Shown here: piece by piece, positions 1 to 64,000 of the stretch | Numbering within the stretch: the stretch's first letter is position 1 | Layout of the letters: the number at the start of each line of letters is the position of its first letter | DNA from: Candidatus Paracaedibacteraceae bacterium | GTDB taxonomy: Bacteria; Pseudomonadota; Alphaproteobacteria; Paracaedibacterales; Paracaedibacteraceae | DNA length: 64,000 nt | Assembly (NCBI GenBank): GCA_019459505.1 | Contig: JAIBEV010000165.1 | Location: 62,001-126,000, forward strand | Direction: 5' to 3' | Made by a program: the position numbers and the translations under genes | The notes under the pieces: model-generated | What the model was told of the DNA's origin: nothing | The model's input: only the letters and a program-made list of their open reading frames with translations | Databases searched by the model: none

Positions 1-18248: not shown

Positions 18249-19058
18249 ATGAGTATTATTCCCGCCCTTTTATCAATTGTGATTCTGTCAGGTTCTGCGG
18301 CGCACGATCGAGTAGACTTTACAGCCTCCCTTACTGGCACCGCTACCTTATCGGAAGATTCTATTCTCCATATAGTTAAAACTGAAAATGGAACGGCAAC
18401 TTATAGTGTAGAAGAGTTTTCAACTATGGATAATCTATATGGAAGTCTCCAAACTAGATTAGAGCCGTTCAAAACTATGGTTATAGTCGATATCGATGTT
18501 CTAGCAGACACATCCTCCTCGATAATAAGTTTATTACAGAAAAGCAATTTTGAAGTCATCATTTCATCCGCATTTTATGCATCCGGAGAAGCTCATTCAA
18601 AATTGATGGGACTAAATGATGAGTCTACGTTAAATAACAATAAATGGCCAGAACAGACGACCTCTTCTCTAAAAGGTTTAAGTAAAAATAAAATTAGTTT
18701 TTTCCAAGCAGGACTATTGTGTTTAGCTAAACCTCAAAGTTCGCTTTCCTCTATTTACACTGCATCTATTCTGGCCCCTGCAGCAAAAATAACGAATCTT
18801 TATTTGGACCAAATTGTCATCGTAAACAGCTTTGATAGAAAGGCAAATTTTGTTGAAAGCCAACTTGCCTTTGTTAAAGACTCATCCATATTCACACGGA
18901 AGAATATTATATTTGCGACTATAAATCCTCATATGAAGGCAACTTTTCCTTCCTTTCCCTCAACAATGCCTGACGAATCAACTTTATCCTTGAGTGAAGA
19001 AGAAAGTGATGAAGAAGAAAATAATGACCAAGAAATGTTATTTGAGATGGATTTATAA
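18249..19058 (+). CDS. Exported protein with degenerate HAD/DUF2608-like pattern
   Basis: A 269-residue protein (a GTG at 18240 is an alternative start) with signal peptide MSIIPALLSIVILSGSAA. I see a weak likeness to the HAD-type DUF2608 proteins common in amoeba-associated bacteria. A VIVDIDVLADTSSS segment (about 78-91) sits where a DxD nucleophile motif would be, and QIVIVNSFDRKANFVES (about 192-208) sits where VDD-x-x-x-N would be. The later acidic pair is missing, so an active phosphatase is doubtful. The tail is very acidic (SLSEEESDEEENNDQE). The family call is tentative. Confidence 0.5.
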   Translation: MSIIPALLSIVILSGSAAHDRVDFTASLTGTATLSEDSILHIVKTENGTATYSVEEFSTMDNLYGSLQTRLEPFKTMVIVDIDVLADTSSSIISLLQKSNFEVIISSAFYASGEAHSKLMGLNDESTLNNNKWPEQTTSSLKGLSKNKISFFQAGLLCLAKPQSSLSSIYTASILAPAAKITNLYLDQIVIVNSFDRKANFVESQLAFVKDSSIFTRKNIIFATINPHMKATFPSFPSTMPDESTLSLSEEESDEEENNDQEMLFEMDL

Positions 19059-19096
19059 AGGCTATATCTAAAAATTTAAATGAGCTGATTCGTTAT

Positions 19097-19121
19097 AAGG
19101 CGCTTATCAGAAAAGCGCCTT
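19097..19121. terminator. Hairpin between convergent genes 18249-19058 and yqgE
   Basis: AAGGCGCTT and AAGCGCCTT form a nine-base stem with a loop of seven bases. It lies between the two stop codons and can serve either strand. The T run is short. Confidence 0.65.
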
Positions 19122-19123
19122 TG

Positions 19124-19708
19124 CTAAGCATGACCAAAATCTATGGCGATGTTATTAGGATTAATGTCGATTGAGTGCATAGCCGCTCGCCATAAACCGT
19201 CGTAATTTTCATTAAATACAAGGTTAGGTGTTGCTTCTAAAACTAACCATTCATTATTGTTAATTTCCTGTTCAAGTTGCCCTGTCCCCCACCCTGCATA
19301 GCCTAAGGCGACAACACTATTGATAGGACCATAGTTATGGGACAAAGCGCGTAAAACATCGACAGTTGCTGTGAGAGCAAAATCCCCATCAATAACAACA
19401 CTAGAATCAGATAAATAGTCTGGCGTATGCAAGACAAACCCTCGACCAACCTCAACAGGCCCACCATAATAAATGGGAAGATTTGGCACTAATTTCTTCG
19501 TGTGCTCAATCCCTAATTGTTCTAAGAGATCCGCAAATTCAACCGTTAATAAAGGCTTATTAACAATAAGTCCCATGGCTCCTGTATCATCATGTCCACA
19601 AATATAAATAACGGATTGATAAAACTTTGGATCTTCATGAAAAGGCATAGCAATCAATAACTTGCCTGTTAAAAATCCCCGTGCAATTTGCTCATCATCT
19701 TGATCCAT
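19124..19708 (-). CDS. YqgE/AlgH family protein (DUF179)
   Basis: A 194-residue cytoplasmic protein of the YqgE/AlgH family, whose biochemical role is unsettled. Recognisable segments are LTGKLLIAMPFHEDPKFYQSVIYICGHDDTGAMGLIVNKPL (about 11-51), YYGGPVEVGRGFVLHT (about 82-97) and ALGYAGWGTGQLEQEINNNEWL (about 133-154). Length matches the family. It stands alone on the minus strand with an AT-rich upstream region. Confidence 0.93.
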   Translation of the reverse strand: MDQDDEQIARGFLTGKLLIAMPFHEDPKFYQSVIYICGHDDTGAMGLIVNKPLLTVEFADLLEQLGIEHTKKLVPNLPIYYGGPVEVGRGFVLHTPDYLSDSSVVIDGDFALTATVDVLRALSHNYGPINSVVALGYAGWGTGQLEQEINNNEWLVLEATPNLVFNENYDGLWRAAMHSIDINPNNIAIDFGHA

Positions 19709-19891
19709 ATTACCGACATCCTGTCTATAAGTTCTTATATTTACATCATAGTTGGAAAAATCTTTAGATTTACTTAAGGTGTCACAAAAAAATAATATTA
19801 ACTTATTATTAATGATTTAATCTGATTTTTATATTTATAAAAACCTTGTTAGAATTTAAAAGTATATCATTTAACTAATTAGGATTTACTG

Positions 19892-20635
19892 ATGATTTTA
19901 AAATTTCTATTCACAACTCTATTAATAGGACAATTTATTATTCCCACTTTCGCAGAGGACGTACCAGCTTTACCAGAAGCAAACCAAGTAAGCACTTCCG
20001 TAAGTCTGTCGAGTCCGTTAACCGATGATCCAAGAATTAATTTTTATATAGAAGAAGCCGATAAATTAAACGTAATACTTAAATTGACGCTAAGAAATCT
20101 TAATTTTTGTGAACGTTCTAATAAACAATTAATTGAGGATCATATACAGAGGAGAGATTTTATCCAGAAGTTAGAAGTGACAAGTAAAGGATTAGACCGG
20201 ACAAAAAAATTAGCTATTCAAGCCAACTCTTGTGCCATAGGTGATAGTGATCGCTTTTTCTTTAATTTAGAATTTTCTATTTTAACGTCCATGGTAGGAA
20301 AAGATTTTTCTGACACCCTTGAGAAAGTTTCTACACAAAATTTCTTCACAACAGATAGGCTCGATATTCCGACCCTACAGGCAAAAATTATCCTTCTTCC
20401 ACACCATGATATTCTTACCTTGTCGAATGCTCAAAGCGCTCATGCCACTCTCGATACTCTAACAATTCAGTTGCTTCAAAATTTAGACCATTTAAACATT
20501 CAGCAACAACAAACAGAGTCCAGCTTAAAGATAGGAGCAATTAGCAGTACCCTTAATCGAGAGATAGCTTGTGCTTATATATGTGCTGAAAAAGATGTCC
20601 TTGGCTTAATAGAAGACCGTCTCAAAGGCAAATAA
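19892..20635 (+). CDS. Hypothetical exported protein
   Basis: A 247-residue protein with signal peptide MILKFLFTTLLIGQFIIPTFA (cleavage after TFA). No family is recognised. After a Ser/Pro-containing segment it is largely alpha-helical in composition, with four cysteines (NFCERS, ANSCAIG, IACAYICAE) that could form two disulfides in the periplasm or outside. It ends close to polA, but the hairpin in between suggests separate control. Confidence 0.6.
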   Translation: MILKFLFTTLLIGQFIIPTFAEDVPALPEANQVSTSVSLSSPLTDDPRINFYIEEADKLNVILKLTLRNLNFCERSNKQLIEDHIQRRDFIQKLEVTSKGLDRTKKLAIQANSCAIGDSDRFFFNLEFSILTSMVGKDFSDTLEKVSTQNFFTTDRLDIPTLQAKIILLPHHDILTLSNAQSAHATLDTLTIQLLQNLDHLNIQQQQTESSLKIGAISSTLNREIACAYICAEKDVLGLIEDRLKGK

Positions 20636-20651
20636 AACAACCTTTTCTCGA

Positions 20652-20701
20652 CTCCTGCCCGCTTAAATGCTAAAACTAATTTAGCATTTTAAGGGTGGGA
20701 G
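20652..20701 (+). promoter_or_regulatory. Long hairpin covering the polA ribosome site
   Basis: CTCC-x-GCCC-x-TTAAATGCTAAA pairs with TTTAGCATTTTAA-GGG-x-GGGAG across a five-base loop; about 18 pairs form with small bulges. The 3' arm contains GGGTGGGAG, the ribosome site six bases before the TTG start of polA. No T run follows, so this is not an ordinary terminator; it should hide the ribosome site in the mRNA. Confidence 0.6.
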
Positions 20702-20707
20702 ACAAAA

Positions 20708-23392
20708 TTGACAAAAAAACTAGTTTTAATTGATGGCTCGGGCTTTATTTTTCGAGCCTATCATGCTCTTCCCCCGCTTCGCCGAACTGATGGTACTCAT
20801 GTTGGCGCTGTTTATGGCTTCTGTACGATGCTGATGAAACATATTGAACAAGCCCAATATGACGCCAGCTATCTTGCTGTTATTTTTGATGCCGCCCGGG
20901 CAACTTTTCGTCAAGATATTTACCCAGATTATAAAGCCCATCGTCCCCCCGTGCCAGAAGATTTAATTCCACAATTCAGTATCATTAGAGAAGCTTGTGA
21001 AGCCTTTAAAGTACCGGCTATTGAATTAGAAGGGTTTGAAGCAGATGATCTAATTGCGAGTTATGCAAAAGCTGCGACGGCACAAGGTTTTACTGTCACT
21101 ATTGTATCCTCTGATAAGGATTTAATGCAACTCGTTGGTAATGGGATTATCATGCTCGACCCCATTAAGAATAAGAAAATTGCCGAACAGGAAGTTTTTG
21201 AAAAGTTCGGCGTCTTTCCTGATAAGGTTATTGAAGTCCAAGCCTTAGCGGGTGATTCGACCGATAATATTCCCGGCGTTCCCGGTATAGGTATCAAGAC
21301 TGCCGCCGAGCTCATTAACACCTTTGGCAGCGTAGAAAGCTTACTGGAGCGAGTGGAAGAAATTAAACAGCCCAAACGGCGCTTAAGCTTATTAGAAAAT
21401 GCTGAAAATGCTCGCATTTCTAAAAAACTTGTCACGTTGTGTGATTCTACTCCTTTACCAGCGGAAATTGAAATTATGATCCCTCAAGAACCGGATACAG
21501 CTCAATTAAAAGAGTTTATGCGATTCCAAGGGTTCACCAGTCTAATTCCCCGCATTAATAAACAGGGGACTCATGAGAAGCCCGCTGCTGTTAAGGCTAC
21601 CTATGAAACCATTCGCACTACTAATCAGTTAAAAGTCATTATTCAAGAATGCCTAACCAAACCCTATATTGCCTTCGATACAGAGACCACCTCTCTGAGT
21701 ATTATGGATGCGAAGATTGTAGGGCTTTCTTTATCTCATACGACAGGACAAGGGTATTACATTCCCTTAAATCATCAGGAAGCAACTCCACAACTGGATG
21801 AGAAAACAGCATTTGATTTATTACAGCCTCTTCTAACAGACCCTGCTATTCTGAAGGTAGGACAAAATATTAAATATGATTTGGGTGTGTTGCATAAATA
21901 TGGGGTTGAGATTTTTCCCATCACCGACACCATGTTAATTTCTTATGTTTTAGATGGAGGCCGTCACCGCCATGGCATGGATGAGCTGGCAGAACGCCAC
22001 CTGCAACATACGACAATCAAATATAATGAGGTGGTCGGTACAGGAAGGAACCAAAAGACGTTTGATATGGTTGATATTGGGTTTGCAACATCTTATGCAG
22101 CTGAAGATGCGGATATCACGCTTCGGTTATATGAGCACCTCCAACCTCGTCTTGCGGCAGAAAAAATGATGACCGTTTATGAGCGTATTGAGCGACCTCT
22201 TATTCCCATCATTGCTGATATGGAATTAGTAGGGGTTCGAGCCGACCAACAGCTATTATTTAGATTAGGGCAAGAATTTAGTGATGAAATGCAGCATTTG
22301 GAACGGCGTATCTATGAATTAGCAGGCAGAGCCTTTAATGTGGGATCTCCCAAACAACTGGGTGAAATCCTTTTTGATGAATTGAAGCTCCCCGTTCCTA
22401 AGAAAACTAAAACAGGAAGCTATATCACCGATGCTGATGTTTTAGAAAAGCTTGCTGAAAATGGCCATGAACTTCCCAGAGTTGTGATGGAGTGGCGAGA
22501 GCTTGCGAAGTTGAAATCAACCTATGTAGATGGCCTCCTCAATAGCATCAATAAAAGGACTCAGCGTATTCATACATCCTATTCCATGGCCTTAACCTCG
22601 ACAGGTCGCCTATCTTCTTCAGAACCAAATCTTCAGAATATTCCCATCCGCACAGCTCGCGGTCGACAAATTCGCCAGGCATTTATTCCTCAAGATGGTT
22701 GGAAAATGCTGTCCCTAGATTACTCGCAAATTGAATTACGATTGTTGTGCCACATGGCAGAGGTCCCTCAATTAACCCAAGCCTTTTGTCAAGGACAAGA
22801 TATCCATATGACAACAGCAGCTGAAATGTTTGGGCTACCAATGGATCAAATTACAGCAGAGCTCCGTCGTAAAGCCAAGGCTATTAACTTTGGTATCATC
22901 TATGGCATTAGTGCTTTTGGTCTTGCCCAACAATTAGATATACCACAATCGGAAGCAGCCCGTTATATTACACATTACTTTGATAAATACCCAGGTATAC
23001 AGGCTTATATGGAGTACCAAAAGGAATTTGCTCGCCAGCATGGCTATGTCAAAACTCTATTCGGTCGTAAATGCTATATTTTAGGCATTCAAGATAAAAA
23101 TGGCGCGGTTCGCCAAGCAGCCGAACGCCAAGCAATCAATGCCCCACTTCAAGGCACGAATGCCGATATTATTAAGATGGCGATGCATCGCATTCCACAA
23201 GTTTTAAAAGATCACAATTTACAGGGGCGCATGTTATTACAAGTCCACGATGAATTAATCTTTGAGGTCCCAGAATCCCAAGTAGAAGAAACGGCAAATC
23301 GCATTAAAACAGTGATGGAAAATATTGCATACTTACGTGTCCCACTTGTGGTGGGTGTAGGTGTAGGGAATAACTGGGATGAGGCACACTAG
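20708..23392 (+). CDS. polA: DNA polymerase I
   Basis: Fills gaps and removes RNA primers. The 894-residue protein starts with TTG and has three domains. The 5'-3' exonuclease (1-290) contains GSGFIFRAYHAL, AIELEGFEADDLIA and SSDKDLMQL. The 3'-5' proofreading domain (about 305-500) keeps the catalytic acids: FDTETTSL, KVGQNIKYDLG and YAAEDADITLRLY. The polymerase domain (about 510-894) has LSLDYSQIELRLL (motif A), RRKAKAINFGIIYGIS (motif B) and QVHDELIFEVPE (motif C). It appears fully functional. Confidence 0.98.
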   Translation: MTKKLVLIDGSGFIFRAYHALPPLRRTDGTHVGAVYGFCTMLMKHIEQAQYDASYLAVIFDAARATFRQDIYPDYKAHRPPVPEDLIPQFSIIREACEAFKVPAIELEGFEADDLIASYAKAATAQGFTVTIVSSDKDLMQLVGNGIIMLDPIKNKKIAEQEVFEKFGVFPDKVIEVQALAGDSTDNIPGVPGIGIKTAAELINTFGSVESLLERVEEIKQPKRRLSLLENAENARISKKLVTLCDSTPLPAEIEIMIPQEPDTAQLKEFMRFQGFTSLIPRINKQGTHEKPAAVKATYETIRTTNQLKVIIQECLTKPYIAFDTETTSLSIMDAKIVGLSLSHTTGQGYYIPLNHQEATPQLDEKTAFDLLQPLLTDPAILKVGQNIKYDLGVLHKYGVEIFPITDTMLISYVLDGGRHRHGMDELAERHLQHTTIKYNEVVGTGRNQKTFDMVDIGFATSYAAEDADITLRLYEHLQPRLAAEKMMTVYERIERPLIPIIADMELVGVRADQQLLFRLGQEFSDEMQHLERRIYELAGRAFNVGSPKQLGEILFDELKLPVPKKTKTGSYITDADVLEKLAENGHELPRVVMEWRELAKLKSTYVDGLLNSINKRTQRIHTSYSMALTSTGRLSSSEPNLQNIPIRTARGRQIRQAFIPQDGWKMLSLDYSQIELRLLCHMAEVPQLTQAFCQGQDIHMTTAAEMFGLPMDQITAELRRKAKAINFGIIYGISAFGLAQQLDIPQSEAARYITHYFDKYPGIQAYMEYQKEFARQHGYVKTLFGRKCYILGIQDKNGAVRQAAERQAINAPLQGTNADIIKMAMHRIPQVLKDHNLQGRMLLQVHDELIFEVPESQVEETANRIKTVMENIAYLRVPLVVGVGVGNNWDEAH

Positions 23393-23558
23393 CCTCCCTT
23401 TTCTCTTCATTCATACATAGAGATTAAACAGAAAGGAAATTTACACAGATTTTCTCTCTCCTATATCTTCCATAATTTTGTTTACACTTTGAGCTTAGGA
23501 AATGCAAGCTCCTCTCGTCATAAATAGGGTTAAAGATTGATTAAAGAAAGAAAGTTTA

Positions 23559-24740
23559 ATGAATACGTATCTTTTGCAGAAAATATATTACTATATAATA
23601 AATACTTTAGCAGCTCTATTTATCGTAAATTTAGGAACCCTTTCTGCCTCTGACCTTTCCGCTCCTTCAACTCATAATACACCTCCGACCACTATCTTTC
23701 CCTTTTCTTCTGAAATTGGTGAAGCAAAAATTGGCAACCAAATTTGGGAGATTATTAAAGAGGCAGAAAAGATGATTACGATTGCTTCTGATAAATGTAC
23801 AAATGAAGAATTTTTGGATGATCTTCTTCAATTACATACGGAGAAGCCTGCCTTAAACATAAGAATTGTTTCAGGTCAGGATGTACAGACAACAAAGATT
23901 TTTACGACAAAATACGTATCCATACCTAATTTAACTTATACCTCAATTCCTCGCCAACTAAACGGAGGAAAAATGCACAATAAATTTATTGTTGTTGACA
24001 ATAAAATTGTGATAACAGGTTCCCCAAACTTTACCTATGCTGCTTATAATTATAATGTAGAATCATTTGTTGCTATCTATGACGAGGATATAGCAACGCT
24101 ATATTTACGTTATTATGATTACCTTCTAGATCCAAACGACAAAAATATAAATGCTGTAAAAGAATTAATGGACGCCTGCAATACTAAAGAAAACGCGGTA
24201 GTTCAGATTTGCCTGGCTCCTATTGCGAATATAGCTGACTTTATAATAGAAAGAATTAATGCAGCAGACATTGTTAACATTAATATGTTCTTAGTAAGTG
24301 GAGCAGATATCCCTCAAGGAGATATTATAGAACACCTTTCTGAGGCACTTGCTAAAGAAACTAAAGTCACCCTTAAGGTCGATAAGAATCAGTATGATTT
24401 AGCAGAAAACGAATTCATGCGAGATGCAGTGGAAGTTCTTACCACAAAGGGAGCAACTGTTTTTACTGTCTTGAAAAACTCAGAAAATATTAAAACAAGA
24501 ACTAAGAAGAGAATTAAAACCAAACCTCAATTTCATGATAAATTAATGCTTATAGAGTATAAAGATGGTACTAAAAAAGTTATAATTGGTTCTGCTGGAT
24601 TTACCACCAATGTTCAAGCTAATTTAAATTTTGAAAATATGATCTCAATAGATAATTTAACAGTCTACAATTATTTCTTAGCTCACTTTAATTCAATAGA
24701 AGATTCTCGTTCAACATTACAAGTTAAAAAATTACAATGA
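23559..24740 (+). CDS. Exported phospholipase D-like protein with two HKD motifs
   Basis: A 393-residue protein with an N-terminal hydrophobic export signal (about 12-33, YIINTLAALFIVNLGTLSAS). Two PLD-type catalytic motifs are visible: MHNKFIVVDNKIVITGSPNFT (about 138-158, HxK then GSxN) and FHDKLMLIEY followed by VIIGSAGFT (about 325-350, HxK then GSAG). Members hydrolyse phosphodiesters in phospholipids or nucleic acid. The export signal points to action in the periplasm or host. Which substrate is used cannot be told. The A/T-rich leader has no strong ribosome site. Confidence 0.85.
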   Translation: MNTYLLQKIYYYIINTLAALFIVNLGTLSASDLSAPSTHNTPPTTIFPFSSEIGEAKIGNQIWEIIKEAEKMITIASDKCTNEEFLDDLLQLHTEKPALNIRIVSGQDVQTTKIFTTKYVSIPNLTYTSIPRQLNGGKMHNKFIVVDNKIVITGSPNFTYAAYNYNVESFVAIYDEDIATLYLRYYDYLLDPNDKNINAVKELMDACNTKENAVVQICLAPIANIADFIIERINAADIVNINMFLVSGADIPQGDIIEHLSEALAKETKVTLKVDKNQYDLAENEFMRDAVEVLTTKGATVFTVLKNSENIKTRTKKRIKTKPQFHDKLMLIEYKDGTKKVIIGSAGFTTNVQANLNFENMISIDNLTVYNYFLAHFNSIEDSRSTLQVKKLQ

Positions 24741-24822
24741 TTTATATAGTAATTAAAAAAATTATGTTATAAAATGCTTATATTTAGATGGATAAATATA
24801 CAGTTATACTATGGAGAATAAA

Positions 24823-25725
24823 ATGAAAAAAAATATTTTATTATTATGCAGCACCTTATCTTTATTACTACCGGCTGCATCAGTTGATACACCTAGCATA
24901 GAATCCTTAGAAGATACAATTCAGAAGAATCCAGGAATCCGTGCTTATATAAAAGATATACTCCATATTCCAGAGCAAAATGCTATTATGAAAAATATTT
25001 CCTCTCCAGAGAAAGATAATTCTAAGCTTAACTTTGAAGAATTAACAAAAAAAATATTTGATGATCATTATTGGCTGCCGCATCCCTATTCTTTTTCTGA
25101 TACTCAGCTAAATAATTTATTTTCAGACTACTACGCTAAGATAAATGACCTTGATTATCATAATATTTTTCTTGCTAACATTTTATATGAAGCAGGAAGT
25201 AAGTTTTATCAACAAAAGAAAATTCCTGATTATTTAGAGTATGCTGCGGCACTAGGACATTCAGGTGCACAATATAAAATGTATTTCATTAAGTTTAAAG
25301 AGAACGCTTTAAACGAAGCAAAAAACTATATTTTATCTTCTGCTGCTCAAAAACACTCGGATGCGCTATTGACTCTCAGTAAAGTCTATGCAGGAGTTTG
25401 GAAGATTGGGTTGCCAAAAGATATGGCTATAGCAAAAAGCCTTTGTAAAGAAGCAGCAAACCAAGGAAATCCTGAAGCAGTGTTTAGGTTAGAAGTAGCA
25501 ACGTTAACAGGCGGGATGTTTAACTCTTCTATAGATTACCAAGCGGGTATATTGAAAGCCAAAGAGCTGTGTGAAAAAGGAAACCCTCGTGCTACAGACT
25601 TTATAAATGCCATCATGAATTCTTCTGGAGATGCTCTTATGGAAGGGAATGAGAATATTACCTATGATGATTTAGATTTTCTTAAGAAAGAATTGGGATG
25701 GGAAGACGAAGGGGAAGAAAATTAA
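24823..25725 (+). CDS. Exported Sel1-repeat protein
   Basis: A 300-residue protein. An ATG at 24811 is in frame, but GGAG lies between it and the ATG at 24823, which begins a clear signal peptide (MKKNILLLCSTLSLLLPAAS). Residues about 120-255 hold three to four Sel1-like (TPR-related) repeats of about 36 residues: AAALGHSGAQYKMYF, SAAQKHSDALLTLSKVYAG, EAANQGNPEAVFRLEV and ELCEKGNPRATDFI. Sel1 proteins are protein-protein scaffolds and are often secreted effectors in amoeba-dwelling bacteria. The partner is unknown. Confidence 0.8.
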   Translation: MKKNILLLCSTLSLLLPAASVDTPSIESLEDTIQKNPGIRAYIKDILHIPEQNAIMKNISSPEKDNSKLNFEELTKKIFDDHYWLPHPYSFSDTQLNNLFSDYYAKINDLDYHNIFLANILYEAGSKFYQQKKIPDYLEYAAALGHSGAQYKMYFIKFKENALNEAKNYILSSAAQKHSDALLTLSKVYAGVWKIGLPKDMAIAKSLCKEAANQGNPEAVFRLEVATLTGGMFNSSIDYQAGILKAKELCEKGNPRATDFINAIMNSSGDALMEGNENITYDDLDFLKKELGWEDEGEEN

Positions 25726-25772
25726 ACTTTAACCTTTCCCTAACGTCCTTTTAAAAATAAGTTTTAAATGCA

Positions 25773-25800
25773 AGAAGGGGGTTTCTACAAGCCCTCTTCT
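25773..25800. terminator. Terminator between convergent Sel1 and phoD-like genes
   Basis: AGAAGGGGG pairs with CCCTCTTCT (two G-T wobbles) around a loop of about eight bases. CATTTT follows on the plus strand. Confidence 0.7.
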
Positions 25801-25809
25801 CATTTTAGA

Positions 25810-27561
25810 TCACATTTTTGCCTCATAAGGCACGAGTTGGTAAACTTTCTTTAAGGCAACCTCACCAGATGGATTATCGGGGGAATTGGTTAACAAAGAA
25901 ATTTCAACTTTCGTACCATCATCCGACAATTTAAAAATACCGGCATGGTTTTTCTTTACGAGAGGACTTTGATTAACAACGCAGAAATGCCCTTTATCGG
26001 ATTCACCGAGAGGAATAAAGGGATCTAAAATCATCGATTCAAATTGAATCGGCCAATTAAAAGGAGAGGCAATAGCTTCAGCAAGCACAATATTCTTCAT
26101 GTTGACTTCGCTCTCGGTTGCATCGGTTACCCGAGGAAACCCCCTCAACTTATTATGATCGACCGCTTGACGCGTATGAACGACATCCGCAAACAGACCA
26201 CTGTGAATGTCGCCTCCTAACCAGAAGGTATTTTTAATTTTATTCCCATAAAGATAAGTCAGAATTTTATTGCGAGTTATCTGGTAACCAGAATCTCCCC
26301 ATTTATCACTGATGTCTTTGCTTGTATCATCGGGTCCAATTGGCACCTGGCTGAGGATGACTTTCGGGTAATTTCCCCATTTGGCTAAAAAGCCTTCAAG
26401 AGCAGTTTGTTGAGCGGTGGAAATTTTTGCAACTCCCGGAATCATTTCCGAGCGAAAATCCCCGATAAAGACAGGTAATCCCCATAGCTTTGTTTCACTC
26501 CAGCGATAACCAATCTGCTTCGTTATAGGGTCATAAGTATTCATTTGACGCTGTACCATGTCGGCCATTCTCCAGCAAGCATCATTAAATAAAGAATAAT
26601 TTTGGCCTGTTAAATCATTTCGTGTAAAATTATCTTTAATAGCATGATCGTCAATCTGAACCAGAGTCGGAACGGATTTTTGAATATCAGAGCGACCAGA
26701 GGTTGCCAGCGCGTCTATAATAAGCTCATACAACTCTTCCGTATTGCGAGCGCCCGCAAATTTATTCAGCCAGTCACGGTAATAAGTATCTCCCATATCG
26801 ATAAAACCACGCAGTTGGATATTATTTTTTTGGGCATACTTTTGAAAAGTTCTAAAGATCTCCCCATCATCTGTTCGGAAGAATGTTCCCTCTTGTTCCG
26901 CTAGGGCAAGAAGCTCAATCACTATTCCCAATTGGGTGTTGCTAATTTTACTTTTATAACCTGGCAGCTTCGTCAATTTTGTAAAAAAGCCTATTTTCCT
27001 AAGCGGTTTAATCTTCATCAGCAAATTGAGCAAGGCTAGTGGCGATTTTTCAAGTTTATCGAGTAAAGGTCCATCATACTGGCAGGATCCAAAAAGAAAA
27101 TACAGATCTTTCTTACCAATAACGTTTTCATAGGAATAAAATTCAGCCTGCTCATAATTAGGATTGTTGTTCTGATCATTCCAAATTAAATTGACAGTTG
27201 ACAATACTGATTGATCAGGAATATGAAATGTTCCAATGCGATATTCGTATTTGCTTTCTGGTGTTAATCCTTTAATATCCACCACATCAGAATAATGCTG
27301 CGTCCGTGGCAATGGAAACGTTATGGTGTTCCCCCAGACTTCCTCACCCGCTAATCGATATTGTAAAGCTCCATAACAGAGTTCTGAGTTAGGACTAGCG
27401 CATACATTAAATCGGATACGTTCCTCGCCTACTTCACCCATAATGACAGCTTTTGGTTTTTCTACAGTGAGATCAAAGGTCGTAACAGGTTCAACAGCAG
27501 TTACAAGATAACTATGAGTTAAAAATGCTATAAATGCATAATGGCGAAATTGCCTTATCAT
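25810..27561 (-). CDS. PhoD-like exported metallophosphatase
   Basis: A 583-residue protein related to PhoD alkaline phosphatases/phosphodiesterases. I start it at ATG 27561, preceded by GGAGGAAGACCA, rather than 27588. Signal sequence residues about 1-25 (HYAFIAFLTHSYLVTAV) are followed by a beta-rich N-terminal domain. The metal-binding core shows FGSCQYDG, FIDMGDTYYRDW, QIDDHAIKDNF, IGDFRSEM and FWLGGDIHSG, matching the PhoD order of Cys/Asp, GD-x-Y, DDH and GGDxH motifs. The usual DDHE reads DDHA, a small departure. Substrate unknown; periplasmic or secreted. Confidence 0.85.
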   Translation of the reverse strand: MIRQFRHYAFIAFLTHSYLVTAVEPVTTFDLTVEKPKAVIMGEVGEERIRFNVCASPNSELCYGALQYRLAGEEVWGNTITFPLPRTQHYSDVVDIKGLTPESKYEYRIGTFHIPDQSVLSTVNLIWNDQNNNPNYEQAEFYSYENVIGKKDLYFLFGSCQYDGPLLDKLEKSPLALLNLLMKIKPLRKIGFFTKLTKLPGYKSKISNTQLGIVIELLALAEQEGTFFRTDDGEIFRTFQKYAQKNNIQLRGFIDMGDTYYRDWLNKFAGARNTEELYELIIDALATSGRSDIQKSVPTLVQIDDHAIKDNFTRNDLTGQNYSLFNDACWRMADMVQRQMNTYDPITKQIGYRWSETKLWGLPVFIGDFRSEMIPGVAKISTAQQTALEGFLAKWGNYPKVILSQVPIGPDDTSKDISDKWGDSGYQITRNKILTYLYGNKIKNTFWLGGDIHSGLFADVVHTRQAVDHNKLRGFPRVTDATESEVNMKNIVLAEAIASPFNWPIQFESMILDPFIPLGESDKGHFCVVNQSPLVKKNHAGIFKLSDDGTKVEISLLTNSPDNPSGEVALKKVYQLVPYEAKM

Positions 27562-27802
27562 TGGTCTTCCTCCAACACTAATAATCAATATAACAAGAGT
27601 ACGCTAATAGTCTTACGGAAGATTCTTTATATTATGGTTAAAATGGCTAGAATTATTTTTTTAATTTTCCATCCTATAATTAACTTAATTTAAATAAATA
27701 ACATTTATTAATAAGACGTGTGTATTACGTCTGGGAAATAATTTGCTGTTGATAAAGGCACGCACCCAAACGAAGAATTTATTTTATTACAAGGAGTAAA
27801 AA

Positions 27803-28303
27803 ATGGGTTTCAGACAATTTTTAGCCGTTGCGGCCGTGGTATTTAGCGGTGTTTCATCTAGCAATGCAGCAATTAACCCGGTAACAGCCATTACACAGGC
27901 TATCAAACCAGGAGCCACTCGTGCCATTTGTAAATCAGGGGGCATTTGCCGCAAATTTGAAGGAATAGGATGTAATATTTCAAAGAATTTTACCTCTACT
28001 TGTGCCCTTATATGTGACGGCAAAGAAGGTTTTAATGAATCAACTTGTGTAAGGAAGGCTAGTCGACGCTTTGGATTAAATATGAAAACTAAATCCTATG
28101 GTAATGAAAGCATCCAAGACCATTTAGGTCGTCAGATTGCCAAAGGAACTGAAAATGATCCTGTTAGCCAAAAACTCTTTACGGTGTTATGCTCCCCTGT
28201 TGGAAAATCTTTAACTCAAGGAAAGCTTGTTGAGGCTTGTGAAGCTGCCCATGAGCAACATAATGGATATGCAGCCGAGGAAAGTGGCGATTACACTGAA
28301 TAA
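27803..28303 (+). CDS. Small exported cysteine-containing protein
   Basis: A 166-residue protein with signal peptide MGFRQFLAVAAVVFSGVSSSNA and a strong ribosome site (AAGGAG before ATG). Eight cysteines appear, six clustered between about 43 and 82 (ICKSGGICRKF, IGCNISKNF, STCALICDGK, STCVRKA), suggesting disulfides after export. The tail is acidic (AAEESGDYTE). No family recognised. It has its own strong terminator, so it is likely monocistronic. Confidence 0.7.
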   Translation: MGFRQFLAVAAVVFSGVSSSNAAINPVTAITQAIKPGATRAICKSGGICRKFEGIGCNISKNFTSTCALICDGKEGFNESTCVRKASRRFGLNMKTKSYGNESIQDHLGRQIAKGTENDPVSQKLFTVLCSPVGKSLTQGKLVEACEAAHEQHNGYAAEESGDYTE

Positions 28304-28327
28304 CTTTTAATGGTTATTTGAAATGTA

Positions 28328-28354
28328 GGGGAGCGGATGAACGCTCCCCTTTTT
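28328..28354 (+). terminator. Strong Rho-independent terminator
   Basis: GGGGAGCG, a six-base loop and CGCTCCCC, followed by five T, just past the 27803-28303 gene. Confidence 0.95.
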
Positions 28355-28464
28355 CGGAGAATATTAAAATTTTATAAAATTGAATTTTATCTCCCTAGGA
28401 GCTCGACTTCTCTCAAAAAATATTATAAATTTTTAATAAGTCCTACCTTTATAAATTATCGCCC

Positions 28465-29265
28465 ATGAGTCACTCTTCTTCTGTTTTGCTTGATGTTCAA
28501 GCCAATGGCTGTGCAATCCTTACTCTCAATCGTCCTGAGGTGCGTAATGCCTTTAATGCTACATTAATATCCGATCTAACCACCCTTATTCAAAAGTGTG
28601 ATCAGGACCCAAAAGTTCGGATCATTATCCTTAAGGGAGAGGGAAAAGTTTTCTGTGCTGGTGCGGATCTTACCTATATGAAAGAAATAGCCAATTTTAC
28701 TTATGAGCAAAATATTGAGGATGCAAAACGGCTAGGTGCCTTATTTGAAACTCTTGACAGCTGCAGCAAACCCACCATTGCGTTGATACAAGGTGGTGCT
28801 TATGGCGGCGGTGTCGGTCTTGTCGCCACCTGCGATATTGCGATCGCCTCTCAAGATGCAAAATTTTCTTTGACAGAGGTACGTCTCGGAATTATTCCTG
28901 CTGTTATTTCTCCCTATATTATTAGGGCCATTGGTCAGCGAAAAGCCCGTCAGTATGCTTTAACGGCTCAACAGCTCTCAGCGGATGAGGCTCTTCAAAG
29001 CGGTCTTCTCCATTATGCCGTTCCACAAGAACAAATTAGTGCACTAACGAAAGAGGTGGTTGATGATCTCCTTAAAGGTAGCCCTATCGCCCAATCCACT
29101 ACCAAAAAGCTATTTCGAGCCGTTGAATCTCAGCCTATAACCCCGAATCTATCGACCATGACAGCCATGGCTATCGCTGAGGCTCGATCCTCGACTGATG
29201 GTCAAGAAGGACTTAAAGCTTTTTTAGAAAAACGCCAACCCAATTGGATCCCAACTCATGACTAA
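28465..29265 (+). CDS. liuC: Enoyl-CoA hydratase family, probable methylglutaconyl-CoA hydratase
   Basis: A 266-residue crotonase-fold protein. Core motifs are LNRPEVRNAFNATLI, GKVFCAGADLTYM, GGAYGGGVGLVATCDIAIA (oxyanion hole) and FSLTEVRLGIIPAVISPYI with the catalytic Glu. The next two genes encode 3-methylcrotonyl-CoA carboxylase alpha and HMG-CoA lyase, so hydration of 3-methylglutaconyl-CoA is the likely job: leucine breakdown, between those two steps. The stop overlaps the liuD start by eight bases, so the genes form an operon. Confidence 0.85.
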   Translation: MSHSSSVLLDVQANGCAILTLNRPEVRNAFNATLISDLTTLIQKCDQDPKVRIIILKGEGKVFCAGADLTYMKEIANFTYEQNIEDAKRLGALFETLDSCSKPTIALIQGGAYGGGVGLVATCDIAIASQDAKFSLTEVRLGIIPAVISPYIIRAIGQRKARQYALTAQQLSADEALQSGLLHYAVPQEQISALTKEVVDDLLKGSPIAQSTTKKLFRAVESQPITPNLSTMTAMAIAEARSSTDGQEGLKAFLEKRQPNWIPTHD

Positions 29266-31138
29266 AATTAATCGAATTTTGATTGCGAATCGGGGCGAAA
29301 TTGCCTGCAGAATTATTCGGACTTGTAAAAAATTAGCGATTGAAACAATTGCTGTTTATTCGGAGGCTGATAAAGAATTACCTTTTGTCAAAATGGCAAC
29401 AAAGGCTGTCAACTTGGGGACATCGGAGGCAAAGGAAAGCTATCTGAATATAGAGAAGATTATTAAAATCTGCCAAGCGGAACAGGTGGATGCTGTTCAT
29501 CCAGGTTATGGATTTTTATCCGAGAATGCAGACTTTGCTGATGCTCTTGCCAAGGCAGGCATCATTTTCATTGGGCCCTCCTCGGCTGCTATTCGCGCCA
29601 TGGGATCCAAAAGCGAAGCTAAAGTTATTGCTGAGAAAGTTGGCGTTCCAACCATTAAAGGCTATATGGGATCTGATCAGTCTGAGGATTTTTTACTGGC
29701 AAAAGCTAAAGAAATTGGCTTTCCCATTCTCATCAAGGCTACTCATGGGGGGGGAGGTAAAGGAATGCGTCGGGTAGATGAAGGAGGAGAATTTGCCCCT
29801 GCCCTGGCAAGCTGTCAACGGGAAGCTCAAGGGGCATTTGGTAATGCTGCGGTTATGCTGGAAAAATATATTATTGACCCGCGCCATATTGAATTACAGA
29901 TCTTTGGTGATCAGCAGGGAACAATATTAACCTTATCAGAACGGGATTGTTCGCTCCAGCGACGCCATCAAAAAGTGTTGGAAGAAGCACCAGCCATTGG
30001 ACTGTCCGATGAGACCCGTGCCGGACTGCACCGCGATGCAATGGCTATTGCAAAGGCAGTCAATTATGTCGGTGCTGGCACCGTTGAATTTCTGGTGGAT
30101 GCCCCAGGCAGCTATTATTTCCTAGAAATGAACACACGTCTTCAGGTCGAACATCCTGTTACTGAAATGGTTCTGGGCTTAGATCTTGTGGAGTGGCAAA
30201 TTCGCACCGCTGAGGGCAAACCTTTACCCCTTAAGCAAGAACAGCTTCATCCCCAAGGGCATGCTATCGAGGTTCGTATATATGCCGAAGATCCAGCCCA
30301 AGGATTCTTACCGTCTACTGGGAAAATAATCACTTTATCACTCCCTCCGTCGGACGAAGTGCGATTTGATAATGGCTATGCCGTTGGCAATCAAGTCAGC
30401 ATTTTCTATGATCCTATGCTGGCTAAACTGATTGTGTATGGAGATAATCGAAAAGTGGCGATGCAGACACTTGTCCAAGCTTTAATCGATTTGAAAATCA
30501 AGGGAGTTAAGACCAATCGTGAGTTCTTAATTGAGCTTCTGCAAAATCCTGATATATGTGATCTCTTACCGAATATCGCCTATCTAGATCAGAAAATGAC
30601 TGAGCTTCTGGCTGTAGCAGAACCCGATATAATTGTGAAAGAGTTATTGGCAAAAGAATTGATAAAGAGTCGACCCATAAGAGGATCCTCTCCATGGGAT
30701 ATCCCCGATGATTGGCGTCACATGAACCATGGACACCGTCAAGTTCGCTTTGAATGCGAGGGGCAAATAGTAGAGATGATGACGACATTAGAAGAGCTCC
30801 CTCATAAAGCGATGACCGTTGACAATGAACCAGGCTCAGTCAGTCTCAGCTATAACGGTAAGATTTATAGAGCTACTACCTATAATGCAGACCATTATCT
30901 GGATGAATCTGATACCCCGGATCAAAAACTCAATGCTCCAATGCCAGGCCGTGTCATTTCTGTGGTAACGCAAGCTGGCAATAAGGTTTCAGCCGGTACC
31001 CCTTTATTGATCTTAGAGGCCATGAAAATGGAACATACTATTCGCGCCCCCTTTGATGGGATTGTGGAAACTGTATTTTATAATACAGGGGATTTTGTTA
31101 ATGAAGGCGCTGAACTTGCCCGAGTCATAGCAGCCTAG
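29258..31138 (+). CDS. liuD: Biotin-dependent carboxylase alpha subunit, probable 3-methylcrotonyl-CoA carboxylase
   Basis: The 626-residue protein has a biotin carboxylase N-terminal domain (ILIANRGEIACRIIRTC), ATP-grasp with THGGGGKGMRRVD (about 160-172), MNTRLQVEHPVTE (about 290), and a C-terminal biotinyl domain with LEAMKMEHTI, whose lysine carries biotin. It carboxylates biotin with ATP and bicarbonate for a partner carboxyltransferase. Placement between liuC and liuE favours 3-methylcrotonyl-CoA over propionyl- or acetyl-CoA. No beta subunit gene is in the window. Confidence 0.85.
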   Translation: MTKINRILIANRGEIACRIIRTCKKLAIETIAVYSEADKELPFVKMATKAVNLGTSEAKESYLNIEKIIKICQAEQVDAVHPGYGFLSENADFADALAKAGIIFIGPSSAAIRAMGSKSEAKVIAEKVGVPTIKGYMGSDQSEDFLLAKAKEIGFPILIKATHGGGGKGMRRVDEGGEFAPALASCQREAQGAFGNAAVMLEKYIIDPRHIELQIFGDQQGTILTLSERDCSLQRRHQKVLEEAPAIGLSDETRAGLHRDAMAIAKAVNYVGAGTVEFLVDAPGSYYFLEMNTRLQVEHPVTEMVLGLDLVEWQIRTAEGKPLPLKQEQLHPQGHAIEVRIYAEDPAQGFLPSTGKIITLSLPPSDEVRFDNGYAVGNQVSIFYDPMLAKLIVYGDNRKVAMQTLVQALIDLKIKGVKTNREFLIELLQNPDICDLLPNIAYLDQKMTELLAVAEPDIIVKELLAKELIKSRPIRGSSPWDIPDDWRHMNHGHRQVRFECEGQIVEMMTTLEELPHKAMTVDNEPGSVSLSYNGKIYRATTYNADHYLDESDTPDQKLNAPMPGRVISVVTQAGNKVSAGTPLLILEAMKMEHTIRAPFDGIVETVFYNTGDFVNEGAELARVIAA

Positions 31139-31150
31139 GGAAATAACAGC

Positions 31151-32002
31151 ATGTCCACTCCCCTCATCAAAATTATTGAAGTTGGTCCGCGCGATGGATT
31201 GCAGAACGAAAAAAATATTTGGACTGTTGAAGAACGCATTCAGCTCATTAATCTGCTGACACCCTGTGGATTTGAAGAAATTGAGGTGGGAAGTTTTGTT
31301 TCCCCTATATGGGTTCCACAAATGGCGAATACGGCGTTAGTGTTTCAGAGCATTATTAAATCTGATCATTGTCGTTACTCAACCCTGGTTCCGAATCAAA
31401 AAGGAACGGAGTTGGCGCTTACCCATAATGTCCGTAACATTTCAATTTTTACCGCCGCCTCAGAAGCTTTTAACAAGAAAAATATTAACTGTACGATAGA
31501 AGAAAGTTTTGAGCGCTTTAAACCAATTATGGTTGAAGCGAAGCAAAAAAATATGAGAGTTCGTGGCTATGTTTCTTGTGCCATTGAATGCCCCTATTCC
31601 GGCCCCATTTTACCAGAAAAAGTGGCTGAAGTAGCCGAACAATTATGGCAGCTAGGCTGCGCTGAAATCTCTTTAGGGGACACTATTGGCAAAGGAACAC
31701 CTGAAACAACAAGGGCTATGATCAATACTGTTAAGACACGCGTGCCTGTTGATAATCTTGCCATTCATTGCCACGATACTTATGGTCGAGCAATTGATAA
31801 TATTGAAGCAGCTATTGAAAACGGCGTTTTTATTGTCGATAGTGCTATTACAGGTCTTGGCGGTTGCCCCTATGGTGGCGATAATGCCAAAGGTAATGTT
31901 GCCACAGAACTCGTTCTTGCCTTTCTAAACCGTAAAAATCTATATCATACCTTAAATGCTGACGCTATTAAAACGGCAAGGCAATTTGTTCTCAATCGAT
32001 AG
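31151..32002 (+). CDS. liuE: Hydroxymethylglutaryl-CoA lyase
   Basis: Cleaves HMG-CoA to acetyl-CoA and acetoacetate, the last step of leucine breakdown. The 283-residue TIM-barrel protein has IIEVGPRDGLQNEKN (metal and substrate-binding Arg-Asp), VEVGSFVSP in the form IEVGSFVSPIWVPQM, GYVSCAIECPYSG, EISLGDTIGKGTP, AIHCHDTYGRAIDNIEAAIENG and the catalytic loop GLGGCPYGGDNAKGNVATE. All family motifs are intact. It follows liuD by 12 bases. Confidence 0.95.
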   Translation: MSTPLIKIIEVGPRDGLQNEKNIWTVEERIQLINLLTPCGFEEIEVGSFVSPIWVPQMANTALVFQSIIKSDHCRYSTLVPNQKGTELALTHNVRNISIFTAASEAFNKKNINCTIEESFERFKPIMVEAKQKNMRVRGYVSCAIECPYSGPILPEKVAEVAEQLWQLGCAEISLGDTIGKGTPETTRAMINTVKTRVPVDNLAIHCHDTYGRAIDNIEAAIENGVFIVDSAITGLGGCPYGGDNAKGNVATELVLAFLNRKNLYHTLNADAIKTARQFVLNR

Positions 32003-32120
32003 TATCTTGTGATTCTCTTTTGACAATCGTCGAGCTGGAGGCTTGAGCGACCAAAGAAGTCTTTTTAAGATCATTACCTCGGGTTAAGCTCATGAATGTA
32101 TTTAGTAGTTAACCCCAACT

Positions 32121-32395
32121 CTACATAAGGAGTCTATTAACTTTCTCTAGTAACTTGCTTATTAAAACTGTAATTTTATTTAGTTTACAGATATAACCTG
32201 TGAGCCCTGCCAGCAGGTTTATAATAAAGTTGTTAGGGTTACGATGATGGATAGGACGCATTTTTTTATATTTTTCTTCACCTTTGTAATCCTTGAAATG
32301 CCCTTTTGTGCAAACTTCTCGGCTCTTCTTGCACATAGATAGACTTTATCGTCACACGCAGTTCCTTTAAGACTTTTCAGCAATTGCGCAAAAAA
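32121..32395 (-). pseudogene. Decayed transposase fragment (IS982-like)
   Basis: Two adjacent frames on the minus strand carry parts of a DDE transposase of the IS982 type. From 32395 to about 32255 one frame reads ...DDKVYLCARRAEKFAQKGIS...TKVKKNIKK, which matches the GDKGY-x-xx-L...GI-L-TK-KKNMK region. From about 32261 another frame reads HRNPNNFIINLLAGLTGYICK, which matches the usual HTRHRS-x-NF-VNLL-GLIAY ending. The stretch between them and the N-terminus are missing. I judged this from motif memory, not alignment. No inverted repeats were found. The rest of the 32003-32511 gap shows nothing else. Confidence 0.6.
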
Positions 32396-32511
32396 TTTGT
32401 AACAAAACCATCAGTACATCTTTAAAATTTTGTAATCATTATTGATTTAAAGAATTTATTTCCATAGTATAAAGTGTTTTCAATATATATATAATTTCTT
32501 AAGGTATATTA

Positions 32512-33528
32512 ATGCTCGATTTTGATGGTCAAAAGTTTTTCTATCGCCTTTTTGTCCTAGTAAATATCTTAAACACGTACCAGGCGTTTTCTTATGAAGA
32601 TAATACACTTGAAGATCAGTCAGAACCTCGCCTAAGCTATGCTAGTTCTTTTGTTCCAGCTTTACTTGATACACACGGAGAAGGAAAGCAAAGAGTATAT
32701 CTCCCTCTAGAGTATTATAAGAGGCAAGAGAAAGATAATTTTTCAATTGTTTACCAGGTTTATTATAAACTTTATCATATTTCTGAAAGCTACGGTAGGG
32801 TTGCGGTGCTTGCGCCTCTTTCTCCTTGTATTGGGATTGTTGTCACCGATGGCATAAAATTAATCACGTTTCATAATCATTTTTCAATTTCTTCCAGATC
32901 TATGTTAGAGGTGATCCAAGAAAATTTAGATCTATCTGATCCAAATAATCTTTATGCGCGCCTTTATTCTGCTAAAAATGATGATGAATGGAGAAGTAGG
33001 TCAGAAAGTAAAAATCACGGCGGCAAAAGCCATCAGCAGGAAATCGAAGACCTTCGAAGACTTCTTATGGACCACTTGAAGATACCTCCCAGACATCTCT
33101 CGTTCGATTTACCTGACGTAGATAGTTCCTCAGTTCGTAGAGAAACGCTTTTGAAATATGAAGACGCTGTATTAAGTATTGCCGTTCGGTTAGATGTTGT
33201 TTTTGAAGAATTAGGAAGTAGAAAAAGAATAAATTTCATGGCGATTGATCCCATAACTGAGGATGTCTTTGGGTATGGAGAAAGAGAATTTCCTTTATCT
33301 TATGCAATTTTAGTTACGATGGGACGTTCAATACCAGATATAGAAGAAAAGATGATATACACTAAGGACATTTCTAGACTTGTTAATCACGGGGCTTCAC
33401 GTCCTAGAATAGGTCATCTCGCCCAGCGAGTTTTTTATAAAGAACGAATTAGGCTAGAGGAAGAAGAGAAAATATTTGCTCTTAAAAAAAAAGATTTTGA
33501 TGAAAGAAAGAGAAGTTCATCATTATAA
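32512..33528 (+). CDS. Hypothetical protein with possible export signal
   Basis: A 338-residue protein with an N-terminal hydrophobic stretch (residues 8-26, FFYRLFVLVNILNTYQAF) that may act as a signal peptide. It has mixed alpha/beta sequence (YGRVAVLAPLSPCIGIVVTDG, about 93-113), then a His/Arg/Glu-rich region and a strongly charged C-terminal helix (EEEEKIFALKKKDFDERKR). A vague likeness of SPCIGI to CheD-type LGSCV was not convincing. No family is assigned. After the stop, an in-frame-like short stretch (about 33543-33627) also reads as protein in another frame. Confidence 0.55.
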   Translation: MLDFDGQKFFYRLFVLVNILNTYQAFSYEDNTLEDQSEPRLSYASSFVPALLDTHGEGKQRVYLPLEYYKRQEKDNFSIVYQVYYKLYHISESYGRVAVLAPLSPCIGIVVTDGIKLITFHNHFSISSRSMLEVIQENLDLSDPNNLYARLYSAKNDDEWRSRSESKNHGGKSHQQEIEDLRRLLMDHLKIPPRHLSFDLPDVDSSSVRRETLLKYEDAVLSIAVRLDVVFEELGSRKRINFMAIDPITEDVFGYGEREFPLSYAILVTMGRSIPDIEEKMIYTKDISRLVNHGASRPRIGHLAQRVFYKERIRLEEEEKIFALKKKDFDERKRSSSL

Positions 33529-33740
33529 TTAAATACAAGCTTTAGAAGAACTTTCTAAATTGAAAGATAAAGAATATTTAGCAAGAAAATTTAACAGCTA
33601 TGATTCTTTATATTTTATCCTCTTATAAAATAATAATTTTTATTATAATGCTTAGTTGAGGTTAGTTAGTTAACCTTTGTAAGATTGAGTTTTTAGGTTA
33701 CGCTTCTCTTACCTGAAGAAAAGAGATCAAAAAACACCCA

Positions 33741-34268
33741 TTAAATTCGCTTTGATAACCAGATTGCAGTTTTAGTAATCCGCTTCACCACTGATGTAAT
33801 TGCTTGATAGGCAGGGGCATCGCGACCGCCTTCCTGTTCGGCATGATCCTTATGCTCTAACTCTTCATCGCGGAATTGGGTAATCACTGCTTTCAGCTCA
33901 GGCTCTCTTTGACCCAAACGATCTAATTGATTTTGATAATGAGCCGCAATAACTTCTTCCACAGCAATCGTACAAGCGTGAGCTGCTTTTTCCCCCATCA
34001 GAGCTGTAACAGCGCCCATCATAAAACCCCCTACATGCCAAAAGGGTTGAAGAATTGTTGGCTGAACGCCATGAGCAACACAAAGATCATTAAACGTTTT
34101 AAGGTGCTCCCGTTCTTGCTCGGCCATATGCTGAAGAGTTGGTGCAATACTTGAGTTTTTTAAAACAGCTAACTGTCCTGCGTATATACGAGTAGCACCA
34201 AATTCGCCAGCCTGATCGACTCGAATCATCGCTTCTATCTCTTTATTCAATTTTTCAGGCTCTCTCAA
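33741..34268 (-). CDS. coq7: 2-nonaprenyl-3-methyl-6-methoxybenzoquinol hydroxylase, Coq7 type
   Basis: Di-iron monooxygenase that hydroxylates the ring in ubiquinone synthesis. The 175-residue protein has the duplicated iron-ligand helices: RVDQAGEFGATRIYAGQ, AEQEREHLKTF (E-x-x-H), AVEEVIAAHY and DEELEHKDHA (E-x-x-H). Length and order match Coq7/UbiF-like di-iron proteins (not flavin UbiF). It overlaps the end of mutL by 14 bases. Together with ctaB and ctaG it supports an aerobic electron transport chain. Confidence 0.95.
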   Translation of the reverse strand: MREPEKLNKEIEAMIRVDQAGEFGATRIYAGQLAVLKNSSIAPTLQHMAEQEREHLKTFNDLCVAHGVQPTILQPFWHVGGFMMGAVTALMGEKAAHACTIAVEEVIAAHYQNQLDRLGQREPELKAVITQFRDEELEHKDHAEQEGGRDAPAYQAITSVVKRITKTAIWLSKRI

Positions 34269-36096
34269 ACAACTTCTCCATATCGGCTCTGCTTAATTTT
34301 ATAAATGTGGGACGGCCATGATTACATTGATTAGATAAAGGAGTTTTTTCCATTTCTCGCAATAATGCATTCATCTCCTCAATATTTAATCGGCGTCCTG
34401 CTCTAATACTATTTTTACAAGCTTTATCAGCCAGAATTTCATGCAACGCTACTTCAACTGTGGTAGCTGTATCCCGTTCCAAAATTTCACTAGCAAGGTC
34501 CAGCATTAGCTGCTTAATATCACACTTATTTAACAGAGAAGGCACGTCGCGTACGACAATCCCCTGCTCTCCAAAACTTTCAATTTGAAATCCATATTTG
34601 CTGAGATTTGGTAAGACATCTTGGATGACTTTAAACTGCATAAGGGTCAATTCAATGACCGTTGGAATAAGCAAAGCTTGTGACTTAATCATACCGGTGC
34701 TAAGGTCATGCTTCATCCGTTCGTAAACTAACCGTTCATGGGCGGCATGCTGATCCACAAGCACTAAAGCATCAGCTGTTTCTGCCACAATATAGGTTTC
34801 ATGAACTTGTGCCTTTGCATAACCTAAAGGATAATCGTGGTGCGGCTGCTCAGCTTTGGTAAACTCAGCTATAGCTGCCCCTACTTGAGTCACAATAGGA
34901 GGACGAGGCGCCATATAAGAGGCTTTCGATTCACTTAAGGGCGCATAACTTGATCGCGTTGGCATATTAAGCTTAGGTTGAGGATGCAACCGTGGAGATG
35001 CTGTCTGCGAGATAGCTCCATGAGAGGCATTCAAAAAACTTGATGACTCAGACGGCACAGAGGCGGCAATGGAACGATCAAAGGCCATTAAAGCTTTGTC
35101 GGTTAAATGGGTAGAAGTTTGCGAAGCCATGCCTCTCAAAGCCTCTCGGATACCAGCAATGATAAAACCCCGCATTAAGTTAGGATCGCGGAATCGCACT
35201 TCAGCCTTTGCCGGGTGAACGTTAATATCGACCTCATCTGGAGAACATTCTAAAAACAGAGAAACACAAGGATATCGATTGCCAGCTAGAACATCTTGAT
35301 ACGCAACCTTCAACGCTGTTGCAAATAGCTTATCTTTTACAGGGCGACCGTTGACAAATAAATACTGATCCGAAGAATTGCTGCGATTATAGGTCGGGAT
35401 ACTGATCCATCCGCGTAAGCATGACTCTTCCCTTTGAAAGTCCACGGCTAGTGCATTATTTCGAAAATCTTTACCCAAAATCCCATTAAAACGATCTATT
35501 CCTTGAATAAAATTAATGACGGCGCGGTCATCATGGCGCAGCGTAAATTCTATTTCTGGATTAGCCAACGCCTGCCGATAAATGATATCGGTAATATGAT
35601 TTAGTTCTATTGTTGGAGATTTGAGAAACTTAAGACGAGCCGGCGTGGCATAAAATAAATCCCGAACTTCCACACGGGTTCCCTTTGCAAAAGATGCCGG
35701 TTGAGGTATTCCTTTAATACCTCCTTCAACACTAAGCTGCCAGGCTTCCCCTTGATCTCGCTTAGTTGTAATTGTCAAACGGCTGACCGATCCAATGGAT
35801 GGCAAAGCTTCGCCTCGAAAGCCCAGGGTTCGAATATTAAATAAATCACCGTCTGGAATTTTGGAAGTTGCATGACGTTCCACACAGAGCAAAAGATCCT
35901 CCTGCTCCATTCCACAGCCATTATCTGTAATCGAAATTAATGTTCTTCCACCATCCCGCGCAATTACATCAATACGGGTTGCGCCTGCATCGATAGAATT
36001 TTCTACCAATTCTTTGATTGCAGAAGCTGGCCGCTCAATAACTTCACCCGCAGCAATTTGGTTAATGAGAGTTTGATCTAAATAACGAACAGCCAT
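34255..36096 (-). CDS. mutL: DNA mismatch repair protein MutL
   Basis: Couples mismatch recognition by MutS to strand removal. The 613-residue protein has the GHL ATPase N-terminus: NQIAAGEVIERPASAIKELVENSIDAGATRI, DNGCGM and TLGFRGEALPSI. A low-complexity Ser/Pro linker (about 335-410) precedes the C-terminal dimerisation domain. There DQHAAHERLVYE (about 447) fits the DQHA-x2-E-x4-E endonuclease motif, and SIRAGRRL and CNHGRPT are present, so this is the nicking type of MutL found in bacteria without MutH. Confidence 0.96.
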   Translation of the reverse strand: MAVRYLDQTLINQIAAGEVIERPASAIKELVENSIDAGATRIDVIARDGGRTLISITDNGCGMEQEDLLLCVERHATSKIPDGDLFNIRTLGFRGEALPSIGSVSRLTITTKRDQGEAWQLSVEGGIKGIPQPASFAKGTRVEVRDLFYATPARLKFLKSPTIELNHITDIIYRQALANPEIEFTLRHDDRAVINFIQGIDRFNGILGKDFRNNALAVDFQREESCLRGWISIPTYNRSNSSDQYLFVNGRPVKDKLFATALKVAYQDVLAGNRYPCVSLFLECSPDEVDINVHPAKAEVRFRDPNLMRGFIIAGIREALRGMASQTSTHLTDKALMAFDRSIAASVPSESSSFLNASHGAISQTASPRLHPQPKLNMPTRSSYAPLSESKASYMAPRPPIVTQVGAAIAEFTKAEQPHHDYPLGYAKAQVHETYIVAETADALVLVDQHAAHERLVYERMKHDLSTGMIKSQALLIPTVIELTLMQFKVIQDVLPNLSKYGFQIESFGEQGIVVRDVPSLLNKCDIKQLMLDLASEILERDTATTVEVALHEILADKACKNSIRAGRRLNIEEMNALLREMEKTPLSNQCNHGRPTFIKLSRADMEKLFERA

Positions 36097-36253
36097 TTAT
36101 ATCTCCTTTTGCACCACATTAAAAGAATCTGAAACTTATTACAAGATAGGCACTAGCCTTTAGATACTGTCATAGAGATATCTATTCCTTGAATTTTTCA
36201 ATGGTTCTGTCTTAGAGTAAATGTAATTTTTATAATAATAAGGAAAAATAACA

Positions 36254-36478
36254 ATGACACATTTTCCGATTGAAGTCGAGCTTGAGGCTGATAAAAAATA
36301 TTGCTGGTGCACCTGTGGGTTATCAGCAAAAGAGCCATTCTGTGATGGAACACATAAAACTGCTCCTACAGACAAAAGGTCTTTACACTTTTATGTAAAT
36401 GCTCCTACAAAAGCCTTATTATGCGTCTGTAAAAAAACTCAAACCCCTCCTTATTGTGACGACAGCCATAATAAATAA
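36254..36478 (+). CDS. Dual CDGSH iron-sulfur domain protein
   Basis: A 74-residue protein with two CDGSH-type motifs: CWCTCGLSAKEPFCDGTH (about 16-33), fully canonical C-x-C-x2-(S/T)-x3-P-x-C-D-G-x-H, and CVCKKTQTPPYCDDSH (about 57-72), where CDG reads CDD. Each motif can hold a 2Fe-2S cluster through three Cys and one His. Tandem forms resemble MiNT/CISD3 proteins. No membrane segment or signal peptide is visible. The ribosome site is AAGGA before the ATG. Confidence 0.85.
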   Translation: MTHFPIEVELEADKKYCWCTCGLSAKEPFCDGTHKTAPTDKRSLHFYVNAPTKALLCVCKKTQTPPYCDDSHNK

Positions 36479-36890
36479 GGAAAAAATATGGCGCTCCTCT
36501 TATTGTTCATATGATCCTTTTTGGCAGTCCCTAGTAAAAGACTATAACGTATATTTATAGAGGATGAATTTAATTGCTTTCTCTCTGTAAAAAGATGGTA
36601 TTTTTTGGTAAAAATTATCCCGTGGCCGCGGCTATTAAAAATGCTTTTTCACCTATTTAGACATCCCAGTTTAACGCTGTTACTTGACTTTAAGACCATT
36701 ATTCAATTTTTATTTTAATTTTCTCTTATTCAAGTAAAAAATTAATAAAACAATAATCAAGTATATAAAAAAACTTACAACATTCACGGTAGAAAAATAT
36801 ATCAAAATTCTTGTGGAGCAGGAAAGAATAGACGTCTAAGTTACCGATATGTGAATTTTTGAATTATAAAACTAAAGGGATCAAAGCATT
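36479..36890. other. AT-rich intergenic stretch, no gene seen
   Basis: This 412-base gap has only very short frames (for example 36595-36660, 21 codons, no ribosome site). It is AT-rich towards the next gene. I see no tRNA, no repeat and no clear promoter beyond a possible TTGACT near 36683. Confidence 0.5.
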
Positions 36891-38480
36891 ATGAATAAAT
36901 TACAATTACTATCTGCTGTTACTCTTTCAACTATGTTAGGCCATGCTGTAGAAGAAACTTTTACTGCTGATCCAATGTTAGAGGACTTTATTATAATTAG
37001 CAAAGAAAAATGTTGTCATTCTAACGAATCCAATCTTACAAATTTAATCAATGAGCGGTTAGAAAAAGAAGCTGCTTTGATTGAAGAAGTTTGCGGTCGA
37101 GCAAATAAAAAGCCAAAATCTTCTTCAGCTACGGCAAAACCCTCTTTAGCTAAAATTTGTTATGTAGAAAATTATTTAAGCGATGAAGAGAAAGACGATG
37201 AAGAAATACGCTTACAAGAAATAGAAACAAGTCGAATGGAGCAAATACATGAGACCTACAACGGTCAAATTGACGGGTATTTTATAAAAAAAGGAACTGA
37301 TCAAACTAACGCTCCTCATCCAGCTAGGGACTTTCACTTAACTGAGCCCTTAAAGCAACCAAGTAAAATGACAAATTTATTAGCGCAATTATTTAACTTT
37401 GGTGGGGAATCTGAGTCAACAGCAACCCAACCTCCAAGAGTAGAGCCCCACGTAAAGCACCTGGAAAGAGAAACGGCTCAACAAGCGGAAGTAAAACCAC
37501 AACTTGAAGGGCCGCAAGAATTATCCTTATCGATAATGTCATCTTCTATTATGGAAGCAATTAGCCAACCACAATCAGCCTTAATACAAAAAGAATCAAA
37601 AAATACAACAGCGTCACAACTTCCTCGTATAATAGAAGCTGCTATTGAATCGCAACCAAAAGTAGCAGAACAGTATTCTCGCGTGACACCCCCACCGTCA
37701 CAACACCAAACTATACCTTCTCCTAATAAATCAATTATACACGTACAACCACAAACAAGCCAACAACTACCTGTAGCACCTCAAGAAGTTCGCTCGCGAT
37801 CTACCTCGACTTCTTCGCAAATAACCACTTCACAACCGCATCGACAAGCGATTTCTCCGCGCAGTGTTCCATCACAAATAACCACTGCGGCCATACAGCA
37901 AGCTCAAGTGGAAACCTCAAGAGTTGAATCACAATCTACTTCAACTTCTTCGCAGGTAACTACTTCACAATCGCGGCCACAAGCGATTTCTCCGAGCAGT
38001 GTTCCATCACAAGTAGTTACAGCGGCCACACAACCCGCTCCAGTAAAAACATTAAGAGTTGCATCACAACCTACTTCAACTTCTTCGCAGGTAACCCCTC
38101 AACAACCACGTCCGCAAGCGACTTCTCCAAGAGGTGTTCCATCGCAAGCAAACTCATCGGCTATACAACAAGCTCGAGTGGAAACTTCAAGAGTTGGATC
38201 ACAACCTACCTCGACTTCTTCGCAGGTAACCATTCAACAACCGCGTCCGCAAGCAACTTCTCCAAGAGGGGTTGTAAAACAGCCAACCTCAACAACCGTA
38301 GAGCAACCTAGCGCAATGCCAAAAAACCCAACCCCTCGAGCCATACCTCAACTTCGAGCACTGCGTAATCTACAGCTCAGATTAACGCCAATGTCGGCTA
38401 CGCAACCACATCACATGCCTTCTGTAATCTCTTCATCAACTTTAGAAGTACCCCCGCAACCTCTAAAAGTGCCACAATGA
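36891..38480 (+). CDS. Exported Ser/Thr/Gln/Pro repeat protein
   Basis: A 529-residue protein with signal peptide MNKLQLLSAVTLSTMLGHA, close to that of the 42837-43853 protein (MNKLHLLSAVALS). Residues 20-130 are mixed with an acidic patch (LSDEEKDDEE). From about residue 299, four tandem copies of a 45-residue unit follow, each containing TSTSSQ(V/I)T, then RPQA(I/T)SP and VPSQ; the fourth is cut short. The tail is Pro-rich. Repeats of low complexity with an export signal suggest a surface or host-directed protein. Function unknown. It has its own terminator. Confidence 0.75.
   Translation: MNKLQLLSAVTLSTMLGHAVEETFTADPMLEDFIIISKEKCCHSNESNLTNLINERLEKEAALIEEVCGRANKKPKSSSATAKPSLAKICYVENYLSDEEKDDEEIRLQEIETSRMEQIHETYNGQIDGYFIKKGTDQTNAPHPARDFHLTEPLKQPSKMTNLLAQLFNFGGESESTATQPPRVEPHVKHLERETAQQAEVKPQLEGPQELSLSIMSSSIMEAISQPQSALIQKESKNTTASQLPRIIEAAIESQPKVAEQYSRVTPPPSQHQTIPSPNKSIIHVQPQTSQQLPVAPQEVRSRSTSTSSQITTSQPHRQAISPRSVPSQITTAAIQQAQVETSRVESQSTSTSSQVTTSQSRPQAISPSSVPSQVVTAATQPAPVKTLRVASQPTSTSSQVTPQQPRPQATSPRGVPSQANSSAIQQARVETSRVGSQPTSTSSQVTIQQPRPQATSPRGVVKQPTSTTVEQPSAMPKNPTPRAIPQLRALRNLQLRLTPMSATQPHHMPSVISSSTLEVPPQPLKVPQ
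37785..38280 (+). repeat. 135-base tandem repeats inside the 36891-38480 gene
   Basis: Four copies start at about 37785, 37920, 38055 and 38190; the fourth loses similarity after about 28 codons. Each encodes a core with TSTSSQ near its start and SP-x-x-VPSQ in the middle. The third and fourth are most alike, which suggests recent copy-number change. Confidence 0.8.
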
Positions 38481-38570
38481 ATAGAGCAAGAATAGGGCTA
38501 AGTAAAATAATAATTAGGCGCCACATTTTAACGAAACTGCTTCCTAAACATTCCTATCATCCTTCCTTTA

Positions 38571-38597
38571 AACTGCCATCATTAAAGTGGCAGTTTT
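38571..38597 (+). terminator. Terminator after the repeat-protein gene
   Basis: AACTGCCA and TGGCAGTT form an eight-base stem with a loop of nine bases, followed by TTCTT. It is about 90 bases past the stop codon. Confidence 0.75.
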
Positions 38598-38751
38598 CTT
38601 ATTAAGAACCAATGTGAGTGGTAAATTAATATGATTTTATATATACTTTTATAGTGTTTTAGGCTTAATATTTATGTTTACTAATATTCCGCAGAGAATG
38701 GCAGCAAAATTATTTATTCTACGCCATAAGATGTCTCAGAATAAAAAACTA

Positions 38752-39384
38752 TTAATTTTTTAAGATCAGCATCATTTGACGTGCAACTTCTTGTTCCGCT
38801 ATTTTACGAGATTTTCCAAGGGCAGATACTCGATTGTCTCCCACAGTAAGAGAAACTTCAAATTCGGGGGCATGGGCGGGCCCTGTTTGACCAATGATCT
38901 CATAGGCAGGAATACCTAAGCCGCGGCTTTGAGTCCACTCTTGTAAGAGGCTTTTATGATCTTTCGGTGGGGCTTCAGATTGACTTATACGTTTTTGCCA
39001 CAAGGGAAGTATATGGACCCGAACAGCCTCAAGCCCTTGATCTAAGTACATCGCACCTATGAGAGCTTCCATGGCATCACTCATAACCGCAGAGTTTCCA
39101 TCCAATTCCGTCCCAATAACTTTGATGTCCTCTTGTAAACCGATTTCTCGGGCAACTTCTTGACACACTTCCCGACTGATTAATACAGCTTGACGTTTAG
39201 CTAAATCACCCTCCTTTTCAGTAGGGAATGCCTTATAAAGCATCTCGGCTACCAGAATCCCTAACACCCGATCCCCTAGAAATTCTAGGCGCTCAAAATT
39301 ATTAATCTTGCGGCGACGGAAACTAGGATGCGTTATTGCTTTTTCAAAAAGCGATGAATCTTTAAAAAAAAATTGAAGTTTCAT
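38752..39384 (-). CDS. rnc: Ribonuclease III
   Basis: Cuts double-stranded RNA in rRNA and mRNA processing. The 210-residue protein has the catalytic signature NNFERLEFLGDRVLGILVAEML (about 28-49), AMEALIGAMYLDQG (about 102-115), and the C-terminal dsRNA-binding domain with DHKSLLQEWTQSRGLGIPAYEII and KSRKIAEQEVARQMM. It is slightly shorter than usual at the N-terminus (MKLQFFFKDSSLFEKAITHPSF). lepB and era, its frequent neighbours, are absent here. Confidence 0.96.
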   Translation of the reverse strand: MKLQFFFKDSSLFEKAITHPSFRRRKINNFERLEFLGDRVLGILVAEMLYKAFPTEKEGDLAKRQAVLISREVCQEVAREIGLQEDIKVIGTELDGNSAVMSDAMEALIGAMYLDQGLEAVRVHILPLWQKRISQSEAPPKDHKSLLQEWTQSRGLGIPAYEIIGQTGPAHAPEFEVSLTVGDNRVSALGKSRKIAEQEVARQMMLILKN

Positions 39385-39547
39385 ACAAGATTACCTATAA
39401 AAGCACCACCAATAACTCTAAACTTTTATCTATCTTGTAACATTTTTACAACAAATGCAATTTTTACAATTAAATTTCCTCATATTTTTTGACTTTCTAA
39501 TCGTATACTTATACAACTTAAATTGTTTCATTATTAGGAGTATAAAT

Positions 39548-40231
39548 ATGAAAAAAATTTTATCAACAGCAGTAGCAGTTGCAGCTTTGGCTTCAGCCGC
39601 CGATGCAAAAGGTTTTAATGGTTTTTATGCTGGTATGGGTATTGGTATGTCCGCTCTGCACAGCACCTTTAAAGTGGGTGACATTAATAATGTAGCTAGC
39701 GATAGAGTACACGGTCAAACTGTTAGCCCTGTTCTTGATATCTTTCTAGGTTACAACAAAGTATTCCAAAACTGTTTTTCAGTAGGTGGCGAATTTACGT
39801 CTGATTTCACTTTCAATAACAAGAAAATTCTCTCAAGAATTTATGTGCGTAATACTCAAGTTAAGCGCGACTCTTATAGCTGGGGACTGCTTGCCAAATT
39901 TGGTATGCAATTTAACCAAAAAACATTAGCATTTATTGGTTTAGGTGTTAAATCACAAAATGTAAAGTACATTTACTCCCAATCAAACCCTAGTGGCACT
40001 AGTTTTGCTTTCTCTCTAAAGAACAATAAACTTAGACCTGCTTACCAAATTGGTTTTGAAAACCTATTACCTGGTGATGCAGTAGCTTTACGGATGGCTT
40101 ATACATTTGTTCAAGGTAGTAAGAAATCTAGAGCAAATATTGCTAGCCCTAACTTTACATTTATTAATGGCAAGGCATCTGCAAAAAACAACGAGCACTT
40201 AGTTAAGCTTGGTATTTCATACCGCTTCTAA
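39548..40231 (+). CDS. Outer-membrane beta-barrel protein, OmpA-like
   Basis: A 227-residue protein. An open frame extends to 39455, but ATG at 39548 follows GGAG and starts a clear signal peptide (MKKILSTAVAVAALASAADA). The mature part begins KGFNGFYAGMGIGMSALHS, the usual first strand of OmpA/opacity-type barrels. Further strands include FLGYNKVFQNCFSVGGEFTSDF, WGLLAKFGMQF and AYQIGFENL. It ends in KLGISYRF, a terminal aromatic as used by the Bam machinery. The specific function is unknown. Confidence 0.8.
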   Translation: MKKILSTAVAVAALASAADAKGFNGFYAGMGIGMSALHSTFKVGDINNVASDRVHGQTVSPVLDIFLGYNKVFQNCFSVGGEFTSDFTFNNKKILSRIYVRNTQVKRDSYSWGLLAKFGMQFNQKTLAFIGLGVKSQNVKYIYSQSNPSGTSFAFSLKNNKLRPAYQIGFENLLPGDAVALRMAYTFVQGSKKSRANIASPNFTFINGKASAKNNEHLVKLGISYRF

Positions 40232-40232
40232 T

Positions 40233-40259
40233 AAAAGGAGGGTTGTTCCCTCCTTTTTT
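40233..40259 (+). terminator. Terminator after the barrel gene
   Basis: AAAAGGAGGG, a five-base loop and CCCTCC followed by six T, directly after the stop codon. Confidence 0.92.
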
Positions 40260-40439
40260 AATAATCCTTCAATCATTTTCCTATAAAAATCTTGAATATT
40301 AGATTAGCTCAAAAAGAACATATTATGTGAGCTTACCAACATAATATAGAAAACATTTTTATCAATATCTATACAGATCATAGTTTTCCTTTATTCTAGG
40401 CATATTATTTCGTAAGGGATAGCAACTCTTCCCTTGGTG

Positions 40440-41018
40440 AGCGGATGAGGCTCCGTAAAGGCTTTTATCGAGACTTCTAAAGCCCTATTGAGAGGTCGAG
40501 AATTCATTACTCCCCTTGCTTGGGAACTGAAATTAAAAGAGCAGCAACTTTCACGTTTTTTTGAAAAACAATATTAATATGAAAGGCGTAAAGACAAACG
40601 TCACACATACGTGCATGAGTTTTCTCACATAGCTCTTTTGAAAAGATAGGAAGCTACTGGGAATCAAGAGAGTTCGTGGAAAAGATGATTTCAAGACCTT
40701 CATCTCCCTGCTGCAACGTCTAAAATGAAGATTTTGTCATTATGGCCAGCAAGCAAACAACCCCTATGAAAGGGCAAGCCTAAATGCCGATTGAGGAAAT
40801 GCTCAGCTGTCTCAAAAGCCGAAGTTTTTGTCTGGAAAGCACTACCTAAAGAAAAAGATTCAAATTTCTGGCTTCTTTTCCCCTTTGTCTTTGATCAACC
40901 TTTTAAATTAGCAAATGGCTGGCTGAATGAAAAAGCGCCTAGTGCCGCAAAGTCCACCAGACAAGGGTTGCCTCATTATTTAGTGAGGGATTGGATAGAT
41001 AAAAAAGACTTTTTATAA
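40440..41018 (+). pseudogene. Degenerate coding DNA, unidentified
   Basis: The 40260-41221 gap holds no intact gene. Protein-like stretches occur in shifting plus frames with stops between them: REFITPLAWELKLKEQQLS (about 40498-40560), RRKDKRHTYVHEFSHIALL (about 40582-40640), GKDDFKTFISLLQRLK (about 40680-40722) and a 75-codon frame at 40791-41018 (SNFWLLFPFVFDQPFKLANG). I could not identify the source. A decayed mobile or phage-derived gene is possible. No repeats or tRNA are seen around it. Confidence 0.4.
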
Positions 41019-41221
41019 ATGTTTCTTATTCTCTCTTGCCTTTACCCTACCAAAATCTCTCCTCGCCTTCTTCTTATTTCTTTAGATAGTGCGAAGTAGC
41101 AGGACTTTTAAAGTAAAATAGCATTATTATAAATAATAAAGTTATTACTTAACCACTTAAAAATAAACTATAGAGGTTAACATTATAAAAATAATGATAA
41201 CCTCTTGGGCTATAAATAAAT

Positions 41222-42454
41222 TTATAGGCGGTGACCATTAAAATAAGTTACAACATCAGCGTGTTGTAGTCTCATTCCAGCCTGAGGCTGTTGCTGTTGT
41301 ACTGCAGGTTGCACCACTCGTGGTTGTTGCTGCTGTACTACCTGAGGCTGCTGTTGCTGCTGTAATCGTATTGCAGGCTGTTGCACTCGTGGTTGTTGCT
41401 GCTGTTGTTGTGGTGCTCCATCTTGATAAAATGCTTCATTAATTCCGGCAGCAGCATCACCAACAAAATTACCAAGTTCATCATTAATGTTGGAAGTGTC
41501 TAAAAGATCATAATATTGTCGGAATCTACGATCAATAGCGGCTTGAGCAAGTTGTTGATCCTGAAGATTTCTAGCAAAAACGATAGTAGCGGCTTGTCTC
41601 CAATTATTGCGAATATTATCTAGAATATTTCTCACCATACCTGCATTTACATTAGTATATAATTCCATTCCAAGTAAGCGAGACAGTGGATGATCTTCTG
41701 GCAATCTAGCAAGATATTCTGTTAGTACTTCATTGCACCTTGTAGAGAACCCATGGACATCAATCTGTACCTCACCACCATTTCCATTAAGGCGATACAC
41801 GCCATCAATATTTATGCCATCAATGGAACCCTGTAGACAGAGAAGAATCCGTTGCGATTGTCCTACCCCACATACAGTATGATTATCATCTTCTACAATT
41901 TCAGCTAAACCTTTTTTGAGTAAAGTTAGTCGCATGTTTACTTGATCATTGGCAGCATTTTGAGAACCTGATATTATCGGATATTGTTCTATAGCATTCC
42001 ATATCAATGTTAAAACTTCATCCATTCGCACATGAGCGTTATTAATCTGCTCTGAAAAGAAATATCCATTATTTTGAATTGCATTGAATCCCTTAATTGC
42101 ATCATCAATATAATTTCTTGTGGCAACATGACGCCCTGTGGAATAATCACGGCAATTCACTTGCCGTACCATTCGCGGATTATTATATTCTTGCGGGTTA
42201 TTCCTATAAGCATTTAACCATGCCCCAATTTGCTGCATAGCTGTGGCTGTGGGTATATGAGGTTCAATCACAGCAAACAATTGTTCAGCAGATTCGCGAC
42301 ACATCTGGCGACGCTGCCGATTCATTACATTTTCACCATTTCCCCACCCATCAGCGCGTCCCTGATCGTTTAAGGGGGCAACCTCCATTGCTGATACTGC
42401 AGTTGCTGACAGGCAAACACCTAATAATAAATGTTTGAAAATTTTCTGACTCAT
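41222..42454 (-). CDS. Exported protein with Gln-rich tail ending YFNGHRL
   Basis: A 410-residue protein with a signal peptide (HLLLGVCLSATAVSA, cleavage after VSA). Residues about 25-340 look folded, mainly helical, with cysteines (MCRESAEQ, VNCRDYS, TVCGVGQ, LLCLQG, TRCNEV). A Gln/Pro/Val-rich low-complexity region follows (about 345-395, repeated PRVQQPAI and PQVVQQQQ). The protein ends in DVVTYFNGHRL, almost the same ending as the next minus-strand gene upstream (42837-43853). No family recognised. The shared tail suggests a common sorting or partner signal, which is inference. Confidence 0.75.
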   Translation of the reverse strand: MSQKIFKHLLLGVCLSATAVSAMEVAPLNDQGRADGWGNGENVMNRQRRQMCRESAEQLFAVIEPHIPTATAMQQIGAWLNAYRNNPQEYNNPRMVRQVNCRDYSTGRHVATRNYIDDAIKGFNAIQNNGYFFSEQINNAHVRMDEVLTLIWNAIEQYPIISGSQNAANDQVNMRLTLLKKGLAEIVEDDNHTVCGVGQSQRILLCLQGSIDGINIDGVYRLNGNGGEVQIDVHGFSTRCNEVLTEYLARLPEDHPLSRLLGMELYTNVNAGMVRNILDNIRNNWRQAATIVFARNLQDQQLAQAAIDRRFRQYYDLLDTSNINDELGNFVGDAAAGINEAFYQDGAPQQQQQQPRVQQPAIRLQQQQQPQVVQQQQPRVVQPAVQQQQPQAGMRLQHADVVTYFNGHRL

Positions 42455-42790
42455 AATTATATTTAATCCTTTTAGCTAAATAACTATATATTAAAAATCT
42501 AGTTAAAGCTGATAGTATCCTAGCACTTTATTATATTAGAAATTTTATGCTTGCTTCCTATCAGCATCTATATTGATATAAGAAGGTCTTTGAAATACAT
42601 CAAGCTTTTTTTAAAGATCTTGTTAAGAAATTCTATTTTATTATTTTTTAGAAAGCTTAAGTTTTTTCCTAGAAGCTTAAAATGTGGTCTTTGAAATATT
42701 ACTTTAGCTTATTTAAGCATAAACCTACTATCGTTAATAATGAACTAGATTCTTTAATTATTTTACTTCTTAGTAAGAAAATGCAATTTA
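42455..42790. other. AT-rich intergenic stretch, no gene seen
   Basis: Between the two paralogous-tail genes. Very AT-rich, with runs of T and A and a loosely repeated AAGCTT (near 42600 and 42655). It should carry the promoter of the 41222-42454 gene on the minus strand, but I see no confident -35/-10 pair. No tRNA or small frame with a ribosome site. Confidence 0.4.
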
Positions 42791-42821
42791 AAAAATTACC
42801 ACTACACGTGTAGTGGTAATT
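42790..42821 (-). terminator. Perfect 28-base palindrome followed by T run
   Basis: AATTACCACTACAC at 42794-42807 is exactly mirrored through position 42821, with CACGTG at its centre. On the minus strand six T follow the stem, 16 bases past the stop of the 42837-43853 gene, so a terminator is likely. The lack of loop bases means the central pairs cannot all form. Confidence 0.7.
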
Positions 42822-42836
42822 ATTAGTAAAGTTAGA

Positions 42837-43853
42837 TTATAGGCGGTGGTCACCAAAATAATGAACATTCGCGACTGTAACTACTTGTTTTGGCAATGCT
42901 TGCTGACGCTCTGCTAGAGCTTGAGGCTGCTGCTGTGGGAGTTGACGAAGCTGCTCTATGGCATTTTCAAGAGCTGCTTGAGCCGCCTCCATAATATTCA
43001 TATTATCGGCATGTTGAAGAAGATGGATAACATTTTGGACAGCTTGATGGAGTTCTCTTAAATCGTGCTCCTCAGCAATCTCAAGAAGTTGCCCAAGCTT
43101 ACCTGCCATATTTTGTGCTTCAAACTGTTGCACTGCATTATTAAATAAATCACGAAGCTGAACGAGACCTGCCTGAACTGCTCTGACTCCAGCATTTCTA
43201 CCAGCATCTTCAAGTTCATCTACAGCACGCACTATATCAGCATACCTAAAGCTCTGCATAGCGCGTTGTAATTCGGCGGAAGCAGTTTGAAGTGCTACTA
43301 CGCCATCCTGGTTTTGGGCGTTACGAAGTGTTTCCAAAGAAGTTTGAATGGTCTGAGTAAGCCTTTCTACTGCATCTTGAAATGCTTGAAATCCCTCTTC
43401 TAGTACCTCTTCTAAATCAAAGTTCTCCTCATAACGCGGCTGCACTTCCTCAACCTCAGCCTGGAGATCCTGTACTGGCGCACCAAGATTTACAGCATTT
43501 TCATCTTCTTCTTCTTCTTCTTGATCGCGGGGTTGTTCAAATCTGAGGTCAAGGTTACCTTGGCCAGCCCCTCCTCCTACTAGGTCCTCAGCCCTTGGTA
43601 GCTGAAAATTAAATACTGGCTCTCTTCCGAGCTGAGCACCTTCTTCCTCTGCTTCCCTCTCATCTACCAGCAGTGGTATCGCATCCTCTCTGCCTTCCTC
43701 GATAGCTACTCTCTCCTCTGCATCTCTGTCAACTACTACTTGAAGAGGATTAGCAGGTTGAGCTCCAAAGTCTAGGAGGTTTTCTTGATCAGCTGCCTTT
43801 GCCGTTAAAACAGAAAGTGCAACTGCCGAAAGTAAGTGTAATTTATTCATCAC
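42837..43853 (-). CDS. Exported acidic helical protein ending YFGDHRL
   Basis: A 338-residue protein with signal peptide MMNKLHLLSAVALSVLTAKA. It is very acidic in the first 150 residues (EEEEEDEN, AEVEEVQPRYEENFDLEEVLEEG). It is then Ala/Gln/Leu-rich and probably coiled coil or helical bundle (about 160-320: TASAELQRAMQSFR, VVRAVDELEDAGR-like). It ends in VTVANVHYFGDHRL. The last eight residues are near-identical to those of the 41222-42454 protein. The signal peptide resembles the one at 36891. No family recognised. Confidence 0.75.
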   Translation of the reverse strand: MMNKLHLLSAVALSVLTAKAADQENLLDFGAQPANPLQVVVDRDAEERVAIEEGREDAIPLLVDEREAEEEGAQLGREPVFNFQLPRAEDLVGGGAGQGNLDLRFEQPRDQEEEEEDENAVNLGAPVQDLQAEVEEVQPRYEENFDLEEVLEEGFQAFQDAVERLTQTIQTSLETLRNAQNQDGVVALQTASAELQRAMQSFRYADIVRAVDELEDAGRNAGVRAVQAGLVQLRDLFNNAVQQFEAQNMAGKLGQLLEIAEEHDLRELHQAVQNVIHLLQHADNMNIMEAAQAALENAIEQLRQLPQQQPQALAERQQALPKQVVTVANVHYFGDHRL

Positions 43854-44370
43854 TATCTAATTCCTTAAGTTATAATTTGGATACGAAAGTTAATTTATCT
43901 ATCTCTTAATAGGTTAACAAGGAGAATTTTTAATATCTTTTCTACTTACTTGAAAAATAATGTTTTTTTATATATGTTAAAAATTTAATATAATTTTTAG
44001 GAAAACAAAATATTCATCCATTTTTTCTTTTAAATAATGAGGGCAATAAGTCCAAATAACTTTTTCTTAATAAAGTTACAATCCAGTGGGCAAATTGCAC
44101 CCTATTCCTTCTTTAATCAAGCTGCAGCGCAGATACCAAAGTCCCTTTCCCCAAATAATCAGTTTTTTCTAGTTAGGGCACATTAAACACCCTTGGCATC
44201 ATAATTAAAGTAAATAAATTAAAGTCTTACAGGCACGGATGCTCAATATTCCCTAACCTTCCAGCAATAGCCTTATGATATCCCTTTAAATTTAACCCCC
44301 TTATACCCCCTCTATCCAACCATCTTTTCTCCATAATAAGTGTGATGATTTTCAAGGTTGCGCAATTTTG
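43854..44370. other. AT-rich intergenic stretch, no gene seen
   Basis: About 500 bases between the divergent acidic-protein gene and skp. It must carry both promoters. I find no frame with a ribosome site, no tRNA and no strong repeat. C-rich blocks (for example near 44300-44330) are not explained. Confidence 0.4.
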
Positions 44371-44399
44371 TTGGTGATTTCGACGGCTTTTGCTATCAT
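44371..44399 (+). promoter_or_regulatory. Probable sigma-70 promoter of the skp-lpx operon
   Basis: TTGGTG at 44371-44376 and TATCAT at 44394-44399 are spaced by 17 bases, about 46 bases before the start codon of skp. The match to TTGACA/TATAAT is fair (four of six in each). Confidence 0.5.
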
Positions 44400-44445
44400 G
44401 AGCTTCGTTACATCAGCTAAGATTATAACGAAAGATATTTTTTGA

Positions 44446-45042
44446 ATGAAACCTGTCTTTAAAACATCTATTTTACTTATTGTAGGAGCCTTAATCGGGA
44501 CAGGCCTTTATTATGGAAAAACGCTCCTTTTCTCTTCTTCTATTATTCTGCCTGTTCCCCATGCCCAAATAGCGTTTGTAAATCTAAGCCGCGTCAATAC
44601 CGAAGCTCAAGCTGTAAAACATTTTAAAGAATTGATTGAACGACAATACAAAAATTTTCATGAGGAAATTTTAGGCCAAGAAAAGAAACTGCAAGCAGAA
44701 TACGAAAAAATTCACTACCTTGAAAAAAATAATCCTGAGCAAGCTAAGGATTTAAAATCTAAAAAGGATGACTTGGACCGCCAAGTTAGTGAGCTAGATA
44801 AAATTCTAAGAGATCGTAAAGGAAGCTTAAATAAAAGCTTTGGCCATATTCAAGAGGAAATTGAGCACACTATTCGAGAGATCGTCACCAATGTCGCTAA
44901 ACGCCGAGGCTTAAATCTTGTCTTTAATGCCACTATTTTAGACGCCTCAGTGGTTTTATACGGAGGCTCAGAACTTGATATTACCGATGACGTTTTGCGC
45001 GAATTAAACCATAAACTACCTACTGTTCACTTGCCATCCTAA
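44446..45042 (+). CDS. OmpH/Skp family periplasmic chaperone
   Basis: A 198-residue protein with one N-terminal hydrophobic segment (ILLIVGALIGTGLYYGKTLLF). This may stay as a membrane anchor, since cleavage is not obvious. The Skp core follows: HAQIAFVNLSRVNTEAQAVKHF, a long charged coiled coil (about 65-150, with EKKLQAEYEKIHYLEKNN), and the C-terminal strand NLVFNATILDASVVLY. Skp holds unfolded outer-membrane proteins for Bam. Its place before lpxD is conserved in proteobacteria; bamA, which normally precedes it, is missing. Confidence 0.9.
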   Translation: MKPVFKTSILLIVGALIGTGLYYGKTLLFSSSIILPVPHAQIAFVNLSRVNTEAQAVKHFKELIERQYKNFHEEILGQEKKLQAEYEKIHYLEKNNPEQAKDLKSKKDDLDRQVSELDKILRDRKGSLNKSFGHIQEEIEHTIREIVTNVAKRRGLNLVFNATILDASVVLYGGSELDITDDVLRELNHKLPTVHLPS

Positions 45043-45051
45043 AGGTTAATC

Positions 45052-46074
45052 ATGCCAGATAATCGATTCTATATTAATAAAGGACCATTTACATTAGCTC
45101 AAATTGCTGATTTTTTAAAATTGACGTTACATAATTGTTCTGATCCCTCGCTGGAAATCCAAGATTTATTGCCCTTACAGCAGGCAAAAGATAATAATTT
45201 AGCATGCTATCATAACCACAAATACCAACAAGAGTTTCAGGCTACACAGGCCGGTGCTTGCATTGTAGCTGAAGAGTTAGTTAGCCACGCCCCGACTCAC
45301 TTACCTTTATTAATATCAAAAACACCTTATCGAGATTATGCCCGTCTCTTATCCTTATTTTATGAAGAAAAAAAGCCAATCGTTAACATAAGTCCAACAG
45401 CAAGAATTGCACCCACAGCAAAAATTGGCCATAACTGCACTATTGGTGACTATGCAGTTATTGGCGAGTACGTAGAAATCGGTGAAAATGGCCGTATTGG
45501 CCCTCACTCTGTTATTGAGGCTCACTGCATAATTGGAAGCAATTGCCAAATAGAGTCCCATGTCAGCATTAGTAACAGTTTAATTGGAAACCATGTATCC
45601 ATTAAACCGGGGGCTAGAATTGGTCAACGCGGTTTTGGATTTGATATGGATGCAAAAGGCCATGTACCCGTCCCCCAGCTTGGTCGGGTTATTATTGGCG
45701 ATTATGTTGATATTGGAGCCAACACAACAATTGATAGAGGATCCAACGCAGACACAGAAATCCATAAAGGGGTTCGAATTGACAATCAAGTTATGATCGC
45801 CCATAACGTTATTATTGGTGACCATTCGGTCTTGGTCGCACAGGTTGGAATTGCGGGCAGCACACGTCTTGGAAAATTCGTTATTGCCGCAGGACAAGTA
45901 GGTATAGCCGGTCATTTAACAATTGGCGATAGTGTACAGATTGCCGCAAAATCTGGACTAATGCGCGACGTCGACGCTGGAGCAAAAGTTGCAGGCTATC
46001 CAGCCATTCCTATTCAAGAACACTTTAAACAAGTTGCCGTGTTGGCAAAATTAACAAAAACAAAAGGAAAATAA
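45052..46074 (+). CDS. lpxD: UDP-3-O-acylglucosamine N-acyltransferase
   Basis: Third step of lipid A synthesis: adds 3-hydroxyacyl to the amine of UDP-3-O-acylglucosamine. The 340-residue protein has an N-terminal uridine-binding region (LACYHNHKYQQEFQATQAGACIV), a left-handed beta helix of hexapeptide repeats (about 115-300: IAPTAKIGHNCTIGDYAVIG and so on), RIGQRGFGFDMD, and the catalytic-His region DNQVMIAHNVIIGDH. It follows skp by nine bases and precedes fabZ by three. Confidence 0.97.
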   Translation: MPDNRFYINKGPFTLAQIADFLKLTLHNCSDPSLEIQDLLPLQQAKDNNLACYHNHKYQQEFQATQAGACIVAEELVSHAPTHLPLLISKTPYRDYARLLSLFYEEKKPIVNISPTARIAPTAKIGHNCTIGDYAVIGEYVEIGENGRIGPHSVIEAHCIIGSNCQIESHVSISNSLIGNHVSIKPGARIGQRGFGFDMDAKGHVPVPQLGRVIIGDYVDIGANTTIDRGSNADTEIHKGVRIDNQVMIAHNVIIGDHSVLVAQVGIAGSTRLGKFVIAAGQVGIAGHLTIGDSVQIAAKSGLMRDVDAGAKVAGYPAIPIQEHFKQVAVLAKLTKTKGK

Positions 46075-46077
46075 ACA

Positions 46078-46530
46078 ATGACTGAAACAAGTCCCGATAT
46101 TTTGATTAACGAGATTATGGAGCTTATTCCCCATCGCATTCCAATGCTCTTGATTGATAAGGTAATAGATGTAAAGCTTGGTAAGAGTGCCACCGGTATC
46201 AAGAATGTCACTATGAATGAATGGTTTTTCCAGGGCCATTTTCCTGACCATCCTGTTATGCCAGGCGTTCTAATTATCGAGGCAATGGCTCAAGCTGCTG
46301 GCGTGCTGGTCACAAAATCTATGGGGCAAAATTCAGACGGAAAGATTGTTTATTTTATGTCAATTGAGGAAGCAAAATTCCGCAAACCTGTGGTTCCAGG
46401 AGATACTTTAAAACTTAAGGTGACACTGTTAAAATCTCGTGGCAGTATCTGGAAATTCAAGGGCGAAGCATGGGTGGAAGATGTGATGACTGATGAGGCA
46501 ATCTTTACGGCGATGATCGCAAACAAATAA
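46078..46530 (+). CDS. fabZ: 3-hydroxyacyl-ACP dehydratase FabZ
   Basis: Dehydrates 3-hydroxyacyl-ACP in fatty acid elongation and competes with LpxA/LpxD for the substrate. The 150-residue hot-dog protein has IMELIPHRIPMLLIDKVID, FFQGHFPDHPVMPGVLIIEAMAQAAG (catalytic His and Glu), YFMSIEEAKFRKPVVPGD and WKFKGEAWVED. It lies within the lpxD-fabZ-lpxA operon. Confidence 0.98.
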   Translation: MTETSPDILINEIMELIPHRIPMLLIDKVIDVKLGKSATGIKNVTMNEWFFQGHFPDHPVMPGVLIIEAMAQAAGVLVTKSMGQNSDGKIVYFMSIEEAKFRKPVVPGDTLKLKVTLLKSRGSIWKFKGEAWVEDVMTDEAIFTAMIANK

Positions 46531-46541
46531 GGTAGGTATAT

Positions 46542-47342
46542 ATGATTCATCCCACAACTATTATTGATCCGTCAGCCCAGATCGGAAAAAACTTCAAAGC
46601 TGGCCCTTTCTGTTATGTTGGACCTCACGTCATCATCGGAGATGACGTTGAACTTAAATCCCATGTCGTTCTTGAAGGCTACACCACCCTTGGTAACCGC
46701 AATATTATATACCCTTTTGCCTCGATTGGTCATATTCCCCAAGATAAAAAATATTCGGGAGAAATCACTTCTCTGGAAATTGGAGATGATAATATTATCC
46801 GTGAATATGTAACCATGCAACCGGGAACGGCTACTGATAGTAAAGTGACAAAAATTGGTAACCGCGGACTATTTATGGTAGGCACTCATATTGCTCATGA
46901 CTGTATTATTGGTGACGATGTGATTTTTGCCAACCATGCCACACTTGCAGGCCACGTAATGGTTGAAAACAATGTTATTATTGGTGGATTATCGGCTATT
47001 CATCAATTTGTACGTATCGGGGCTCATGCTATGATTGGTGGCATGTCTGGCGTTGAACATGATGTCATTCCCTACGGAATTGTTATTGGAGAGCGCGCAA
47101 GACTATCAGGTCTTAACCTTGTCGGCTTGAAACGACGTGGATTCTCTCAAAAATCAATTAATGCCTTAAGGGAAGCCTACAGGACTCTATTTACGCCTGA
47201 AACAACGGAAAAGGCTACAACATTCCAAGAACGCCTTTCTCTAATTAAAAATGAAAAGGCAGACATTCCGGAAATTGAGAGTCTTATCGAGTTTATTCAA
47301 GAGGAATCTCATCGCAACCTATGCATGCCGAAAGGTGGATGA
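46542..47342 (+). CDS. lpxA: UDP-N-acetylglucosamine acyltransferase
   Basis: First step of lipid A synthesis: 3-O-acylation of UDP-GlcNAc. The 266-residue protein starts IHPTTIIDPSAQIGKNFKAGPFCYVG and continues with hexapeptide repeats. It has the catalytic His in GTHIAHDCIIGDDVIFANHATLAGHV (about 112-137) and the IGGLSAIHQFVRIG block, then the helical C-terminus (LNLVGLKRRGFSQKSINALREAYRTLF). It overlaps lpxI by ATGA. Confidence 0.98.
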   Translation: MIHPTTIIDPSAQIGKNFKAGPFCYVGPHVIIGDDVELKSHVVLEGYTTLGNRNIIYPFASIGHIPQDKKYSGEITSLEIGDDNIIREYVTMQPGTATDSKVTKIGNRGLFMVGTHIAHDCIIGDDVIFANHATLAGHVMVENNVIIGGLSAIHQFVRIGAHAMIGGMSGVEHDVIPYGIVIGERARLSGLNLVGLKRRGFSQKSINALREAYRTLFTPETTEKATTFQERLSLIKNEKADIPEIESLIEFIQEESHRNLCMPKGG

Positions 47343-48160
47343 TGGTCCTCACACCAAGAGTTATTGGGCTTATTCCGGGACAAGGAGATTTACCTATCCG
47401 GATCATTGAACGCTGCCAAGCTCAAGACAATAAAATCGTAGCTGTTGCTTTGGAAAATCAAACACCCCCTGAAACGGTTAGCTCAATACCCCACATCTGG
47501 TTAAAGCTTGGAACCGTTGGGACGCTATTAACTTATTTGCGATCTCAAAATGTTACTCATATTGTGATGGCAGGCGCCATTAAACGACCCAGCTTATCTG
47601 AACTATCCTTGGACTGGACCGGAACAAAGCTTTTGGCAAAAATGGGGCTCACTTCTTTAGGTGACGATGGCGTTCTCACAGCTATTATTAAATATCTCGA
47701 AGAAGAAGGATTCACCGTCATAGCCGCTGATGAATTGTTAGACGATTTACTGATGCCCTCTCAATGCTTAACAACTGTCCATCCCTCTGATGTAGAACTC
47801 AATGATATTCAAATTGCACGTCAAGTTTTAAGTAAACTCGGTGAAGCGGATGTCGGCCAAGCTTTAGTTATTCAACAAGGGCTAATTTTAGGCGTTGAAG
47901 CAATCGAAGGCACAGAAAACTTAGTTAATCGGGTTCAGAGCTATCGTCGAGAGGGAAGCAAACCTATTTTGGTAAAAATGGCTAAACCTCAGCAAACTCT
48001 TAAGGTTGATTTACCGACTATCGGTCTACAAACAGTCGAACAATGTATTAAGAATAATTTTGCTGGTATTGCTGTAGAAGCAGGAAAAACTCAAATCCTT
48101 AAGCAAGAGGAAGCGGTGGCGCTGGCGAATAAAGAAAAAATATTTATTTTTGGCTTTTAA
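47339..48160 (+). CDS. lpxI: UDP-2,3-diacylglucosamine pyrophosphatase LpxI
   Basis: Hydrolyses UDP-2,3-diacylglucosamine to lipid X; LpxI replaces LpxH in many alphaproteobacteria. The 273-residue protein shows IGLIPGQGDLPIRIIERC, IVMAGAIKRPSLSELSLDW, SLGDDGVLTAIIKYLEEEGF, QALVIQQGLILGVEAIEGTENL and GSKPILVKMAKPQQTLKVDLPTIGLQTVE. I choose ATG 47339, whose ATGA overlaps the lpxA stop; the next codon (47342) is also ATG. lpxB, often next, is absent here. Confidence 0.95.
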   Translation: MMVLTPRVIGLIPGQGDLPIRIIERCQAQDNKIVAVALENQTPPETVSSIPHIWLKLGTVGTLLTYLRSQNVTHIVMAGAIKRPSLSELSLDWTGTKLLAKMGLTSLGDDGVLTAIIKYLEEEGFTVIAADELLDDLLMPSQCLTTVHPSDVELNDIQIARQVLSKLGEADVGQALVIQQGLILGVEAIEGTENLVNRVQSYRREGSKPILVKMAKPQQTLKVDLPTIGLQTVEQCIKNNFAGIAVEAGKTQILKQEEAVALANKEKIFIFGF

Positions 48161-48384
48161 ACCTGGCTTTAAATGCCATAAAATCCCCAGCTAAAATATA
48201 AACCTATCGCAATCTTATAGAAGATCGATTATATCATATAAAGGAATTGCTAAGACAACGCTAAGTTAACTCTAAAAGGCTCTGACCCTTGGATAAGATA
48301 GTAAATCAATAAATTATTGTAGGATAACTCCCTGAAATAATAAGGACGTACGAACAGTGGGGAGCGACTAGATAGGATAATAAC

Positions 48385-49479
48385 ATGACACAGAAGCAAA
48401 GTATAATTGGTATCGCCCGTGACGCCCTAGAAAAAGAATTTATTGATGCAGGAATTCCAAAATTTAGGACAAAGCAAATTTGGCATTGGCTCTATTTTCA
48501 AGGAGTACGCTCCTTTGAAGACATGCCTAATATACCTAAGGATCTCCGTCAGAAACTAAGTGATTCTTATATTATTCATCGCCCCGAAATAACCAAAGCC
48601 CTTGTTTCAGTTGATGGCACCCAAAAATGGTTACTGAAATTTGCTGACGGTGAAGAAGCAGAATGTGTTCATATTCCGGAAGTTGATCGTGGAACAATCT
48701 GTATTTCCTCCCAAGTTGGCTGTACCCTCACTTGTAAATTCTGCCACACAGGCACACAAAAACTTGTCCGCAATCTCACATCCTCTGAAATTGTCGGACA
48801 AATGATGGTGGGCCGTGATGCTTTTAATGAGTGGCCTACCCCCTCTAGCAATCGTCATGTTTCCAATATCGTCATGATGGGAATGGGTGAACCCTTGTAC
48901 AATTTTGACAATGTGGCTAAAGCTTTAAAGATCATTATGGATCCCGAGGGAATTTCTTTATCGAAACGCAAAATCACTCTGTCAACGAGTGGCGTGGTTC
49001 CCCTGATGGATCGATGCGGCGAAGAAATTGGTGTTAACTTAGCTGTATCCTTACATGCTGTCCGTGATGATTTGCGCAATACATTAGTTCCCTTAAATAA
49101 AAAATACCCTCTTAAAGATTTGATAGATGCTTGTCGTCGCTATCCAAGCGTTAACAATGCTAACCGCATCACTTTTGAATATGTCATGTTAAAAGGCATT
49201 AATGATACAAATGCAGATGCTAAAGAGTTGGTAAGATTAATTCGTGGCATTCCAGCAAAAATTAATCTGATTCCCTTCAATCCTTGGCCAGGTTCGGATT
49301 ATGAATGTTCTACACCAGAACGGATTGCAGCCTTTTCTGATATTGTTTTCAAAGCTGGCTATTCATCTCCTGTCCGCACCCCACGAGGTCGTGATATTTT
49401 AGCTGCTTGTGGACAATTAAAGTCTGAGAGTGTTCGTCAGTCCAAGAGTTTACTCTCCCCTCTCCAGGTGAATCCCTAA
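48385..49479 (+). CDS. rlmN: Dual-specificity 23S rRNA/tRNA methyltransferase RlmN
   Basis: Radical-SAM enzyme that methylates C2 of A2503 in 23S rRNA and A37 in some tRNAs. The 364-residue protein has [19 protein letters not shown], the cluster-binding [19 protein letters not shown] (C-x3-C-x2-C), [48 protein letters not shown] and the catalytic [15 protein letters not shown] (Cys near the C-terminus). It stands alone, convergent with fliS. The 224-base leader has no other gene. Confidence 0.97.
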
Positions 49480-49487
49480 ACCAAATT

Positions 49488-49913
49488 TTAGGCATCCATA
49501 CTCATCGATTCAGATACCATAGGCAGGGTGGTGGTATTAGACGCCACTTTATGACTATCCGCGAGACGCCAAATAGAAGCCATTTCCGAAAGCGCAATTT
49601 GAACTTGTTCACACAAAGCAGCATCCTCTTTTAAGCTAACCTCTAATAAGAAGGCTACTATATTATTGAAGAAATTGCTTATTTCACCGACTTCCGGCGA
49701 TCGATCAACCGCTAAAGAGGATTGTATGGAGCTGATAATCACCATAACTTTGTCAATACAGTGATGGCGCTGCTCGTAATCTTTGGTTTCAATAGCGACC
49801 TTTGCCCGACGCAATAGGCCAACACAATGATCCAGCAATATAGCAACTTGAACCATTTTAGATGCAGTGATTGCCTCTGCTTTATGGTAGTGGCGCATTT
49901 GTGCGTTGTACAT
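49488..49913 (-). CDS. fliS: Flagellin export chaperone FliS
   Basis: A 141-residue helical protein that fits FliS, which binds the flagellin C-terminus and keeps it unfolded before export. It begins MYNAQMRHYHKAEAITASKMVQVAILLDHCVGLLRRAKVAI, similar to the FliS start (Y-x-x-Q-x3-A...VxLL-x-GA). The start is ATG 49913 because AGGAGAG lies just upstream. It follows fliD by ten bases and lies in the same cluster as two flagellins. The C-terminal 30 residues (SHKVASNTTTL) are poorly conserved. Confidence 0.85.
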   Translation of the reverse strand: MYNAQMRHYHKAEAITASKMVQVAILLDHCVGLLRRAKVAIETKDYEQRHHCIDKVMVIISSIQSSLAVDRSPEVGEISNFFNNIVAFLLEVSLKEDAALCEQVQIALSEMASIWRLADSHKVASNTTTLPMVSESMSMDA

Positions 49914-49923
49914 AATTTCTCTC

Positions 49924-52068
49924 CTATCTATTAGCCTTATTGAAGGAATCAATCATGCTCATGATATTTTCTAACTCTATGGTTGCCTCATATACCACTT
50001 TAAATTCCTTTTCTAAACGGGCTGCCTCTGTTTTGGTATTCGCTTCAATTTTATCAATAATTTTTTTCTGAGATTCATTTTTCTTATTGTAATTATCAAT
50101 CTCACCAAAGATGGTCCCCTTTTTTTTACCTGTTTTAGAGTCTAAGTTTTCATCCAATCTAAGGCTACACTCATTATCCACCTGAGCCATACGACCTTGG
50201 GTTACCTTTATCTCCGCGCTACTTGAAGCATTATCATTGAGCGTTCCATCAAATCGTACTGTAAGTCCATGTAATAAGTTGGTCTTCCCATCCGAATCTT
50301 TGCTAGCTGTGATCGTTATCATTCCCCCAGTGGTAGTGACAGTCGCAGGATAGACAACTGAATCCAGCGTAAAGGTTGCTGTTGCTTTGCCTGCTGTATC
50401 TTTAGAAACATTAACAGTAATAGGTTTTCCTGCCACATTTGCAGGGAGCTTGGTTGGTAAATCAACGACTTTAAAGTCACTATTACTGACAGTAACGGTG
50501 TTTGTTAACAGCTTCTTAATATCCGAGTAACTGTTGCTAATCGCTGTGCTAAAATCAGTATCATTCTCAAAACGCAAAGATCCGTCAGGCTGAAGTTTTA
50601 TTCCCATAATATTGAGGGCAGTTGTACTAGAAGATTCTTTGGTTGTTAAGGATACCCCTGCAGTCTCCCCCGTTAAGGCAGATTTAATAGCTGACATAGT
50701 GTTACGAGCATAAATATTTCCATATAAATCTGCCCCTTCTGCTGCACTTACATTTTTACCATCCGCACTTGTTTTGGATTTAGTTTGGTCACTGTAAAAG
50801 GAATTTAGGTCATTATAGGCGGTCATAAGCTCAATAAATGTTTTAGCAAACTGATCTTTGTCTTCAATTACAGCCCCTTGAACCGTCGTCGTCGAGGAGG
50901 CAGATTTTAGATTTAGAGTAACACCAGTTATGATGTCTGAAATCGTATTTGATCTCTTTTTATAAGAAGTTCCATCCACTGTAATGTTAGCGCACAGATC
51001 ATTAAAGTCTGCCGCTGGGCTATTTAAACCTAAAGTCTTGGCTATTTCATTTGTATCGCTTATGGTAACGGTATTTCCATTTGTCGCTTCTAGTTTTATT
51101 TGGTATTTACTAGGGATCGAATAATACGCTAAATCATAACTTGCTTTTACACCCGTCGTCCCGGTTTGGTCGTTAATTGCAGCAACAACATCTTTTAATG
51201 TCATTGTTTGGTCTATGGAAATACTTTGGCTCGCTCCGTTTTGGGTCCCAATCGTAAGACTGCCACCCAACTTTAATGCTGTCGCCTCATCCGCTGCCTC
51301 TAATATCCCACAAATTTTGTTACTTGTTGTTTGGGAAAATCCAAGATCTGTTAAAGGGGTACCGGAAGTTGTTTGGAGCACAATGGGCTCTCCGCTCACT
51401 TGGGCTTTAAGTTTGAGTTCAAAAGTACTGATAGTACCAATTGAAGCAAGGGATACATCCGCACTGACTTTGGTATCCGCTGATACTGCATTAATAGCAT
51501 TCTGGATATCAGCAAGCGACATCGTGTCAGTAATATCAATAGTTTTTGCGGTACCCGCCGTCGTTCCAATTGAAAAAGTTCCCGTCTTATTCAGCTTTTG
51601 ATTCATACCCGTGGTTTGAATCGTCCCCTTTTTCATATCGGACGTGGCCAATTGTTCCACCGTCATAGAAAAAGAACCAAGCAGAGCACTCTCGGACGCT
51701 GATATATTCACTATTTCTGTGTAATTCTGACCAGTTGAGGTGGTGGCTGTGACTCCATGTTGTTGAAAAGCATTGTTAGTTACACGCGGCTGAGTACTGG
51801 AAACTCGATTCGCCATGGTTTTGGCTAAATCTTGTACGGCTATTAATTTCGTCTGAAAAGTTGATAAAGCAGCTAATGTTTTAGTATTTTTATCAATTTT
51901 ATCCTGATAGGGTTTCTCTTGTGTTTTTCTTGCCTCCTTAACAGCGGAAATATATTCGTCAATATCAAGGCCTGCTACTTTTTGTGATATTTTTGCGGTA
52001 TTGGTATCTTTGTCAACGACAACTTTACCAATCCCCATTCCATAGTCACTACGAACACTGCCTACCAT
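49924..52068 (-). CDS. fliD: Flagellar filament cap protein FliD
   Basis: FliD caps the filament and folds arriving flagellin. The 714-residue protein has an N-terminal domain (GLDIDEYISAVKEARKTQEKPYQDKIDKNTKTLAALSTFQTKL, about 29-71), long Thr/Ser-rich central domains with two flagellin-hook IN-type stretches (MSLADIQNAINAVS and MTLKDVVAAINDQTG), the FliD_C region (AKTFIELMTAYNDLNSFYSDQ) and a C-terminal coiled coil. It is longer than the E. coli protein, mainly by central insertions. The start follows GAGG. Confidence 0.93.
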   Translation of the reverse strand: MVGSVRSDYGMGIGKVVVDKDTNTAKISQKVAGLDIDEYISAVKEARKTQEKPYQDKIDKNTKTLAALSTFQTKLIAVQDLAKTMANRVSSTQPRVTNNAFQQHGVTATTSTGQNYTEIVNISASESALLGSFSMTVEQLATSDMKKGTIQTTGMNQKLNKTGTFSIGTTAGTAKTIDITDTMSLADIQNAINAVSADTKVSADVSLASIGTISTFELKLKAQVSGEPIVLQTTSGTPLTDLGFSQTTSNKICGILEAADEATALKLGGSLTIGTQNGASQSISIDQTMTLKDVVAAINDQTGTTGVKASYDLAYYSIPSKYQIKLEATNGNTVTISDTNEIAKTLGLNSPAADFNDLCANITVDGTSYKKRSNTISDIITGVTLNLKSASSTTTVQGAVIEDKDQFAKTFIELMTAYNDLNSFYSDQTKSKTSADGKNVSAAEGADLYGNIYARNTMSAIKSALTGETAGVSLTTKESSSTTALNIMGIKLQPDGSLRFENDTDFSTAISNSYSDIKKLLTNTVTVSNSDFKVVDLPTKLPANVAGKPITVNVSKDTAGKATATFTLDSVVYPATVTTTGGMITITASKDSDGKTNLLHGLTVRFDGTLNDNASSSAEIKVTQGRMAQVDNECSLRLDENLDSKTGKKKGTIFGEIDNYNKKNESQKKIIDKIEANTKTEAARLEKEFKVVYEATIELENIMSMIDSFNKANR

Positions 52069-52092
52069 TTTTGCCTCAATACCTAACTTTAA

Positions 52093-52116
52093 AATTGGAG
52101 GAGAATGTGCTCCCCC
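52093..52116 (-). terminator. Terminator-like hairpin between flagellin 1 and fliD
   Basis: On the minus strand GGGGGAG and CTCCTCC enclose a six-base loop, followed by AATTTTAAAG. The T run is weak, so partial read-through into fliD-fliS is plausible. Confidence 0.6.
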
Positions 52117-52126
52117 GCATTAATAT

Positions 52127-53629
52127 TTATCGAACTTGTTGGACCATTTCAGTCAACTGTGATTGTTCATTTAATGCTTGGGTAAATACTGAGTTTGCAA
52201 CTTGTGCTAGACCTTTAAAGCGCTGCAAAGTCATCATTGACTCAGCAATATTAGCATCAATAAAGGTAGATCGAGCTGCTGTTTGGTTTTGAATGCTAAT
52301 CATCAGAGTGTCAGCCATAAAGCCAAGTTGACTTGCTTTTCCACCAAGTTCCGCAATCATAGAACCAACTTGATCCTGGGCGGCGTCAATTTTTAGAGAG
52401 GTATTTTGTGCATCGCTCATTGTTAAAATGGTATTTCCCTCTAATTTTAAAGCCGCTGCGGTCGCCCCTTTGAAAGTGACAGATAGCATATCTGTTGCTT
52501 TTTCACCATATTGGAACGCCTGGACAATTTGTGTTCCTGCAACAATGTTATAAGTTTCCTGGGCCAAATTAGCGGTCATATCGAACGCATTTAAAGCCAA
52601 ACTGATACCATTGGAAAAGGATACTGTTGTCGCAATTGAGGTGGAATCAACATAACTTGCTTTATCAATAATGGATGTATAATACTCTGTACCGCGCGAT
52701 ACTCGAAACGTACCTTTAAAAGTTGTGGCATCATAATCATAGGTCAAAGCCCATGTACCAGCATTTGTACCCGACCCAGCCGATAAGGTTACTGCACCAC
52801 CTGTAACAACAGCGCTGTTCGTACTCAAAGATGTAAAAGATGCCCGGGTTAAACCGGCACCAATTCCCAACGTTCCTCGTAATGCTGCTTGAAAAGTGGC
52901 GGCATCCGTAATAGCAGTCGTCGTAGCGTCATAATCTAAACTGATAGAACTGCCCGGATCAGAAACGCTAACAAGAGTTAATGCTCCCCCTCCTACTGGT
53001 GCTCCAACCGATGCCTTGAAAGTTTGATCACTAATTACAACAGTTACATCATAAAGTCCTTTATTGGCTGTAACTGTTGCGTCAACCGCATATCCCGTAA
53101 TATTTCCTTGGCTATTAGGTCCATTCATGATCCCTGCAAAAGCATTAGCTACGTTTAAAAGCCCAGTTGCTGTTTCTGCAACAGCTCCACTCGGAGTCGC
53201 ACCCGCTGCCCCGCCTGAGAAGAGAGAAACTCCACCCCACCGCGCATTATTTGCATTGATTGTCACCTGAGCCACAAGTTGCTGAAACTCATCGTTCATC
53301 ATCTTGCGCTCGCCATCGCCAACCGAATTCGTATTGGCCTTAACCGTCAATTCTTTCATACGAGTTAAAATTTCTTGCGTTGCGCCTAAGGAGCCGGTCG
53401 CCATCTGAATCATAGCTGTGGCTTGAGAGACGTTGGAACTCGCTTGAATAAGCGACTGCACGTTTGCTGTTAAGCGATAGCCAACCGCCGAGGATGATGG
53501 ATCATAAGATGGGTTAGATGCCTTTGATCCCGATGCAAGCTCTTCTGTTGCGCGGGTTGCTTTACTAGTGTTAATTTCTAAATAGCGTTTGGCTGCATTT
53601 GCTCCAAGGTTTGTTGCTGCTGAAACCAT
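52127..53629 (-). CDS. Flagellin 1
   Basis: A 500-residue flagellin. The conserved N-terminal D0/D1 region includes LEINTSKATRATEELASGSK, VGYRLTANVQSLIQASSNVSQATAMIQMATGSLG and ELTVKANTNSVGDGERKMMNDEFQQL. The centre is Thr/Ala/Ser/Gly-rich and variable. The C-terminal D0/D1 region has FMADTLMISIQNQTAARSTFIDANIAESMMTLQRFKGLAQVANSVF. The protein is about 80% alike by eye to the flagellin at 54123-55628, with most change in the middle. No signal peptide, as expected for type III export. It has a sigma-54 promoter and an upstream element pair. Confidence 0.95.
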   Translation of the reverse strand: MVSAATNLGANAAKRYLEINTSKATRATEELASGSKASNPSYDPSSSAVGYRLTANVQSLIQASSNVSQATAMIQMATGSLGATQEILTRMKELTVKANTNSVGDGERKMMNDEFQQLVAQVTINANNARWGGVSLFSGGAAGATPSGAVAETATGLLNVANAFAGIMNGPNSQGNITGYAVDATVTANKGLYDVTVVISDQTFKASVGAPVGGGALTLVSVSDPGSSISLDYDATTTAITDAATFQAALRGTLGIGAGLTRASFTSLSTNSAVVTGGAVTLSAGSGTNAGTWALTYDYDATTFKGTFRVSRGTEYYTSIIDKASYVDSTSIATTVSFSNGISLALNAFDMTANLAQETYNIVAGTQIVQAFQYGEKATDMLSVTFKGATAAALKLEGNTILTMSDAQNTSLKIDAAQDQVGSMIAELGGKASQLGFMADTLMISIQNQTAARSTFIDANIAESMMTLQRFKGLAQVANSVFTQALNEQSQLTEMVQQVR

Positions 53630-53705
53630 TTTTTACCTCTTCCACTTCTTGTGCCCAAACTTACCCACCATGGGCAAGTGTAAAAATGTATCTGCCTAAG
53701 AGAAA

Positions 53706-53721
53706 GCAAATGCTGTGCCAA
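53706..53721 (-). promoter_or_regulatory. Sigma-54 promoter of flagellin 1
   Basis: On the minus strand TTGGCAC, five bases and TTTGC/TTGCT match the -24/-12 consensus TGGCAC-N5-TTGC(A/T). The -12 GC lies about 77 bases before the flagellin 1 start codon. Confidence 0.85.
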
Positions 53722-53799
53722 GTTCAAAAAATGGGGGAAAATAAGGCATCTCAGAAGAGACAATCACTAAACTTAGCTATATTTAAATAAAATTTTATA

Positions 53800-53852
53800 G
53801 GAAAATTTTGCCTATAAATTTAAGTTAAAAAAGGTAAGAGGAAAATTTTGCC
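53800..53852 (-). promoter_or_regulatory. Upstream element pair of flagellin 1
   Basis: Two identical 13-base copies of GGAAAATTTTGCC (plus-strand reading) at 53800-53812 and 53840-53852, forty bases apart. They start 171 and 211 bases before the flagellin 1 start codon and 79 bases upstream of its -24 box, a usual distance for a sigma-54 activator. Related copies occur at the same distances in front of flagellin 2. Confidence 0.7.
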
Positions 53853-54080
53853 TATAGTTTTGCTAAAGATTATCCCATAAAGAGAAAAATTTTTTCTGTT
53901 TTTTAGTCTTGTGAAAGACGTGACCAACCTCTTTATTAAGGTAAAAGTTGACAGTTTTATAGAGAATTAAAATTTAATTTAAATAAAGTTTGTATAGAGA
54001 AAATTTATAGCTCTGATAACAAGGCGGCTTTCAAAAAATGAAACACATTTTATCCACATTTAAAAAAATACTTTAGTTCA

Positions 54081-54105
54081 AAAAAAAGGGGAGGTTTCCC
54101 TCCCC
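54081..54105 (-). terminator. Terminator after flagellin 2
   Basis: On the minus strand GGGGAGG, a four-base loop and CCTCCCC, followed by seven T. It lies just past the stop codon of flagellin 2 and separates it from flagellin 1. Confidence 0.92.
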
Positions 54106-54122
54106 TTTTGATTTATGCTCTA

Positions 54123-64000: not shown

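Follow-up and report, generated by a model that had tools for sequence, protein, structure and literature searches.

C-terminal signals of type IV secretion are carried by client proteins that have no Sec signal peptide. MYXO-CTERM, GlyGly-CTERM/rhombosortase and PEP-CTERM represent the tripartite CTERM signals (PMC11980579, PMC3237569). Little has been learned about the molecules that Holosporales symbionts present to their amoeba hosts or release inside them. We analyzed a 64 000-nucleotide stretch of DNA (the window; contig JAIBEV010000165.1 of assembly GCA_019459505.1) from a Candidatus Paracaedibacteraceae bacterium, in which a preliminary description had noticed two otherwise different exported proteins with the same C-terminal tail, and had taken this tail for a possible sorting, secretion or partner-binding signal. 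The genome of the window (G000) belongs to the Odyssella/Paracaedibacter group and was compared with four congeners (G001 to G004), among them Candidatus Odyssella thessalonicensis L13 (G003) and a Paracaedibacteraceae MAG. Our preferred reading, to which we give a probability of about 0.45, sees in the tail a C-terminal module in repeated use, which would dock unlike Sec-exported proteins to a common envelope or surface partner, with a reduced or replaced form of it in the window. The features concerned are listed by position in the window.

39455..40231, plus strand: gene for an outer-membrane beta-barrel (OMP_b-brl/OmpA-like) that lies next to the tailed genes and converges with them in 5 of 5 genus genomes
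41222..42454, minus strand: gene B, a 410-aa exported protein with a Q-rich linker and the tail VVTYFNGHRL; body conserved in G002, G003 and G004
41222..41245, minus strand: tail of B, TATTTTAATGGTCACCGCCTATAA (YFNGHRL and stop)
41261..41413, minus strand: Gln/Pro-rich low-complexity linker of B, recognized by composition
42389..42454, minus strand: signal-peptide-like segment of B (MSQKIFKHLLLGVCLSATAVSA), recognized by hydrophobicity alone
42794..42821, minus strand: terminator-like hairpin with a 12-bp stem, 3' of gene A
42837..43853, minus strand: gene A, a 338-aa exported acidic, helical-looking protein with the tail NVHYFGDHRL
42837..42860, minus strand: tail of A, TATTTTGGTGACCACCGCCTATAA (YFGDHRL and stop)
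43791..43853, minus strand: signal-peptide-like segment of A (MNKLHLLSAVALSVLTAKAA), recognized by hydrophobicity

Both reading frames are real, that of gene A starting at GTG with ATG as its second codon, and they end in the two related tails as described. The likeness extends to the codons and the stop, as had also been claimed: the two genes agree in all of their final 12 bases, stop codon included (CACCGCCTATAA), and in 21 of the final 25. With an alignment score of 31, the pair of tails lies above shuffles (p about 0.003). The bodies give no BLASTP match to each other at E ≤ 0.01, so the objection that the tail might reflect common descent of the whole proteins fails, and the export proposed for both agrees with a hydrophobic, signal-peptide-like segment at each N-terminus (judged by hydrophobicity). 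Terminator-like hairpins in the region do not exceed the number expected from shuffles.

Could two C-termini be so similar by chance? Just two window proteins share the tail, and among all protein pairs of one genome about 50 are expected to share five of seven end residues by chance. A and B are adjacent, however, and for adjacent pairs at this level the expectation is about 0.04 per genome (a post hoc criterion), while YFxxHRL ends are expected in about 2e-4 proteins per 2500. The codons match as well, and coincidence is already disfavoured because orthologues in the congeners share tails too; we regard it as very improbable.

The preliminary description had proposed a search of the proteome and of relatives for further exported proteins ending in YF-x(2)-HRL, and such proteins did not turn up. 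Exact YFxxHRL occurs at two places in the 2.64-Mb genome of the window, namely A and B, and the exact matches across 96 genomes are scattered, chance-like and not above control. A relaxed search of G000 with two mismatches allowed returned 198 hits versus 186 in the control, which is no excess, and none of the hits inspected closes a sizeable reading frame (minus-strand places were left un-reoriented). In the window genome, the literal YFxxHRL is a pair and not a widespread tag. The idea of a general tag therefore finds no third protein there, while across the genus a tag-like module stands at the same position.

In G002, the orthologues of A and B are adjacent and carry the tails VGEVVRINGVRHRWNGTKLVRL and VGEVVRVDGVRHRWNGTKLVRM; the body of its B orthologue is 69% identical, with the module standing where window B has YFNGHRL. 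The A and B tails of G003 are LGTIKIVDGWVYRFNGIDWSRLRRG and VGEIKTENGWLWRFNGEDWSRLRRAD, and a B homologue and its neighbour in G004 both have the tail IGDKKTINGKLHKFTVKGWERL. In every species having B, this gene and its neighbour share a tail, and the tail varies between species. The module is 22–24 residues long with the consensus [IV]G[DET]xx...NG..x[RK][WF]NGxxWxR[LM]. A first tail profile added carriers with other bodies (four in G001, one in G003 and one in G004), and with the enlarged profile (A5) the four congeners yield 13 tails, all with E no higher than 6e-12. These are C-terminal or at most four residues before the end, usually after a P/Q/E/A-rich linker, and one congener genome carries three to four tailed proteins. 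The claim that unlike exported proteins keep a common tail is thus supported, and more strongly than the window alone had allowed, by 13 proteins with several unrelated bodies in four congeners.

In the other 37 genomes of the order, A5 has no convincing match. Among 385 genomes sampled from the class, a set in which the genus was covered by G001 and the window's own genome, just three partial matches reach E ≤ 0.001. Hits elsewhere in the order or class, such as RNase H and short frames, are partial and chance-like and were rejected as further copies of the module. The literature searched (one open-access library) yielded no description of the tail, and Pfam, PHROGs and NCBIfam gave no convincing names for bodies or tails. 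The module appears to be genus-specific and undescribed in the open-access literature searched. One tailed body (L068 7071-8279) resembled OTU-like peptidases by eye; this assignment was discarded, as Pfam gave it no support.

The module is separable from the bodies that carry it, because homologues of the B body outside the genus (G054, G007) occur without linker and tail, and paralogues of tailed body C in G003 have different C-terminal ends. As separate observations, two of the body-C paralogues (L091, L092) share another tail, STDxDRxxxLSSxxLRR[EG], and paralogues of gene B that are split in two frames were seen with the tail kept in G002 (L030 13626-14123 + 14159-14866) and without it in G000 (L025 1492-2013 + 2025-2495). 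The window also encodes a third exported P/Q-rich protein (36891-38480, plus strand), which has the signal peptide MNKLQLLSA in common with gene A. Its last residues are LKVPQ, those of the G002 homologue (L030 17450-18865) are SVKVPQ, and this may be a further conserved tail.

Codon usage in the shared tails separates two processes. The G003 tails are identical at 14 of 22 residues, with 1 of 12 degenerate codons identical at the shared residues; the peptide was kept while the DNA diverged, and we therefore attribute this likeness to selection on the peptide and not to recent copying. In G004, the A and B tails are identical at 66 of 66 nt and the likeness continues past the stop, as it also does between C and D of G001, so 3' ends have been copied between neighbouring genes. 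For the window pair, with its 21 of 25 final bases, selection or copying could each fit, and the identical codons can be explained by recent 3'-end copying between neighbours as in G004. Taken further, the window match might be copied 3'-end sequence of no function, which would suit its 12 identical final bases as well as the identical tails and similar downstream DNA in G004. Such an origin does not explain why the G003 tail was kept with almost no common codons, nor why neighbouring unlike genes with common tails recur in 4 of 4 congeners. Functionless copying could still fit the window pair itself, and we consider it unlikely.

Under the preferred docking reading, the YFxxHRL tail would be the window's counterpart of the module. 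It occupies the same gene pair and position and likewise follows a Q-rich linker; in sequence, the window tails show no significant relation to the module. Neither tail is among the best matches listed in a six-frame hmmsearch of the window with A5, the same profile has no match in the G000 genome, and no frameshifted remnants of the module were seen 3' of the window genes in the six-frame profile search. Judged by eye, DVVTYFNG of window B is similar to the module's first strand and turn, which in G002 read EVVRINGV. We infer from this that the window tail may be a reduced or shortened form of the module, and wholesale replacement of both window tails is equally compatible with the data.

For the C-terminal 40 residues of G003 B, with four tails aligned, AlphaFold2 predicts a three-stranded beta meander (strands 18-21, 24-28 and 33-38) with pLDDT of 90-94 over the module, while the body is poorly modeled in the full-length protein (mean pLDDT 50). 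Structural likenesses of the tail model include none at E ≤ 0.001. Foldseek found no significant match in the PDB, and the top rows of VIA-align were CBM5/12 chitin-/cellulose-binding domains, a weak likeness (Z about 3, rmsd 2.1 over 32 residues) in a search with no family at Z ≥ 5; Foldseek against the CBM5/12 fold gave E > 1. Membership of the CBM_5_12 sequence family was rejected, with 1 of the 13 tails matching at E ≤ 10, the best tail scoring 15.4 bits (E 0.019) versus the curated cut-off of 26.2, and a profile-profile probability of 9.6%. A search of G000-G004 for this family at E ≤ 0.1 had no hit. Other Holosporales have proteins of about 125 aa that end in a CBM_5_12-like domain (L129, L132, L134-L137, L143, L150); as relatives of the module these were dismissed, being a different family that the window's genus does not have.

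The foldon of T4 fibritin is a small C-terminal beta hairpin that follows a fibrous stalk and has a DG...DG-x-W pattern; the predicted tail module may resemble it. A comparable hairpin at the stalk end might trimerise fibrous or coiled-coil exported proteins, in line with a small predicted beta meander placed C-terminally after coiled-coil or low-complexity stalks. Phage tail-fibre and collagen-repeat proteins are also numerous among the best Foldseek neighbours in viral models (BFVD), with probabilities mostly of 0.9-1.0 and E of 0.09-1. Foldon chains, however, are absent from the PDB profile-search matches of the tail at E ≤ 10, and several tailed bodies are not obviously fibrous; we judge oligomerisation to be about as improbable as functionless copying. 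In the sequence search of the PDB, the tail resembled repeat proteins over single strands only, and no stretch reached significance.

If the tail docks to a partner, the neighbouring outer-membrane barrel is a candidate, because it is adjacent to the tailed genes in all five genomes (orthologues 47-63% identical) while the genes beyond the cluster differ, with rnc in G000, G002 and G003 and dprA-topA in G001 and G004. Relatives of the barrel are also present in genomes without the module, so synteny alone may account for the adjacency. In G001 (L067 15729-18435) and G004 (L032 18247-18792), genes recognized by eye as type VI secretion genes (TssB, TssC and Hcp-like) are found a few genes away from the tailed cluster.

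A sorting or docking role is likely for the tail. In the docking model that we prefer, Sec would export the tailed proteins, the tail would stay on the mature protein, and the low-complexity, flexible linker would hold the beta module away from the body. The module could then dock unlike exported proteins to one putative envelope or surface partner, which might be a glycan or a protein of the outer membrane, for instance the neighbouring barrel. In the window species, the same two genes would carry YFxxHRL as a reduced or replaced form of the module. Alternatively, the tail may be a C-terminal secretion or sorting signal that is read after Sec by a dedicated export or anchoring machine, with a logic like that of CTERM or type IX systems. 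Unlike exported proteins do share it at or near the C-terminus, three to four in one genome and usually after a flexible linker, but the client proteins are few per genome, and the tail is predicted to fold as a mini-domain. Kyte-Doolittle means over 15 residues reach at most 0.95 in the tails, which indicates no transmembrane segment, and the module is therefore not a tripartite CTERM signal; we find this alternative doubtful. A type IV C-terminal signal was also rejected, as hydrophobicity, the measure used here, exceeds 2 over a stretch of 10 residues near the N-terminus of most tailed proteins.

In its widest form, the docking proposal is that of a new C-terminal sorting or docking system in Gram-negative amoeba symbionts, based on a 24-residue, non-membrane beta-meander tag that would be swapped between unlike exported proteins and change in step within species, as if tracking a changing partner. 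We think this possible, if somewhat on the unlikely side. A small, searchable C-terminal tag that marks exported proteins with unrelated, unnamed bodies would point to one common partner and make the host-interface question (which proteins, and how they are delivered) accessible to straightforward tests with fusions and pull-downs. The differences in the tail from species to species provide a natural series for testing co-evolution with such a partner.

In comparison with known systems, the module resembles CBM5/12 domains (PF02839) as a small three-stranded beta domain, and the G002 tail has a Y-x-x-G-[DE]-x-V-like first strand, yet the tail is about half as long as the domain. To the phage tail-fibre and collagen-repeat beta modules in BFVD it is similar by an rmsd that for many of them is near 1 Å over 24-30 residues and by a probability of 0.97-1.0 for the best, although the E-values are 0.09 and above. 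Unlike the tripartite CTERM signals (PMC11980579, PMC3237569), it has no transmembrane helix and is predicted to be a folded beta meander; like them, it is one short C-terminal tag carried by many unlike Sec-exported proteins.
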